Assembly (NCBI RefSeq): GCF_000299415.1
Contig: NZ_AMPG01000002.1
Coordinates: 744,001 to 808,000, forward strand
DNA: 64,000 nt
Origin: Candidatus Microthrix parvicella Bio17-1
GTDB taxonomy: Bacteria; Actinomycetota; Acidimicrobiia; Acidimicrobiales; Microtrichaceae
Reading direction: 5' to 3'
Below the pieces are notes generated by a model that saw nothing but the letters and a program-made list of their open reading frames with translations, ran no database searches and was not told the origin of the DNA. Positions within the stretch are counted from its first letter, which is position 1. Every line of letters begins with the position of its first letter. Below are positions 1 to 64,000 of the stretch, piece after piece. Made by a program: the position numbers and the translations under genes.

Positions 1-81
1 CCCCCTGATCACGTCGCGGTCTGCTCAGCGCCGTTCACAGTGGTGATGGTCACCGTTCAGCATAAGTGGAGGATGCCCGAT

Positions 82-888
82 ATGAACCTCGCGATCGACA
101 ACTACCGGATCAATCCCGAATCCCAGGTGATGCTGGCGGATTGGGCCGGCGACGACGACGGTGGGCTGGACAAGTCGGACACCAAGGCCGCCACGGCCGC
201 GCTGTCCGAGCGCCTGGTCGAACTGCAGCACCTCCTCTTTGCGCAGGGCAAGCACCGGCTCCTGGTGGTCATCCAGGCCACCGACACGGGCGGCAAGGAC
301 TCCACCATCCGCCGGGTGTTCGGCCCCCTCAACCCCGCGGGGGTTCGGGTGACCGGGTTCAAGAAGCCATCCGACCAGGAACTGGCCCACGATTACCTGT
401 GGCGTGTCCACGCCCACACTCCGGCGGCCGGGCAGATTGCCGTGTTCAACCGCAGCCACTACGAGGACGTATTGGTCGTTCGAGTGCACAATCTCGTGCC
501 GGAGGCCCAGTGGAAGCTTCGGTACCAGCACCTGCGGGAGTTCGAGCGTCTCTTGAGCGATGAGGGCACCACCATCGTCAAGCTGTTCCTCCACATCACA
601 CCCGACGAGCAACGCCGGCGACTGCAGGACCGGGTGGATGATCCCACCAAGTGGTGGAAGTTCAACCGGGCGGACCTTACCGAGCGGGAGCGGTGGGACG
701 ACTATCAGGCTGCGTACTCCGACATGCTGGCCCGAACGTCCGAGCCGGTCCCATGGCATGTGATCCCGGCCAACCACAAATGGTTCAGGGATCATCTGAT
801 CAGCACGATCCTCGTCGACACCCTTGAGGGACTCGACCTGGCCTACCCCGAGCCGGACGAGGACCTCACCGGCCTGACGATCAGCTGA
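82..888 (+). CDS. ppk2: Polyphosphate kinase 2 family phosphotransferase
   Basis: PPK2-family enzyme, expected to move phosphate between polyphosphate and nucleotides in the cytosol. The 268-residue protein has a Walker-A-like loop near residues 66-74 (ATDTGGKDS), a Walker-B-like segment near 121-131 (VFNRSHYEDV), and the lid motif DPTKWWKFNRADL typical of the family. Length fits a single-domain PPK2. The start was put at ATG 82 because GGAGGA lies 8 nt upstream; earlier in-frame GTG/ATG codons at 40-73 lack such a site. The exact nucleotide preference (ADP, GDP or AMP) cannot be read from the sequence. Convergent with the next gene, 30 nt away. Confidence 0.9.
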   Translation: MNLAIDNYRINPESQVMLADWAGDDDGGLDKSDTKAATAALSERLVELQHLLFAQGKHRLLVVIQATDTGGKDSTIRRVFGPLNPAGVRVTGFKKPSDQELAHDYLWRVHAHTPAAGQIAVFNRSHYEDVLVVRVHNLVPEAQWKLRYQHLREFERLLSDEGTTIVKLFLHITPDEQRRRLQDRVDDPTKWWKFNRADLTERERWDDYQAAYSDMLARTSEPVPWHVIPANHKWFRDHLISTILVDTLEGLDLAYPEPDEDLTGLTIS

Positions 889-918
889 GCGTCATGGTCG
901 GTCCGGCCACCCTGCTCG

Positions 919-1626
919 TCAGCCAACCGCCGCCCCGCCAACCGGGATGTTGTCGGCTACGAAGTCACCGGTGGCCGCTCCCCCGAGGTCACGGTCGATT
1001 CGCTCGTCGTAGGTGACCTTGCCGCTCAGCTGCGGCTCGCCTACGGCCTTCAACGCCAGATGGACAAGTTCCACCACGTCGAAACGGCGGTGCATCTCGG
1101 TTTCGGCCACCATCTCCTCGACGATTCGAACCACGTGCCCACGGATTCGGTCATCCAAATTGCCCACCTTCTCCGCCAACTTCAGGCGACCACCCCCCAC
1201 CACCTCCACCTCGATGTCGACCGGATCCGGCGGCTCGGTGTCGACCACGAGAGAAAGCGGGCGCACCACGCTGCTGGTCAGCACCAACGGGAAGCGGCCT
1301 GTCACCCGGTAGCTCTCCTTGGTGACCTTCAGGTTGAGCCGCAACGAAAGGTCGAGGTGCACGTCGGCCCGATGGCGGCGGAGGGTCGACATCTCTTCGA
1401 CACCCAGCTCGATGGATTGGATGTCGCCCACCGTTGCCGAACCTCGGACCGACGCTGTGATCGGGCCAATGCTCTCCTTCACCTTGAGCTGATCGGGCAG
1501 GAGCGCTTGAAGCCGAGGGCCGATCACCTCCGGCACCAGCACCAGTTCGGCGAAGGCGTGCCCAAACTCGGCGAAGTCCATGACCGACTCGGGCGTTACC
1601 TGCTTCCCCGTGGGCTTGCCGGCCAT
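919..1626 (-). CDS. Hypothetical protein
   Basis: Not recognised. The 235-residue protein has no predicted membrane segment or signal peptide. It has alternating hydrophobic and charged strands (for example VHLDLSLRLNLKVTKESY), which suggests a beta-rich soluble fold, and a helical C-terminal part. The start at ATG 1626 has an AGGAG site a few bases upstream. A longer in-frame reading to 1863 would run into the neighbouring hydrolase gene and has arginine-rich, shadow-like composition, so it was not used. The gene lies 170 nt downstream of the metallo-hydrolase on the same strand. Confidence 0.65.
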   Translation of the reverse strand: MAGKPTGKQVTPESVMDFAEFGHAFAELVLVPEVIGPRLQALLPDQLKVKESIGPITASVRGSATVGDIQSIELGVEEMSTLRRHRADVHLDLSLRLNLKVTKESYRVTGRFPLVLTSSVVRPLSLVVDTEPPDPVDIEVEVVGGGRLKLAEKVGNLDDRIRGHVVRIVEEMVAETEMHRRFDVVELVHLALKAVGEPQLSGKVTYDERIDRDLGGAATGDFVADNIPVGGAAVG

Positions 1627-1795
1627 GATGCTCCTGCCCCACCGTTGGGCCCCTTCATCGCTGAAGCGGCCGCTGTCTGTGACGAACGTCGCCCAGCGTA
1701 CCGGCGCCGCCACACGGCGTAGAGGCCCAAGGTGCCAATCCGCGATCACTGAGACTTTTCGCTCCAGGCGATCAGCCTCGGCCAGCAGGGAGTGC

Positions 1796-2422
1796 TCAGA
1801 CGCCCAGCTCGGCGGCCTTCGCATCGATGCCCTGGCGCTCGGCCCCGATGGTGGTGCTTTCACCGTGACCGGTATGCACCACCGTCTCGTCCGGCAAAGC
1901 CATCAGACGGTCACGAATCGAGGCGACGATGGTTGGCTCGTCGGAATAACTGCGGCCGGTGGCGCCGGGCCCTCCACAGAACAGCGTGTCGCCGGTGAAC
2001 ACCGCACCGCTGCCCGCATCGTGGAAACAGCAACACCCCGGGGAGTGCCCCGGCGTGTGCATCACCCCCAACTCGTGGCCGGCCACCTTGAACGACCCAC
2101 CCTCGGCCAGCTGCCGGTCGGGCGAGTCGTCGGGCCACACGACGTCCCACAGCATCGAGTCGGCGTCGTGGAGCCAGATCGGCGCATCGACGGCGTCCCG
2201 CAGCGGGACCGCGGCGTTGATGTGATCGTTGTGCCCGTGGGTCAACACGATGCCCCGCACCTTGCGGCCGTTCACCGCGTCGACGATCGCCCGGTGATCG
2301 TGTGCTGCATCGAAGACCAGCACCTCGCGGTCGTCGCCGACCAGCCAGATGTTGTTCGTCACCTCCCACTCGCCGCCGTCGAGGGCGAAGATTCCGTCGG
2401 TGGTGATCAGTTCAATGGCCAT
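1796..2422 (-). CDS. Metallo-beta-lactamase-fold hydrolase (glyoxalase II-like)
   Basis: A 208-residue MBL-fold metallo-hydrolase. Visible metal ligands are HGHNDH (the HxHxDH motif), HTPGHSPG, TGDTLF and a final VHTGHG, in the right order for a binuclear zinc site. Size and motif spacing resemble short glyoxalase II-like hydroxyacyl-thiol hydrolases; in actinobacteria the thiol may be mycothiol, but the substrate is not determined by sequence. The start is ATG 2422, beginning MAIELITTDG; the longer frame to 2458 adds a non-conserved arginine-rich stretch. It follows the ATP synthase terminator hairpin, so it is probably transcribed separately. Confidence 0.85.
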   Translation of the reverse strand: MAIELITTDGIFALDGGEWEVTNNIWLVGDDREVLVFDAAHDHRAIVDAVNGRKVRGIVLTHGHNDHINAAVPLRDAVDAPIWLHDADSMLWDVVWPDDSPDRQLAEGGSFKVAGHELGVMHTPGHSPGCCCFHDAGSGAVFTGDTLFCGGPGATGRSYSDEPTIVASIRDRLMALPDETVVHTGHGESTTIGAERQGIDAKAAELGV

Positions 2423-2490
2423 GGGCCCACCGTAGCGACGGCCCAGCTGGGCGGCCACACGGCGCTTCGGCCAACCGCCCGCTTCCAGCC

Positions 2491-2546
2491 AAAACGCGAG
2501 GTTCCCCCCTTCTGCACCCAGCGGAGCACGTTAGGGGGGAACCTCG
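2491..2546 (-). terminator. Hairpin terminator after atpC
   Basis: A perfect 14-bp inverted repeat: arms 2497-2510 (CGAGGTTCCCCCCT) and 2533-2546, with a 22-nt loop. Read on the minus strand, the hairpin is followed by CGTTTT. It sits 44 nt beyond the atpC stop codon and before the hydrolase gene, where an operon terminator is expected. Confidence 0.75.
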
Positions 2547-2589
2547 ACGCAGGAAGGGTTGTCGACCGGTGGATCCTGCCAGTCGGGCG

Positions 2590-3003
2590 CTAGCGCTTGG
2601 CGGCCTCGGCGACGGCGATGCGCACCTCGGCCCGGCGCAACGCGCCCTTGGCTTGTTCGTCGTCCTCCGAGGTGCGGAGTACGTCCTCGGCTCGACCCTT
2701 GGCCTCTTGGGCACGCTTCAGGTCGATGTCCTCTGCCAGTTCGGCCATATCGGACAGCACGGCCACTTTGGTGTTGCCCTCACCGGTCGGGGTCACCTCG
2801 ACAAAGCCGGAGTGCACGGCGATCTGGCGCTCGGGCTCGCCATCGGCGACCACCCGAACCACACCTGTGGCGAGCGCCCCGATCATCGGGATGTGGCCTT
2901 CCATGAAGGCGGCGTCGCCCTCGAGGGTTCGGGCGATCACCATGTTGGCCTCGCCGGACCACACGATGGCCTCCGGGGAGACCAACTCAACCTGCAACGT
3001 CAT
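2590..3003 (-). CDS. atpC: F1Fo ATP synthase subunit epsilon
   Basis: Central-stalk subunit of F1, 137 residues. The N-terminal beta-sandwich is recognisable from MTLQVELVSPEAIVWSGEA and the GHIPMIGALATGVVRV segment. The helical C-terminal part (RAQEAKGRAEDVLRTSEDDEQAKGALRRAEVRIAVAEA) is the region that can block ATP hydrolysis in other bacteria. It is the last gene of the atp operon and begins 2 nt after the atpD stop codon. Confidence 0.97.
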   Translation of the reverse strand: MTLQVELVSPEAIVWSGEANMVIARTLEGDAAFMEGHIPMIGALATGVVRVVADGEPERQIAVHSGFVEVTPTGEGNTKVAVLSDMAELAEDIDLKRAQEAKGRAEDVLRTSEDDEQAKGALRRAEVRIAVAEAAKR

Positions 3004-3005
3004 GA

Positions 3006-5541
<2,536 letters not shown>

Positions 5542-5544
5542 GGA

Positions 5545-7191
5545 TCAGCCCTGTCGCTTGGAAGCCGGAGTCGGCGCGTCGCCCCGCGCCATGTCCTCTT
5601 CGGGCAACGTGATGTCGGAGTCAACCAGCTTGGAGGCGGCTGCGGCCTGCGCTTCGGCGTCCGGTTCGTGGTCGCCGTCGGCGCCCGGGTCGAACTCCTC
5701 GGTGAACCGCTTGATGCCGGCTTCCAACACGCTCTCATCGGCGATCTTGCCGCTGCTCTTGATGTCGTCGAGCAGGTCGGAGTGACGGGCTCGGAAGTAC
5801 TCCAACAGCTCCTCGGCAAAGCGCTGCACCGACTCCACCGGTACACCGTCGAGGTGGCCGCGGGTACCGGCGTACAGCACCACCACCTGCTCCTGCACCG
5901 GCATCGGCTCGCCGACGCCCTGCTTCAACAACTCGGTGAGGCGATAGCCCCGCTCCAGCTGGGCTTTGGACACGGCGTCCAGATCGGAACCGAACGCAGC
6001 GAAGCTCTCCAGCTCACGGAACTGCTGAAGGTCGGACTTCAGCGTGCCGACTGCGGTCTTCATGGCCTTGATCTGCGCAGCAGAGCCCACTCGTGACACC
6101 GAGATGCCCACGTCGATGGCGGGCCGAACGCCCGAGCGGAACAGGTCTTCCTGGAGGAAGATCTGACCGTCGGTGATCGAGATCACGTTGGTCGGAATGT
6201 AGGCCGACACGTCGCCCGCCTTGGTCTCGATGACCGGCAGGGCGGTCAGGCTGCCCGCACCGCGCTCGTCCGAGAGCTTGGCGGCCCGCTCCAGCAGGCG
6301 GCTGTGCAGGTAGAACACGTCGCCGGGGTATGCCTCACGGCCCGGCGGGCGGCGGAGCAGCAGCGCCATCTGGCGGTAGGCCTCAGCCTGCTTGGAGAGG
6401 TCGTCGTAGATGGCGAGGGCGTGGCCTGAGTTGTCCATCCAGTGCTGGCCCATGGCGCAACCGGCATACGGGGCAAGGTACTTGAACGGCGCCTGGTCGG
6501 ATGCGGGGGCCACCACCACCACCGTGTACTCCATGGCACCGGCGGCCTCGAGACGGGCCACGGTTTGGGCGACGGTTGAGGCCTTCTGGCCGATCGCCAC
6601 GTAGATGCAGTTCACGCCCAAACCGGCCTGGTTGAGGATCGTGTCGATGGCCACCGTGGTTTTGCCGGTCTTGCGGTCGCCGATGATCAGCTCGCGCTGG
6701 CCTCGACCGATCGGGATCAGCGAGTCGATCGACTTGATGCCGGTCTGAAGCGGCTCGCCTACGGGCTGACGACCGGTGATGCCCGGGGCCTGAATCTCCA
6801 TGCGGCGCTGGGTGACGTTGGTGAGCGGACCCTTGCCGTCGATCGGGTCGCCCAGGGCGTTGACCACCCGGCCGAGCATGCCGTCACCGACCGGAACGGA
6901 CAGGATCTCGCCGGAGGCCCGAACGGTGTCGCCCTCGGCCACCTCGTCGGCCTCGCCCAGCACCACGGCGCCAATCGAGTCCTCGTCGAGGTTCAAGGCC
7001 AGGCCGCGCACGCCGCTCTCGAACTCCAGCAGGGCGTTCACCGGGCAGTTCGGCAATCCGGAAATACGAGCGATGCCGTCACCCACCTCGGTCACCCGGC
7101 CAACCTGGCTCTCGGTCAGCTCGGGAGCGAAGCCCTCGAGGTTGGTTCGGATGGCATTGGTGATCTCGGCGGGATCAAAGAGCTGGGTCAC
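5545..7191 (-). CDS. atpA: F1Fo ATP synthase subunit alpha with C-terminal extension
   Basis: Non-catalytic F1 subunit, 548 residues. The nucleotide-binding loop GDRKTGKT is at residues 171-178, and the alpha-specific [17 protein letters not shown] segment is present. GTG 7191 is chosen as start because AGGAG lies 8 nt upstream; an extension to 7230 lacks one. After the normal end of the family near residue 505 there is a 40-residue acidic and Ala-rich tail ([19 protein letters not shown]). Mycobacterial alpha subunits also carry a C-terminal extension that restrains ATP hydrolysis; equivalence is inference, since the residues differ. Confidence 0.97.
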
Positions 7192-7298
7192 GGGTGAGTC
7201 TCCTGGTGCGGCTGAACTGGTTGGGCGCAATCGGGCGGCGGGCTTGGTGGACGTGCGGTGGGAGGCGGAAGGGCGCCCAAAGGCGCCGATGCAAAGCC

Positions 7299-7826
7299 TT
7301 AGAACAACTCGCGCAGCTGGGCGAGACGTGAACGGACGGAACCGTCGATGACCTGGTCGCCGATCTCGGCGTGAACGCCGCCGACCACCTCGGGATCAAC
7401 GATGAACCTCGGCGAGATGGGACGGCCGGCTACCGCCTCCAGCGCCTGGACCAGCCGTTGCTGCTGGTCGTCGGACAACGCGAAGGCCGTTCGCACGGTG
7501 GCCAGCGCCAGCCCTGCATCACCGGCGGTGCGTTCGGCCAGCTGGTTGGCGATCGCCCCCAGCTCGTCGGCGCGTCCGGCGGCCACCACCGCCGACAGTG
7601 CCGCCAGCGTTGACGGCGACACGTTGCCGCCCAGCACGTCGGTGACCACCTTGGTGCGTCGGTCCGCGGGCAGGGAAAGGTCGGCCAGCGTGGTGCGAAG
7701 TTCGACGTTGCCGTCGATCTCGCGGGCCACCCGGTAGAGCTCGTCGGCCACGACGGCCTCGGCGCCCTCGGCGCGGGCAAGACCCAGCAGGGCCTCGGCG
7801 TAGTTCTCGGTGCGCGTGTCGCTCAC
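7299..7826 (-). CDS. atpH: F1Fo ATP synthase subunit delta
   Basis: Peripheral-stalk OSCP/delta subunit joining F1 to the b subunits, 175 residues. The N-terminal helical domain opens [15 protein letters not shown], as in the family, and the C-terminal signature appears as [35 protein letters not shown]. It is a separate protein, unlike mycobacteria where a b-like segment is fused to delta. Starts 9 nt after the upstream b-type gene. Confidence 0.96.
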
Positions 7827-7835
7827 GGGGTGCTC

Positions 7836-8369
7836 CTAGGACCTGGCGCCCAGATGGGCGATGTACTGGTCGATCAAGTCGGATTGTGCTGAGTCGTCGA
7901 GCGACTCGGTGACGACCGCCTCGGCGGCACCAAGCGACATGCGGGCCAGCTCGGCCTGCACGTCGGCGCGTGCCTGGCGGCGAGCGATCTCAACGTCGGA
8001 GGTGCCGCGATGGCGAATGGCCTTGGCCTCGGTCTCGCCCTTGGCGATCAGGTCGGCCTCGACCTTCTCGGCGGTCGCTTTGGCATCGGCCTGGATGCGG
8101 GCCACCTCGCGCTCACGGTCGGCCAGCGCAGCCTTGATCTGGTCACGCTCGGACTCGGCGGCGTTCAGTGCGTCGGCCGATTCGGCCAGGCCCGCAGCAA
8201 TACCGTCGGTGCGCTTGTTCATCGCCCCCTTGATGGCAGGCCCGGCCTTCCACCAGATCAGGCCGAAGACGATGAAGAAGGCCAGCGAACCGACCCAAAC
8301 CTCTTTGATATCATGGGGCAACCAGAAGGAGTTGCCTTCCGAGGCCACTACAAGGGCAAGTTGACTCAT
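7836..8369 (-). CDS. atpF: ATP synthase b-type subunit (second copy, next to delta)
   Basis: Peripheral-stalk subunit of Fo, 177 residues. One membrane helix near residues 26-44 (VGSLAFFIVFGLIWWKAGP) is followed by a long charged helix expected to form a coiled coil. It lies directly before atpH, the place where mycobacteria have a b-like domain fused to delta, so it may be the free form of that component. The start ATG 8369 yields MSQLALVVASEGNSFWLP. It is one of two b-like genes in tandem, so the stator is probably a b/b' heterodimer. Confidence 0.9.
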   Translation of the reverse strand: MSQLALVVASEGNSFWLPHDIKEVWVGSLAFFIVFGLIWWKAGPAIKGAMNKRTDGIAAGLAESADALNAAESERDQIKAALADREREVARIQADAKATAEKVEADLIAKGETEAKAIRHRGTSDVEIARRQARADVQAELARMSLGAAEAVVTESLDDSAQSDLIDQYIAHLGARS

Positions 8370-8378
8370 CGTATTCCT

Positions 8379-8918
8379 CTAGTTCTCGGACGGTGCGAGG
8401 TAGGTCTCGGCGATGCGCTGTGCGACCGCCGGGTCAACGGTGCGTCCCAGCACCTTGGATGCCGCAGTTCCGGCCAGTTCGGCCACCTGCGAACGTGCGC
8501 CGAGGAGCACGTCGGCCCGCTCGGCCTCAACCTCGGCAAGGGCGGCCTGGCGGATCTGTGCCGCGTCGGACTCGGCCGCAGCGGTCAGTTCGGCCCGCCG
8601 GGCCTCGCCCCTCGCTCGTGCCTCGTCCACGGTTGTCGATGCATGAGCCCGTGCCTCGGCCAGGGTGGCGTCGTAATCGCGCCGCACCTTTTCGGCCTCC
8701 ACCTTGGCGCGCTCGGCACCCTCCTCATCGGACAGACGCTGTTCGTCACGCTGACGCATGACGGCGCGCACCGGTGGCAGCAACACGTAGCGCATCAGGA
8801 TCCACAGGGCGAGAAACAGCCCGGTGCCCCACAACAGCTCCGGCATGGTGGGCAGCACCGGGTTCACCGGGGTCTCCCCACCGCCGTCTGCGGCAATGGA
8901 CATGATGGTTGCCAACAT
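8379..8918 (-). CDS. atpF: ATP synthase b-type subunit (first copy, next to c)
   Basis: Second peripheral-stalk b-type subunit, 179 residues. A membrane helix lies near residues 27-45 (PELLWGTGLFLALWILMRYV), followed by an uninterrupted Ala/Glu/Arg-rich helix of about 120 residues. It shares architecture but little sequence with its downstream neighbour. Its place after atpE corresponds to canonical atpF in most bacteria. Which of the two should be called b and which b' cannot be settled by eye. The two genes are 9 nt apart. Confidence 0.88.
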   Translation of the reverse strand: MLATIMSIAADGGGETPVNPVLPTMPELLWGTGLFLALWILMRYVLLPPVRAVMRQRDEQRLSDEEGAERAKVEAEKVRRDYDATLAEARAHASTTVDEARARGEARRAELTAAAESDAAQIRQAALAEVEAERADVLLGARSQVAELAGTAASKVLGRTVDPAVAQRIAETYLAPSEN

Positions 8919-8983
8919 TGAAGGTACTCCTCAGGTGGTGTCGACGAGGCGGCCCGGCAAGTGCCGAACCACGGGGTTGGGCC

Positions 8984-9379
<396 letters not shown>

Positions 9380-9408
9380 TTACGCCGGCCGGTGGGCCGG
9401 GGGGTGGA

Positions 9409-10242
9409 TCAGTGCGCCGGGTGCAGCGCGCCGCCGATGTACACACCGGCGAGGAGGGAGAAGATGTAGGCCTGCAGGAAGGCGACCATCAACTCGAAGG
9501 CGGTGAAGGCCACCAGGCCGAGGAACGGGGCGATCGCCAGCGGAACCAGGGCGAACTGCATGGTCTCCGCAAGGAGCAGGCCCAAGGTGAGCACCGAGAA
9601 GGTGACCAAGAGAATGTGCCCGGCGAGCATGTTGGCGAAGAGCCGCACCGCCAGCGAGAACGGGCGCACCAGGAAGGTGGAGATGAACTCGATGGGCGTG
9701 ACCAGCAGGTACAGCGCCTTGGGCACGCCCGGGGGAAACAGCGTCTGCTTGAGGTAGCCGAGCCCGTTGTGCTTCAGGCCCACACCGATGAACATCACCC
9801 AGGTGACCAGGGCCAGCATGAGGGGGTTGGCCATACGGGCGTTGGCCGGCATGTGCGAGGTGGGGATGATCTCAAACAGGTTGCCAATGAAGATGAAGAA
9901 GAACATGGCGGTCAGCATGGGCAGGTAGCGCATGCCGTCGGGGCCGATCGTTGGCATCACGATCTGCTTTTCCATGAAGTCGACCGATGCCTCCACCACG
10001 TTCTGCACGCCGCGGGGTATGGGGTTTTTCTTGCCCTTCATGGCTGCCAGCCAGAACAGGATGGTGGGCACGACGACCGCGATCAACGAGATCAAGGCGA
10101 TCTTGTTGAAGCCGCCGAACTTCGCCGGCCAGACGACGATCTCGTCGATGGAGGGGAACTTGAGGCCCCGGGTGTTCTCCGGCTCCGCCGCAAACAGGGC
10201 GGCGGGCGATGCGGACAACGCCAAAAGTGGGGATGCAATCAC
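9409..10242 (-). CDS. atpB: ATP synthase subunit a
   Basis: Integral stator subunit of Fo, 277 residues with five to six membrane helices. The essential arginine lies in PFSLAVRLFANMLAGH, and the final helix segment QAYIFSLLAGVYIGGALH is characteristic. Start is GTG 10242 with AAGGAG 7 nt upstream. The first 25 residues (MIASPLLALSASPAALFAAEP) resemble a leader peptide, as is known for some a subunits. Gap to the upstream atpI-like gene is 16 nt. Confidence 0.96.
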   Translation of the reverse strand: MIASPLLALSASPAALFAAEPENTRGLKFPSIDEIVVWPAKFGGFNKIALISLIAVVVPTILFWLAAMKGKKNPIPRGVQNVVEASVDFMEKQIVMPTIGPDGMRYLPMLTAMFFFIFIGNLFEIIPTSHMPANARMANPLMLALVTWVMFIGVGLKHNGLGYLKQTLFPPGVPKALYLLVTPIEFISTFLVRPFSLAVRLFANMLAGHILLVTFSVLTLGLLLAETMQFALVPLAIAPFLGLVAFTAFELMVAFLQAYIFSLLAGVYIGGALHPAH

Positions 10243-10258
10243 AGGGTGACTCCTTGGC

Positions 10259-10834
10259 TCAGGCTGCGTCGGCCACCGAGGAGGTGGCGTCGGGGGTCGG
10301 AGAATTAATGTTGCCGGTCAGGTTGACCTGCGTGGCGGTGACGGCGGCGCTGCGGCGCCCGGCGCGGGGCTTCAGACCCGGAAACGCCATGGAGCCCGAT
10401 ACGTAGCGCAGCTCCCAGAACAACAGGCCCAGGTGGGTGACGATCAGCACCACGCCGAGGGCGACCGGGTCGAGCCAGGGCTGGTCCTTCACCAGCAGCA
10501 CCGCAACGAGGATCAGACCGAGACGGATCAGGTAACCGAAGAGTGCAGCACCGGCCATGACGGCAATGGAGATACGAGCACCGGCCTGCAACATCCAGGC
10601 GGACAGAAGGAAGTTGAGGATCACGAGACCCAGGGCGAATGCGGCGGAAATGGCGCCGTCGGTGCCCCAGATCGCCCCCGACACCAAGATGGCGAGTGGC
10701 GACCAGATGGCGGCTCGTCGAATCAGGTCGACGGCAATCTCCATGGCCGGGGACGGGCCTTCCAAACGGGTCAGCAAGCCGTTGGCGGGCTGAGCGTTGG
10801 AGGACCGGGCGGTGGGATTCGAAGGCCGAGTCAC
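10259..10834 (-). CDS. atpI: AtpI-like membrane protein of the ATP synthase operon
   Basis: A 191-residue protein with four predicted membrane helices between residues about 40 and 145 and a Ser/Thr/Ala-rich cytosolic tail. Position just before atpB, size and helix pattern match the poorly conserved AtpI family, whose members help c-ring assembly or cation uptake in other bacteria. No catalytic residues can be assigned. It overlaps the upstream atpZ-like gene by 4 nt (ATGA), so the two are translationally coupled. Confidence 0.7.
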   Translation of the reverse strand: MTRPSNPTARSSNAQPANGLLTRLEGPSPAMEIAVDLIRRAAIWSPLAILVSGAIWGTDGAISAAFALGLVILNFLLSAWMLQAGARISIAVMAGAALFGYLIRLGLILVAVLLVKDQPWLDPVALGVVLIVTHLGLLFWELRYVSGSMAFPGLKPRAGRRSAAVTATQVNLTGNINSPTPDATSSVADAA

Positions 10835-11184
10835 GACCCCGCCTCGACGGTTGCAAGGGTGGCGGAGGACGAGGAGGCGGGCGAGGTACGAGCGCTGCGG
10901 CGTGCGTCCGCCTGCGTGTTCATTTCGGTCCGGTACGAGGTCAGGACCTTGTACAGGGCGCCGATCAGGCCGTAGAACGCACCGACGATGGTGAGCACCG
11001 GGGTCCAGCCGAGGAGGCCATCCAGCCAGAAACCCAGCAGGCCAAACAGGGCGGGGGCGGCCACCAGGAGGTACCCACCGTGACCGCGGTCCATCTGTTC
11101 GCTCAACCTGGGCATCGCCGCGGAGCTTCCACCGGACGGTGACAGCTTGGGCGAGGCTGCGTTGGATGTCACCTGGATGGACAC
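10831..11184 (-). CDS. AtpZ-like small membrane protein
   Basis: A 117-residue protein with two membrane helices (YLLVAAPALFGLLGFWLDGL and VLTIVGAFYGLIGALYKVL). The Gly-rich first helix ending in W-LD and the short loop resemble the AtpZ/ATPase_gene1 family found at the head of atp operons. It is the first gene of the operon, so the operon promoter should lie in the 210-nt gap upstream (11185-11394), where I could not identify a convincing -10/-35 pair. The C-terminus is Ser/Ala-rich and not conserved. Confidence 0.7.
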   Translation of the reverse strand: MSIQVTSNAASPKLSPSGGSSAAMPRLSEQMDRGHGGYLLVAAPALFGLLGFWLDGLLGWTPVLTIVGAFYGLIGALYKVLTSYRTEMNTQADARRSARTSPASSSSATLATVEAGS

Positions 11185-11394
11185 AGAAACGAACTCTCAG
11201 TCACGTCGACGGCGGGCGTGGGGCGGGAGGGATGCTACCGAAGAAGGCAACGATGCCTCGCACGGTGGCGGTAACGGCACGGAGGTGTGTTCCGGAACCG
11301 CTCGGACTGCCTTGTGAATCCGTGCACGAACTCTACGAAACGTCGTGCCAACGCACAAGTTACGCCCCGGTCGGCTGCCACCGGAGCAGGTTGA

Positions 11395-11850
11395 TCACTT
11401 GCTGATCGGTGCCGATGTTCGCTCGATGGCATCCACCACGCGGTCGGTTTGGGCTCGTTGCTCGTGGATCAGCCGGATCATCCAGAAGCGCAGGTAACGA
11501 CCCAGCGAGTAGCGAAGGAACAGCGTTGCGCCGATCACGACGATGATGTTGCCCAGCCAGAAGGTCTGCGAGGCGAAGGCCCGCTGATCGGCCGCATCGG
11601 ACGTGGACGCCACGAGCAGGATCCCCACCACGGCAAGCACCACGGGTATCACCAACCCGGCGATGCCCAGCTTCATGGCACGGGCCTCGCCCTCGGCTGA
11701 ACTACCCGACAGCTTGAGCCGCCCGACCTCCTCGGTGAACGCTTCGGCGCGATCGCCCATTGGTCCCCCCTGCGTCGATCCCTGCACCGGCTGATCGACC
11801 GCGGTTCCGAGGTCGGCCGGCTCGGCACGCTGTGAATCCTGTTGTGCCAT
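11395..11850 (-). CDS. Small membrane protein downstream of livF
   Basis: Not recognised. A 151-residue protein with a polar N-terminus, two membrane helices (near residues 60-80 and 92-112) and a basic C-terminal helix rich in Arg and Gln. ATG 11850 has AGGAG 7-8 nt upstream, and that site overlaps the end region of livF 22 nt away, so it is probably part of the transporter operon. A longer frame to 12045 would overlap livF and was rejected. It could be an accessory of the transporter, but nothing in the sequence proves this. Confidence 0.7.
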   Translation of the reverse strand: MAQQDSQRAEPADLGTAVDQPVQGSTQGGPMGDRAEAFTEEVGRLKLSGSSAEGEARAMKLGIAGLVIPVVLAVVGILLVASTSDAADQRAFASQTFWLGNIIVVIGATLFLRYSLGRYLRFWMIRLIHEQRAQTDRVVDAIERTSAPISK

Positions 11851-11872
11851 CTTCACACTCTCCTGATTTTGA

Positions 11873-12624
<752 letters not shown>

Positions 12625-12628
<4 letters not shown>

Positions 12629-13341
12629 ATCCCCCCGGCAGCGGAGCCGAGGTAGGCGTCCAACACCGCCTCGTTGGCCTGAATCTCGGCGGGGGTACCC
12701 CTGGCGATCACCTGACCAAAGTCCAGCACCACGATCCGTTGACACACCCGCATCACCAGGGGCACGTCATGTTCCACCATGAGGATGGCCAGGCCATCCG
12801 CCGCCAGCTCCTCCAGGAATTCACCGAACCGTTCCGTTTCGGATTCGTCCTGGCCCGACGCAGGCTCGTCCAACAACAACACCTTGGGTCGGGTTGCCAG
12901 CGCCCGACCAACCTCCAAAAGCCGGGCCATGCCGGTGGAGATCGCGCTGGCCGAGTCATCGGCGATAGCGGTCAGGCCCACCTGCTCCAGGATGTGGTCC
13001 ACGTGCTCGGCGGTATCGCGGGATTTCAGCTCGGCGGCCATCTGAATGTTCTCACGAACGGTCAGCGACGTGAACACCTCCAGGCGCTGGAACGTGCGGG
13101 CCAGGCCCTCTTGCGCCCGCCGGAAGGTGGGCCACCCGGTGACGTTTCTGCCCTCCAGCATCACCGTGCCCGCCGTGGGGGTGAGCATGCCGGTCAGCGC
13201 GTTGAAGGTGGTGGTCTTGCCCGCGCCATTCGGCCCGATGAGGCCCACGATCTGCCCGGCCTCGACGGTGAGGTCCACGTCACTGACGGCCAGGTTTCCG
13301 CCAAAGCGAACCGTGATACCGCGTGCCTCCAAAAGGCTCAT
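12625..13341 (-). CDS. livG: Branched-chain amino acid-type ABC transporter ATPase LivG
   Basis: Second ATP-binding subunit, 238 residues, with Walker A GPNGAGKTT, the Q-loop region RRAQEGLARTFQRLEVFTSLTV typical of LivG, and Walker B KVLLLDEPASGQDE. The signature is degenerate: STGMARLLEVGRAL stands where LSGGQQ is normal, so the LSGGQ serine-glycine-glycine core is altered to STGMA. It pairs with LivF. Overlaps both the permease gene upstream and livF downstream by 4 nt. Confidence 0.92.
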
Positions 13342-15806
13342 GAATCGCCTCCGTTTCCGGCCATCGCCGGAACGGCCGAGGCGCCGTTGGTTTCAGAGAC
13401 TGCGTAGGTTGCCAGGTCGGCCTCGGTCAGCCCGAGGGCGGCATCGACCTCGATGAGCTCACCGCGGTCGAAGGGCCGATTCACCCCGGCCAGGTCGGGC
13501 GATGGCTGTGGCGCCGCCGCCTCGGCGTCGAGCGGCCCGTAGACGCGGGTGAGCACCGCGCCGACCGCGCCGGCGAAGGCACCGATCATGATGACCCGCC
13601 AACCGTTGCTCTCCGTGATCGAAGCGACCGGCACCAGCAGGGCGACCACGGTGGCGCTGACGCCCCCGATGGCCACGGGCAGCCGCTGCGATGGGTGCGG
13701 ACCGTCGAAGAGCAGGGGCGTCAACGGGGCCACGACAAACACCCACACCACGATCGCAGCGGTGAACTGCCAACCGGACACCACCCCGACGGCGGTGAGC
13801 ACCCAGATGCCCACTGCGCCGAGCACCGAGATCACCAACGCCTCGGTTCGCTCGCCCACCGCTCGAAACCCCGCTCCGACCTCGGTCATGGCGCCGCTTG
13901 GGTTGCGGCCCAGGCTAATGCCCATCAGCCCGGGGGCAAAGCTGGTGAGCTTTGCGATCGAGATGCTGAACACCGAGAAATACCCAAGGGCGTTGGAATT
14001 GAAGATCGGACCGAGGATCGATTGGAACGCCCCAAGCAGCAGGCCGCCGAAGAACGCGCCGCCCACCAGGCCCACACCTCCAACCACCGCCAACATGGTG
14101 ACCGCGAGCGAGTTCTCAAAGGTGAACTGCTCCGCCTGAGCGGTGCTGGCCCACAGTGCGCCCGCCAGGCCGGCGATACCGGAGGACAGCGCAAACACGT
14201 ACACGTTGGTGCGGGTCAGGTTGAGCCCCAGCGTGGCGCACGCGTCAGGGGAGTCCTTCATGGCCATCAGTCGCCGCCCGAAGCCGGAGCGACGCACGGC
14301 GACGACCGCGATGCCAACCAAGGTGAACGCCACGGCCGACACGATGATGCGGGCCGTGGCGGTGTTCCACGAGCTCACCAACGGCGGCACCGCCAGGTTG
14401 CCCTGAGGCATGACCTTCTGTTGGCTGAGCACCAGTTTGGACAACATCAGCGCAAAGGCCGCTGTGAGCAGGGCGAGATAGATGCCCGAGAGCCGCAGCG
14501 CCGGTAGCGACACCAGGGCCCCGATGGTGGCGGCAACCAGCACCGCTACGACCACTCCCAGGATCGGGTTGTTCACTCCGAGGTTCCCCATCACCACGGC
14601 CCCGATGCCCGCAAAACTCATCTGGGCCAGCGAGATCTGTCCGGAGTAGCCCGCCAACGGCACCAACGACAGGCCCACCAACGCCAGTGCGTAGCCACTG
14701 GCCAACGACAACTGGAACACGTCCGGGATGATCACGGTCAGCATGATCGTGCCGATGGGGAACAAGATGGCGCCGATCAGCGTCACCCGCCAGGTGGGAA
14801 CGCGAAACTGGTCGCGGGTGGTCGAGAGGCTGTGGCTGCGCAACCGCTCGGGCCGGATGAACAACATGACGACGAACAGCACAATGGCGGGCATGGCGCT
14901 CTGGAGGTTGGCCAGCGTCCAGCCGGTGTTGATCTGAAAGCTCGTGACCGCCCGTTCGACGACGTTGGTGTCGCCCGGCTTGACGAAGCTGGACACGTAA
15001 CTCTGGGCGAGCCCGAGGATGATGGCGCCGAGGAAGGTGAGGGGTACCGACTTGAGTCGACCGATCACCGGGGCGGCGTAGGCGTTGAACACCAGCAGGG
15101 TCAGCGTGACCGCTTCCAGGGTGCTGATCGGAGCGCCGAGGACGCCGGCCAAAGCCGCCAGTCCCGCGCCAAGCCCCCAGGAGGCCATGGAGGTCAACCC
15201 CGGTCGAGCACCGTTGAGCTGCGCCAACGACCGGTCATCCACCACGGCCCGCATCGCGATGCCCGTGCGGGTGTTGTACAGGAACAGACGCAGAAAGACG
15301 GCCACCAGCCCCGCTGCGACGAAGATGATGATGCGGTGGATGCTGATGCCCACCCCGGCGATGGTGATCGGGTCGGAGTCAGGGAAGAACTCGGGCACCG
15401 AGCGAGCGATCGTCGGGTCCCAGATCACCGGCGCCAGGCCGATCAGCGCCAACAACAGGCTGACGGTGACCACCAGCTTGATCAGCTCCGAGGTGCCCTC
15501 AAGCCCGCGCATCAACCCTTTTTCGACGATGCCCCCGAAGACGGGAGCGACCACGCCCACCACCAGCAGCAGCGACAGCCAGATGGGGAGACCCCAGCCC
15601 TCGGTGAACTGCCAGTAGGTGAACGCGGCCATCATGCCGAACGCGCCATGGGCGAAGTTGAACACGCCCGACGTGGTGTAGGTGACGACCAGGCCAGAGG
15701 CGGCAATGGCGTACAGCGCCGCCGTGACCAACCCGGCGACGGACGCGGTCAGAAACTGGTTCCACAGGTTCGGGGTGCCGGCCGCCGCCAGCATGGTGGT
15801 GATCAC
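13338..15806 (-). CDS. livHM: Fused LivH-LivM permease with extra C-terminal membrane domain
   Basis: Membrane permease of the HAAT importer, 822 residues. Residues about 1-310 match LivH (start region AALYAIAASGLVVTYTTSGVFNFAHGAFG) and about 335-640 match LivM (GLSLVPLAGYSGQISLAQMSFAGIGA, then the coupling segment MAMKDSPDACATLGLNL). A further 150-180 residues carry four to five more membrane helices and an acidic tail (RGELIEVDAALGLTEADLATYAV) beyond the usual LivM end. Start GTG 15806 is uncertain; ATG 15794 is an alternative. Fusion of the two permeases is seen in other actinobacteria; the added domain is less usual. Confidence 0.9.
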   Translation of the reverse strand: MITTMLAAAGTPNLWNQFLTASVAGLVTAALYAIAASGLVVTYTTSGVFNFAHGAFGMMAAFTYWQFTEGWGLPIWLSLLLVVGVVAPVFGGIVEKGLMRGLEGTSELIKLVVTVSLLLALIGLAPVIWDPTIARSVPEFFPDSDPITIAGVGISIHRIIIFVAAGLVAVFLRLFLYNTRTGIAMRAVVDDRSLAQLNGARPGLTSMASWGLGAGLAALAGVLGAPISTLEAVTLTLLVFNAYAAPVIGRLKSVPLTFLGAIILGLAQSYVSSFVKPGDTNVVERAVTSFQINTGWTLANLQSAMPAIVLFVVMLFIRPERLRSHSLSTTRDQFRVPTWRVTLIGAILFPIGTIMLTVIIPDVFQLSLASGYALALVGLSLVPLAGYSGQISLAQMSFAGIGAVVMGNLGVNNPILGVVVAVLVAATIGALVSLPALRLSGIYLALLTAAFALMLSKLVLSQQKVMPQGNLAVPPLVSSWNTATARIIVSAVAFTLVGIAVVAVRRSGFGRRLMAMKDSPDACATLGLNLTRTNVYVFALSSGIAGLAGALWASTAQAEQFTFENSLAVTMLAVVGGVGLVGGAFFGGLLLGAFQSILGPIFNSNALGYFSVFSISIAKLTSFAPGLMGISLGRNPSGAMTEVGAGFRAVGERTEALVISVLGAVGIWVLTAVGVVSGWQFTAAIVVWVFVVAPLTPLLFDGPHPSQRLPVAIGGVSATVVALLVPVASITESNGWRVIMIGAFAGAVGAVLTRVYGPLDAEAAAPQPSPDLAGVNRPFDRGELIEVDAALGLTEADLATYAVSETNGASAVPAMAGNGGDS

Positions 15807-15875
15807 CCGCGGTGCGCCGACGTTGGCGAGGCACCCGAGCGGGCCGAGGCGCGCTCAGCCAGGGTCCGTGCGGGT

Positions 15876-17336
15876 TCAGTCAACATCGATGGTGACCACC
15901 GCGTTCTTCTTCGGGCAGTAGTAGCCGTCCTCGGTGGCGTCCTTGCTGCCCCACTCGGGAAACGCCCGAACAAACTTGTCGCCGTCGACCTTCATCGAGA
16001 TGATGCACTTCGCAGGTTCGTTCGTGCCCGGGTTGGTCGTCGAGTGCAGACCACCGCCGGTCCACTCTCCGATCTTGCCCACCTGCTCACGGATGCAGTC
16101 GTGGCTGATGATGTGGTCGCCCTGCTCGGCGCACGCGGTGGCCGCCTCGGTGAACAACAGCCAGGCCGACATCGACTGGATGCCCAGCGCCGCGGTCTTG
16201 GTCTGGGGATCCTCGGCCTTGCGGGCGGCCATCAGCTCTTCAAACTTTTGAATCGCCGGGTATTTGTCGGCCTCCTCGAAGGGAGCGTGGGGAAGCCTGA
16301 TCAGCACCTCGCCGGCCGGATTTGAGCCCTTCTCCAACAACAGCGGGTCGTAGTTGTTTGACTCGGCGAACATGGGGATCTTCAGCCCGTCCTCTTTCAT
16401 CGAACTGAGCAGCAGCCCGAAGTTGGACGGCTCGCCGATGAAGGTGCCCATCGTGGCGCCGGAACCCTTGAGGCTCTGGGAGGTGAGCTTGAAGTCCTGA
16501 CCCTGAGCCGCGTAGGCGATCTCCTGGCCCAGCCCAAACGGCTTGCCGAGCTTCGTGAGCACGGCGTTGGTCTGGTCCATGACGAACCGAATCGTGTCCA
16601 GGTCGCCGTACACGCTGGCGAGGTCACCAACCTCTTTCGGATACTCCTGGGCGAGATAATCAAAGAACGCTGCCGGACGCACGTTTGCCGGGTTGGGCAC
16701 AGCGGCGATGTAGGTGTCGGTCGCCTCGGCCTTTTCCTTCGTGACGGTGAAGCCGGGCATGTCCAGCTGGCCGCACTCCTTCAGGTTGCCGGGGCCCTGC
16801 AGTTGCAGGTTGTCGAAGGTGGAGCCTCCACCGACCATGGCAAACACGTCGTTGCACGCCGCAGGCAGGTACTGGGCAACGTTGAACAGTTGGCCGTCAA
16901 GGTCGACCGGTTCGATCTGGAGGCCGGCGATGCCACCCTGGGCATTGCACCAGTCGATGTAGGCGTTGGAGGAGTCCCAGAACTCGCGCAGCAGGCCGGG
17001 TCGGATGTCGGCGCCCTTGTCGGAGTTCACACCGATGTACAGCTTGTCGGTGCCCTTGCTGCCGGCCTCGGACTTCTCGATCTTGCCCTCGCCGGGGCCG
17101 CAGGGCGCCTTGAGGGTACCGAAGTCGGCCTCACCGTCGGCCTGTCCGCCGGAGTCGCCCCCGTTCGCAACCTGGGTACCGCCGTCTGAGCCTCCGCCCG
17201 TCTCGGCGACCGAGTCGCCCTTGGCGCCGCAACCGGCTGCCACCAGCATCAACGCCACAAGGGCGAGCAACAGGCGCGCACCTCCGCCGCGATGAGCGAC
17301 TCTGCCGCGCTGAGCTGCCTCGTGAGCCTGTGACAT
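15876..17336 (-). CDS. ABC transporter substrate-binding lipoprotein
   Basis: Extracytoplasmic receptor for the LivHM/G/F importer, 486 residues. An arginine-containing n-region and hydrophobic core (LLLALVALMLVAAGC) end in a lipobox LVAAGC, so it should be lipid-anchored outside the membrane. A Gly/Ser/Asp linker follows, then a periplasmic-binding-protein type I fold (KLYIGVNSDKGADIRPGLLREF, then SNAYIDWCNAQGGIAGLQIE). ATG 17336 has GGGAGGA upstream; the longer frame was rejected. The ligand is unknown; it is divergent from an amidohydrolase, which suggests import of an N-acyl or amide compound. Confidence 0.9.
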   Translation of the reverse strand: MSQAHEAAQRGRVAHRGGGARLLLALVALMLVAAGCGAKGDSVAETGGGSDGGTQVANGGDSGGQADGEADFGTLKAPCGPGEGKIEKSEAGSKGTDKLYIGVNSDKGADIRPGLLREFWDSSNAYIDWCNAQGGIAGLQIEPVDLDGQLFNVAQYLPAACNDVFAMVGGGSTFDNLQLQGPGNLKECGQLDMPGFTVTKEKAEATDTYIAAVPNPANVRPAAFFDYLAQEYPKEVGDLASVYGDLDTIRFVMDQTNAVLTKLGKPFGLGQEIAYAAQGQDFKLTSQSLKGSGATMGTFIGEPSNFGLLLSSMKEDGLKIPMFAESNNYDPLLLEKGSNPAGEVLIRLPHAPFEEADKYPAIQKFEELMAARKAEDPQTKTAALGIQSMSAWLLFTEAATACAEQGDHIISHDCIREQVGKIGEWTGGGLHSTTNPGTNEPAKCIISMKVDGDKFVRAFPEWGSKDATEDGYYCPKKNAVVTIDVD

Positions 17337-17447
17337 TGCTTCCTCCCTCGACCGGCGCAACCCGGTGACCCCTGCCACACATATATCAGCAGTAGCCGGC
17401 GAGATTTGCAACTTCCGTTCCGGCAGCGGCGGGCACTATGCCAGAAT

Positions 17448-17462
17448 CTGACGGTCCGTCAG
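17448..17462. promoter_or_regulatory. 15-bp palindrome, candidate TetR-type operator
   Basis: CTGACGGTCCGTCAG consists of two 7-bp arms around one central base. It lies in the 210-nt gap between the divergent lipoprotein gene (start 17336) and amidohydrolase gene (start 17547). Size and symmetry match operators of TetR-family repressors in actinobacteria. No TetR gene is adjacent, so the cognate regulator would be elsewhere. Confidence 0.5.
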
Positions 17463-17546
17463 GTTTCGGTTGACGGCGACGACACGACGCGCCACAGCGC
17501 GGCCGACACGACCAAGCATTCAACGATACGGAAACGGAGACTCCCC

Positions 17547-19262
17547 ATGGCAGATCTGGTGATTCGAGGAGCCCAACTGGTGGACGGCACGGGCGCCAAG
17601 GCCCGCACGGCCGACGTCGCCGTCACCGATGGACGCATTACCACCATCGGTGACGTCTCCGAGGCCGGCGAACGGGAGGTGGACGGCACCGGCCTGATGC
17701 TGGCCCCCGGTTTCATCGACCCCCACACCCACTACGACGCGCAGCTGCATTGGGATCCGACCGCATCACCCTCCAACCTGCACGGCGTCACCTCCGTGGT
17801 CGCCGGTAACTGTGGCTTCACCCTGGCCCCGCTGCAGCCCGGCGACGGCGACTACGTGGCCCGCATGATGGCCAAGGTGGAGGGCATGCCGCTCGAGGCG
17901 CTGGAACGGGGTCTCGACTGGAGCTGGGAGAGCTTCGGCGACTTCCTCGACCGCCTCGACGGGTCGATGGCCCTCAACGCCGGATTTCTGGTGGGCCACT
18001 CGGCCATCCGTCGATACGTCGTGGGGGCCGACGGCCAACGTGAGGCCACTCCGGACGAGATCGAGGCCATGGCAGCACTGCTGCGGGCCTCCATCGAGGC
18101 GGGCGGCATGGGCTTCTCCACGTCGCTGTCGTTCACCCACTCTGACGGCGACGGCGTACCCGTCACCTCCCGCTTCGCCAACCGTGATGAGGTGCTGACG
18201 CTGTGTGGCGTCGTTTCGGAGTTCGAGGGCACCTCGCTCGAGTTCGTCATGGACGGCTGCCTCAACGGCTACTCCGAGGACGAAGAGGACTACATCCTCG
18301 AGATGGTGCGGGCCGGGCAACGGCCCATGAACTGGAACGTGCTCACCGTCGACTCCCGCAAGGCCGACGAATACCTCCACCAACTGAAGGTGGGCGCTCG
18401 CGCCGCCGAGGAGGGCCTGTCGGTGGTGGCGCTGACCATGCCGACACTGCCTGGCATGACCCAGAGCTTCGGCACCCACTGCGGCCTGTGGCTGCTGCCC
18501 GGCTGGAAGCACATCATGGGCCTGCCGCTGGAACAGAAGAAGGAGTATCTGCGCCAGAGCGGCGTGCGCCACGTGCTGGCCCAACTGGCCGCCTCCGAAA
18601 CCGGTGCGCTGTCCCGCCTCACCACCTTCTCCCGTTTCGAGATCGGCGACACGTTCTCGGAGGCCAACGAGGGCCTGAAGGGCCGCGTGGTCGAGGACAT
18701 CGCCGCCGAGCGGGGCCAGGAGCCCTTCGACACTCTGGTTGACATCGTGCTCGCCGACGACTTCAAAACCATCCTCTGGCCGCTGCCCACCGACGACGAC
18801 GACGCCTCCTGGGAGCTACGCCGCCAGGTCTGGGAAGGCAGTGGCGCCATCCTCGGTGGGTCCGACGCCGGTGCGCACCTGGACCGCATGCTGGGCTCGA
18901 ACTATCCATCCAAGTTTCTTGGCGACAGCCTGCGGGGCCGCCAACTGGTCAGCCTCGAACGGGCCGTGCAGATGATGACCCAGGTACCGGCCAGGCTCTT
19001 CGGCCTGACCGACCGCGGCACCATCGAGGTGGGCAACCACGCCGACCTGGTGCTGTTCGACCCCGCGACGGTCGACTCGGGCCCGATCACGATGCGGGCC
19101 GACCTGCCCGGCGGCACCGAGCGGCTCTTCGCCGACGCGGTGGGCATCGCCGAGGTATGGGTCAACGGCACGACGGTGGTGGCCGACGGTGAGCCCACCG
19201 GAGCCGTGCCCGGCACGCTGCTGCGCTCGGGTACCGACACCCACACGCCCGACTTCTCCTAA
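17547..19262 (+). CDS. Amidohydrolase family 3 protein (N-acyl-D-amino-acid deacylase-like)
   Basis: Metal-dependent hydrolase of the urease superfamily, 571 residues. The N-terminal small beta domain ends in APGFIDPHTHYDAQ, with the metal-binding HTH at residues 60-62; a later SDAGAHLDRMLGS segment carries a catalytic Asp, and RGTIEVGNHADLVLFDP closes the C-terminal beta domain. This matches the D-aminoacylase/dihydroorotase-like group that cleaves N-acyl amino acids. ATG 17547 has GGAGA 6 nt upstream. Followed at 13 nt by the two hydrolase genes, and divergent from the transporter, suggesting a common catabolic purpose (inference). Confidence 0.88.
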   Translation: MADLVIRGAQLVDGTGAKARTADVAVTDGRITTIGDVSEAGEREVDGTGLMLAPGFIDPHTHYDAQLHWDPTASPSNLHGVTSVVAGNCGFTLAPLQPGDGDYVARMMAKVEGMPLEALERGLDWSWESFGDFLDRLDGSMALNAGFLVGHSAIRRYVVGADGQREATPDEIEAMAALLRASIEAGGMGFSTSLSFTHSDGDGVPVTSRFANRDEVLTLCGVVSEFEGTSLEFVMDGCLNGYSEDEEDYILEMVRAGQRPMNWNVLTVDSRKADEYLHQLKVGARAAEEGLSVVALTMPTLPGMTQSFGTHCGLWLLPGWKHIMGLPLEQKKEYLRQSGVRHVLAQLAASETGALSRLTTFSRFEIGDTFSEANEGLKGRVVEDIAAERGQEPFDTLVDIVLADDFKTILWPLPTDDDDASWELRRQVWEGSGAILGGSDAGAHLDRMLGSNYPSKFLGDSLRGRQLVSLERAVQMMTQVPARLFGLTDRGTIEVGNHADLVLFDPATVDSGPITMRADLPGGTERLFADAVGIAEVWVNGTTVVADGEPTGAVPGTLLRSGTDTHTPDFS

Positions 19263-19275
19263 GCGCGTCGGGGTG

Positions 19276-20015
19276 ATGTTCACCACCCCGAGGTTGCATC
19301 CTGTTGGTCGCGCCGCGGGTGCGCTCATCCGCGTGCTCGCTCGAAGCGGCGACGAGATCGTTCGCGACGGTCGACGTCTCGACCCGCAGATGCGAGCCCT
19401 GCTGACCGTCGCCGAGCGGGTGGCACCAACGAAGGACCGGCAGGTTGCGAGGGCACGGGTCGACATTGGACGCTCGGTCATGGTCGGGCCACCGGTGCCG
19501 CCAGGCGTGCACACCTCGGAGCGTGACCTGCCAGGCCCGGCCGGGCCCATCCGGGTGCGCTTCCACCGCGCCGCCACCACCGCGCCCGGCGCACCGGCGA
19601 TCTGTTTCCTCCATGGCGGAGGTTGGGCGGTTGGTGACCTGGACAGCCACGATCCGCCCTGCCGGGTTTTGGCGCAGGACACCGGCGCCGTGGTGATGGC
19701 GGTTGACTACCGGCTGGCCCCGGAGCACCCCTACCCCGCCGCCATCGACGATTGTGTGGCCGCCTACGCGTGGCTGGCCGGTCACTCGGGCGAGCTGGGC
19801 CTGGACGCCACCCGGCTGGCGATCATGGGGACTCGGCCGGCGGCAACCTGGCGGCGCTGATGGCCCGGGCCGGCGTGCCGGTGGTCGACCGCTGCTTCGA
19901 CGATCTCATCCACGGCTTTTACAACATCGGCATCACACGTCCCACGCTGTTGGCCGCTCACGAGATCAATCGAACCATCGCCGCCGCGCTGGCGGGCAAC
20001 AGTGCGCCAGACTGA
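19276..20015 (+). pseudogene. Broken alpha/beta hydrolase, paralogue of the next gene
   Basis: Remnant of an HSL/fold-3 alpha/beta hydrolase. The reading frame from ATG 19276 matches the downstream paralogue, including HGGGWAVGDLDSHD, up to about 19827. There one base is missing inside the codons for the GDSAGG nucleophile motif, and the frame ends at 19860. A second frame continues GDSAGGNLAAL and then jumps straight to RAGVPVVDRCFDDLIHGFYN, so about 98 codons present in the paralogue, including the catalytic Asp region, are deleted near 19865. The remaining C-terminus runs to 20015. It cannot make an active enzyme. Confidence 0.88.
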
Positions 20016-20019
20016 ACCA

Positions 20020-21048
20020 ATGAGCACCCCACGCGTACATCCAGTCGGCCGAGCGGCTCGAAGCATGCTCGCCATCGCGGCCCGCAGGGGCGAAGAGGTC
20101 ATCCGGGACGGACGCCGCCTCGATCCGCAGGTGCAGGCCATGCTCCGGCTCGCCGGCCGGGTCTCCCCACTGGAGAACCGGGACGTTGCATCTTCACGTC
20201 GCGACATGGCGAGGGCGGCGATCCTGGGGCCACGCGGTCCGCAACGCGTTCACTCATGGGAACGGGACCTGCCCGGGCCGGACGGACCGCTGCGCGTTCG
20301 GTTCTACCGGGACGCCAATCTGACGACGACGCCACCGGCGATCTGCTTCTTCCACGGTGGCGGTTGGGTGATCGGCGACCTCGCCTCCCACGACGGCCCC
20401 TGCCGGGAACTCGCGGCCACCTCCGGGGCCGTGGTCATGTCGGTCGATTACCGCTTGGCGCCCGAAGCCCCCTATCCGGCGGCGATCGACGACTGCCTCG
20501 CGGCGTACCGCTGGCTGAGCGAACAGTCGGGCGAGCTTGGAGTCGACGGCGATGCGCTTGCGCTGATGGGCGATTCGGCCGGTGGCAACCTGGCGGCGCT
20601 GGTGGCGCTTGGCGCCAGGGATCAGGGGCTGCGACCGCCGGCAGTGCAGGCCTTGGTCTACCCGGCCACCGACTTCACCATGACGTCGAGGTCGATCGAA
20701 ACCTTCGCCGAGGGATTCCTCCTGACCAGGGACTCGATGGAATGGTTTCGCGGGCAGTACCTGCCGGACTCCGAGCGCTGGCACGACCCCGCCGCCTCCC
20801 CGCTCTACGCCGACGTCACCGGTGTGGCACCGGCGCTGGTGTTCACCGGCGGCTTCGATCCGCTCCGTGATGAGGGCCGTGCGTATGCGGCAAAGCTGGC
20901 GGAGGCCGGGGTGCCGGTGGTCGACCGCTGTTTCGACGATCAGATCCACGGCTTCTACAACATCGCCATCACCAGGTCATCGGTCGCCGCCTCTGACGAG
21001 ATCAACCACACCGTCGGCGCTGCCCTGCGCGGCGATCTGGCTTGGTGA
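20020..21048 (+). CDS. Alpha/beta hydrolase fold-3 (hormone-sensitive-lipase-like)
   Basis: Carboxylesterase-type hydrolase, 342 residues. The oxyanion motif HGGG is at residues 112-115, the nucleophile Ser186 is in GDSAGG, the acid is in GGFDPLRDEG, and the histidine is in DQIHGFYN, giving a complete triad. It is the intact partner of the degraded copy directly upstream, 4 nt away, and both follow the amidohydrolase, suggesting an operon. The start ATG 20020 was chosen by alignment with the paralogue's start (MSTPRVHPVGRAA against MFTTPRLHPVGRAA); no clear ribosome-binding site is visible. Substrate unknown, probably short acyl esters. Confidence 0.92.
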   Translation: MSTPRVHPVGRAARSMLAIAARRGEEVIRDGRRLDPQVQAMLRLAGRVSPLENRDVASSRRDMARAAILGPRGPQRVHSWERDLPGPDGPLRVRFYRDANLTTTPPAICFFHGGGWVIGDLASHDGPCRELAATSGAVVMSVDYRLAPEAPYPAAIDDCLAAYRWLSEQSGELGVDGDALALMGDSAGGNLAALVALGARDQGLRPPAVQALVYPATDFTMTSRSIETFAEGFLLTRDSMEWFRGQYLPDSERWHDPAASPLYADVTGVAPALVFTGGFDPLRDEGRAYAAKLAEAGVPVVDRCFDDQIHGFYNIAITRSSVAASDEINHTVGAALRGDLAW

Positions 21049-21068
21049 TTCAGCGGCTGAAGCTGTCG

Positions 21069-22280
21069 CTACCGGCGAGCCCCGGCCCGGGTGTCGGTGC
21101 GCGTCGGCGTTGCCTGATCAGACGTGGACCCACCGTCTTTGATTGACACGACAGGGGTCTCGGTGGTCGATTCGGCTGCGGCCCTACGGCGGGCCCAGTG
21201 GAGGGTCACCGAAGGGCCCAGCATGGTGAAGAGCGCCAGGAGCAACGCCAAAATCCCAATGGGCACGATGCCGTCGCCGCGCCCGGTGAACACCGGGATC
21301 AGCACAAACCCTGACAGCAGCGCGGTCCAACCCCACAGGATGAACACCGCCCGACGATGTCCGTGCCCACGATCGACCAGGCGGTGATGCAGATGCTTGC
21401 GGTCGGCAACCGACACCCCGCTGCGACCCACGGTGCGTCGCACGATGGAGAAGGCGGTGTCGAGGATCGGAACCCCCAGGATGAAGAGCGGCACCAGCAA
21501 CGGCGCAAAGAAGAACCATGCCTGGCCCGAGAACGGATCGTCGGAGTTGCCGCCCACGGCAATGGTGGAGGTTGCCATGGCTGCACCGAGGAACAGTGCG
21601 CCGCCGTCCCCCATGATGATCTTCGCCGGATGCACGTTGTAGGGAAGAAACCCCAAACACACGCCCAGCACGATGACGGCGATCAGCGGTCCCACGTTGG
21701 ACGGATCGAGTACCCCGTTGCGCGACAGCGCCAGGGAATAGGCCAGAAAGGCCGCCGCAGCAATGGCGGTGATACCGGCGGCCAGACCATCGAGCCCGTC
21801 GATCAGGTTGATGGCATTGGCCATCCCCACCACCCAGATCACGGTGAGCAGCGCCGACAGGTCGGGTGACAACACCAGCAGATCGAAGAACGGCACCCGG
21901 AAGAACAGCAGGCTGAGCCCCGACAGCGAGAGGATCGAACCTGACAGCACCAGCCCGGCCACCTTGGCCGGGGCCGAGAGGTGACGCACGTCGTCGGTCA
22001 GCCCGGTGGCGAACGCCACCGCGCAACACAGCGCCGCGCCGGCCATCTCGGTGCCCGACATCATGGGCTTGAAACGTCCGAGCAGCGCGGCCACGCCCAA
22101 CGCCGCCGCAAACCCGACGAACATCGCCAGACCACCCAGGGCCGGCATGGGCCGCGTGTGAACGGTTCGCTCGTTCGGTTCGTAGACCAGGCCCACGCGC
22201 AGGCAGAACCGTCGCACCAGGGGCACCGTGAGGACGGTGGCACCGAAGGCCACGGCCAGGATGACGACGTAGGCGATCAC
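21069..22280 (-). CDS. wecA: WecA/TagO-type polyprenyl-phosphate GlcNAc-1-phosphate transferase
   Basis: Integral membrane enzyme of the MraY/WecA family, 403 residues with about ten helices. It transfers a sugar-1-phosphate from a UDP-sugar to undecaprenyl or decaprenyl phosphate, the first step of a cell-wall polymer. Visible motifs are TGLTDDVRHLSAPAKV (Mg-binding Asp pair), NAINLIDGLDGLAAG, the cytoplasmic FLPYNVHPAKIIMGDGGALF and the WecA histidine motif KHLHHRLVDRG. In actinobacteria this gene is usually next to atpI; here a 10-kb transporter and hydrolase block separates them. A 40-residue hydrophilic C-terminus is variable. Confidence 0.92.
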   Translation of the reverse strand: MIAYVVILAVAFGATVLTVPLVRRFCLRVGLVYEPNERTVHTRPMPALGGLAMFVGFAAALGVAALLGRFKPMMSGTEMAGAALCCAVAFATGLTDDVRHLSAPAKVAGLVLSGSILSLSGLSLLFFRVPFFDLLVLSPDLSALLTVIWVVGMANAINLIDGLDGLAAGITAIAAAAFLAYSLALSRNGVLDPSNVGPLIAVIVLGVCLGFLPYNVHPAKIIMGDGGALFLGAAMATSTIAVGGNSDDPFSGQAWFFFAPLLVPLFILGVPILDTAFSIVRRTVGRSGVSVADRKHLHHRLVDRGHGHRRAVFILWGWTALLSGFVLIPVFTGRGDGIVPIGILALLLALFTMLGPSVTLHWARRRAAAESTTETPVVSIKDGGSTSDQATPTRTDTRAGARR

Positions 22281-22327
22281 GTCAGTTCACCCCGGCCCGA
22301 TCAGCCGGACTCACCCGGGAACCAGCA

Positions 22328-23581
22328 TCACCCAACAGCGTCCGGGTACACCGGGAAGCGTGCGCACAGCTTGGCGGTGCGCTCCGCGACCTCGGCGTGC
22401 ACGGCGGCGTCGTCGGGCTTCGACAGTACGGCGGCGATCAACTCGGCGATCTCCGACATCTCTGCGGGACCCATGCCCTGGGTGGTCACCGCCGGCGTGC
22501 CGATGCGCACCCCGCTGGTGACGAACGGCGAGCGGGGGTCGTCGGGGACGGTGTTCTTGTTCAGGGTGATGCCCGCCGCGTCGAGCGACGCCTGAGCCAC
22601 CTTGCCGGTGAGGTCGGCATTGAACGGACGGAGGTCGACCAGCAGCAGATGGTTGTCGGTGCCCCCCGAAACCAAGCGGAAACCCTGGGCGGCCAACGCC
22701 TGGGCCAACGCCTGGGCGTTGGCCACGATGCCGGCCGCATAGTCGGCGAAGCTGGGATCGGCGGCCTCTCGAAACGCCACGGCCTTGGCGGCGATCACGT
22801 GCTCGAGCGGGCCACCCTGCAGGCCGGGGAAGATGGCCTTGTCGATCGCCTTGGCGTGCTCCTCGCGACACAGGATGGTGCCGCCCCGCGGGCCGCGCAG
22901 CGTCTTGTGCGTGGTGAAGGTGACGATGTCGGCTTCGGGCACCGGGTTGGGATGCACGCCGCCGGCGATCAGCCCTGCGATATGAGCCGCGTCGAACATG
23001 AACAGCGCGCCCACCTCATCGGCGATCTCTCGGAAGATCTTGGGATCGATCTGGCGTGGATAGGCGGTCGCCCCGGCCACGATCATCTTTGGCTGGTGTT
23101 CATGGGCCAGGGCCCGAACCGCCTCATAGTCGATGCGCTCGTCTGATTCGGTCAGCCCGTATCCGACGAAGTTGTAAAACCGTCCCGACAGGTTCACCGG
23201 GCTGCCGTGCGTGAGGTGGCCACCGTGGTCAAGGCTCATGCCCAACACCGTGTCGCCCGCGTCCAACAGCGCCAGGTACACGGCCACGTTGGCGTTGGCG
23301 CCCGAGTGCGGCTGCACGTTGGCGTGATCGGCGCCGAAGAGCGCGCACACCCGGTTGCGTGCGATGTCCTCGATGTCGTCCACCACCGCGTTGCCGCCGT
23401 AGTAGCGCTTGTGGGGGTAGCCCTCCGAGTACTTGTTGGTCAGCACCGTGCCGGTGGCGGCCATGACCGCCGGCGAGGCGAAGTTCTCCGAGGCGATCAG
23501 TTGCAGCCCCCGTTGCTGGCGCTCCAATTCGGCATCCAGCAGGTCGTTGATCTCGGTATCCGGGCTCTGGGGCCATCCCAC
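22328..23581 (-). CDS. glyA: Serine hydroxymethyltransferase
   Basis: PLP enzyme converting serine and tetrahydrofolate to glycine and methylene-tetrahydrofolate, 417 residues. The PLP lysine is Lys226 in [43 protein letters not shown] at the N-terminus and the active-site DAAHIAGL region are typical. The start is GTG 23581, which has AAGGAG 9 nt upstream and gives the family's normal length; the longer reading to 23752 would overlap rpiB and has non-conserved sequence. Part of the glyA-rpiB gene pair. Confidence 0.96.
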
Positions 23582-23684
23582 GTTGGGGTACTCCTTGTTG
23601 ATCTGGGGGGGGTTTGGATCGATGAGGAAATTCGAGGGGTTCGATCGACGCGACGAGTGCGGCTTGGGTGGGGCCGCCGCCGGG

Positions 23685-24122
23685 TCAGCCGAGGAGGTCG
23701 TCAAGCTTGGCCACTCGGGGAGCGTGGCGCCCCCCCTGGAACCTGGCGGCAAGAAAGGCCTCCAGGGCCTCGATCGCCACCTGGTGACCCACGAAGCGAC
23801 TGCCCACGCAGAACACGTTGGCGTCGTTGTGTTCCCGCGCGAGACGGGCCGAGGTCACATCGTGCACGGTTGCGGCACGCACACCGGGAATCTTGTTGGC
23901 GGCCATCGCGATGCCGATTCCAGAACCGCAGACACCGACCCCGAGATCGGAATCACCGGACGAAATCGCCTTGCCGATGGCGGCGCCAAAGTCGGGGTAA
24001 TCGCAGCGCTCCTCGGAGTAGGTGCCCACGTCGGTCACCTCATGGCCCAGGCCGCGAAGAAACTCGGCCAGTCCCTGCTTCAGTTCGAATCCGGCGTGAT
24101 CGGCCCCCACGGCAATGCGCAT
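23685..24122 (-). CDS. rpiB: Ribose-5-phosphate isomerase B
   Basis: Pentose phosphate enzyme interconverting ribose-5-phosphate and ribulose-5-phosphate, 145 residues. The N-terminus [15 protein letters not shown], the active-site cysteine in [16 protein letters not shown] and the [20 protein letters not shown] segment are all family signatures. It is the RpiB/LacAB type, as used by other actinobacteria. It precedes glyA on the same strand and is divergent from the thiolase-like gene 150 nt away. Confidence 0.96.
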
Positions 24123-24272
24123 AGCCCCATCGTACGGGCATCGGGCCCATGCGGGCGAGCGGAAGCACTCTCGACGCCGATTGCCCCGGCCCCGTCAGGA
24201 TGACGGGCAACGCGTTCCGTGTTCACATCCGGCCAGTTGTCAGCACGCCTGCCGCTGCGACACGCTACGGCC

Positions 24273-25790
24273 ATGCCAACGCAGCCACTTCCCGCCGGCG
24301 TCGATCCCAGGACTCCGGTGCTCATCGGAGTCGGGCAGCATCTGCAACGCACCGATCGGGCTGACCCCGAACTGTCACCCGCCGCGCTGATGACCGAGTC
24401 GCTTCGCCTCGCCCTCACCGACAGCGGCTCCGATTCACCCGACGCGCTCGGTCGCTCGCTGGGCTGGATCGGCGCGGTGCCGGCGCTGACCTGGCGCTAC
24501 AACGATGCGGCCCGGGAGGTGGCCGACTCCATCGGTGCCGACGGCGCCATCACGGCGACCTGCGCCATGGGCGGTCACTCCCCCAACTATCTGCTGGGCG
24601 CCGCCGCCCGGGCAATCGCAACCGGAGCGCTCGATGTTGCGGCGATCACCGGAGGCGAGGCCGGGCGGGCGAGGGCGGCCCACCGGGCCACCGGTGCTCA
24701 GCCCGACTGGGGCACCCAGGGCGACGATGTTGCACCCGATCAGATGGTGGGACCAACCGAACTGGAGATGGCGCATCCCGCCGAAGCCGCCCACCGGCTC
24801 TACATGCCCACCCAGATGTATCCGTTGTTCGAGACCGCGCTCCGGGCAGCTTCGGGCCGCTGCATCGATGACCACCAGGCCGACGTTGGCGAACTGTGGG
24901 CCGGTTTCGCAGGCGTTGCCGCCTGTAACCCCCATGCCTGGGACCGCACCCCCTACACAGCAGCCGAGTTGATCACGCCCAGCGCGAGCAACCGTTGGGT
25001 CGGCTGGCCCTACACCAAGCACCTGGTGTCAAACGCCCGCGTGGACATGGGTGCATCGGTTGTGGTGGCCTCGGCTCAGGCCGCCGCAGCAGCAGGCGTA
25101 CCCACCGACCGCTGGATCTTCCTCCACTCCGGAACCGATGCGGTCGATCGCCTGGCGTCGGAACGGGCGTCGTTTGCCGACTCACCGGCAATGAGAATCG
25201 CCGGGGGCCGGGCGCTGCAATTGGCGGGTCTGACCCCGAACGACCTCGACTTCATCGACCTCTATTCCTGCTTTCCTTCCGCGGTGCAACTGGCCGCCAA
25301 CGCGTTGGGCATCGATACCCACCGGGCGCTCACCACCTGGGGCGGCCTGTGCTTCGCCGGTGGCCCCTGGAACAACCCGGTCTCACATGCCTTGGCCGCC
25401 ACGGTGGACGCGTTGCGGGACCTGGGTACCGGCACGGCGCTGGTGACCGCAAACGGTGGCATCGTGCACAAGCACAGCTTTTGTGTGCTGGCAACCGAGC
25501 CGCCTCGGAACGGCTTTCGTTGGGAATCGCCCCAGGCGGAGGTCGACGCGTCCGACGCTGCGGTGCCGGTGGTGCTGCACCCAAGCGGGCCGGCGAGCAT
25601 CGAGGCCTACACGGTCATGCATGATCGTGGAAATCTGCCCGAGCGGGCACACGCGGCCGTTCGCCTGGCCGACGGGGCCAGGGCCTGGGCGTTCAGCGAC
25701 GATGCCGACACGATGGATGAATTGATGGCCGCCGAAGGCGTGGGCAGATCGGTCCGCGTCGATGATGCCGTGCTGCGCCTCACAAGCTGA
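24273..25790 (+). CDS. Thiolase-like acetyl-CoA acetyltransferase family protein
   Basis: A 505-residue thiolase-fold protein. ITATCAMGGHSPNYLLGAAARAI holds the putative nucleophile Cys, and the C-terminal half has GIVHKHSFCVLAT with His and Cys in places that fit the second catalytic elements. The ending (about 100 residues, SIEAYTVMHDRGNLPERAHAAVR) is an extra beta domain found in this subgroup. Long thiolase-like proteins of this kind occur in actinobacterial lipid and sterol degradation, but the reaction is not proven. ATG 24273 gives MPTQPLPAGVDPRTPVLIGVGQ, a standard thiolase start. Confidence 0.85.
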   Translation: MPTQPLPAGVDPRTPVLIGVGQHLQRTDRADPELSPAALMTESLRLALTDSGSDSPDALGRSLGWIGAVPALTWRYNDAAREVADSIGADGAITATCAMGGHSPNYLLGAAARAIATGALDVAAITGGEAGRARAAHRATGAQPDWGTQGDDVAPDQMVGPTELEMAHPAEAAHRLYMPTQMYPLFETALRAASGRCIDDHQADVGELWAGFAGVAACNPHAWDRTPYTAAELITPSASNRWVGWPYTKHLVSNARVDMGASVVVASAQAAAAAGVPTDRWIFLHSGTDAVDRLASERASFADSPAMRIAGGRALQLAGLTPNDLDFIDLYSCFPSAVQLAANALGIDTHRALTTWGGLCFAGGPWNNPVSHALAATVDALRDLGTGTALVTANGGIVHKHSFCVLATEPPRNGFRWESPQAEVDASDAAVPVVLHPSGPASIEAYTVMHDRGNLPERAHAAVRLADGARAWAFSDDADTMDELMAAEGVGRSVRVDDAVLRLTS

Positions 25791-25873
25791 CGACCGGCCG
25801 ATCGGCGTGCCGCCCTTGGCGGTGGCGGCGGGGCTGACGGCGGCAGGGGTGACGGCGCCAAGGACGGCGCTGC

Positions 25874-26791
25874 TCAGGCGGCGCCGGGCAGCTTGGAGTT
25901 GAGGGTGCCCTCCTCACCGAAGAGGGTGGCGCGCCAGGTGTCGACCAACCCGGTGGTATCGCGATCATCGGGGTGAAAGCCCCGACGATCGTACTCACGG
26001 AGCGCATCCCACATGTCCCGGCTCAGCATCGGCGAGTCTTTCAGGCGCTTCCAGCTTGAGCGGAGCGCGCCCGGCCGGTAGCTCGACCGGTCACCGGCCA
26101 ACGAGCCCAGTACCGCCAGGGTCATGAAGACCACAAACGACGTCCTGATGGCCTTCATGGTCCAGATGCGCATGCGTTCGCTGCCACCGACCGCGCGGTA
26201 CACGTCGAACGCCACCGCTTTGTGCTCCGACTCTTCAAGCGCATGCCACACGAAGAGTTCGCGGACCGCCTGATGGCCAAGCCGGTCACGGGTCTCCTCC
26301 GAGGTCAACACATGCTCGGCCAGCGTTGCGGTGAAGTGCTCCAGCGCTACGGTGACCGCGAGGTTCGACTTGGGAGACGCAACCTTGTAGCGGGTGGCCA
26401 GCGCCCGCTTGGCAATGCGATCGTACAGCCGCGTCGGGTATCCCAGTTGGGCCAGTCGCTCGTTGAACGCTCGGTGTTCCCGGCCGTGCACCGACTCCTG
26501 GCCGATGAATCCGGCCACCTGGCGCTTGAAGGCGGGCTCGGTGATTTCGGACCGAAAGTGGCGCACGCAGCGGACGAAATAGTCCTCGCCTTCGGGGAAC
26601 ACCGACGAGAGGGCGGCCACAAGGTGACTGGAAATCAGGTCGCCGTCCTCGGCGAAGTGGCGGGGCACCGCCTGCAGCGACGCTTCGAAGCTGACCCGAC
26701 GAGTGGGCACCAGACGTGGTCCGGGGGTGGAGGCCTCCGTCGATGGGGGGACTGGTTCCGTTGATCTGGTCATCGCCATAAGTCCAATCAT
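25874..26791 (-). CDS. Predicted metal-dependent hydrolase (PF10118 family)
   Basis: A 305-residue helical protein. The motifs QESVHGREHRAFN, EHFTATLAEHVLT and WHALEESEHKAVAFDVYRAV supply repeated Glu and His residues in an arrangement like di-iron or ferritin-like helical bundles; these define the PF10118 family of predicted metal-dependent hydrolases. A hydrophobic segment follows near residues 215-235 (TSFVVFMTLAVLGSLAG). The function is unknown. In-frame ATG codons at 26791, 26779 and 26773 are all possible starts, with no strong ribosome-binding site. Confidence 0.8.
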   Translation of the reverse strand: MIGLMAMTRSTEPVPPSTEASTPGPRLVPTRRVSFEASLQAVPRHFAEDGDLISSHLVAALSSVFPEGEDYFVRCVRHFRSEITEPAFKRQVAGFIGQESVHGREHRAFNERLAQLGYPTRLYDRIAKRALATRYKVASPKSNLAVTVALEHFTATLAEHVLTSEETRDRLGHQAVRELFVWHALEESEHKAVAFDVYRAVGGSERMRIWTMKAIRTSFVVFMTLAVLGSLAGDRSSYRPGALRSSWKRLKDSPMLSRDMWDALREYDRRGFHPDDRDTTGLVDTWRATLFGEEGTLNSKLPGAA

Positions 26792-26816
26792 ACCCAGACT
26801 TGAGACTTTTCGTCAA

Positions 26817-27251
26817 TCACTCATTTGATGGGCCGCCCTCGGCCCGCAGCCGCTCGGTGAGCATGGTCATGACACGCTCCTCCGCCTTCGGCATCTCGGT
26901 CAGCAGTTGTCGAAACTGGCGCGAGTTGAACCGGAGGAGGTGCATGTCGGTGGTGGCCACCACCGAAGCGGTGCGAGGTCGATGGTCGATCAGCGCCATC
27001 TCACCAACCATGTCACCACTCCCAAGGGTGGCCACCTCCTCGTCGCGAACGCGCACCGAGGCGGTGCCTTCCATGATCACGTAGCAGTCAACGCCGGTGT
27101 CCCCCTGGTCGATCACCATCGCCCCGGAACCAACCTTCAACTCGCCGGACAGCGAGGCGACCCGGGCCAGATCCTCGTTGCTGAAACCCTCAAAGAACGC
27201 CACTCCCGACAGGTAACCGGCACTCTCCGCCGGCTTCTTCCAAAAACTCAT
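26817..27251 (-). CDS. Cyclic nucleotide-binding domain protein
   Basis: A 144-residue protein made almost entirely of one cNMP-binding (CAP-ED) domain. The phosphate-binding cassette appears as GEMALIDHRPRTASVVATTD, with the Glu and Arg expected for cAMP or cGMP contact, and the N-terminal FFEGFSNEDLARVASL matches the family. There is no DNA-binding or kinase domain attached, so it may act as a stand-alone sensor with a partner. It lies between the sua5 and PF10118 genes on the minus strand. Confidence 0.88.
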   Translation of the reverse strand: MSFWKKPAESAGYLSGVAFFEGFSNEDLARVASLSGELKVGSGAMVIDQGDTGVDCYVIMEGTASVRVRDEEVATLGSGDMVGEMALIDHRPRTASVVATTDMHLLRFNSRQFRQLLTEMPKAEERVMTMLTERLRAEGGPSNE

Positions 27252-27306
27252 CGTTGCCCATCCCCCTCATCCCGAGCGCTTCGCCCCGGCCACGTCGCAT
27301 CCTAGT

Positions 27307-27978
27307 TCAGGGTGTGTCCTCCGGCACCTGAAGCCACCAACTCACAATCCGATCAAACTCGATGGGCCCCGCCCGAAGCAGGCGCGGCATGCCCGACGGC
27401 TCGGCTGACCCATCCACCACGGTGGATGCCGTTCCGGGGAGCGGCCCGCCGTCGACCAGGCAGTCGATCGATCGAGCCTCGGGCCACACCTTGGTCAGTT
27501 CGCCCCAGTTGCGAAGATCGCAAAGCGGCTCACCACCGGCGGGGTTCGCCGAGGTCACCGCGATGGGGCCGACGCGCTCGGTCAACCGTCGCACCAGTTC
27601 GTGGTCGGGACACCGCACCCCGATGGTGCCGTTGGAACTCATGCCCGTTGGGGCGCCGGCACCTGCTTCGGCCACCAGGGTGAGGGGCCCGGGCCAACCG
27701 GCTTTGGCAACCCGCACCAGGCCCTGTTGAGGCTGGTCAAACAGCGCCAGCCCCTGCCCGGGTGTCGCAACCAGCACCGCCACCGGCTTACCGGCGTCGC
27801 GCCCCTTGACCCTGGCCAGCGACTCGATGCCGGCCCTCGACGCCGTCGCCGCCAAGCCGTAGACGGTGTCGGTGGGCATGAGCACCACCTGCCCGGAGTC
27901 CACCGCCTCGACCAGGGCATCGACGGCCCGGCCGTCGATCGCACCGGCACCCGGACGAAGGCGAATCAGACGAGCCAT
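27307..27978 (-). CDS. tsaC: Threonylcarbamoyl-AMP synthase (Sua5/YrdC)
   Basis: Makes threonylcarbamoyl-AMP from threonine, bicarbonate and ATP for the t6A37 tRNA modification. The 223-residue protein has the YrdC signature MPTDTVYGLAATA, then KGRDAGKPVAVLV, GTIGVRCPDHELV and TSANPAGGEPL. ATG 27978 gives MARLIRLRPG and lies 7 nt after the prmC stop. The frame extends further upstream to 28143, but only inside prmC. The short length shows the YrdC domain without the Sua5 C-terminal domain. Confidence 0.92.
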   Translation of the reverse strand: MARLIRLRPGAGAIDGRAVDALVEAVDSGQVVLMPTDTVYGLAATASRAGIESLARVKGRDAGKPVAVLVATPGQGLALFDQPQQGLVRVAKAGWPGPLTLVAEAGAGAPTGMSSNGTIGVRCPDHELVRRLTERVGPIAVTSANPAGGEPLCDLRNWGELTKVWPEARSIDCLVDGGPLPGTASTVVDGSAEPSGMPRLLRAGPIEFDRIVSWWLQVPEDTP

Positions 27979-27985
27979 GGGTGCA

Positions 27986-28951
27986 TCACGGTACCCGCAC
28001 GGCGCTCTGGTTACTGGCGGACAGGGCCCGGGGTCGGCCGGTGAGGTCATCATGCAGCGCAACATCGACGAGGCCTGCCCGGCGGGCCAAGCCGCTGACC
28101 TCCTCCCCCTGGGTGTCGCCCATCTCCACCACCAGGACGCCACCCGACCGAAGCCAGGTCGGGGCGCCGCCGATGATCACCCGAAGGTCGTTGAGCCCAT
28201 CGGCCCCGGCGCGCAACGCCTCGGTCGGCTCCCAGCCCTCCACCACCCGGGGCAGTGGCGCCGCATCGGGAACGTAGGGCGGGTTGGATACAACCAGGTC
28301 GATCGTGCCCGCCAGATCGGGCTCCAACGCGTCCCACCAACTTCCGGCCGCCACCCGCACCCGGCGCGCCGGTGAGCCGACACCGGCCAGGTTGGCCCGT
28401 GCCACGCTCAGCGCATCATCGGAAGCATCGGTGGCGACCACACGGACCCCGGGCCGTTCGGCGACCAGGGACAGGGCGATGGCACCGGTGCCGGTTCCCA
28501 GGTCGACGACCAAGGGCGCTCGCACCCCGTCCGCCACGATCCGGTCAAGATGCGCCAGCGCAACCTCCACCACCATCTCGGTCTCCGGGCGAGGAATCAA
28601 CGCCCGGGCATCGGTGGCCAGGTCGAGCCGACGAAACGACCACCGGCCAAGCACGTACTGAAGCGGCTCCCCAGACGATCGTCGAGCCACCATGGCGTCC
28701 AGGCGGGCCACCTGGCGAACCGTCACCGGATCCCGATGAGCCAAGGCCAACTCGGCGCGATCCAGGCCGCTCACCTCCTCCAGCATCCACGCGGCCTCGT
28801 TGGCGGCGTTGCCAAGACCGGCCGACGCCAGGCGCTGCCCGGTCTGGGCGAGCAGTTCACCCAGCGACGTCGTGTCGCCCTCCGGACCTTCGACACCCAC
28901 CACCTCAGGGGTCGGTGCTCCGGACGGTCCCTCGACCTCGGATTGGGTCAT
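27986..28951 (-). CDS. prmC: Release factor glutamine methyltransferase
   Basis: Methylates the GGQ glutamine of release factors, using S-adenosylmethionine. The 321-residue protein has RRSSGEPLQYVLGRWSF, RPETEMVVE, motif I VVDLGTGTGAIALSL and the catalytic NPPYVPD. The first 30 residues are an extra Gly/Glu/Pro-rich segment. It overlaps prfA by 4 nt, the usual substrate-enzyme gene pair. The downstream gene is sua5, matching the common prfA-prmC-sua5 order. Confidence 0.95.
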   Translation of the reverse strand: MTQSEVEGPSGAPTPEVVGVEGPEGDTTSLGELLAQTGQRLASAGLGNAANEAAWMLEEVSGLDRAELALAHRDPVTVRQVARLDAMVARRSSGEPLQYVLGRWSFRRLDLATDARALIPRPETEMVVEVALAHLDRIVADGVRAPLVVDLGTGTGAIALSLVAERPGVRVVATDASDDALSVARANLAGVGSPARRVRVAAGSWWDALEPDLAGTIDLVVSNPPYVPDAAPLPRVVEGWEPTEALRAGADGLNDLRVIIGGAPTWLRSGGVLVVEMGDTQGEEVSGLARRAGLVDVALHDDLTGRPRALSASNQSAVRVP

Positions 28952-30018
28952 GTCGCTTCCGTCAGCAACCGTGCCCGTTCATCTGACAACAATTCATCGG
29001 ACACCACATCGAGTTCGCCGGCAAGCACCCTGTCCAGTGAGTACAAGGTGAGGCCGATGCGGTGGTCGGTGACCCGGTTCTCCTTGTAGTTGTAGGTGCG
29101 GATCTTCTCCGAGCGCCCGCCGCCGCCACCTTGGGCCCGCTTGGCGCCGGCGGTCTCCGCCGCCTGCTCGGCCCGGCGCAGCGCCAGCAGTCGGCTGCGC
29201 AGCACCACCATGGCCCGCTCACGGTTTTGGGTCTGGCTCTTCTCGTCCTGCATGGCGACCACCAACCCGGTGGGCTCGTGGGTGATCCGCACCGCCGACT
29301 CGGTCTTGTTCACGTGCTGGCCTCCCGCGCCGGACGCCCGGTAGGTGTCCACCCGAAGCTCGGTCGGATCGAGGTGCACCTCGACGGCGTCGGCCTCCAC
29401 CAGCGCCGTCACCACCGCAGAGGAGGTGTGCACCCGGCCCTGCGCCTCGGTCACCGGCACGCGTTGCACCCGATGGGGCCCGGCCTCAAACTTGAGGCGG
29501 CTCCATGCGTCCGGACCGCTGACGCGCACCATCGCACCGGTCAGTCCGCCCATGTCGGACGAGTCTGCGCTGAGCACCTCGAACCGCCACCCGTGACCCC
29601 CCGCCCAGGTGCGATACATGTCCAGCAGTTCCCGCGCAAACAGGTTGGCCTCCTCGCCACCCTCGGCGCCCCGCACTTCGAGCAGCACCGGACGGCCGGC
29701 ATCCGGGTCCTTGGGCATCAGCTGCGCCCGCAGATGCTCCTCGGCGGCGGTCACCGCCGCGGTGGCCTCGCGCGCCAGCTCTGCCAGCTCGGGGTCGGAA
29801 CCGTCCTCGGCGATCAGCTCGCGCGCCGCGTCCAACTCGCCCTGGGCAGCTCGCCAGGCTTCGATCGACGCCACGATCGGCTCCAGCTCGGAGTGGCGCC
29901 TGGCCATGGCCACCTGACGCTCCCGGTCTTCATAGATCGCCGGGTCCGCCAGGCGCAGCCCAACGTCGGCGAACTCCCGCTCCATGGTCTCGAGACGTTC
30001 GGTGTTGAGCTGCGACAC
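28948..30018 (-). CDS. prfA: Peptide chain release factor 1
   Basis: Reads UAA and UAG stop codons. The 356-residue protein contains the GGQ motif in RASGAGGQHVNKTESAVRIT and the recognition tripeptide PVT in HRVQRVPVTEAQGRVHT, where most RF1 have PxT; it therefore fits RF1, not RF2 (SPF). The C-terminal KIRTYNYKENRVTDHRIGLTLY is typical. Lies between the hypothetical gene and prmC; transcription runs from rho toward sua5. Confidence 0.96.
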   Translation of the reverse strand: MSQLNTERLETMEREFADVGLRLADPAIYEDRERQVAMARRHSELEPIVASIEAWRAAQGELDAARELIAEDGSDPELAELAREATAAVTAAEEHLRAQLMPKDPDAGRPVLLEVRGAEGGEEANLFARELLDMYRTWAGGHGWRFEVLSADSSDMGGLTGAMVRVSGPDAWSRLKFEAGPHRVQRVPVTEAQGRVHTSSAVVTALVEADAVEVHLDPTELRVDTYRASGAGGQHVNKTESAVRITHEPTGLVVAMQDEKSQTQNRERAMVVLRSRLLALRRAEQAAETAGAKRAQGGGGGRSEKIRTYNYKENRVTDHRIGLTLYSLDRVLAGELDVVSDELLSDERARLLTEAT

Positions 30019-30027
30019 CCCCGGAGA

Positions 30028-31194
30028 CTACCGGCGCGTTGTGAACGACCCCCACGGGGGGGTCAGGCCGACGATACGTGGCGGTCGGCGGGCCAACGCC
30101 GCCACCCGCTCCGTCCCGACCAACACATCGGCGCCGGGCAGCGCCAGCACCAGCCGGGCATCCGGGTCGATGGCCTCGGCCAGCTCGAGCGCAGCCGGCA
30201 CCAGGTCGGTGTCCACACCGGCCGAGCAGACCACCACGAGGGGCGAACCTTGCTGATCGGTGCCCGACGCTGCGGCAGGGGCCACGCTGCGCAGCCCGTC
30301 ACGCAACCACAGGCCCGGCTCCGCGTTCAGCGCCGATGCACCAACCAGCCCTGGCCGAGCGATCAGTTCGGCCCGCAACCACCGCTCCCGTGCCAGGCGG
30401 GTCATGGGATGGGCGCCATTGTCCGGAGTGCGGGTAAGCCGCACCAGATCGGCGGCTCGCTGCAACGCCTGGCGACGCGGCAGGTCCGATTGGGCCACAG
30501 CTGACAGTTCCTGATCGAAACGACCGACGCCGATGTCCAGGTGGGCCCGTCCATCCACCATGGTGATGCGAGCCACCTCCAACCCGGCCACCTCGCCCAG
30601 AATCGTGCCGGGCTCGCCGGCGAGCTCCAACCCGGCGTCGGACAGCAGTTCCACCAGGTCGGGCGCCTGGTCCCACGGCGACGGCACCATCGCGGGTGGC
30701 GCCACAGCGTCGACCTCGACCACCTCGGCACCGTCGACCAGCCACACCCGAACGTCGGGAACGAACAGTCGGCCGATGCGTGCCAGGTGGCCGCCCACCT
30801 CCCGATGATCGTCCGGCGGCAGACCGAAGACCGTGTGGTCGGCGTTCTCTGCGGCGCCGGCCGGCAAGGCGGCGTAGTCGGACGAATCGGCGTGATCCCG
30901 TTCGGCCTGAGCCGAACTGCCGACCGGGAGGCTCGGATCGAGCACCAGGTCGAGCCGGGACAGGCCGGCCCCGCCATGATCGCTCGATGCTGTTTCCTTG
31001 GCCGCCCACATGAGTGCCGGGCCAAGGCTGCGTCTGGTCGGCCGACCGACAAGGACGGCCACGTGGGCGCCCGCCGCCCGCGCGGCGCCATCGACCAGTG
31101 GGCTCTCAGCATCGACGTTGGCCTGGCCGAAGCCCAGGGATCGCTCGCAGATGGTGCGCAGCTTTGCGACGCGCAGCCGGCCGTGGTCACTCAT
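30028..31194 (-). CDS. Hypothetical protein between rpmE and prfA
   Basis: Not recognised. A 388-residue soluble protein with no membrane segment or clear motif. It contains long Ala/Asp/Gly/Leu-rich stretches and several short beta-like segments (HVAVLVGRP, VRVWLVDGAEVVEVDAV, SPLVVVCSAGVDTDLVP). The final third looks like a Rossmann-like alpha/beta unit. It lies 9 nt upstream of prfA on the same strand, so translation may be coupled. Position between rpmE and prfA suggests a translation-linked role, but that is only context. Confidence 0.7.
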   Translation of the reverse strand: MSDHGRLRVAKLRTICERSLGFGQANVDAESPLVDGAARAAGAHVAVLVGRPTRRSLGPALMWAAKETASSDHGGAGLSRLDLVLDPSLPVGSSAQAERDHADSSDYAALPAGAAENADHTVFGLPPDDHREVGGHLARIGRLFVPDVRVWLVDGAEVVEVDAVAPPAMVPSPWDQAPDLVELLSDAGLELAGEPGTILGEVAGLEVARITMVDGRAHLDIGVGRFDQELSAVAQSDLPRRQALQRAADLVRLTRTPDNGAHPMTRLARERWLRAELIARPGLVGASALNAEPGLWLRDGLRSVAPAAASGTDQQGSPLVVVCSAGVDTDLVPAALELAEAIDPDARLVLALPGADVLVGTERVAALARRPPRIVGLTPPWGSFTTRR

Positions 31195-31233
31195 TTACTG
31201 CCCCACACCGATGCCCACCGGCGGAGGGTGCTG

Positions 31234-31518
31234 CTACTTCGAGTCGTCGGTGGCAGCCGCATCGCCGCTGCGCTTGCGACGGCCGTACCGGCGCTCGAAG
31301 CGCTCGACGCGCCCGGCGGTGTCAACGATCTTCATCTGACCGGTGAAGAAGGGGTGCGAATACGACGAGATCTCCACCTTGGCCAGCGGATACTCGTTGC
31401 CATCGGAGAAGGTCACCGTCTCGGTGGTGGAGATGGTGGACTTGGTCAACCACTGCTCGCCGGAGGAGTTGTCGTGAAAGACGACCTGGCGGTACTCGGG
31501 GTGAATGTCTGGGCGCAT
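31234..31518 (-). CDS. rpmE: Ribosomal protein L31 (zinc-independent form)
   Basis: Large-subunit ribosomal protein, 94 residues. [20 protein letters not shown] and the [20 protein letters not shown] region identify L31. The CxxC zinc-binding pairs of the zinc-binding form are absent (SSYS in the place of CSKC), so this is the zinc-independent form, encoded at the normal rpmE position between rho and prfA. The C-terminus is extended by about 15 charged residues ([19 protein letters not shown]). Confidence 0.95.
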
Positions 31519-31672
31519 AACGAGGTCCTACTCATGTGGGGCACGGTGCCAACCGGCAGCGTGTTCTGGGAGTGCAGAGCGTTGAGGTAACGATCGGTGG
31601 GGCCGACCGGGAGGAAGGCGACCGGAAGACGCTAGCGGCCCGAAGCCCGGTTTGCGACTTGGAGCGGCGCCG

Positions 31673-33463
31673 TCAGGTGGTCGGCGTGGCCTTCAGGAGC
31701 GCATCGTTGTCCGGCGTTGCACGGATCTGCTCCACCAACCATTCCAGACCCGCCAACGACGATCCGTCCTCGTTGAGGGAGGCCAGGTGACGTCGCAGGC
31801 TCCGCATCCGGTCGGCCTCATCGGCACCCACCAACTCGTCGAGGTGACGGGTGGAGGTGTGATCCAGGTCAAGCGCGGGGAACACCTGCCAGTCGGCGGC
31901 CCGTCGATCGAGGTGCACCTCCATGTTCGCGGTACCCGCAAACTCCGCCCACACCAACTCGTCGGCCGCGGCGGCGGTGTCGGAGCGCAGCGTGGCCAGG
32001 ATCGTCAGCGAGCCATCCCCGGACAGGCTTCGCGCCGCACCCAAAAACCGCTTCGGTGGGAACAGCGCCGCAGCGTCGATGCCACCCGGCAGCGTGCGAC
32101 CCGAGGGCTGCCCAACCGCCGAATAGGCACGAACCAGGCGGGTGATGCCGTCGACCAGGATCACCACGTCGTTGCCCAACTCCACCAGACGCTTGGCCCG
32201 TTCGAGGGTCAGTTCCAGCACGTGGGTGTGCTCCTCCGGGGGGCGTTCGAAGCTGGAGGCGATGACCTCACCGTTGGTCAGCTCACCCAGGCCGGTGATC
32301 TCCTCGGGTCGCTCGTCCACCAGCAGGATCATCACGTGAGCGTCGGGGGTGGCGGCCTCAATGGCCCGGGCCAGGTTGGCCAGCACCGTGGTCGCCCCCG
32401 ATCGCGCCGGAGCCACGATGAGCCCGCGCTGACCCAACCCGATGGGCGCCAGCAGGTCGATGGCACGGGCCGTGACATCGTCGGGGCGATCTGCGGTGGC
32501 CAAGGCCACGCGTTCGTGGGGATACACCGGGGTGAGATCGTCAAACCGGGGCCGCTGCCGGGCCTGCTCGGGGCTGAGATCCATCACCTTGTCCACCCGA
32601 AGCAGCGCCGGGTTCTTCTCGCGACCACCGGCCGGTCGATAGGCGCCGGTGACATGGTCGCCCTTGCGAAGCCCGTTTTGGCGCACCATCTTGGCCGAGA
32701 TGTACACGTCCTCCCTGGAGGGCAGGTAGCCCTTGACCCGGAGGAAGCCGTAGCCCTCGTCACGCAGGTCAAGAAAGCCCGCCACCTCAACCGGCTCGCC
32801 CTCCCACTGGCCATCATCCTCGTCACGGTTGCGACCGCGACGACGGCCGCGCCGACGTCGGTTGCCGTCGTCGTCCAACTCGTCCAGGCCGGAGTCGTCC
32901 TGGTTGGGGCCGTCCTGGTTGGGGCCGTCCTGGCCGGAGGCGTCCTGCCCGGAGTCGTCCTGCTTGGAGCCGCCGGCACCGGCATCGTCCTGGTCGTCAC
33001 CGTCGTGTCGATGGTCAACCTGGCGCTTGGTATCCTTGCTCCCTACGGCGCGCTGCCGACCGGCGGCACCATCGTTGCCCTGTCCCTCGCCGCCCCGACG
33101 CCCGGAAGCGCCCTGTCGGCCGCTCTGCGAACCGGAGCGACCGCTGTTCCCGCCGGCATCGGTCGACTCGGCGTCGTCGGACGCGGTCTTTGTGGCAGCG
33201 GTCTTTGGGGCAGCGGTCTTTGTGGCAGCGGTCTTTGTGGCAGCGGCTTTTGGAGACGTGGCCTGAGCATCATCGTCGCCATCAGCCGGCTCCTCAGCGG
33301 CGGCCTCGTCGACGCCTGCCAACTTGAGGATCAAGTCGACGATGTCGGCCTTCTTGGCACGAGCGGGTGGCTTCGTGCCCAGCGCCGTGGCGATGGTGAC
33401 CAGTTGGGTCCGGTCCTTGCCTTCGAGCTTGGTGCGTTCCAGGTCGATCGACTCGTCCGCCAT
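31673..33463 (-). CDS. rho: Transcription termination factor Rho with altered Walker A
   Basis: RNA helicase for termination, 596 residues. Residues 1-55 are a Rho-N-like helical domain; 60-220 are low complexity with tandem ATKTA, NQDGP and Arg-rich (RRRRGRRRGRNR) blocks; 225-275 form the RNA-binding cold-shock-like domain (GYGFLRVKGYLPSREDVYIS); the rest is the ATPase. DERPEEITGL and the R-finger segment TSTRHLDELV are preserved. The P-loop, however, reads APARSGATT where family members read PPKAGKT: the Walker A lysine is Ala357 (codon 32393-32395). Start ATG 33463 was chosen over a longer arginine-rich frame. A leader of about 170 nt lies upstream. Confidence 0.93.
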   Translation of the reverse strand: MADESIDLERTKLEGKDRTQLVTIATALGTKPPARAKKADIVDLILKLAGVDEAAAEEPADGDDDAQATSPKAAATKTAATKTAAPKTAATKTASDDAESTDAGGNSGRSGSQSGRQGASGRRGGEGQGNDGAAGRQRAVGSKDTKRQVDHRHDGDDQDDAGAGGSKQDDSGQDASGQDGPNQDGPNQDDSGLDELDDDGNRRRRGRRRGRNRDEDDGQWEGEPVEVAGFLDLRDEGYGFLRVKGYLPSREDVYISAKMVRQNGLRKGDHVTGAYRPAGGREKNPALLRVDKVMDLSPEQARQRPRFDDLTPVYPHERVALATADRPDDVTARAIDLLAPIGLGQRGLIVAPARSGATTVLANLARAIEAATPDAHVMILLVDERPEEITGLGELTNGEVIASSFERPPEEHTHVLELTLERAKRLVELGNDVVILVDGITRLVRAYSAVGQPSGRTLPGGIDAAALFPPKRFLGAARSLSGDGSLTILATLRSDTAAAADELVWAEFAGTANMEVHLDRRAADWQVFPALDLDHTSTRHLDELVGADEADRMRSLRRHLASLNEDGSSLAGLEWLVEQIRATPDNDALLKATPTT

Positions 33464-33640
33464 GTGGGGAGATCCTCTTGGTTGGGCATCGATGCCGTCA
33501 ACGGCATGTCGATGCGGCGAGCACCCGGAAGGGGCGACGCATTCGGTTTCGGCTGGCCGTCGATGGAAGCGCACGCCATGGTGAAACCACCTGGCTCCGC
33601 AGGGAGTCGGTCGTCGCTCACCTTCGGCTCAGCAAATGGC

Positions 33641-33671
33641 ATGTTATCGACGCACCCAACCCGGACGACAA
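33641..33671 (-). promoter_or_regulatory. Candidate rho promoter
   Basis: On the minus strand, TTGTCG (33666-33671) is followed after 19 nt by TAACAT (33641-33646), a reasonable -35/-10 pair although the spacer is long; GATAAC two bases earlier gives 17 nt. It lies about 180 nt before the rho start in the 238-nt gap between rho and the acidic protein gene. The rest of this gap shows no gene. Confidence 0.35.
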
Positions 33672-33701
33672 TTCTTGCGGCATCCAACCGCAACCACTTG
33701 T

Positions 33702-34250
33702 TCAGCCGTCGTCCTCGTCGCCCGACATCCCGCCGGCGTCGCGCTCAGACTGCGAGCTTCCCTCCGGCGTCTGGGAGGTTTCTGCCTCCGGGTGAAGGGA
33801 CACCCACGACTTCTTGGGTTCTTCAGGGTCGAGGTGCACGCGGATGGGCCCATCGTCGTCGCCCTCGCGTGCCTCCTGGACCGCAGGAGGCTTGGAGTTG
33901 TCGCGGCCGTAGACGATCTCTTCGAGCACCATTCCGACATTGAGAAACGCCACCGACACGGCACCCTTGCGCGACCTGCTGGGCAACGCCGGTGCCTCGT
34001 GACTGTCGGCATCGTCGGCGAAGTCGGGCTCCCAGTCGGGGTCATCGAAGTCGAGGTCGATCGCATCGGGACCGCGAAGTTCGCTGTCGTCGTCGGTGGA
34101 GGCGAACCGGCCGGAGGCCTCGTCCAACGCTCCTTGGGTTGCGGTGGGCACCTCAGAGCGGTCATCCAGCTCAGATTGATGGTCCAGGTCATCCTGGTCA
34201 TCAGGCTTCGCGCCCGACAGGTCGGGGGTGTCGTCGCGCCTCGAACTCAC
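33702..34250 (-). CDS. Acidic hypothetical protein between apgM-like gene and rho
   Basis: Not recognised. A 182-residue, Asp/Glu-rich hydrophilic protein with one hydrophobic segment near residues 98-115 (GAVSVAFLNVGMVLEEIVYG). The N-terminal two thirds are mostly Asp, Glu, Ser and Ala. GTG 34250 overlaps the upstream stop codon as GTGA, so it is translationally coupled to the apgM-like gene. Composition suggests an intrinsically disordered protein. Longer frames upstream are arginine-rich shadow. Confidence 0.65.
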   Translation of the reverse strand: MSSRRDDTPDLSGAKPDDQDDLDHQSELDDRSEVPTATQGALDEASGRFASTDDDSELRGPDAIDLDFDDPDWEPDFADDADSHEAPALPSRSRKGAVSVAFLNVGMVLEEIVYGRDNSKPPAVQEAREGDDDGPIRVHLDPEEPKKSWVSLHPEAETSQTPEGSSQSERDAGGMSGDEDDG

Positions 34251-35434
34251 GCCGGCACCTCGGGGGTTGGGGCCTCCAGCAGGTCGGCCATCAGTTGGTG
34301 CCCGGGGATGATCGGCTCGTCGGCCACGCCCGCCTCGCTGTAGACGCCGCCCGGGCCATCGACCGCCGAGTCCACCAGCAGATACGGCACGGGCTCGGTG
34401 GTGTGGGTCTTCAGCGCCACCGGCGTCGGATGATCGGGCGACAACAGCAGCCGCCACGGCCCCTGTGCGTCCAGCCCGACCACCAGGTCGGCCAGGATGC
34501 GACGGTCCCAGTTCTCGAGCGCCTCCACCTTGGCGGCCACATCGCCCGCGTGACCGGCCTCGTCGGTCGCCTCAACGTGAATGACGAACAGATCGGTTCC
34601 GGCGGCCAACGCAGCGAGTGCGGCATCCCGCTTGCCTTCGTAGTCGGTGTCGTACCAGCCGGTGGCACCCGGTACCTCCACCACGTCCATGCCCGACAGC
34701 ACCCCCAACCCGCGCACCAGGTCGACTGCGGTCACCATGCCGGCGCTCACACCCCAGCGCTCGGTGAAGTTCTCCAACACCGGTTGGGTTCCCTGCCCCC
34801 ACAGCCACACGTGCGTGGCCGCCAGGTCGTCAAAATCGGCCAGCACCTCGGCCGACGCCTCCATGATCGCCCGCAGCTCGGCGGAACCCGGCCCGGTGGG
34901 CCACACCAGCGCCTTGCCCGACAGGTCATGAGGTGGCACGCATTCGGCGTTCAGCCAGTCGGCGGCGGCGCACATGATGTGGCGGTACTGCACTCCGGGG
35001 TGGAACGACACGTTCCCGGCACCGCCGACCATGGCACCAATGCGTTCGTCGAGCGCCGCCATGGCCTTTGCCGCCACGTCGGAGTCGGGGTGGCCACCGG
35101 CGAAGTCCACCATTTCGTCGGCGGCCTCGTTCAGCGTGACCAGGTTTGCCCGAAAGGCAATCTGGCCCGCTGCCAGCCGCATGCCCAGCGCGGCGGCCTC
35201 GATGGGCGCCCGGCCGGTGTGGAACCTGCGTGGGTCATAACCAAGCAGCGACATATTGCCAACATCGCTCCCCGGGGGCATGCCCTCTGGGATCACCGCC
35301 GCCCGTCCCACACGGCCGCGGGCGGCCAGCGCATCCAAATTGGGGGTGTGGGCCGCCTGCAACGGGGTCAGCCCGTCCAGTTCAGGCACGGGATGATCGC
35401 TACAACCGTCGGGAACACACACCACATACTTCAT
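34247..35434 (-). CDS. Archaeal-type cofactor-independent phosphoglycerate mutase-like protein (possible homoserine kinase)
   Basis: Alkaline-phosphatase-superfamily enzyme, 395 residues. The N-terminus MKYVVCVPDGCSDHPVPELDG, the metal-binding nucleophile region PPGSDVGNMSLLGYDPRRF, IHVEATDEAGHAGD and the closing SPDHPTPVALKTHT match the ApgM/BPG-independent phosphoglycerate mutase group. Genes of a bacterial subgroup of this family sit in threonine clusters and have been proposed to be homoserine kinases. Here it lies 7 nt downstream of thrC with no thrB in the window, which supports that role (inference). ATG 35434 has GGGAG 11 nt upstream. Confidence 0.88.
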   Translation of the reverse strand: MKYVVCVPDGCSDHPVPELDGLTPLQAAHTPNLDALAARGRVGRAAVIPEGMPPGSDVGNMSLLGYDPRRFHTGRAPIEAAALGMRLAAGQIAFRANLVTLNEAADEMVDFAGGHPDSDVAAKAMAALDERIGAMVGGAGNVSFHPGVQYRHIMCAAADWLNAECVPPHDLSGKALVWPTGPGSAELRAIMEASAEVLADFDDLAATHVWLWGQGTQPVLENFTERWGVSAGMVTAVDLVRGLGVLSGMDVVEVPGATGWYDTDYEGKRDAALAALAAGTDLFVIHVEATDEAGHAGDVAAKVEALENWDRRILADLVVGLDAQGPWRLLLSPDHPTPVALKTHTTEPVPYLLVDSAVDGPGGVYSEAGVADEPIIPGHQLMADLLEAPTPEVPA

Positions 35435-35441
35435 CAGCCCA

Positions 35442-36830
35442 TCATCTCCCATCGGCGGCGTGGCGTCGCATCAGGTCCTGCACCTGGGCCAACCCGGCGC
35501 CGACCGAATCGAAGCGTTCGGGTCGATCCAACAGGTCCGCCAGCCGCTCGGGCAGTTGTGGCCGGACTCCCGTGGCGGCCTCGACGGCATCGGGAAACTT
35601 GGCCGGATGGGCGGTGGCCAGCGCCACCATGGGCACCCCCGGCTTACGCCGGCGCTCACCCGCATAGAGGCCGATCGCAGAGTGAGGGTCGAGTTCGACA
35701 CCGCGACCGTGCCAGGCGGCGATGGTGGCGGCCACATCGTCTTCGTCCACCCGAACCCCATCGAACCGGTCGGTGATGCTGCGGTGCACCGCAGGGCTCA
35801 CCCGGTAGGTGCCGCGGTCGGAGAAGGTGACCATCATCTCGGCGCACAGCGCCCCGTTTCGACCGCCGGTCTCAAAGAGCAGGCGCTCGAAGTTGGACGA
35901 CACACCGACGTCCATCGAGGGGCTGGTGGTCGCCAGCACCTCGGCGGACTCCATGGCCCCGGTGTCAAGGAACCGCACCAGGACGTCGTTTCGGTTGGAT
36001 GCGACCACCAGCTTGTCGATCGGCAAGCCCATGGAACGGGCCGCCCAGCCTGCAAAGACATTGCCGAAGTTGCCGGTGGGCACGGCGAAACTCACCGGCG
36101 AGCCGTCGGGCGAGACGGCCAGATGCGAGCTGACGTAATACACGATCTGAGCCATCACCCGCGCCCAGTTGATCGAGTTGACCGCTCCGAGGTTGACCTC
36201 GGCACGGAACGCCTCGTCGGCGAACGCCGCCTTCACCAGCCGTTGACAATCGTCGAAGTCGCCGTCGACCGCCACCGGGTGCAGGCGAGGCTCACCCAAG
36301 GTGGTCATCTGGCGTCGCTGCACCTCTGACACGCGGCCATCGGGAAAAAGTATGAACACCTCGACCAACTCGGTGGTGCGGCACCCCTCCATCGCCGCCG
36401 AACCGGTGTCGCCCGACGTGGCCCCCAGCACGGTCAGCCGCCGGCCGCGGCGCCGCAGCGCCACCTCGAAGAGCCGTCCCACCAACTGCAGGGCAACATC
36501 CTTGAACGCCAGCGTTGGACCCCGGTACAGCTCGGTGAGGTACAACCCATCGCCCAGGTCACGCACTGGACACACGTCGGGATGATCGAACACCGCGTAG
36601 GTGTCGGCCACCAACCGGTCAAACTCGGGCCGCTCGACGTCTTCACGCACAAAGGGCCACATCACCTCTGCCGCCACCTCGGCATAGGGACGTCCGCGCA
36701 GCTCGTCCAACGGCGGCAGTTGCGGCCACGTGTCGGGGAGGTAGAGCCCCCCGTCCGGCGCCAGGCCGCCCAACAGCACGTCAAAGAACCCCTGCGGCTC
36801 GCCGCCGCCACGGGTCGATACGTATCTCAT
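35442..36830 (-). CDS. thrC: Threonine synthase
   Basis: Converts O-phosphohomoserine to threonine with PLP. The 462-residue protein has the N-terminal signature MRYVSTRGGGEPQGFFDVLLGGL, PLP-binding Lys110 in PTLAFKDVALQ, the GATSGDTGSAAMEG loop and SFAVPTGNFGNVFAGW. The length and the N-terminal element put it in the longer threonine synthase class as found in enterobacteria and some actinobacteria. It follows hom after 57 nt and precedes the ApgM-like gene after 7 nt. Confidence 0.95.
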   Translation of the reverse strand: MRYVSTRGGGEPQGFFDVLLGGLAPDGGLYLPDTWPQLPPLDELRGRPYAEVAAEVMWPFVREDVERPEFDRLVADTYAVFDHPDVCPVRDLGDGLYLTELYRGPTLAFKDVALQLVGRLFEVALRRRGRRLTVLGATSGDTGSAAMEGCRTTELVEVFILFPDGRVSEVQRRQMTTLGEPRLHPVAVDGDFDDCQRLVKAAFADEAFRAEVNLGAVNSINWARVMAQIVYYVSSHLAVSPDGSPVSFAVPTGNFGNVFAGWAARSMGLPIDKLVVASNRNDVLVRFLDTGAMESAEVLATTSPSMDVGVSSNFERLLFETGGRNGALCAEMMVTFSDRGTYRVSPAVHRSITDRFDGVRVDEDDVAATIAAWHGRGVELDPHSAIGLYAGERRRKPGVPMVALATAHPAKFPDAVEAATGVRPQLPERLADLLDRPERFDSVGAGLAQVQDLMRRHAADGR

Positions 36831-36887
36831 GGCTGTGTCACTCCTGTCGGAAGCCGGGGAACCGTGGGATTCAACACCTGCACGGCA

Positions 36888-38174
36888 CTACTCACTGATG
36901 ACGCGAAGCACCGAGGCCACCCGATCGACGGCTTCGAGTCGCTTCAGGTCGCTCAGGCAGGCCTGCACGTCCCGTTCGGTGGACTCATGGGTGATGAACA
37001 CGATGCGGGCGTCGTCGCCCAGCCCCTCCTGTTCCATCGACCGGATCGATACGCCGTGGTCGCCGAACACCGACGCCACCGCAGCAAGCACGCCGGGCCG
37101 ATCACGAACCTCAACGTTCACGTAATAGGGGCTGGCGAGATCGTCCACGCTGCGCAACTTGGCCTTGGCCAGGTGACCAACCGAGGCGTGGGTGCCCCGC
37201 GACAGGTTGGAGGCGGCATCGATCACGTCGCCCAGCACGGCCGACGCGGTCGGCCCACCGCCCGCCCCCCGGCCGTAGAACATCAGGTTGCCCACCACGT
37301 CACCCTCGACGAACACGGCGTTGTAGCTGTCGCGCACCCCGGCCAACGGGTGTTCGATCGGCACCATGGCCGGGTGTACCCGGGCGGCCACCGAGCCGTC
37401 ATCGAAACGCTCACAGATGGCCAGCAGCTTGATCGTGTAGCCGAGTCGTCGAGCGAAGCTGATGTCGGCCGCCGACACCTTAGAGATGCCCTCGTTGGCC
37501 ACGTCGCCCGCCACCACGCGAACGCCGAAGGCAATCGACGCCATGATTGCCGCCTTGGCCGCAGCATCGAGACCCTCGACATCTGCGGTGGGGTCGCGCT
37601 CGGCATACCCCAGGCTCTGGGCGCTCGCCAGCGCATCGCCGTAGCTGACCCCCTCGGTGTCCATCTGCGAGAGGATGTAGTTGGTGGTGCCGTTGACGAT
37701 GCCCATGATGCGGCTGATCGGCTCACCCACCAGCGACTCGCGCAGCGGTCGGATGAACGGAATACCGGCAACGACGGCCGCCTCGTACAGCAGGTCGACA
37801 CCGTTGGCCTCGGCGACGTCGGCCAACTCGCTGCCTACGTTGGCCAGCAGTTCCTTGTTGGCGGTGACCACCGGCTTGCCGGCATTCAACGCGGCGACGA
37901 TCAACTCGCGAGCGGGCTCGATGCCCCCCATCAACTCGACCACCAGGTCGACCGCCGGGTCGGCCACAACCTCGGCGGCATCGGTGGTGACGATCGCCGG
38001 GTCCAGCGCCACGCCGCGCTCCTTGGACATCGAGCGCACCGCCACCCGCACCACCCGCAGCCTGAGTCCGGTGCGGGTCTCGATGTCGTCGCCGTGCGCG
38101 TCGATCAACTCGATCAGCGCTGAGCCAACGTTGCCCGCCCCCAGCACGCCGACGGTGACCTCCGTCGAGGTCAT
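36888..38174 (-). CDS. hom: Homoserine dehydrogenase with ACT domain
   Basis: Reduces aspartate semialdehyde to homoserine. Residues 1-300 show the NAD(P)-binding GVLGAGNVGSALIEL, ELMGGIEPARELIVAALNAGKPVVTANKELLA, and the catalytic NGTTNYILSQM...AERDPTADVEGLDAAAK. The C-terminal 80 residues (YYVNVEVRDRPGVLAAVASVFGDHGVSIRSMEQEG) are an ACT domain, likely for threonine feedback. ATG 38174 was chosen; a GTG at 38264 would add 30 non-conserved residues and cannot be excluded. Confidence 0.95.
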   Translation of the reverse strand: MTSTEVTVGVLGAGNVGSALIELIDAHGDDIETRTGLRLRVVRVAVRSMSKERGVALDPAIVTTDAAEVVADPAVDLVVELMGGIEPARELIVAALNAGKPVVTANKELLANVGSELADVAEANGVDLLYEAAVVAGIPFIRPLRESLVGEPISRIMGIVNGTTNYILSQMDTEGVSYGDALASAQSLGYAERDPTADVEGLDAAAKAAIMASIAFGVRVVAGDVANEGISKVSAADISFARRLGYTIKLLAICERFDDGSVAARVHPAMVPIEHPLAGVRDSYNAVFVEGDVVGNLMFYGRGAGGGPTASAVLGDVIDAASNLSRGTHASVGHLAKAKLRSVDDLASPYYVNVEVRDRPGVLAAVASVFGDHGVSIRSMEQEGLGDDARIVFITHESTERDVQACLSDLKRLEAVDRVASVLRVISE

Positions 38175-38326
38175 TCCCTGAGTGGTCGCTGGGGTGGCGG
38201 CCTGGTCGGCTGCGGCGGGAGAACCTTCTGCACGGGGAACTGGAGCTGCGGTCACGGGACCCACGCTACCGGCCGGAGGCCCACTCCCCCACAGTCGTTT
38301 GCGCCGTCGGTTTTCCTGGTCCGAAA

Positions 38327-39628
38327 TCAGCCCACGTCGGTGGCGAGCAGGTCTTCGAGGGTCTCCCGCCGGACGACCAGCCTGGCATCGCCATCGGCCA
38401 CAAACACCACCGGTGGGCGCAGCACCTTGTTGTAGTTGGACCCCATCGACTGCCCGTAGGCGCCGGTGACCGGCGTGGCGATCACGTCGCCAACCATGAG
38501 GTCATCGGGGACGGCGCCGTCCACCACCAGCTTGTCGCCCGACTCGCAGTGCTTGCCCACCAGCGTGATCGTTCTCGGCCGTTCGGCCGCAACCGACCGC
38601 GGGAGGAAGGTCTCGTAGCCCGACCCGTAGAGCACGGGTCGGGGGTTGTCCGACATGCCTCCATCCACCGCCACGTAGGTGCGGACACCCTCGATCTCCT
38701 TGATCGTGCCCACCCGATAGACCGTGATGCCGGCTGCGGCAGCGATCGATCTGCCAGGCTCGGCCGACACGGCGGCGGTGATCCCCAACTCGTCGCACGC
38801 CCGACGGATGCCGGCCGCCCACTGGGTGATCGTGGGCGCCTCCTCCCCCGTAACATAGGGGACACCCAGTCCGCCGCCGACGACGAACTCGTCCAGACCC
38901 CAGCCCCGAACGGTGGGGCCCAGGGTGGCGAGCGCATCTGCGAAGTTGGCGGCCGAGAACACCTGCGAGCCGATGTGGATGTGGGTGCCCACCAACTCCA
39001 TGGCGCCACTGCCACCGGCGCGGGCGAGCGCCCGTTCGGCGTCACCCGCCGCCAGCGGGAAACCGAACTTCGAGTCCGGCACGCCGGTTGCCACCTCGTC
39101 GAGGGTGTGCACCTCGATCCCGGGGTTCACCCGGATCAAAACCCGTGGCGCCGGAGCGCCGTCCGCCACCAACGCCTCGATACGGTCGAGCTCATCAAAG
39201 CTGTCGACCACCACCCGACCGACGCCGTCGCGCAGCGCCATGTTCAATTCCACGCCCGACTTGTTGTTGCCGTGAAACACCAACGACGCGGCAGGCACCC
39301 CGGCCGCACGAGCGATGCCGTACTCGCCGCCGGTGGCCACATCGATGCTCATTCCCTCCTCATATGCCAGCTTGGCCATCGCCCGACACAGAAAGGCCTT
39401 GGAGGCGTAGGCGACCTTCCCGTCAAAGGCCGCGATCGCCTCCTGACAACGGGCGCGAAGGTGGGCCTCGTCGTACACAAAAAGCGGCGTGCCGAACTCC
39501 TCGGCCAGGTCGACCACGCGGCACCCGCCGATGAGCAGCGAGCCGTCGCCATCGGTTTCGGCGGTGTCGGGCAGCAATTGGCGGGGCACGGGCCGGGAGC
39601 GAGCGTCCGGTCGGGGGGAGGTCGTCAC
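38327..39628 (-). CDS. lysA: Diaminopimelate decarboxylase
   Basis: Last step of lysine synthesis: meso-diaminopimelate to lysine, PLP dependent. The 433-residue protein has the PLP lysine Lys77 in KVAYASKAFLCRA, the glycine-rich SIDVATGGEYGIA, HGNNKSGVEL, THIHIGSQV and the interface cysteine segment GKHCESGDKL. Start is GTG 39628, 28 nt after the upstream gene stop; a longer arginine-rich extension to 39868 was rejected. Precedes hom and thrC in transcription order (lysA, hom, thrC). Confidence 0.95.
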   Translation of the reverse strand: MTTSPRPDARSRPVPRQLLPDTAETDGDGSLLIGGCRVVDLAEEFGTPLFVYDEAHLRARCQEAIAAFDGKVAYASKAFLCRAMAKLAYEEGMSIDVATGGEYGIARAAGVPAASLVFHGNNKSGVELNMALRDGVGRVVVDSFDELDRIEALVADGAPAPRVLIRVNPGIEVHTLDEVATGVPDSKFGFPLAAGDAERALARAGGSGAMELVGTHIHIGSQVFSAANFADALATLGPTVRGWGLDEFVVGGGLGVPYVTGEEAPTITQWAAGIRRACDELGITAAVSAEPGRSIAAAAGITVYRVGTIKEIEGVRTYVAVDGGMSDNPRPVLYGSGYETFLPRSVAAERPRTITLVGKHCESGDKLVVDGAVPDDLMVGDVIATPVTGAYGQSMGSNYNKVLRPPVVFVADGDARLVVRRETLEDLLATDVG

Positions 39629-39656
39629 CGCACCAGTTTGACCGAGACGCGGCTGG

Positions 39657-40409
39657 TCACTCGAAGCACTCCACGTCGTCAAAGCGCTCGGAGTCCAGCC
39701 ACACGCCGTCGATGGGCGTGTCAGAGGTGTCGCCTGGTATCGAGCCTGAGGCCTTCGCCTCCTGCCCCGTAACCGACCAGGTGTATGACGGATCGTCGTA
39801 TCCCCACTCCGGGTTGGGCGCCACATATTCCAGGTCGAGCGCCGAGAACGTGGTTCGAAGGTCGCCAAGCGTCTCGATCGGCCCGGTCCCGGTTCGGGAC
39901 ATCTCCGTGGGGAGGATCACAGCAGCAAGTCGGCCCGACTCGTCGAATCGAAGCTGCACGTCGCCGTCGTTCCATCGGGCATTCGTTCCCGGTGTGCACT
40001 CCGACACAGCCACCTCCTCCACTTCCTCCGGAGGCCCCAGCGCCTGCGTCATCGCGCTGATTGCATCGTCCTGCTCAGCACCAAACGGCAGAAGGGCAAG
40101 ACCGTCGGGGGACCACTCAAACGGCACCGAAAGTTCCTCGGGCTCCTGCATCGCGGTGGTGATGGGCCTGCCGGTCGACGTATCTTCGCCGGGGCTCTCG
40201 CCGGTTGCGGCGACAGAAGCAGTTTGGACGGATTGACGCTGATTGACGGCCATCCCCAGCAACACCACGGAGACGCCAAGAAACGACAGCGACAACACCG
40301 TCAGGAGGATCCAACGCCCTCGCCCGGGCTTGGTCGGACCAGGCGTCAACTCGGTGGTCAGATCAGTGGTCAGGTCGGTCGACTTGTCCTGTTCCGCGTC
40401 ATCGGCCAT
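39657..40409 (-). CDS. Single-pass membrane protein, unknown function
   Basis: Not recognised. A 250-residue protein with an acidic cytosolic N-terminus containing the repeat TDLTTDLTTELT, one membrane helix (ILLTVLSLSFLGVSVVLLGMAV) near residues 34-55 and an extracellular domain of about 190 residues with two cysteines (SECTPG and VECFE) that could pair. ATG 40409 gives MADDAEQDKST. It is the first gene before lysA on the same strand and lies next to tRNA-Arg on the other strand. Confidence 0.7.
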   Translation of the reverse strand: MADDAEQDKSTDLTTDLTTELTPGPTKPGRGRWILLTVLSLSFLGVSVVLLGMAVNQRQSVQTASVAATGESPGEDTSTGRPITTAMQEPEELSVPFEWSPDGLALLPFGAEQDDAISAMTQALGPPEEVEEVAVSECTPGTNARWNDGDVQLRFDESGRLAAVILPTEMSRTGTGPIETLGDLRTTFSALDLEYVAPNPEWGYDDPSYTWSVTGQEAKASGSIPGDTSDTPIDGVWLDSERFDDVECFE

Positions 40410-40505
40410 CAGGCAGAACCTAGTTCGCTCGCACCACGGCTCCCCTCCTGCGTATCGGGCCTCTGCCCCCGGCGCTGTCGATCCGAGCAACACCGACGGT
40501 TCGGC

Positions 40506-40542
40506 TACAATCGGCCTTCGCTCGGAGCAACTCCGAGCCCCC
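40506..40542 (+). promoter_or_regulatory. Promoter region and hairpin before tRNA-Arg
   Basis: TACAAT at 40506-40511 is a near-consensus -10 element; no clear -35 is visible. Between it and the tRNA, an 8-bp inverted repeat (40520-40527 and 40531-40538) encloses CAA, so the precursor leader can form a stable hairpin directly before the mature 5' end. Confidence 0.45.
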
Positions 40543-40614
40543 GCTCCCGTAGCTCAGGGGATAGAGCATTGGCCTCCGGAGCCATGTGCGCAGGTTCGAA
40601 TCCTGCCGGGAGCA
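40543..40614 (+). tRNA. tRNA-Arg (anticodon CCG)
   Basis: Cloverleaf visible: acceptor GCTCCCG pairs with CGGGAGC, D arm GCTC/GAGC, anticodon loop CTCCGGA, T arm GCAGG-TTCGAAT-CCTGC. The anticodon stem TTGGC/GCCAT has one T-T mismatch at its base. The 3' CCA is not fully encoded (ACCG). It reads arginine CGG codons. An accessory island starts directly downstream. Confidence 0.93.
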
Positions 40615-40656
40615 CCGATGTCCTGAACCAGCACACTGCCGGAAGCACCGATGTGC
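40603..40656 (+). repeat. Duplicated tRNA-Arg 3' end (attachment-site-like)
   Basis: The last bases of the tRNA gene plus flank, CTGCCGGGAGCACCGATGT (40603-40621), recur with one change as CTGCCGGAAGCACCGATGT (40636-40654), 33 nt downstream. Such partial duplications of tRNA 3' ends are typical traces of tRNA-targeting integrases. No integrase gene is present in the window. Confidence 0.6.
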
Positions 40657-40931
40657 CTGAGCTTCAGGACTACCCGTTACCTCGAACCTCCGCCGCCGGT
40701 TTCCGTTTCGGTGAGAGGAGTGACTGCGGCCATTTCGGCATCCGAGGCGCCCGACCTTCCGGCAGCCCCATCGCGCTTCCTCGGCTGACGGTTTCGGCTT
40801 ATCCAGGAGCGGCCACATTCTCGCAAAGATCCCTACCGTCGCGTGTCCGAGGCCGCACGCTCCTTCACCGCCGAATCGTTTCTGCTCAATCGGGAGCGCT
40901 TGTTGACACACCCGATCTGTACCCCGAACAC
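40657..40931. other. Gene-free stretch between tRNA-Arg and HIRAN pseudogene
   Basis: No convincing gene. Apart from the tRNA 3' end copy just before it, the stretch has a TTGACA box at 40903-40908 that could be a -35 element for the HIRAN gene, but no matching -10 was found before ATG 40932. Confidence 0.4.
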
Positions 40932-41682
40932 ATGACCACGAGCGAGGTACGCCATCTCTACGTCGCGTGGCGGCGTCCAGAGGGCTTGATTGTGCCGGTT
41001 GGCCGGTTGGCCGGTTGGCCCAGCGGACTTCGTCAGGCAACACCGTGTTCCGGTTCGTGTACCTGAAGGGAGCCGAGCGAGATGCCGACTTCCCAGGCCT
41101 TCCAGGCCTGATGGACCTCCATAGCGCCTACGAGAGCACGGCGTTGTTCCCCATGTTTGCCAACCGGCTGATGCCTCGCGATCGCGCCGACTACGGCAGC
41201 TTCGTGGAGCAGTTGGACCTGTCGGTCGAAGCCGACCCTTTTGAAGTTCTCGGCCGTAGCGAGGGCGTGCGGGCCACTGATCGGGTAGAGGTCTTCCCCG
41301 GAGCGGAGGTCAACTCCGAAGGTCGTCTCTGCACGCTCTTCTTCGGCCGTGGCACACGCCATATCGAGGGAGCTAGCGAGGCGGTCAACGAACTCCGCAG
41401 GGGTGACCACCTGGCTCTGGTCCCGAACCCTCCAACGAGGTGAACCCCCGAGCGATGCTGCTGAACACCCGCAACGGTGCCGGCGTTGGTTGGGCCCCGG
41501 ACTATCTGCTCGATTTGCTGCACGAGATCGAAGAACTGAACAATGCGGCCCCGTCGATTGACGTCGAACATGTCAATCCGGCATCTGTTGCTCCGCACCT
41601 TCGGTTGCTCTGCCGTGTCTCCGCTCCGCAGCCTGCCGGCTACGGGCCATTCTCCGGACCGGACTTTCAGCCTCTCGCGTAG
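40932..41682 (+). pseudogene. HIRAN-domain protein, broken by two frameshifts
   Basis: Three reading frames together spell a HIRAN-domain protein of about 250 residues. Frame 1 starts at ATG 40932 (MTTSEVRHLYVAWRRPEG) and fails near 41010; frame 2 continues GNTVFRFVYLKGAERDADF through VFPGAEVNSEGR and ends at 41443; frame 3 continues VNPRAMLLNTRNGAGVGWAP and ends PFSGPDFQPLA at 41682. HIRAN domains bind DNA ends and occur with nucleases and helicases. The first break coincides with a triple 8-bp repeat of GGTTGGCC: deleting one unit restores the frame. The second is a one-base loss near 41425. Classified as a pseudogene. Confidence 0.8.
41000..41022 (+). repeat. 8-bp tandem repeat causing the HIRAN frameshift
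   Basis: Nearly three tandem copies of GGTTGGCC (ending at 41020) interrupt the HIRAN gene. Two copies would keep the reading frame (PVGRLAQRT continuing into SSGNTVFRF); the third copy shifts it. Confidence 0.75.
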
Positions 41683-41777
41683 AGCGGTGAGAGTTGGCAG
41701 CCCGCCAACCGAGATTGAGCCGGGTATCAACGTCCGATTCATCCCACCTGGCGACCTTCGGCCGCACCCAAAAATCG

Positions 41778-41821
41778 TTAAGGCGAAATCCTTCAGGGGT
41801 TCGAATCCCCCTCCCCCGCCA
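41778..41821 (+). other. tRNA 3'-end remnant with long variable arm
   Basis: The segment contains AAGG-CGAAAT-CCTT (a variable-arm-like stem-loop), then AGGGG-TTCGAAT-CCCCC (a T arm) and a CCCCCGCCA end, like the 3' half of a tRNA-Ser or tRNA-Leu with encoded CCA. No 5' half is present upstream. It is therefore probably an attachment-site remnant left by an integrated element. Between this and the HIRAN pseudogene I see nothing else. Confidence 0.55.
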
Positions 41822-41848
41822 ATCGACTTCGCAACGGGGGACTGGCAC

Positions 41849-43045
41849 CTACAGGCCTGGTTCTGGCCGGTCTGGGCTGCGGAAGAGGATGCTGAAGACC
41901 TCCGTTGCTTGGAAGACGCGGTTGTAGGAGCGTCCGGTGACTTCCTCGAGGACGCCCAGCTGCATGAGTCGATGAGCGGCGTTGTTCGCAGCCTGAGGAC
42001 TGACCCCGTGAGCTTTGCTGATGTGTTTCACGGTCAGTGTCGGAAACTCGATGAGCTTTTCCGTCACCGTGAGGGCGACGCCCTTGACGCGATTCGCTCG
42101 AAGCATCTCCATGGTGTTCCTCCGCCAGGCGAGAAGACTGCGAATGCGTGACTCGGCATCGGAGGCTTGCGCCGATAGCGCTTCACAGAAGAACGAGATC
42201 CATTCGTCCCAAGCCCCCCGGATGCTCACCTCGCGGAGGAGGTGACGGTACTTGTCGGACCGAACTTCGAAGTAGGGCGACAGGTTGAGCAAGGGCTCGG
42301 TCAGGAGGTCGTAGTCGATCAGTTGCAAGATCGCGATGAGCCGCCCGATTCGGCCATTTCCATCGGTGAATGGGTGCAGCGCCTCGAACTGATAGTGAGC
42401 GGCGGCGACGCGGACGATGGGGTGCAGGTCGTTGTCATCGTGGATCCATGTCTCCCACGCGGTCAGCCCATCGGCGAGATAGTCGGCTGGTGGCGGGATG
42501 TAGCTGGCTTCAAGGACGCTGCAGCCCTTGTAGGGGCCGATGAGTACCTGGGTCTGTCGTATCTTGCCGGTCTGCCAGTCTTCGCTCGGGGTGCCTGCGA
42601 GAAGGGTGTGTTGAAGCTCGCACGCGAAGCGGGTGCTGATCGGGAGCGTGGAGCGACGCTCGATGCCCTGCTCGGTGGCACGGATGAAGTTGATCACCTC
42701 GGTGACCGCCTGGCTTCTTGGAAGGTCCTCATCGATTTCGGAACTGAGAACTTCGGCGGCTCGAGCAAACGTGCCCTCAAGGGCGGAGGTACTCACCGCC
42801 TCACGTCGGATAGTTGGCCGGGCCACAAGCATCGGATTCGGGAGCAACTCACGCGCCAGGGCGTCCAGCCGCCCGAGGTGGTGTGCTGCGTTGACGGCGG
42901 CAGACCACGTTCGCGCTTCAAGATCCAGCGCAGCGGGCAAGGGAGCTGGAACGAAAGCGACGTGCTGAACTCGTCTGCCGCCCTCCTCGACGTCTATCGG
43001 GACAAGCTTGCCAGTCGGTGAGTTTTCGAACCGCTTGACCTGCAT
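41849..43045 (-). CDS. Fic-domain AMPylase-like protein with winged-helix domain
   Basis: A 398-residue Fic protein that would transfer AMP (or another moiety) to target hydroxyl groups. The catalytic motif HPFTDGNGRIGR is at residues 224-235. The N-terminal inhibitory helix motif S-x-x-x-E-G appears as SALEG at 87-91, so it is an auto-inhibited (class II-type) Fic. The last 70 residues (LTVKHISKAHGVSPQAANNAAHRLMQLGVLEEV) form a winged helix-turn-helix. ATG 43045 is followed upstream by repeated boxes, fitting autoregulation. It lies in the accessory island, and no toxin or antitoxin partner gene is adjacent. Confidence 0.93.
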   Translation of the reverse strand: MQVKRFENSPTGKLVPIDVEEGGRRVQHVAFVPAPLPAALDLEARTWSAAVNAAHHLGRLDALARELLPNPMLVARPTIRREAVSTSALEGTFARAAEVLSSEIDEDLPRSQAVTEVINFIRATEQGIERRSTLPISTRFACELQHTLLAGTPSEDWQTGKIRQTQVLIGPYKGCSVLEASYIPPPADYLADGLTAWETWIHDDNDLHPIVRVAAAHYQFEALHPFTDGNGRIGRLIAILQLIDYDLLTEPLLNLSPYFEVRSDKYRHLLREVSIRGAWDEWISFFCEALSAQASDAESRIRSLLAWRRNTMEMLRANRVKGVALTVTEKLIEFPTLTVKHISKAHGVSPQAANNAAHRLMQLGVLEEVTGRSYNRVFQATEVFSILFRSPDRPEPGL

Positions 43046-43062
43046 CCATCAAGCTTAGTCTG

Positions 43063-43146
43063 TGCAACCTTGAATTTCATCGGTGCAACTTCAAGTGACC
43101 CCAACAACCGAGCGAGATCATCAAGGTTGTTACCTGCAACCTTGAG
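43063..43146. promoter_or_regulatory. Repeated TGCAACCTTGA boxes upstream of fic
   Basis: The box TGCAACCTTGA occurs at 43063-43073 and 43135-43145, a variant TGCAACTTCAA at 43084-43094, and an inverted copy TCAAGGTTGT at 43121-43130. All lie within 20-100 nt upstream of the fic start. The spacing and mixed orientation are operator-like; the winged helix of Fic itself is a plausible ligand. Confidence 0.5.
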
Positions 43147-43248
43147 AATCAACCTGTGGATTACAAGTCGTGCCCGGCGTCCAAGCGTCAGCGCTCTCCT
43201 CAATCTGAAACTGGGTCGACGCCGATCAAGCCCGACTGGGCCATGAAA

Positions 43249-43300
43249 ATGGGGCTCTCCCGTCGTTCGCGTGGGTTGAAATGACAGGAGAGCCCCTTTT
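43249..43300. terminator. Hairpin resembling ISL3 ends or a bidirectional terminator
   Basis: GGGGCTCTCC (43251-43260) pairs with GGAGAGCCCC (43287-43296), followed by TTTT; the mirror strand also has ATTTT, so it could terminate both ways. The outer 15-17 bases of each arm also resemble the termini of the nearby ISL3 element (GG-TCTCCTGTC-TTTC type), so it may instead be a collapsed IS remnant. Confidence 0.45.
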
Positions 43301-43575
43301 CGGGAGGTTTTCGACCCACGGTCGCACAACTGAGGAGGCCCCGATGCGTTCGCGATGGCCGAGTAGGGGTATCTGAACCCTTACCTGATCGCTCGAACGA
43401 CGTCCGTTGGGCATCTCACGATCGGCCACTTTTGAGACGGAACCGATGGTCGAGGCGTCGAGCCTGAAGGCGTATGTGGGTTTGGCAGGATTGGGTGCGG
43501 CGTGGATAGGGCGGCGCCGGCGCTCGGCGCGGATGTGCGGGTCGTGGGGTTCCCGGTTGGGCGGTCGGTCCTGGG
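43301..43575. other. Gene-free stretch in accessory island
   Basis: No convincing gene: the reading frames here are short, arginine-rich and lack start sites. It separates the hairpin from the RCC1-repeat fragment. Confidence 0.4.
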
Positions 43576-43995
43576 TCAGAGCCCGGTGACCGTGGTGGGT
43601 GTCAACCGGGTGGTGGTGGTGCCGTCCCCCAACTGCCCGACGCTGTTGTTTCCCCAGCATTTGGCGGTGCCGTTCTGAAGAACCGCGCACGTGTGGAAGT
43701 CGCCGGCGGTGATCGCTGTTGGGGAGCCTGGCGGGAGGGGTGTGGTGTCGGTGGTGTCCTCGCCTGGCTGGTAGGTGCCACCGTCGGGGCTGCCTTGACC
43801 GAGAGGACCGGATGCGATGCTGCCGTCAAGGTAGCCGTCGACGTTCCAGCCCGGGTTGTTGGTGAGGCGGGTGACGGGCCCGACCCCGACTTCGAATCCG
43901 GCGGTCATCCCGACGTTGGCTCTGGCCCAGCCTTTGTCGACCCCGATGTTTATAGGGGATTTCGGGGGTGCAGGGGACCTGGTCGACCGCCTCAA
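43576..43995 (-). pseudogene. RCC1-repeat protein fragment
   Basis: The C-terminal part reads SPTAITAGDFHTCAVLQNGTAKCWG followed by NNSVGQLGDGTT, a classic RCC1 (regulator of chromosome condensation) beta-propeller blade. Only one blade is present, whereas family proteins carry five to seven. The N-terminal part (GWNVDGYLDGS and following) is Gly/Thr-rich. The ISL3 element inserted directly at its 5' side (target site 43995-44002), so the original start may be lost. Classified as a fragment, function unknown. Confidence 0.55.
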
Positions 43996-44042
43996 ACACC
44001 GTGGTTCTCCTGTCGTTTCTGTGATGGGTGAGACTGGTTCGC

Positions 44043-44261
44043 ATGGATCGTCGGGGTGAGATGGTTGAGCTGATCGGACGGCTGGGGGACGGGCCTGAGG
44101 TGGGGATGGTGGCGGTTGCCCGGTTGAGGGACCTGCTGGATGAGGAGCGGCTGTTTCAGGTTGGTGAGGCCCGCCGGGCGGGGTGGTCGTGGGCTGCCGT
44201 CGGGGCTGCGTTCGGGGTCACTCCCCAGGCGGTTCACCGGATGTTCGCGTGGCTGGTCTGA
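44043..44261 (+). CDS. Small helix-turn-helix protein inside ISL3 element
   Basis: A 72-residue protein ending in the helix-turn-helix RAGWSWAAVGAAFGVTPQAVHRMFAWLV. It lies between the left inverted repeat and the transposase gene and is convergent with the transposase. ATG 44043 was chosen; an in-frame start at 44028 is possible. Similar short HTH proteins are common in actinobacteria. As a passenger it may control transposition, but that is inference. Confidence 0.7.
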   Translation: MDRRGEMVELIGRLGDGPEVGMVAVARLRDLLDEERLFQVGEARRAGWSWAAVGAAFGVTPQAVHRMFAWLV

Positions 44262-44268
44262 CACGCTT

Positions 44269-45522
44269 TTAGGCGGTCGGTCGGGGCGACGTCACGATCG
44301 GTTTGGGTTCCCATGGGAGGCGTGTGGTGATGCCGGCGCACGCGAGGTAGATGATGGGGATGAACGTGTTGGCGCTGTGGTGTCCGTAGCCCCGGTGGTT
44401 GAGGAGCCGGATCTTCGAGTTGGTGCCTTCAAGACGCGAGTTCGACAGGCCCAACTCGACCGACGCGATGATCCCCTCTTTGTGGTCGCGGACGAGCTGG
44501 GACACTTTGACCATCGGCCGGATCTGGGACCGGCACGCCGAGGCCAACCATCGTTCAAGGTAGGCGGTGGCGTGGGTCGGATTGTCGAGTTGGTAGAGGC
44601 CCCGGAAGCGTTCCTTGAGTTGTTGGGCCCGCCAGATCGCGTGGTGAGAACGCTGGTGACGTTTCAACACCGCCGCTTGGGTGTCGGTGTGATCGGACGG
44701 CTTCTTGAGCAGCGCCCACCGGAGATCGCGGGCTTCGTCGCCGGAAAGCGGGAGCCCGGTTTTGGTGAGTTTGGACCAGCGAATTGTTGCTGTGACTGCC
44801 TTGTTGAGGTGCATGACGACGTGGAACGGGTCCCAACAGATCGTCGCGTTCGTGGCTTTGCGGGTCGCTGCTGGGTAGGCGTAGGCCATGTCCATCGAGA
44901 CCGCTTCGATCCTCTCGCAGCGTTCGGGGCCGAGCAGTTCGTAGAAGGTGCCGAGGGTGGCAGCGTTCTTGCCTTCCCCGACCCAGAGGGTCGCACCCGA
45001 CGTTTGGTCGACGACGACGGTGAGGAACCGGTGGCCTTTCGCGTGGGAGATCTCGTCGACTCCGAGGCGGGTGAGCCCGTCGAAGCGGGCGTCGGTGAGC
45101 TGCTCGGCGACGACCCGGCTAATGATCGCGGTGACCGATTTCCACTGGACCCGCAACGCGGTGGCGACGGTGGTGCGGTCGGAGCGTTGGGTCCACCAGG
45201 CGACGAGTTGTTCGAACGCGATGGTGTGGCGTGCGCGGGTTCTGGCCCACGGGATCTCCTCGGTGACCACCCGGCCGCACGCCCGGCATGAGAGCCGTCG
45301 GATCTCTCCTTGGAGAACGGTTTTCATGCCGAAGCAGTCGAGGTGTCGCCAGCGGCGTGTCGAGCGGCTGTGGACCGCCCGGGTGGACCATCCGCACGGG
45401 CACCGCAGAAGCGGTCGGGTGTGGCGAATATCGAGGATCACGGTGCCACCCCCGACGGTCACTTTGGTGACGGTGAGTGCGGGAAGGGCGAGCATCTTGT
45501 TGAATGAAGTGGTGGCGCGCAC
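44269..45522 (-). CDS. ISL3-family transposase
   Basis: DDE transposase, 417 residues. The N-terminal zinc-finger region has RCPCGW and RLSCRACGRVV; catalytic acids are likely the Asp in RLGVDEISHAKGHRFL, the Asp in AVSMDMAYAY and the Glu in SNSRLEGTNSKIRLL. The start GTG 45522 (MRATTSFNKMLALPALTV) was chosen by family pattern and a GGAG about 10 nt upstream; ATG 45495 is an alternative. The reading frame is uninterrupted. Confidence 0.93.
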   Translation of the reverse strand: MRATTSFNKMLALPALTVTKVTVGGGTVILDIRHTRPLLRCPCGWSTRAVHSRSTRRWRHLDCFGMKTVLQGEIRRLSCRACGRVVTEEIPWARTRARHTIAFEQLVAWWTQRSDRTTVATALRVQWKSVTAIISRVVAEQLTDARFDGLTRLGVDEISHAKGHRFLTVVVDQTSGATLWVGEGKNAATLGTFYELLGPERCERIEAVSMDMAYAYPAATRKATNATICWDPFHVVMHLNKAVTATIRWSKLTKTGLPLSGDEARDLRWALLKKPSDHTDTQAAVLKRHQRSHHAIWRAQQLKERFRGLYQLDNPTHATAYLERWLASACRSQIRPMVKVSQLVRDHKEGIIASVELGLSNSRLEGTNSKIRLLNHRGYGHHSANTFIPIIYLACAGITTRLPWEPKPIVTSPRPTA

Positions 45523-45787
45523 GGGCGTGTATCTCCGGGATCGGTTGGCGTAGGAACCGCCGAACCTAGATGCGCGACCTGTGCACGCCACACAACCACG
45601 TTCAACCCGCCGCAGAACGCTGCCCTATCAACGGTTTCAGGCTGTTTCCGACCCTTTTCGCTTCACAGAAACGACAGGAGAACCAACACCGTTGAGGTGC
45701 ACCCCTCCGGGGGTTCGCCCCCCTTTCACACCGCCAGGAGCACCGATGAGACCCGGTCGCACGCGGCCGTCGCGGCTGACCGCAGGG

Positions 45788-46609
45788 TCAGCGCGCCGTC
45801 CAACCCCCGTCGACCGGCAGGGTGATGCCCGTGACGAAACGGGAGGCGCCCGAGGCGAGGAACAACAGGGCGCCATCGAGTTCGTCGGCCTCGCCTGCGC
45901 GCCCCATCGGGGTCTCGCGGAGCACGAAGTCCATGGCTGCAGGGTCGTCGAACATGGTTTCGGCGGTCATCTCGGAATGGAACCATCCGGGCGCGATCGC
46001 GTTGACCCGAACCCCCTTGCGGCCCCACTCGGCGCCCAGCTGCCTGGTGAGGTTGACCACGCCACCCTTGGCCGCGCAATAGGCGGCCTGCTGCACCGGG
46101 GCGGAGGCGACCAGGCCCAGCACCGACGCGATGTTGATGATGCTTCCTTCACCGTTCGCAAGCATCACCGTCGCCGCTTGGCGCGACAGGGTGAAGAGCC
46201 CCACCAGGTTGACCTCCAACATCGCGCGGACCCGATCGTTGGTCTCATCGATCGCCCGCTTGCCGTCGCCCACCCCGGCGTTGTTGACCACCACGTCGAC
46301 GGTGCCAAACTCGGCCACCGCACGATCGACCAGCGCCCGAGTGGCCACCTCGTCGGACACATCGCAGGCCTGAGCAACGGCCCGGGCGTTCCCCGGCAGC
46401 CCGTTCAGCTCGGCAGCCAGATCGACCAGGCGGTCCTCCCGCCGGGCGGCGAGCACCACGTGCGCACCCGAGGCGTGCAACACCCGGCCGAATCGCCGAC
46501 CCAGCCCGGACGACGCCCCCGTGACGATGGCGACCTGCCCGGTGAGGTCAAACAGTTCCCCAGGCGATCGGACCGGCGCCGGGTCGCCGGCAGGTTCGTG
46601 TGCGGTCAT
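45788..46609 (-). CDS. SDR-family oxidoreductase
   Basis: Short-chain dehydrogenase, 273 residues. The NAD(P) motif TGASSGLGRRFG near residues 30-41, NNAG, the Ser region SIINIASVLG, and the catalytic YCAAKGGVVN (Tyr and Lys) are all visible. Resembles the 3-oxoacyl reductase or secondary-alcohol dehydrogenase branch. ATG 46609 overlaps the upstream TetR stop as TGATG, so the two form one operon. Confidence 0.93.
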   Translation of the reverse strand: MTAHEPAGDPAPVRSPGELFDLTGQVAIVTGASSGLGRRFGRVLHASGAHVVLAARREDRLVDLAAELNGLPGNARAVAQACDVSDEVATRALVDRAVAEFGTVDVVVNNAGVGDGKRAIDETNDRVRAMLEVNLVGLFTLSRQAATVMLANGEGSIINIASVLGLVASAPVQQAAYCAAKGGVVNLTRQLGAEWGRKGVRVNAIAPGWFHSEMTAETMFDDPAAMDFVLRETPMGRAGEADELDGALLFLASGASRFVTGITLPVDGGWTAR

Positions 46610-47322
46610 CAACGATCGTCCTCCAGGTCTGCGGTTTGACCGCACGTCTGCCGATGAGCGGCAACGCTCCCGGCCGGATCGTCCAGTTCCCGATCCCGCC
46701 AGCCGGCCGCCAACCGGGCCGCACCGGCGGCCAGGCGGGCCACCACCTCGTCGTCGCGGGTGGGATCGCCGTGTTCCACCCAGCCCAGCACACCGCCGAC
46801 CACGAAGTCCGCCAGGGTTCGGGCCTGCCAGCGATCAACCTCGTCGTCGCCGGTGGGATCGAGCACCGAAGCGGCGACCGACCAGGCGACGGCGTCAAAG
46901 CGCTTGACCAGTTCGTCGAACTCGGGTTCGCGCGAGCTGTGCACCATGAGGAGGCGGAGCGCATCGGGCTGCTCGCGGGCCACCACCATCAATGCACTGG
47001 GCACGGCGCCTCTGCCCACCATGGCTGGAATGCGGTCGGTGACCTCGGTGGCCAAGCGGGCGAAGACCGACTCGAGCACCGCCTGATACAGCTCGGTCTT
47101 GGAGCCGAAATGCCGGTAGACGATCAACTTGGTGATGCCCGCCCGGGCCGCCACCTCGTCCATGGCCGTGTCGGAGTAGCCGCGCTGGGCGAACGCCGAA
47201 GCTGCCGCATCCAGGATCTGCGCCCGCCGCTCCGCCCTGGGCAGGAGACGGCGTTTGCCGCCACCCGTGGGACCCGGGGGGTTGGCCGTCGGCTGCGCCG
47301 CCGCTTGTTGAACGGTGGACAT
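46609..47322 (-). CDS. TetR-family transcriptional regulator
   Basis: A 237-residue TetR repressor. After a 28-residue Pro/Ala-rich N-terminus, the DNA-binding part reads RRAQILDAAASAFAQRGYSDTAMDEVAARAGITKLIVYRHFGSKTELYQAV. The C-terminal helical ligand domain is not specific. It overlaps the SDR gene and is divergent from the methyltransferase gene (start 47384, gap 61 nt); it likely controls its own operon. Ligand unknown. Confidence 0.93.
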   Translation of the reverse strand: MSTVQQAAAQPTANPPGPTGGGKRRLLPRAERRAQILDAAASAFAQRGYSDTAMDEVAARAGITKLIVYRHFGSKTELYQAVLESVFARLATEVTDRIPAMVGRGAVPSALMVVAREQPDALRLLMVHSSREPEFDELVKRFDAVAWSVAASVLDPTGDDEVDRWQARTLADFVVGGVLGWVEHGDPTRDDEVVARLAAGAARLAAGWRDRELDDPAGSVAAHRQTCGQTADLEDDR

Positions 47323-47383
47323 GATGCGCCGAGGCTACCAGCGCGCGTCGGCCCGGCCCGCTGTCGCCGCTACGCTCCACCCC

Positions 47384-48619
47384 GTGTTGGAACGCCTCCC
47401 ACCGGTTGGTGAACGTCGCCTGGCCGTGCGGGTCACGGCCGACGCATTACGCCAAATTCGGGGGCGGCACCCCTGGGTGTACGAGCGTTCGATGACCTCG
47501 ATCAACCACCAGGGCGCGGCGGGCGACCTGGCCATCGTCTTCGATAACAAGCGCAAGTTTGCGGCCATTGGGCTGTACGACCCCGACTCCCCCATTGCGA
47601 TCCGGATCCTCCACGTCGGCAGGCCCGTCCAGATCGATCAGCACTTCTGGACCGAGCGGGTGATGGCGGCCGCCGCCCGTCGGGCACCGCTCGTCGCCGC
47701 AGAGCCCGGGGCTCGACCCGCCTACCGGCTGATCAACGGCGAAAACGACGCCATGCCCGGGTTTGTTGTCGACCGGTACGCCGACACGCTGGTGATCAAG
47801 CTGTACTCGCCGGTGTGGTTCCCACACCTGGCGGTGTTGGTGGACGCCCTGCTCGCCGCAACCGGGGCCGGCTCGGTGGTGTTGCGGCTGGCCCGAAACG
47901 TGGCTGCCGGGCAGACCTTTGGCCTGGCCGACGGTGACGTGATCGCCGGGCACCTCGACGATGCGCCGGTCCGCTTCACCGAGGGCGGCCTGGTCTTCGA
48001 AGCCGACGTGCGCCGCGGCCAAAAGACCGGCCACTTTCTTGACCAACGCGCCAACCGCCTACGGGTGGGCCGGTTGGCCGAAGGTTGCGATGTTCTCGAC
48101 GTGTTCGCCTCTACGGGCGGGTTCAGCGTGCACGCCGCCGCAGGGGGCGCCTGCAGCGTGCACAGCGTCGATCTGTCGGCACCCACGCTGGCGGCCGCCA
48201 AGGCCAACCTGGCGCTCAATATCGATCGCAGCGAGGTTGCCGCCTGCGTCCACACCACCGAGGTGGGCGACGCGTTCGAGGTGATGAGCACCCTGGCCCG
48301 CTCGGGTGCCGGCTACGACGTCGTCGTGATCGATCCGCCCTCGTTCGCCCAGAAACAATCGAGCGTGGAAGGTGCAGTGCGCGCCTATGCCCGCCTCACC
48401 CACCTGGCCCTGCCACTGCTTCGCCCCGGCGGCGTGTTGGTGCAGGCATCGTGTTCCAGCCGGGTGTCGGCCGATCAGTTCTTCGCTGCCGTGCTGGGCG
48501 CGGCCGACGTGGCCGGCGACCAACTCGACGAATTGGCCCGCACCGGCGCCGATCTTGACCACCCGGTGACCTTTCCCGAAGGCGCCTACCTCAAGGCTGG
48601 TTTCTGGCGGGTCCGCTGA
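47384..48619 (+). CDS. Class I rRNA methyltransferase, RlmI-like
   Basis: An S-adenosylmethionine methyltransferase with an N-terminal PUA-like domain (QIRGRHPWVYERSMTSI), 411 residues. The catalytic part has VLDVFASTGGFSVHAAAGGA as motif I, DVVVIDPPSFAQKQS as motif IV, and the C5-cytosine-type cysteine in VLVQASCSSRVS. This is the organisation of RlmI, which modifies C1962 of 23S rRNA. GTG 47384 was chosen to avoid overlap with the divergent tetR. Confidence 0.9.
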   Translation: MLERLPPVGERRLAVRVTADALRQIRGRHPWVYERSMTSINHQGAAGDLAIVFDNKRKFAAIGLYDPDSPIAIRILHVGRPVQIDQHFWTERVMAAAARRAPLVAAEPGARPAYRLINGENDAMPGFVVDRYADTLVIKLYSPVWFPHLAVLVDALLAATGAGSVVLRLARNVAAGQTFGLADGDVIAGHLDDAPVRFTEGGLVFEADVRRGQKTGHFLDQRANRLRVGRLAEGCDVLDVFASTGGFSVHAAAGGACSVHSVDLSAPTLAAAKANLALNIDRSEVAACVHTTEVGDAFEVMSTLARSGAGYDVVVIDPPSFAQKQSSVEGAVRAYARLTHLALPLLRPGGVLVQASCSSRVSADQFFAAVLGAADVAGDQLDELARTGADLDHPVTFPEGAYLKAGFWRVR

Positions 48620-48684
48620 CCTGTCGGCCCTCACCCCACCGCTCCTCCCAGTCCACACCGACACCCGCCAGAAAGGCCGCACTC

Positions 48685-49554
48685 ATGCCCTCCGTCAACG
48701 CCAACGGCATCACCATCGGTTACGAAACCTTCGGCGACGGCGAACCGCTGCTGCTGATCATGGGGCTGGGTGCCCAGCTGACCGACTGGCCCGACGGTTT
48801 TCTCGAACTGCTGGTCGAGCAGGGCTTCGGGGTGATCGCCATGGACAACCGGGATCAAGGGCTGTCCACAGAGTTCGACTGGGACCCACCGTCGCAGGCC
48901 CGCTCGGTCCTCGGCCTGATGGCCAAACGGCCCCCGAAGACCGGCTACCTGCTGGCTGACATGGCCGACGACGCAGCAGGGCTACTCGAGGCGCTCAACG
49001 TTGATTCGGCACACATCGTGGGCGCCTCGATGGGCGGCATGATCGCTCAGAGCCTGGCCATCGGCCACCCCGAGCGTGTGAGGTCGCTGACCTCGATCAT
49101 GTCCAACACCGGCGATCGCAAGCATGGTGGCATCGCCCCCCGGCTGCTGCCGGCGATGGCCCGCATGCCCGAACCAACCCGCGAAACGGCGGTCGAACGG
49201 TCGATTGCAACCTTCAAGTTGATCGGCGGTCCGCACTGGGACGAGGCCGCCCATCGGGCCAGGGCCGAACGCAGCCTGGCTCGGGCCTTCCGCCCCAAGG
49301 GGACCAACCGGCAAACGGCCGCCATCATGGCCAGCCCCGATCGCACCGACGGGCTACGTCGGCTCAGCTCACCCACCCTGGTGATCCATGGGCTGGCAGA
49401 CCCTCTGGTCCGCCCCACCGGCGGCATCGCCACCGCCAAGGCCGTCCGCGATTCACGCCTGCTGATGTTTCCGGATATGGGCCATGACATCCCGGCGCCC
49501 CGTCACCCTGAAATGATCGACGCCATCCGCCGAAACGCCGAACGAGCCAGGTGA
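48685..49554 (+). CDS. Alpha/beta hydrolase
   Basis: A 289-residue alpha/beta-hydrolase. The nucleophile Ser is in VGASMGGMIAQSLA, the Asp is in HGLADPLVRP, and the His is in MFPDMGHDIPAP. The N-terminal GYETFGDGEPLLLIMGLGAQLTDWP with the dipeptide after GDG is typical of aromatic-ring and enol-lactone hydrolases. The substrate is unknown. It lies 65 nt after the RlmI-like gene. Confidence 0.92.
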   Translation: MPSVNANGITIGYETFGDGEPLLLIMGLGAQLTDWPDGFLELLVEQGFGVIAMDNRDQGLSTEFDWDPPSQARSVLGLMAKRPPKTGYLLADMADDAAGLLEALNVDSAHIVGASMGGMIAQSLAIGHPERVRSLTSIMSNTGDRKHGGIAPRLLPAMARMPEPTRETAVERSIATFKLIGGPHWDEAAHRARAERSLARAFRPKGTNRQTAAIMASPDRTDGLRRLSSPTLVIHGLADPLVRPTGGIATAKAVRDSRLLMFPDMGHDIPAPRHPEMIDAIRRNAERAR

Positions 49555-49587
49555 CGGGACCAACCTGGACGACAACGACCGTCGGCG

Positions 49588-51147
49588 TTACACCCCGGCA
49601 GAGCCACCCGAGGTGGCCTCTGCGGCACAACTGGTGAGGTTCACCTGATCACCGGACGCCGTGACGGTTGCGTCCACGGTGGCCTCGGCGGCCCAGCCTT
49701 CCAGCACGCCCTTCAGCTCTTGTGCGTCGGCGGCCGAGTCCAGCTTGGTGTCGATCTTGGCGCACGCATGCTCGGACGCGTCGTTCCAGGTGACGAAGCT
49801 GTCGCCCGCCCAGCCTTCGGTTCCGTTGGCGGGGTCGTCCAGGCTGATGCCCTTTGCCAACAGCGCGGTCAACCCGATCTGCCCAAACACTCCGGAGGTC
49901 ACCACCTTGGCACCCGAGTCTGGCTTGGGCACCGGCACCTTCACCGACCCTTCGTGCGCCTTGTACTTCGCCGGCGTCATCGCCTCCTCGGAGGTCGTTG
50001 GCGGCCGCTTGAACGCCCCGGGAACCGCCTGTACCCCACCGCCGTCCTTCACGACGGCCTGCACCAGGTCCAGCCCTTGGGTGTACGGCGCGGTGAGCAG
50101 AGCCAAAATCACGATGGGGATGTTGAAGATGGCGGGATTTGAGCCAACCTGCAGTTCCTCGGCGGAGGCCCGGGTCTGGTCCGACGACGACATCTGGTTT
50201 CGGTACGCGTCCTCCACGTAGCTCGCCGACCCTTCGGTCAGCACGGTGAAGCCGTACCCGGTCTCGTCGGTGGCCTCATCCAGCTTGGGTCGATCCAGGT
50301 TGAACAGCTGATCGTCGAGCGCATGGGTGAGCTCGTGGGCCAGCACGGTTCGCACGTACGGGGTCAGCTTGGTGCCCCGAACCACCATCTCCTTGGTCTC
50401 GGGGTCGTAATAGCCCACGACACCAAGTCCCAACGCCGACTTCATCGTCTCGGCCAGATCCACGTTGGTGGGCAGCAGGCCGAGGGCATGAAACAGCACC
50501 TGCTCGTCGGCCAGCTCCTTCTCTTGATCGTCGAAGTCCTTCAGCAGACCCTTCTCGAACTCGGCGTCATCCTGAAACTGCACATCCGGTCGAGTCTTGA
50601 ACTTGGCTTCACGCGTCTTTTCGATGAATGCGATCACATCATCGATGGTGGCTTCGGTCTCCGGATCAGGCTCGGTGGATGGTGGGGCGGTCGTGGCGGG
50701 CGCAGCGCCGGTGGTGTTCGGAGCCGGGGTACTCGAGGGCGATGCGGGAGGATCGTCGCCGATCACCTCGCCCAATCCGCCCGGATCGGCGGTCGTGGAC
50801 GGCGACGCGGCAGAGGTGGTGGTCGGCGACGCGGACGGCCTGGGCTGGGCACTGACGGTTGTGTTGTCATCGCTCCTGGCCAGCACGATTGCCAGGCCAC
50901 CGGCCAGCAGGATGACGGCCAGCACAGCGGCCAGAGCGGCCAGCAGCGCACCGGTGGACGGCCGCTGGGCCGACCCGTCTGCAGCGGGCGGCGTCCACAC
51001 CGGGGGCAGCTCGGTTGGAGGACGGGCGGACGCCGCAATCGGAGGACGGGTCGGCAGGTTCGAGCCGGGCGGCGGGCCACCTGCCCAGCCACCGAGGGGC
51101 GGCTGATCTCCTGCGGGGGGTCCGTCGGGGGCGTTGGAGTCACTCAT
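49588..51147 (-). CDS. Membrane-anchored HExxH metalloprotease-like protein
   Basis: A 519-residue protein. Residues 1-65 are Pro/Gly-rich and cytosolic, followed by one membrane helix (ALLAALAAVLAVILLAGGLAIVL), a Thr/Ser/Pro-rich extracellular linker, and a globular domain with the zincin motif VLAHELTHALDDQLFNLD. The third ligand is probably the Glu in FTVLTEGSASYVED. It has two or more Cys residues near the C-terminus. Family is an uncharacterised neutral zinc metallopeptidase; substrates unknown. Confidence 0.82.
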   Translation of the reverse strand: MSDSNAPDGPPAGDQPPLGGWAGGPPPGSNLPTRPPIAASARPPTELPPVWTPPAADGSAQRPSTGALLAALAAVLAVILLAGGLAIVLARSDDNTTVSAQPRPSASPTTTSAASPSTTADPGGLGEVIGDDPPASPSSTPAPNTTGAAPATTAPPSTEPDPETEATIDDVIAFIEKTREAKFKTRPDVQFQDDAEFEKGLLKDFDDQEKELADEQVLFHALGLLPTNVDLAETMKSALGLGVVGYYDPETKEMVVRGTKLTPYVRTVLAHELTHALDDQLFNLDRPKLDEATDETGYGFTVLTEGSASYVEDAYRNQMSSSDQTRASAEELQVGSNPAIFNIPIVILALLTAPYTQGLDLVQAVVKDGGGVQAVPGAFKRPPTTSEEAMTPAKYKAHEGSVKVPVPKPDSGAKVVTSGVFGQIGLTALLAKGISLDDPANGTEGWAGDSFVTWNDASEHACAKIDTKLDSAADAQELKGVLEGWAAEATVDATVTASGDQVNLTSCAAEATSGGSAGV

Positions 51148-51274
51148 AATCGTTCGTCATCCTAGAGATGATGATCGACGAGTCGTCTGCGTCGAGGCCT
51201 GCGCTGATGGATCGCTCAGCCCAACGGTGTCGGCAGGTGCACGAACTCGTCGTCTCAGGCGACCGCCTGTTGGA

Positions 51275-51919
51275 TCACCCGAGCGATTCGGCGTGGCTGC
51301 GTATCCAGGCGTGCATGGCGATCCCGGCGGCCACCGAGGCGTTGATCGATCGCGTCGACCCGTACTGGGCGATCGAGTAGGTGGCCGAAGCTCCCGCCGA
51401 GGCCTCGTCGGTGAGGCCCGGGCCCTCCTGGCCAAACAGCAACAGCACCCGGCGCGGCAGCTCGACCGACTCGATCGGTTGGGACGAAGGCGTGTTGTCG
51501 ATGGCCACCACCTCGAGATCCGCCTCGGCGGCCCAGGCGATCAGCGCGTCGACGTCGGGGTGATGGCGGACGTGCTGGTATCTGTCGGTCACCATGGCGC
51601 CGCGCTTGTTCCAGCGGCGCCGACCCACGATGTGCACCTCCTCGGCCAGGAAGGCGTTGGCGGTGCGGACGATCGACCCGATGTTGAGGTCGTGCTGCCA
51701 GTTCTCGATGGCCACGTGAAACGGATGGCGTCGCTCGTCGAGGTCGGCCTTCACCGCCTCGGTGCGCCAGTAGCGGTAACGATCCACCACGTTGCGCTGA
51801 TCTCCATTTGCCAACAAGTCCGGATCAAGCCGGCTGTCGTCCGGCCATGGTTGGGGGTGTGGTCCCACACCGACCCGCCGCGGCTCGTCGAATGCGGGGT
51901 CGGGATCGGGTTTGGTCAC
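51275..51919 (-). CDS. SpoU/TrmH-family RNA 2'-O-methyltransferase
   Basis: A 214-residue SpoU-fold methyltransferase. The conserved asparagine and arginine lie in NWQHDLNIGSIVRTANAF, motif 2 in LLLFGQEGPGLTD, and motif 3 in GSTRSINASVAAGIAMHAW, forming the trefoil knot. The first 45 residues are a short extension. GTG 51919 was chosen; the longer frame to 52369 runs opposite panD. It is a different member from the second SpoU gene 600 nt away. Confidence 0.9.
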   Translation of the reverse strand: MTKPDPDPAFDEPRRVGVGPHPQPWPDDSRLDPDLLANGDQRNVVDRYRYWRTEAVKADLDERRHPFHVAIENWQHDLNIGSIVRTANAFLAEEVHIVGRRRWNKRGAMVTDRYQHVRHHPDVDALIAWAAEADLEVVAIDNTPSSQPIESVELPRRVLLLFGQEGPGLTDEASAGASATYSIAQYGSTRSINASVAAGIAMHAWIRSHAESLG

Positions 51920-52048
51920 CGCCACAGGGTGGCGACTGGCGGAGCCGACCGCAACCGGCCGAGCCCGATGGGCGGCTATCCTGGCACCGACAGGGGGCGA
52001 CCCGGCTCGGGCGTCCACCGCTGAAATCCCACCCGTCGAGGAGTGCCG

Positions 52049-52447
52049 ATGCGCCGCCGCATGCTCAAATCCAAGATTCACCGCGCCACGGTGACCGACG
52101 CCAACCTCCACTACGTGGGTTCGATCACCATCGACGTCGAGTTGATGGAACTGGCCGATCTCCTCAACGGCGAACAGGTGGCCATCGTCGACATCGACAA
52201 CGGATCGCGCCTGGAGACCTACGTCATCGAAGGCGAGCGGGGCTCGGGCACCATCTGCCTGAACGGCGCCGCTGCACGGCTGGTGCAGACGGGCGACAAG
52301 GTGATCATCATGAGCTACGGCGAATACGAACCTGAGGAGATGGACGGCTACGCGGCCACGGTCGTGCACGTTGGTGACGACAACCGGGTGATGCTGGTCG
52401 ACGACAACCCTGCCGGGGCGGTGCCGGACACCGTGGCAGCCAACTGA
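52049..52447 (+). CDS. panD: Aspartate 1-decarboxylase
   Basis: Makes beta-alanine from aspartate for pantothenate and CoA synthesis. The 132-residue precursor contains the self-cleavage site Gly24-Ser25 in [13 protein letters not shown], giving a pyruvoyl cofactor, and typical [26 protein letters not shown] and MSYGEY segments. ATG 52049 has GAGGAG 5 nt upstream. It stands alone, without panC or panB nearby. Confidence 0.96.
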
Positions 52448-52494
52448 GGGCGCAGCCGAGCCCTCAACGGCAACCTCACCGCTACCGTCGGGGC

Positions 52495-53397
52495 ATGAGC
52501 CAGGGCCCTGAGCAACACGCCGACAATGAGATTCCGTTGGCGGACGCCAACGATCCTCGCTTGGCCCCCTATCGGCTGCTCACCGACCGGGCCCTACGCG
52601 ATCGCGCCCCCTCAAGCCCGACAGAAGTGAGCGCAACCGAGAACGCGCCACATGGGCGGTTCCTGGCCGAGGGCCACTACGTCCTACAGCGACTGATCGC
52701 GGCGGGCGCACCGGTGCTGTCGGTGATGCTGACCGAACGGCGTGCCGCAGCGGCCAGGGAGTACCTCTCCACCTTTCGAGGCCCCAGGTACCTGGTCTCC
52801 GAGGAGCTTGCCTCCAAGGTCGTTGGCTATCCGGTGCACCGCGGTGTGATGGGGCTGGTCGCCCGGCCCCGGCCGCTCACCCCCGCCGAGCTGACGATCG
52901 ACGCTTCGCTGCTGGTCTACCTGGACGGCATCGCCGACACCGAGAACGTGGGGGCCATCTTTCGGACGGCGGCCGCATTGGGGGCCGACGGCGTGCTGGT
53001 CGGGCCGACGACGGCCGATCCGCTGTACCGGCGATGCGTCCGGGTGTCGATGGGCGCAACCGCTGTGTTGTCATGGGCCCGGGACACCGGCGGCGACGCC
53101 CTGAGTCGGCTCAACGGAGGCCCCCTGTCGGGGTGGAGCCTGGTGGGGCTGTCCCCGGACGGGTCGACCACGCTGGAGCACCTGGTGGAGCACCAACCGC
53201 CACGAAGCGTGCTCATTCTCGGTTCGGAGGGCCCCGGGCTCGGCGACAAGGTTCGGCGGGACTGCGATGAACTGGTGAGCATCCCCATCGGGGCCGATTC
53301 GGATTCGCTCAACGTGGCCGCCACGGCTGCGATCGCCCTGTACCGACTTGCCGCACGGCGCAACGGTGATTCACGGCACAGCGGCCAAACCAAGTAG
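52495..53397 (+). CDS. SpoU/TrmH-family RNA 2'-O-methyltransferase
   Basis: A 300-residue RNA methyltransferase. It has an N-terminal substrate-binding segment (GRFLAEGHYVLQRLI, HRGVMGLVARPRPL) followed by the SpoU domain: IADTENVGAIFRTAAALGADGVLV, LILGSEGPGLGDKV and IPIGADSDSLNVAATAAIALY. The full-length domain arrangement is close to 23S rRNA methyltransferases of the TsnR/RlmB type. It partly overlaps the next gene's upstream frame but ends 25 nt before its start. Confidence 0.92.
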   Translation: MSQGPEQHADNEIPLADANDPRLAPYRLLTDRALRDRAPSSPTEVSATENAPHGRFLAEGHYVLQRLIAAGAPVLSVMLTERRAAAAREYLSTFRGPRYLVSEELASKVVGYPVHRGVMGLVARPRPLTPAELTIDASLLVYLDGIADTENVGAIFRTAAALGADGVLVGPTTADPLYRRCVRVSMGATAVLSWARDTGGDALSRLNGGPLSGWSLVGLSPDGSTTLEHLVEHQPPRSVLILGSEGPGLGDKVRRDCDELVSIPIGADSDSLNVAATAAIALYRLAARRNGDSRHSGQTK

Positions 53398-53422
53398 CCG
53401 CCGAACCTCCGCAGGCAGCACC

Positions 53423-54658
53423 ATGGAGGGAATGGCCCCCTCCATCTCCCGCTGGAACAAGTCCGACAAGTTGGCCCACGTGCTCTACGACATCCGGGGG
53501 CCGGTGCTGGCCGAGGCCCAGAGGATGGAGGACGAGGGCCACCGGATCCTCAAACTGAACATCGGCAACCCGGCACCCTTCGGCTTCGATGCGCCGGAGG
53601 AGATCCAACAGGATTTCATTCACGAACTGCCCCACGCCCAGGGCTACTCCGACTCCAAAGGCATTCTCTCGGCCCGCCGGGCGGTGGTGCAGCACTACGA
53701 GGAGCGCGGAGTCGAGGGCTTTGACGTCGACCGGGTCTACCTCGGAAACGGGGTATCGGAACTGATCGTCATGGCGATGTCGGCGTTGTTGAACAACGGC
53801 GACGAGGTGCTGATTCCGGCGCCGGACTACCCGTTGTGGACCGCGGCGGTCACCCTCTCCGGAGGCCGCGCCGTGCACTACGCCTGCGACGAGGGTGCCG
53901 ACTGGGCACCGGACCTGGCCGACATCGAGTCCAGGATCACCTCGTCCACCGTGGCTCTGGTGGTCATCAACCCCAACAACCCCACCGGCGCGGTGTACCC
54001 GGCCGAGGTCGTCGTCGGTCTGGCCGACATCGCCCGCCGCCACGGCCTGGTGCTGTGCGCGGACGAGATTTACGACAAGGTGCTGTACGACAACGCCGTC
54101 CACACACTTGCCGCCGCGGTGGCACCAGACGTGTTGACGCTGACGTTCAACGGGTTGTCCAAGGCCTACCGAGTTGCCGGCTATCGGGCCGGATGGCTGG
54201 CGATCTCGGGCCCCGTCGACCGGGCGACCGACTACTTGTCGGGCATCGACATGCTGGCCAACATGCGCCTGTGCGCCAACGTTCCGGCCCAGCACGTCAT
54301 CCAAACCGCCCTCGGGGGCCGTCAGAGCATCGCCGAGTTGGTGGCACCGGGCGGACGCCTGGCCGAGCAACGCGATGTGGCCCACGGGTTGCTCAACGCC
54401 ATCCCCGGCGTGTCGTGCACCAAGCCGCAGGGCGCCCTCTACCTGTTTCCCCGAATCGACACGAAGATGTACGACATCGAATCCGACGAGCAGTTCGTGT
54501 TGGATTTTCTGAGGGCCGAGAAGGTGTTGCTGGTGCATGGAACCGGCTTCAACCTGCCCACCCCCGATCACTTCCGCATTGTCACCCTGCCCCGAGTCGA
54601 CACGCTGACCGAGGCGCTCGGTCGCCTGGAACGATTCCTGGCCCGCCGCGCCGCCTGA
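53423..54658 (+). CDS. PLP-dependent aminotransferase (AlaA-like)
   Basis: Class I/II aminotransferase, 411 residues. The PLP lysine is in FNGLSKAYRVAGYRAGWL; the substrate-binding INPNNPTGAVYPAE and the adjacent DEIYDKVLYD are typical. N-terminal IRGPVLAEAQRMEDEGHRILKLNIGNPAPFGF resembles alanine-synthesising aminotransferases. ATG 53423 or ATG 53432 (with GGAGGG just before) are both possible. Followed by the LLM-class oxidoreductase on the same strand. Confidence 0.9.
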   Translation: MEGMAPSISRWNKSDKLAHVLYDIRGPVLAEAQRMEDEGHRILKLNIGNPAPFGFDAPEEIQQDFIHELPHAQGYSDSKGILSARRAVVQHYEERGVEGFDVDRVYLGNGVSELIVMAMSALLNNGDEVLIPAPDYPLWTAAVTLSGGRAVHYACDEGADWAPDLADIESRITSSTVALVVINPNNPTGAVYPAEVVVGLADIARRHGLVLCADEIYDKVLYDNAVHTLAAAVAPDVLTLTFNGLSKAYRVAGYRAGWLAISGPVDRATDYLSGIDMLANMRLCANVPAQHVIQTALGGRQSIAELVAPGGRLAEQRDVAHGLLNAIPGVSCTKPQGALYLFPRIDTKMYDIESDEQFVLDFLRAEKVLLVHGTGFNLPTPDHFRIVTLPRVDTLTEALGRLERFLARRAA

Positions 54659-54681
54659 CCAAGTTGGGGCAAACTGGGCCA

Positions 54682-55587
54682 ATGCGCTTCAGCCTGGCCC
54701 TCCCGATGTTGCCGCCCGACCGGCTGCTGCCGCTTGCCCAAGCAGCCGAGGCTGCCGGGTGGGACGCCGTCACGTTGCCCGAATCGGTGTTCTATCCGGA
54801 GGAGGTCTCGGCCGACTACCCCTACACCTCCGACGGCAAACGATTCTGGGCCGCCGATGCACCATTCGTCGACCCGTGGGTTGCCATCCCCGCCATCGCC
54901 GCCACCACCGAGCGCCTCATGCTGGGCACCAACGTGACCAAGCTCACCCTCCGTCATCCGTTGTTGATGGCCAAGACCGTCGGTTCGACGGCGGCGATGT
55001 TTCCGGGTCGTATCGAGCTGGGTGTGGGCCTCAGCTGGATTCCCGAGGAGTTCGCCTGGCTCGACCAGGAGATGTCCAACCGAGGTGCCCGCCTGAACGA
55101 GCAGATCGATGTGATGCGGGCCGTCCTTGCCGGTGGCTGGGTGGAGCACCATGGCCGCTTCTACGATTTCGATCGTCTGCGCATGGACCCGGCACCCGAC
55201 CCGGCGGTGCGCCTCCACGTCGGTGGTCACTCCGATGCCGGCATCAAGCGGTCGCTCCGACGCGGCAATGGTTGGATCGGCGCCCAATGCGACCTCGACG
55301 CCATTGCTGACATCACCGATCGGCTTCGAGAGCTCCGCGCTGAGATCGGCGATGACGCGTTGGTGCCCGCCGATCGCTTCGAGGTGAAGCTGACGCCGAT
55401 CGTGGCGCCGACCACCGAGGCGATGGAGGAGGTGGAGGCCATGGGCGTCACCGAGGTGATCACGTCGCCCTGGTACTTCTACCCGGGCGATCCCGATGAC
55501 CCGATCGCCCAGCTCGACTCGGTGACCCGCTTCGGCGACGAGGTCATCACCCCCATGAGCGCTCGAGGCACCACGGAGACCCCATGA
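54682..55587 (+). CDS. LLM-class (luciferase-like) flavin-dependent oxidoreductase
   Basis: A 301-residue TIM-barrel monooxygenase. The N-terminus MRFSLALPMLPPDRLLPLAQAAEAAGWDAVTLPE, the LGTNVTKLTLRHPLLMAKTVGSTAAMFPGRIELGVG segment and GHSDAGIKRSLRRGNGWIG fit the luciferase-like family, which uses FMN or, in many actinobacteria, F420. Which cofactor is used is not clear. It begins 23 nt after the aminotransferase and overlaps the next gene by 4 nt. Confidence 0.9.
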   Translation: MRFSLALPMLPPDRLLPLAQAAEAAGWDAVTLPESVFYPEEVSADYPYTSDGKRFWAADAPFVDPWVAIPAIAATTERLMLGTNVTKLTLRHPLLMAKTVGSTAAMFPGRIELGVGLSWIPEEFAWLDQEMSNRGARLNEQIDVMRAVLAGGWVEHHGRFYDFDRLRMDPAPDPAVRLHVGGHSDAGIKRSLRRGNGWIGAQCDLDAIADITDRLRELRAEIGDDALVPADRFEVKLTPIVAPTTEAMEEVEAMGVTEVITSPWYFYPGDPDDPIAQLDSVTRFGDEVITPMSARGTTETP

Positions 55588-56021
55588 ACGACACACCCAA
55601 CCCCACGCCGGCGACCGCCGACCATCCGGCCAGGGCCGCGTCGCAGGCGTCGATGGCCGCTGTGACCGCCGGCGATCGCGCCGCCTGGCTGGCGCTTTTC
55701 GCTGCGGATGCGGTGGTGGAGGATCCGATCGGCCCGTCGATGTTCGACCCGGACGGTGCCGGCCATCGCGGCGCCGACGGCATCGCCGCGTTCTACGACA
55801 CGGTCATCGGTCCCAATGTGGTGACGTTCGCCATCCGCGAGAGCTACGCCTGCGGCCACGAGGTGGCCAACGTGGGCACGATCACCACCACGTTGCCCGA
55901 CGGAGCCCGCGCGATCGTCGAGGGGGTCTACACCTACCGGGTGAACGACGAGGGCCGGATCCTGGCGTTACGAGCGTTCTGGGAGGCCGACGCAATCACG
56001 TTTGAGCCGCCACCCACCTGA
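55584..56021 (+). CDS. NTF2/SnoaL-like ketosteroid-isomerase-fold protein
   Basis: A 145-residue NTF2-like protein. The first part AAVTAGDRAAWLALFAADAVVEDPIGPS and the later TITTTLPDGARAIVEGVYTYRVNDEGRILALRAFWEADA match the SnoaL/ketosteroid isomerase fold. A possible catalytic acid is in EDPIGP. The 4-nt overlap with the oxidoreductase gene suggests the two act in one pathway, perhaps lipid or steroid breakdown. Ends in convergent overlap of 26 nt with the DNA methyltransferase gene. Confidence 0.85.
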   Translation: MNDTPNPTPATADHPARAASQASMAAVTAGDRAAWLALFAADAVVEDPIGPSMFDPDGAGHRGADGIAAFYDTVIGPNVVTFAIRESYACGHEVANVGTITTTLPDGARAIVEGVYTYRVNDEGRILALRAFWEADAITFEPPPT

Positions 56022-57513
56022 GCTGAGAGAACTGCGCCTGATCGGTCCAGAACCCCGGTCGCGGGCCGGTGGCGATGGCCCCGCCCGCCGCGTAGGAGTC
56101 CAGGCGGGCCCGGGCCTCGACGTCGAAAAGATCAATCACGTCGAAGAAGGCCCTGGGTCCGGCCGATCGCAGCGCCTTCCCACCGTCGCTCTTCGGCTTC
56201 GGCAGGTCGGTGGTCAGCACCAACAGCGGACGCGGTGTGGGGAGCCCCCCAAGCGCGGCGGCACGCCCAAGGGCCTTCCACACGGCATCGCTTCGCGTCA
56301 GGCCGCCGCGGTGGGTGGTGTGACCGCCGGGCACGTCGATGTACCACTCCCCACCCGCACCATCGACGGCCACGAAGTTGACCACCACCCCACAGGTCGA
56401 CAACTTCTTGTTGGTGGCGGCGATGGTGAACCCGGCCGATTCCAGCAACTCTGCGGCCAGTTTCTGTGCCGCTTTGCCCTCCCGCTCCGCACGCGTCCGA
56501 AACGTGTCCTGCGAGGTGGGCCCATCGGCGTCGCCCGGCTCACCGGAGTTGATCGGGGCAACCGGAACCAGCGACAACTGCTCGGCAGCGGGGGCATCCG
56601 GCGCCGCACCCTCCTCCGCCACACGGCGGCGGGCGATGTCGACGTAGTCGGGGTCAAGGTCGTAGCCCACGTACCGGCGACCCAGCCGGGACGCGGCGAC
56701 CAGCGTCGATCCGCTGCCCAGAAAGGGGTCGAGCACCAGATCGTCGGCGTACGTGTAGAGACGGATCAGCTGTTCGGGCAGTTCCACCGGAAACGGCGCC
56801 GGGTGACCCACCCGCTTTGCGCTCTCGGTGGGCATGCTCCACACGTCAAGGGTGAGGGCAAGGAAGTCCTCGGTCATCAGGGTGTTTTCATGGGGCAGGC
56901 CCTCGGCCGCCCGCTGCTTCCGGGTGCGGGCACGATCGAAGCGGCCCTTGCTGGCCACGATCACCCGTTCGGTGATGTCGCGCAGCACCGGGTTGGCGGC
57001 GCTGCGAAACGACCCCCAGGCACACGATCCCGTGGCGCCCTCGGCCTTCTGCCAGATCACCTCGCCCCGCAGCAACAGACCCAGGTCTTCGAGGATGCGG
57101 GTGACGTCGGCCGACAGGCTGCGGTAGGGCTTGCGCCCCAGGTTCGCCACGTTGACCGCGATGCGCCCGCCGGGTTCCAGCGTGCGGACGCACTCGGCGA
57201 ACACCGCCCGGAGCATCTCGAGGTACTCCAGGTAGGAGGCGGGAATGCCATCGCGTTCCAGTTCCTCCTCGTAGGCCTTTCCGGCGAAATACGGGGGCGA
57301 GGTGACCACCAGCGCCACCGACCCGTCGGCCACGCCGGCCATGTCTCGGGAGTCCCCGCAGTTGAACGGTTCGGTCACCGGAACCGGGGGCAGGACCGTG
57401 TCGTCGTCAGACAGTTCCGGAGCGCGGAAGCGCTGGTAAAACCCCGTGGCATCGTGGGCCTCCCGCCCTCCGGTCCCGAAGTTCGATGTCGATGTCGAGC
57501 GCCGCTCCCTCAT
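55996..57513 (-). CDS. DNA methyltransferase (N4/N6) with extra C-terminal domain
   Basis: Amino-methylating DNA methyltransferase, 505 residues. Catalytic motif IV TSPPY is at residues 71-75 and motif I LDPFLGSGSTLVAA near 261-274; motif order (IV before I) is the beta class. The target-recognition segment lies between them. The last 160 residues (EREGKAAQKLAAELLESAGFTIAATNKK to the end) form a separate domain with an EWYIDVPGGHTTHRG element that may be a restriction-endonuclease-like fold, without a clear D-ExK site. No restriction enzyme gene is adjacent, so it is probably an orphan. Confidence 0.85.
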   Translation of the reverse strand: MRERRSTSTSNFGTGGREAHDATGFYQRFRAPELSDDDTVLPPVPVTEPFNCGDSRDMAGVADGSVALVVTSPPYFAGKAYEEELERDGIPASYLEYLEMLRAVFAECVRTLEPGGRIAVNVANLGRKPYRSLSADVTRILEDLGLLLRGEVIWQKAEGATGSCAWGSFRSAANPVLRDITERVIVASKGRFDRARTRKQRAAEGLPHENTLMTEDFLALTLDVWSMPTESAKRVGHPAPFPVELPEQLIRLYTYADDLVLDPFLGSGSTLVAASRLGRRYVGYDLDPDYVDIARRRVAEEGAAPDAPAAEQLSLVPVAPINSGEPGDADGPTSQDTFRTRAEREGKAAQKLAAELLESAGFTIAATNKKLSTCGVVVNFVAVDGAGGEWYIDVPGGHTTHRGGLTRSDAVWKALGRAAALGGLPTPRPLLVLTTDLPKPKSDGGKALRSAGPRAFFDVIDLFDVEARARLDSYAAGGAIATGPRPGFWTDQAQFSQLRWVAAQT

Positions 57514-57640
57514 GCCCTGCCACTCATGTCGTGCCCCTCATGTCCCGCTGTTTCATGCGTACCCACCTCTGACCGATCAAAGCGAAAGCGTACCGGCGAA
57601 CGGCATCGGACCTTCCAAGGGGCAAGCGACACCGACGGTT

Positions 57641-58273
57641 CTACCTGGCCAGGACCAGTTCGTCGGCCGGCGTCACCGCACGTCGCGCGGCAACGTGCCG
57701 GGTCAGGCGCACCAGGATCAGGCATGACATGGCCAGCCCCCCACCTCCGCCGATGATCAGCGCCGCGTCACCCTGATGGAACCCATAGACAAGCCAGATC
57801 GCCGCCTCGGTTCCCGCCATCACCCAGGTCACGGGCGATACACCCTCGAGTTGGTTGGAGCGGACCGCAGCGAGGGCGGCCGGAGCAAACTGGATCGCAT
57901 AACAGAGCCCAACCACCAGGCCGGCGGTCGGCCATCCCGACAGGACCAGAGCGGGCACCGGCAGGAGGCCAAGCAATGCCGCTCCCCTGGCGCAGCTGCG
58001 CAATGACCCAAGCCCGTTCAGGGCAACGAATTGGGCGGCCATCACCAGATAGAGCGCGAAGGCGACGACCGACACGGGGATGATGCCCCACAGGCCGTTC
58101 GCCAACCCGTAACCCACCCACCACAGGTTCATCGCCAGGCCGACGCCGATCCAGGCCGCCGAAATGCCCTCGGTGGTCTTGAGGCGATTGAGGCGCGCCA
58201 CCTGGGGCACGATCATGCCTGCGCCCATCACGTTGGCCACCACCAACATGGCTGACAGAACGATTGACGACAC
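57641..58273 (-). CDS. PQ-loop/SWEET-type transporter
   Basis: A 210-residue membrane protein with about seven helices in two triple-helix units. Each unit starts with a PQ-loop-like element: MIVPQVARLNRLKTTEGISAAW, and the weaker QFAPAALAAVRSNQLEGVSPVTW. This is the layout of SWEET-type sugar transporters. GTG 58273 has a perfect AGGAGGTG ribosome-binding site 6 nt upstream; the longer frame was rejected. Divergent from the CGNR regulator gene. Confidence 0.85.
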   Translation of the reverse strand: MSSIVLSAMLVVANVMGAGMIVPQVARLNRLKTTEGISAAWIGVGLAMNLWWVGYGLANGLWGIIPVSVVAFALYLVMAAQFVALNGLGSLRSCARGAALLGLLPVPALVLSGWPTAGLVVGLCYAIQFAPAALAAVRSNQLEGVSPVTWVMAGTEAAIWLVYGFHQGDAALIIGGGGGLAMSCLILVRLTRHVAARRAVTPADELVLAR

Positions 58274-58318
58274 GGGACACCTCCTGGGGTGCGCATCACC
58301 GACCGGGCCCGGACGCAC

Positions 58319-58366
58319 CGGTAAGGGTCTAGACGCGTTTAGCTCGTTGAGAAGGGTAAGGGTCTA
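58319..58366. repeat. Direct repeat GGTAAGGGTCTA in divergent promoter region
   Basis: GGTAAGGGTCTA occurs at 58320-58331 and again at 58355-58366, 35 bp apart, between the divergent transporter and CGNR regulator genes. Spacing is a bit over three helical turns, as in operators bound cooperatively. TTGACT at 58374-58379 could be a -35 box. Confidence 0.45.
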
Positions 58367-58406
58367 TCACGACTTGACTCATCGCGTCGACCCATCCCGC
58401 CGTAGC

Positions 58407-58970
58407 ATGGGGCACATGCAGCTTTCGTCGGTCACCCAATCGGAGATCCGCGTGACTCTGGAACTCGCATTCCAGCTGGCCAACCGGGCGACCGACGACA
58501 CGCTCGACATTCGCCAGACCCTGCTCGACGACGGGTTCAGCCGCGCTGCCACCGCATCGTCGGCGTCGATCCATCGGGTCGGTAGGCGGTTGGCCCAGCT
58601 GACGCCCCTGCTTCGAGAGTTGCACGCCATGACCACCCTGGATGCCGCCGCCCGCATCAACGAGGAGCTCACCGAACTGCCCATCGCACCGGCAATCGTC
58701 GAACACGACGGCGTCCCCGCCCACATTCACTGGACACCCAACACCGCCACCTTCGACGACCAGGTCATCACCGACATCGTCATCGCGTTGGCTCAGGAGG
58801 TGTGCGAGCACGGCACCGCCCGATTTGGTCGATGCGACGCCGAGGGTTGCGACGACCTGTTCTATGACGCCACCCGCAACCGCTCCCGGCGGTTCTGCGA
58901 CGACCCGCGCTGCGCCAGCCGCACCCACACCGCCGATCATCGGGCCCGCCGCAAGGCCGGGGCGCCTTGA
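58407..58970 (+). CDS. CGNR zinc-finger (ABATE-like) regulator
   Basis: A 187-residue protein of the ABATE/CGNR group, likely a transcriptional regulator. The C-terminal zinc finger has the pattern CDAEGCDDLFYDATRNRSRRFC followed by CASRTHTADHRARR; the family's CGNR signature is CASR here. The N-terminal helical domain would sense a ligand. The start is ATG 58407 or 58416. Divergent from the SWEET-type transporter, which it may control. Confidence 0.82.
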   Translation: MGHMQLSSVTQSEIRVTLELAFQLANRATDDTLDIRQTLLDDGFSRAATASSASIHRVGRRLAQLTPLLRELHAMTTLDAAARINEELTELPIAPAIVEHDGVPAHIHWTPNTATFDDQVITDIVIALAQEVCEHGTARFGRCDAEGCDDLFYDATRNRSRRFCDDPRCASRTHTADHRARRKAGAP

Positions 58971-59154
58971 ACCAACCTCCGCGGTCCGCCCTCAGGTAGG
59001 GCATCGGGTTTCAGTGGTCCATGACTTCAGGACTCCGGTTTTGGGGACGGTACCGAGGCACGGCGAGCTACGTTCCTGCCATGAAGAAGCCGATCTCAGC
59101 GATGACGCCGTCCAACCAACTCCGCGAACCCGCCCCTCTGGCGCGGGGCCTCTG

Positions 59155-61389
59155 ATGGCCGTCCTGCTCAACGACATCGTGGCAACGCGAGGCGACGAAC
59201 CGGCCATCGTAGATGGCCGGGGCACCCGCACCTGGGTCCAACTCAACGAGCGGGTCGAACGTCTGGTGCACGCCCTTCGTGATCGCGGCCTCAACTCGGG
59301 CGACTGCGTGATGGCCATGCTGGGCAACCAGGCCGAGGCCATCGAGGTCGCGCTCGCCTGCGCCCACGGGGGCTGGCTGCTCGTCCCGGTGAACTGGCAC
59401 TGGGTGGCCGACGAGGTCGCCTACGTGCTGGGCGACACCGATGCGGCGGCCGTCGTGGTCGATGCCCGCTGGGTCGAAGTGGTGACCGCTGCCCTCGCCC
59501 TTGCGGGCGCCACCGAAGCAGCGTTGCCCTCGGTGCGCCTGCCGTCGGTGCGCGTCCTGGTCGACGGCCCGGACGGGCACGGTGCCGATGACCCGCCCGA
59601 TGGGTTCGAGGGATACGAGGAGCTCGTCGCCTCGGGCGTTCCAGGCGAAATCGCCGACGCCGAACGGGGCGGCCCGATGTTTTACACCTCGGGCACGACC
59701 GGGCGCCCCAAAGGTGTGCGATCGGTGCTGGGCACGGTCGGCGGGCCCCCCGAGGTGCTCACCCTGATCGCCCACTCGCTGGCACCCGCGATGGAGCTGC
59801 GGATCACGAGCGCCTCTGATCAACAAGCGGTCCAGGCCATTTGTGGCCCCATCTACCACTCCGCGCAATGGGTGTTCGCCCACTTCTCGCTGTTGTGCGG
59901 CAACGCCGTCGTGCTCCAACACCGCTTCGATCCGGACGAACTGTTGTCGTTGATCGACGAGCACCAGGTGACCAACATCCATCTGGTCCCAACCCAAATG
60001 ATGCGGCTGCTGGACCTTGACGATGAGCGCTGGGCCGCGTTCTCAGGTGACTCGTTGCGTTCGGTCATCCACGGCGCCGCCGCCTGCCCGCCCCAGACAA
60101 AGCGCGACCTCATCGATGCCCTCGGTCCCATCGTCACCGAGTACTACGGGGGCACGGAGGGCGGGTTCATCTCCGTGATCACCTCCGACGAGTGGCTGGA
60201 ACGACCAGGCAGCGTCGGCAAGCCGTTACCCAGCTTCGAGCTTGCCCTGCTCGACGACCTGGGCGAGCCGGTGCCCCAGGGCCAACCCGGGCAGGTCTGG
60301 TTTCGCAGCCTGCTGGGCAGCGACTTCGAGTACCACAACGCACCGGACAAGACGGCCTCGGCGCACCGCAACGGTTTTGGGACGTTGGGCGATGTCGGCT
60401 ACCTGGACGACGAGGGTTACCTCTTCCTGTCCGGCCGCACCATCGACATGATCGTGTCGGGAGGCGTCAACATCTACCCGGCCGAGATCGAGGCGGTGTT
60501 GGCCGACCACCCGGCGATCTCAGACGTCGCCGTGTTCGCCGTGCCCCATGCCGAGATGGGCGAGTCGGTACACGCCGCCGTTTCGCTGGCCGAAGGCCTC
60601 GCTTGGGACGAGGCGTTGGAGGCCGACGTGGTGGCCTGGTGTCGAGAACGAATGGCCGGCTATAAGTGCCCCCGCAGCTTCGAGGTGCACGACGAGCTTC
60701 CCCGCTCGGCCGCAGGCAAGCTGCTGAAGTCGCCGCTGCGCAAGCCGTGGTGGCCGGATACCCCCGCCCAGACCCCGACCCAATACTGGGAGGCCCGCTA
60801 CCTCGACCGCCCACAGGTGTGGAGCGGCAAGGTGAACCCGGTGCTGGCGGCCGAGGCGGCGGGCCGGCATCCCGGCACGGCCCTCGACCTTGGTTGCGGC
60901 GAGGGCGGCGACGCCCTGTGGCTGGCCGAGCGGGGCTGGACCGTGACCGCCGTCGATATCTCACAGACCGCACTCGACCGAGGCGCCGCCCAGGCCGCTG
61001 AACGTGGCCTTTCAACGAGCATCGTCTGGCAGCGACACGAGCTGGGATCGTCGTTTCCGACAGGGGAGTACGACCTGGTGTCAGCCCAGTTCCTCCACTC
61101 CCAAGTGGCATTGGCACGCGCCGAGATCCTTCAGCAGGCGATGGGTGCGGTGGCGCCCGGGGGCACGCTGCTGATCGTCAGCCACGCCGAGTTTCCGCCG
61201 TGGGCCGACGTGGCAGACGACGCTCCGGCGATGCCATCACCCGACGACGAACTCGCCGACCTGAGCGTTGATCGGGCCCGGTGGGAGGTGCAGCGCTGCG
61301 AGACCGCAGCGCGCCTGGCAACCGGCCCAGGAGGCCAGGAGGCCACCCTGGTGGACGGCATCATCAAGCTTCGGCGCCTCGACGCCTGA
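59155..61389 (+). CDS. Acyl-CoA synthetase fused to an SAM-dependent methyltransferase
   Basis: A 744-residue two-domain enzyme. Residues 1-530 form an adenylating acyl-CoA synthetase: phosphate loop FYTSGTTGRPKG at 176-187, TEYYGGTEGG, hinge YLFLSGRTIDMIVSGG and catalytic Lys521 in SAAGKLLKS. Residues 543-744 are a class I methyltransferase with motif I ALDLGCGEGG at 575-584 and VTAVDIS. The frame is continuous across the junction. ATG 59155 follows a 24-codon upstream frame ending TGATG. A function linking CoA-ester formation to methylation is inference. Confidence 0.88.
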   Translation: MAVLLNDIVATRGDEPAIVDGRGTRTWVQLNERVERLVHALRDRGLNSGDCVMAMLGNQAEAIEVALACAHGGWLLVPVNWHWVADEVAYVLGDTDAAAVVVDARWVEVVTAALALAGATEAALPSVRLPSVRVLVDGPDGHGADDPPDGFEGYEELVASGVPGEIADAERGGPMFYTSGTTGRPKGVRSVLGTVGGPPEVLTLIAHSLAPAMELRITSASDQQAVQAICGPIYHSAQWVFAHFSLLCGNAVVLQHRFDPDELLSLIDEHQVTNIHLVPTQMMRLLDLDDERWAAFSGDSLRSVIHGAAACPPQTKRDLIDALGPIVTEYYGGTEGGFISVITSDEWLERPGSVGKPLPSFELALLDDLGEPVPQGQPGQVWFRSLLGSDFEYHNAPDKTASAHRNGFGTLGDVGYLDDEGYLFLSGRTIDMIVSGGVNIYPAEIEAVLADHPAISDVAVFAVPHAEMGESVHAAVSLAEGLAWDEALEADVVAWCRERMAGYKCPRSFEVHDELPRSAAGKLLKSPLRKPWWPDTPAQTPTQYWEARYLDRPQVWSGKVNPVLAAEAAGRHPGTALDLGCGEGGDALWLAERGWTVTAVDISQTALDRGAAQAAERGLSTSIVWQRHELGSSFPTGEYDLVSAQFLHSQVALARAEILQQAMGAVAPGGTLLIVSHAEFPPWADVADDAPAMPSPDDELADLSVDRARWEVQRCETAARLATGPGGQEATLVDGIIKLRRLDA

Positions 61390-61404
61390 GCTCAACGGTT
61401 GAGC
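61390..61404. repeat. 15-bp palindrome after the fusion gene
   Basis: GCTCAACGGTTGAGC (7-bp arms around one base) begins right after the stop codon at 61387-61389. It is too tight to be a normal terminator hairpin and may be an operator or a fortuitous palindrome. The rest of 61405-61648 shows nothing else I can support. Confidence 0.35.
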
Positions 61405-61648
61405 CGGCAGGTCATGGCCAGACCCTCATCGCATCTGCGAGCTCTTCACGGCCTCGAAGCGCTCTTTGATCCGGACTGCTGACGGAAATGGAGGGACGCA
61501 ACGGTTCACAACTGGTGACCGCCGGGCGAAACCCTCCCCGGCGCCACCTTGCCGAGAGCCGCCGATGGTCGAGGGCCCGATGTGGCGGCGGCATTGCCAC
61601 GGTGGCCAGGCCCGATCACGGGGCCCGGCCACCGCAACGACCTGCTGA

Positions 61649-61774
61649 CTAGCCCTTCTTCTTGCCCTTGCCCTTCTTGCCCTTCTTGCCCTTCTTGGCC
61701 TTGGCGTCGGCCTTGCCCTTGCTGTTCTTCTTGCCCTTGCTGTTCTTCTTGCCCTTGCTCTTGGACTTACTCAT
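61649..61774 (-). CDS. 41-residue lysine-rich miniprotein
   Basis: A short basic protein: 41 residues, over half lysine, the rest mostly Gly, Ser, Asn and Ala (for example MSKSKSKGKKNSKGKKN). The ribosome-binding site GGGAGGAGG lies 6 nt upstream of ATG 61774, stronger than for most genes here, so translation is likely. The middle consists of 2.7 copies of an 18-bp repeat (SKGKKN unit). It resembles the basic tails of histone-like or ribosomal proteins and may bind nucleic acid; no family match can be claimed. It lies 82 nt downstream of tRNA-Leu on the same strand. Confidence 0.7.
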   Translation of the reverse strand: MSKSKSKGKKNSKGKKNSKGKADAKAKKGKKGKKGKGKKKG

Positions 61775-61855
61775 GGTCAGCCTCCTCCCGTATGTCGTGG
61801 TTGAAGCTCACCATAGGCCGCAGCCCCGAAGAATTCCCTCAAACGTGATCCAGCG

Positions 61856-61941
61856 TGCCCGGGGCGGGATTCGAACCCGCACGGAGAGTGAACTCCCAGG
61901 GGGTTTAAGCCCCCTGCGTCTGCCAGTTTCGCCACCCGGGC
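61856..61941 (-). tRNA. tRNA-Leu (anticodon TAA)
   Basis: 86-nt class II tRNA: acceptor GCCCGGG pairs with CCCGGGC, anticodon stem GGGGG with loop CTTAAAC (anticodon TAA, leucine), a long variable arm GGGAGTTCACTCTCC and the T arm CGGGT-TCGAATC-CCGCC. No encoded CCA. The large variable arm confirms leucine identity. Confidence 0.93.
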
Positions 61942-61950
61942 CGGTCCACC

Positions 61951-61978
61951 AACGTACCGCCCAACCCGATGGCACCAA
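61951..61978 (-). promoter_or_regulatory. Candidate tRNA-Leu promoter
   Basis: On the minus strand, TTGGTG (61973-61978) and TACGTT (61951-61956) are separated by 16 nt and end 9 nt before the tRNA 5' end, close to the consensus for a housekeeping promoter. Confidence 0.4.
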
Positions 61979-62032
61979 GCGTCCGTGGCCAGATACTGCG
62001 TGCCTGCACAGATGTTGCCCCCGTCGACACCA

Positions 62033-62359
62033 TCAGGCGGCCAGACGCTCGACCTCATGCCCGACGGCGGCCGACCAGAGCACCCGACGCCAGTGGGCGG
62101 CCGCAGTTGCATCGAGCCGGTTGACCGCCAGCACCCCATCGATGAGGTCGGCGCACACCGCAGCCTCCGGGCGGCCCCCCAGGCGGACGGCCACCACCGG
62201 GCTGCCGTCGGGACGCCGCTTGAGGGTGCGGTCGAGCCCCGGCGTGGCCGGCGGGCTGCGGAAGACGGGTACGGCCAGGCCGCCGTTGCGGGCGGCCGCC
62301 GCCACACGACGGCTGGTTCGGGCGAAATCGAGCGAGGACACGTTCACGAGGGTCATCAT
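62033..62359 (-). CDS. Hypothetical protein
   Basis: Not recognised. A 108-residue basic protein (many Arg) with a conserved-looking core TLKRRPDGSPVVAVRLGGRP and a C-terminal LAVNRLDATAAAHWRRVLWSAA. No membrane segment. Short actinobacterial proteins with a similar end exist, but I cannot name the family. Start at ATG 62359 or 62356; longer readings are Pro/Arg-rich shadow. Confidence 0.55.
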   Translation of the reverse strand: MMTLVNVSSLDFARTSRRVAAAARNGGLAVPVFRSPPATPGLDRTLKRRPDGSPVVAVRLGGRPEAAVCADLIDGVLAVNRLDATAAAHWRRVLWSAAVGHEVERLAA

Positions 62360-62457
62360 GGCGACCCGCTGTGACAGTGAGCCGTCGACGCACGATCCGG
62401 TAGCCGATCCTTCAGGGCCGAGTACCCGCCGAGGGGCCTCGCCGGTAGCGTGGGGCG

Positions 62458-63198
62458 ATGGTCTCGCCACCTCCCCCGCTCCTCGACGACCCCGAGCCCA
62501 ACACCGCGCCCTCGGAAGCCGCCACGGAGCCTGAGGCCGCGGAGCCTGAGGCCACGGAGCCTGAGGCCACGGGGGCGGATGCCGCAGCCGGGCGAGCGTT
62601 GGACTGGCTGAACCGGCAGGGGGGCTGGCTGGCCGCAATCCTGCTGGTGGGGCTGATCGCCGGCCTGGTCGGTCACAGCATCGGCGAACCCTCCCACCCT
62701 GCGGCCGATTCGGTCGACGTCGGTTTCCTCCAGGACATGTACCACCACCACGATCAGGCCGTGGAGATGAGCCTGATCATGGCTGCGGACGCGTCCAACA
62801 AAATCGTGCGGGGCGAAGCCCAGGAAATCGTCATCCAGCAGCGCTTCGAGCAGGGCGCCATGGCGGCGTGGTTGGGCGAGTGGGGCCACGACCTGGGGGA
62901 GCTCGACCGAACCGCCATGACGTGGATGAAAACACCCACCCCGATCGACCAGATGGACGGCATGCAGAGCCCCCAGCAAATGGCGGCGCTCCGAGCCGCC
63001 ACAGGCACCGAGAAGGACATCCTCTTTCTCCAGATGATGAACGATCACCACCGGGGCGGCATCCACATGGCGGACTATGCGGCCGCCAGAGCCGCCGATC
63101 CACGAGTACGAAACCAGGCCAAGATCATGGCTCGCAACCAGAGCATGGAGATCGCCGAGATGAACGGCATGATCTCCCGGCTACAGCGCTTGAACTGA
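62458..63198 (+). CDS. DUF305 family membrane protein
   Basis: A 246-residue protein with an Ala/Glu/Pro-rich N-terminus built on tandem 15-bp repeats (EPEAT), one membrane helix (GWLAAILLVGLIAGLVG) and an outer domain of DUF305 type. Motifs MYHHHDQAVEMS and MNDHHRGGIHMAD supply paired histidines and methionines suited to metal binding. DUF305 proteins are often near copper functions. No other metal gene is nearby. Starts at ATG 62458. Confidence 0.85.
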   Translation: MVSPPPPLLDDPEPNTAPSEAATEPEAAEPEATEPEATGADAAAGRALDWLNRQGGWLAAILLVGLIAGLVGHSIGEPSHPAADSVDVGFLQDMYHHHDQAVEMSLIMAADASNKIVRGEAQEIVIQQRFEQGAMAAWLGEWGHDLGELDRTAMTWMKTPTPIDQMDGMQSPQQMAALRAATGTEKDILFLQMMNDHHRGGIHMADYAAARAADPRVRNQAKIMARNQSMEIAEMNGMISRLQRLN

Positions 63199-63350
63199 CA
63201 CCGGACAAACCCCCGGGGCACACGGTGGACACCACAGCAGCCCAATCCCCGCCGGACGGCTGCGCATCGGGCATGATTTCCGGGCGTGAACGTTTCGTCC
63301 CGCCTTCAACCCCCCGGACCCTGACCCAGATGCCAATTCCCCGGAAGCTC

Positions 63351-64000
63351 ATGGTGAGAAATCCACCCGCCGACGGGGCGCCGGCCGCTGTGCAACCCGC
63401 ACGACGTTCGATGCTGCCCCTCTTGGCCGTGGCGGGGGCGCTGCTCGTCGCCGGGTCGTGCTCGGGCCGCGAGGTGAGGGTGGAGCGGGTGGATCGCGAG
63501 GTTCAATTGGACGCCGACGGCCAGGTCGTTGGCTCAACTGCCAGTTCCACCACGTTCGTCACCGACACGACCGCAGGGCGTCCGACCCGCACCACAGCCA
63601 CCACAACCACCGCGAAACGACGCACCCCGGCACTCACCGTTGCGACCGCCCAGAACGGAAGTGCGGCCATCGACTGTGGTGACGGGGCGAGCATCGTCAC
63701 CCTCAGCAACGGGGCAGGAAGCCTCGATGCCGCCGACGGTTCGACCACAAAGGTCGCCCTGGAGGGCACCGCCCTGCTGGACGACCTCGACGGCGACGGT
63801 GCCGATGACCTGGTCGCCGCCTATCGATGCGCCGATGGACGGCGCCAGGTGGCGCTCTCGGCCAGCCTGTGGCACGGACCCCCGCCAGCGGCCCCCACCG
63901 CGGCGAAGCCCACGAGGTCCGCCGTTGCGACCGACCCGGTCGAGGGCGGGTCGACGGTGACCCTGGCAACCGGGGCCAACGGCCGACAGGTGGAACTCTC
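63351..64000 (+). CDS. Lipoprotein, truncated at the window end
   Basis: Open to the right edge: 216 residues visible. A signal peptide (SMLPLLAVAGALLVAGSC) ends in a lipobox AGSC, so it should be membrane-anchored outside. A low-complexity Thr-rich stretch (RTTATTTTAKRRTP) follows, then a beta-rich part with a calcium-binding-like DLDGDGADDLVAAY repeat. Start at ATG 63351 (ATG 63330 also in frame). Function unknown; the FG-GAP-like segment suggests a beta-propeller adhesin, which is inference. Confidence 0.7.
   Translation, partial: MVRNPPADGAPAAVQPARRSMLPLLAVAGALLVAGSCSGREVRVERVDREVQLDADGQVVGSTASSTTFVTDTTAGRPTRTTATTTTAKRRTPALTVATAQNGSAAIDCGDGASIVTLSNGAGSLDAADGSTTKVALEGTALLDDLDGDGADDLVAAYRCADGRRQVALSASLWHGPPPAAPTAAKPTRSAVATDPVEGGSTVTLATGANGRQVEL

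What the first reader, a model, noticed from the sequence alone, without database searches (positions are those of the whole stretch)
32380..32430. Rho factor lacks the Walker A lysine (PPKAGKT replaced by PARSGAT)
The codon for the P-loop lysine is GCG (Ala357, 32393-32395), while the rest of the ATPase (DERPEE, VVILVDGITRLVRAY, R-finger TSTR) is intact. Essentially all characterised Rho proteins need this lysine, and substitution of it normally abolishes ATP hydrolysis. Two adjacent changes (K to R and K to A relative to the E. coli PPKAGKT) make a sequencing slip unlikely. Either this Rho uses another residue such as the preceding Arg, or it is a non-hydrolysing regulator, or a second rho exists elsewhere.
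Basis: partly seen in the sequence, partly recalled or inferred. Interest (0 to 1): 0.78.

Follow-up and report, generated by a model that had tools for sequence, protein, structure and literature searches.

The report
Rho termination factor without its motor
The only Rho protein found in this bacterium has lost several amino acids that let Rho burn ATP and pull on RNA, but has kept its RNA-gripping part; the same kind of loss has happened repeatedly in related bacteria, which suggests a Rho that no longer works as a motor.

Summary
Confirmed and enlarged. The window's rho (31673-33463, minus) codes Ala357 where E. coli has P-loop Lys184; no gap, no frame problem. It is the only rho found in the genome and sits at the ancestral rho-rpmE locus. 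Against intact Rhos of its family its RNA-binding domain is almost as conserved as usual (72%, usual 77%); its motor domain is not (54%, usual 84%). Motif reading in 133 genomes of the order gave 33 more Rhos with an eroded motor, in eight families; an RpoB tree needs at least nine changes. Eroded sister pairs show dN/dS of 0.04-0.31 in the motor domain, so they are not pseudogenes. Further actinobacterial families, one matching Solirubrobacteraceae (Conexibacter, Patulibacter), carry more extreme versions. Best reading: an orthologue of Rho turned into a non-translocating RNA-binding factor. Whether it still terminates transcription is untested. New variant of a known kind.

The parts
31673..33463 (-). 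rho, 596 codons from ATG at 33463 (an upstream GTG start is also open)
   Evidence: NF006886 420.5 bits over its cut-off 315, TIGR00767 421.3 bits under its cut-off 509.45
32393..32395 (-). codon 357, Ala in place of P-loop Lys184
32402..32404 (-). codon 354, Arg in place of Lys181
32567..32782 (-). OB-fold primary RNA-binding domain (residues 228-299), contact residues kept
   Evidence: Pfam PF07497 81.2 bits; positions 64, 66, 78 and 108 of E. coli numbering kept
31865..32467 (-). RecA-type ATPase domain (residues 333-533) with eroded P-loop, R-loop and 336-339 motif
   Evidence: Pfam PF00006; AlphaFold of residues 223-592, pLDDT 95.7
32798..33310 (-). low-complexity N-terminal insertion (about residues 52-222)
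   Evidence: read from the translation
31234..31518 (-). type B ribosomal protein L31 gene (rpmE), directly downstream, the usual neighbour of rho in this order
   Evidence: NF002462 128.8 bits over cut-off 86
34247..35452 (-). apgM-type phosphoglycerate mutase gene, upstream neighbour seen in many relatives
   Evidence: NF003242 429.8 bits (cut-off 426), TIGR00306 406.7 bits (cut-off 320)

Best explanation
This is the vertically inherited rho of the organism, at its ancestral locus, whose ATP-driven translocation has been lost while the protein is kept for its other half: binding nascent RNA through the OB domain, and probably NusG and RNA polymerase. Shown here: loss of P-loop K184 and K181, of R-loop K326 and of K336/G339; intact predicted fold; intact RNA-contact residues; single copy found; same locus as in relatives; at least nine changes of state on an RpoB tree, which I read as parallel losses; purifying selection in eroded sister pairs. 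Inferred: that ATP hydrolysis is absent or feeble, that the protein still forms a ring or oligomer, and that it acts by occupancy (holding RNA, slowing or inactivating RNA polymerase without pulling) and not by translocation.
For: Residues: K184 lost in 20 of 34 eroded Rhos, present in 99 of 99 intact ones; K181 and K336 lost in 34 of 34; Walker B D265 kept in 34 of 34; RNA-contact F64, R66, D78, E108 kept in 33 of 33 readable. Domain shift: window against 23 intact Rhos of the family OB 72%, RecA 54%; intact against intact 77% and 84%. Selection: 14 eroded pairs (several share a genome), RecA dN/dS 0.036-0.312; 11 intact pairs, 0.010-0.090 in the ten that were not saturated. Locus: rpmE right downstream in 26 of 27 eroded loci, the window's included. 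Independence: RpoB tree of 29 genomes, G000 sister to four intact relatives (clade 100/97), G117 with intact G071 (100/100), minimum 9 changes. No second rho in G000. NusG match in 24 of 24 eroded genomes examined. An ATPase-deficient catalytic-Glu mutant of M. tuberculosis Rho does not unwind efficiently (PMC4499133, passages).
Against: No biochemistry. The window protein keeps Thr358 (T185), E211, R212, D265, R269 and the Arg finger, so weak hydrolysis is not excluded; 14 of 34 eroded Rhos keep K184. The window's own genus has one genome only in the set, so selection on this very gene could not be measured. I sorted 'eroded' from 'intact' by eye on the P-loop and the 320-341 motif, so the 0 of 34 at K181, K336 and G339 is partly by construction. 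In the Rho tree eroded rows join each other on long branches, so independence rests on RpoB and gene order. In eroded G114 a second, 110-position Rho piece with an intact P-loop lies on another contig inside a frame with unrelated flanks; it looks foreign or chimeric, but 'single copy' is not clean there.
Confidence: 0.72

Rival explanations
1. Still a motor: ATP is bound and hydrolysed slowly by the remaining Walker B Asp, catalytic Glu and Arg finger, with another residue replacing K184.
For: T185, E211, R212, D265, R269 and R366 equivalents are all present in the window protein. Rhos with Arg at K181 but otherwise intact key residues exist.
Against: Both P-loop lysines, the R-loop lysine and K336 are gone together; other eroded Rhos also lack E211 (10 of 34) or the Arg finger (14 of 34), so the trend is towards loss of the whole site. 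The Solirubrobacteraceae-type Rhos lack the stretch with the RNA-translocating loops.
Confidence: 0.13
2. A relic under relaxed selection on the way to gene loss, without present function.
For: RecA-domain dN/dS is several times higher in eroded than in intact pairs, up to 0.31; some near-complete genomes show no rho (e.g. G046).
Against: dN/dS stays well under 1 and the OB domain is strongly constrained; genus g41 (five species, synonymous distances up to 1.9) and g74 (four species) keep open frames with the same dead sites. Absence calls are weak: G046 and the intact-rho genome G125 also lack a NusG hit, so such gaps may be assembly gaps.
Confidence: 0.12
3. Sequencing or assembly error at the P-loop.
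For: Only one genome of its genus was available.
Against: Six further functional positions differ, the frame is open over 596 codons with codon-position G+C like that of the upstream gene, and independent genomes show parallel changes at the same sites.
Confidence: 0.01
4. A paralogue that kept this locus while an intact rho lies in a gap of the assembly.
For: Assembly is 95% complete, 13 contigs. In G114, another eroded genome, a piece of a different Rho was found.
Against: No other Rho in this genome. In the other eroded genomes searched, further hits besides G114's piece and G032's two pieces on one contig were weak (E 1e-16 or weaker to 1e-22) and over the ATPase part only; of these I named one, in G023, a flagellar FliI-type ATPase. 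Gene order matches intact relatives.
Confidence: 0.02

Closest known systems
Transcription termination factor Rho (E. coli; M. tuberculosis, PDB 7oqh)
   Same: Same two-domain fold (VIA-align Z 50.2, rmsd 1.3, 360 aligned to 7oqh_D; up to Z 49.2 to E. coli chains), same RNA-contact residues, Walker B, catalytic Glu, Arg finger.
   Different: P-loop K181/K184, R-loop K326, K336, G339, R353 and W381 replaced.
M. tuberculosis Rho, once proposed to act without motor function
   Same: Actinobacterial Rho with an N-terminal insertion and a weakened R-loop (Lys326 to Thr501; PMC8828861, passages).
   Different: Its catalytic residues are conserved and it was shown to be an ATP-dependent motor (PMC4499133, abstract and passages); the window protein has lost catalytic-site residues.
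NCBIfam NF041509 'paralog_Rho2', short form
   Same: Matches at 381.9 bits.
   Different: Far under its cut-off of 628; no second Rho found here.
Degenerate nucleotide-binding sites of ABC exporters
   Same: An ATPase fold kept with a dead site (PMC7756269, seen in a search listing with the start of its abstract).
   Different: There, from recall, a second intact site remains in the same machine; here all subunits of the ring would be alike (inference).

Membership tests
Rho termination factor (by descent) | Rho OB-fold RNA-binding domain | tested here: met
   PF07497 81.2 bits, cut-off 27; contact residues kept
Rho termination factor (by descent) | Rho RecA-like domain and overall fold | tested here: met
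   PF00006 58.5 bits, cut-off 29.5; model pLDDT 95.7, Z 33-50 to the listed Rho chains against 28 or less to other listed ATPases
Rho termination factor (by descent) | Curated Rho models | tested here: inconclusive
   over the cut-off of NF006886, under that of TIGR00767
Rho termination factor (by descent) | rho-rpmE gene order as in relatives | tested here: met
ATP-driven Rho motor | Walker A lysine (K184) | tested here: not met
   Ala357
ATP-driven Rho motor | Second P-loop lysine (K181) | tested here: not met
   Arg354; Arg also occurs in Rhos with K184, E211 and K336 intact, so this alone is weak
ATP-driven Rho motor | Walker B Asp265, catalytic Glu211, Arg valve R212, Arg finger R366 | tested here: met
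ATP-driven Rho motor | R-loop Lys or Arg 326 and Lys336 | tested here: not met
   both Ala; a role of 336 in coupling is from recall; M. tuberculosis Rho has Thr at 326 and is a motor
ATP-driven Rho motor | RNA-dependent ATPase, translocation, termination | not testable with these tools
   needs purified protein
NF041509 Rho2 paralogue | score over curated cut-off | tested here: not met
   381.9 against 628 bits

The most novel reading that the evidence does not exclude
Across Actinomycetota, Rho has repeatedly been converted into a motor-free termination or silencing factor: an RNA-binding ring, still recruited with NusG to RNA polymerase, that stops or silences untranslated transcripts by occupancy or allosteric inactivation of the polymerase, without ATP-driven translocation.
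Probability: 0.33. Interest if true: 0.92.

Novelty: new variant of a known kind. Interest (0 to 1): 0.78.

Why it matters
Whether Rho must pull on RNA to end transcription, or can inactivate RNA polymerase in another way, has been disputed. Natural Rhos that appear to have lost the motor, including ones in records of cultivated genera (Conexibacter, Patulibacter), give a direct test: either they still terminate, and the motor is dispensable, or they do something else with RNA, and Rho has a second job worth keeping. They should also be insensitive to bicyclomycin (prediction).

Tried and rejected
Purine content at four-fold sites of rpoB does not separate eroded (mean 0.375, 16 genomes, one of them G083 with a divergent extra copy) from intact (0.350, 14 genomes), so the Rho-avoidance signature reported for Bacilli (PMC13323073, passages) gives no help here. 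Compensation by classical hairpin plus U-tract terminators: counts are at or under the shuffled expectation in all four genomes tried (G000 14 against 17.0; G005 1 against 2.5; G117 2 against 2.5; G071 5 against 6.2; 400 kb each, G000 from one contig only); an E. coli control gave 11 against 4.6 on 37 kb (its null was a Markov resample, that an Euler shuffle). So no sign of compensation, but the counts are small and only one motif was tried. NusG is not lost.

The quick Rho tree joins eroded Rhos on long branches and warns of it; the AU test does not reject the window Rho together with nine intact Rhos of its family (p 0.541, log-likelihood 3.24 higher), so I gave the grouping of eroded Rhos no weight. 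The apgM tree did not place G000 (one search stopped on a naming error). The first RpoB tree was spoiled by wrong-strand frames and replaced, where G083 was dropped because its fetched RpoB is a divergent extra copy; G021, which also has a second rpoB hit, sits with another family there. Absence of rho in some genomes is not used as evidence (see G046). Weak Rho scores outside the order in the class survey were fragments, contig ends or N gaps with intact motifs where readable. Literature: the listings, over open-licence papers only, showed no report of a Rho lacking the P-loop lysine; one paper on the class reports a Rho insertion as a marker (PMC5962788, passages). A 2024 survey of Rho diversification (PMC11347177) and the 2013 phyletic survey cited were not read (the first is not held; the second was not asked for), so prior mention there is not excluded.

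Full report
Observation. The minus-strand gene at 31673-33463 codes a 596-residue Rho. Codon 357 (32393-32395) is GCG, alanine, and aligns without gap to the P-loop lysine K184 of E. coli Rho; Arg354 aligns to K181. The E. coli sequence that I used equals the rho of NC_000913. Its statement that the rest of the ATPase is intact is not: R-loop K326 is Ala, K336 is Ala, G339 is Ala, R353 is Gln, W381 is Arg; T185, E211, R212, D265, R269 and R366 equivalents are kept. Roles of these residues: in nucleotide-bound structures K181, K184, T185 and R366 contact the nucleotide, and an R353-W381 contact is thought to hold the ring open (PMC11829017, passages); K326 is an R-loop residue of the secondary RNA site and K184 the Walker A lysine (PMC8828861, passages).

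Genome. G000 has 4,202,850 bases in 13 contigs, completeness 95. The Rho model finds this gene, atpD and atpA of the window, and one hit at E 0.43 with a stop inside. NusG is present and full length.

Relatives. In the same family 29 of 33 genomes gave a match; 28 have a readable P-loop and 26 of these have K184. The two without are G000 and G023 (PPNVDTS). G032 keeps K184 but has a changed K181 and K336; its contig holds two different P-loop pieces around a run of N, so whether it has one gene or two is open. In a draw of 198 genomes of the order 185 had a match. I did not read the motifs of all of them: loci of the best scorers, two fetched batches and all-round follow-up of low scorers gave 133 genomes of the order with readable Rho, 99 intact and 34 eroded, the window included. 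So 34 is a lower bound and, since low scorers were sought, 34 of 133 is not a frequency. The eroded ones fall in eight families: f1 3, f18 3, f26 6, f34 12, f40 1, f52 1, f58 3, f59 5. I sorted them by eye on the P-loop and the 320-341 motif, so figures at those columns describe the group and do not test it. K184 is kept in 14 of 34, against 99 of 99 intact Rhos (one per genome; fragments left out). E211 is kept in 24 of 34, R366 in 20 of 34, D265 in 34 of 34. RNA-contact residues F64, R66, D78 and E108 are kept in 33 of 33 readable. Family f34 shows grades of erosion: K181, K336 and G339 changed with K184 kept (G416, G406), then further loss up to SGAS/SGVT P-loops and DQRPED (G399, G404, G381).

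In a class draw of 296 genomes of at least 90% completeness, 261 were over the TIGR00767 cut-off, 8 had no match and 27 were below it. Of the 27 I count seven as fragments, contig ends or gaps (G028, G405, G266, G293, G320, G327, G349) and 20 as eroded; all 20 are in the window's order. Genomes over the cut-off were not all read.

Descent. rpmE lies directly downstream of rho in 26 of 27 eroded loci examined, the window's included, and was found in 92 of 114 other loci counted in the same call; that number includes fragments, duplicate loci of G023 and G032 and two non-Rho loci. So the eroded Rhos are orthologues at the old locus and not a spread paralogue. An RpoB tree of 29 genomes (15 eroded, 14 intact) puts G000 as sister of four intact relatives (clade 100/97, the four 99/92), G023 with G032 outside (100/94), G117 with intact G071 (100/100), and eroded and intact f18 genomes mixed; at least 9 changes of state are needed. 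Since regaining a lost active site is implausible, I read these as repeated losses (inference).

Copies. Second Rho-like hits in eroded genomes: G023's is a flagellar FliI-type ATPase; those of the distant families (E 1e-16 to 1e-22, ATPase part only) were not named. G114 (f34) has a second Rho piece of 110 model positions with an intact P-loop and DERPEE on another contig, inside a frame with unrelated flanks and resembling other phyla's Rho; I take it for foreign or chimeric, which is not proved.

Selection. For 14 eroded pairs (several share a genome) RecA-domain dN/dS (Nei-Gojobori) was 0.036-0.312; for 11 intact pairs 0.010-0.090, one saturated. In the OB domain eroded pairs gave 0 to 0.175 (one saturated) and intact pairs 0 to 0.235 (two saturated; 67 codons each). 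The window Rho against 23 intact family members has 72% mean identity in OB and 54% in RecA; the intact ones among themselves 77% and 84%. The motor domain is thus the part that has drifted. Its codon-position G+C (0.738, 0.468, 0.832 for the core) is like that of the upstream gene (0.746, 0.485, 0.831).

Structure. AlphaFold of residues 223-592 with 46 related loci: pLDDT 95.7, pTM 0.93; the first 24 listed matches are Rho chains (Z 50.2, rmsd 1.3, 360 aligned to M. tuberculosis Rho; up to 49.2 to E. coli Rho), then other RecA-type ATPases at Z 28 or less. The fold is kept; the model says nothing on catalysis.

Wider spread. In 398 phylum genomes of at least 95% completeness 370 had a match and 330 were over the cut-off. 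I followed up 30 handles: 28 of the 40 below the cut-off, and two over it. The 28 are eroded by motif reading (f117 9, f130 6, f108 7, f106 5, f126 1); of the other two, G681 (f126) keeps K184 but not K181 and K336, and G583 is intact as far as read, with two stops inside its match. f117 and f130 have lost E211 (DERPEE to xGxRPEE) and the stretch with the Q- and R-loops; f117 keeps the P-loop Lys in 7 of 9. f108 has Arg or Ala for K184 in 7 of 7 and lost K336. Of the 80 loci 44 have K181, K184, E211 and K336; 36 do not, of which 11 (ten Acidobacteria, one titled Deltaproteobacteria) differ at these four only by Arg for K181, and 25 are of the eroded Solirubrobacterales kind. So K181 alone is not diagnostic; K184 is Lys in the other 55 loci of that set.

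How it may work. The evidence supports a Rho that keeps fold and RNA grip, in a cell that keeps NusG, but not the full motor. Occupancy of nascent RNA, or holding RNA polymerase inactive, are the simplest ways for it to act (inference). Motor-independent termination was once proposed for M. tuberculosis Rho and then contested, with evidence that this Rho needs a competent catalytic site (PMC4499133, abstract and passages). The eroded Rhos are the natural test. I found no sign that classical intrinsic terminators have taken over.

Verdict. A real, lineage-specific and recurrent erosion of the Rho motor with retention of the RNA-binding half; an orthologue of Rho by descent, not shown to be a motor; function untested.

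Noticed in passing
L032/L034 (G032 contig C43): Two different Rho P-loop segments (SPPRSGKT and APPRTGKT) lie on either side of a run of N: tandem rho copies or a chimeric contig.
   Followed up: partly
L146 (G114 contig C104): A 110-position piece of an intact-looking Rho (APPRTGKT, DERPEE) sits inside a frame with unrelated flanks; it looks foreign or chimeric.
   Followed up: partly
L165 (G083 contig C62): A second, divergent RpoB-like gene (59% identical to the RpoB of the window's genome) beside another rpoB on contig C8; G021 also has two rpoB hits.
   Followed up: no
window 31652-33943 plus strand: A 763-codon open frame lies antisense to rho; in such G+C-rich sequence long antisense frames are common and it is probably not a gene.
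   Followed up: no
L241, L244: Records titled Candidatus Eremiobacterota and Bifidobacterium breve carry Solirubrobacterales-type Rho; the bins look mislabelled or contaminated.
   Followed up: no
phylum survey, families f97 and f119: Every listed genome of these two families (10 and 4) lacks a Rho match at 1e-30, which suggests rho loss at family level; not checked against assembly gaps.
   Followed up: no
L156 (G399 contig C30): The eroded rho match contains one in-frame TGA; that of G404 has none.
   Followed up: no
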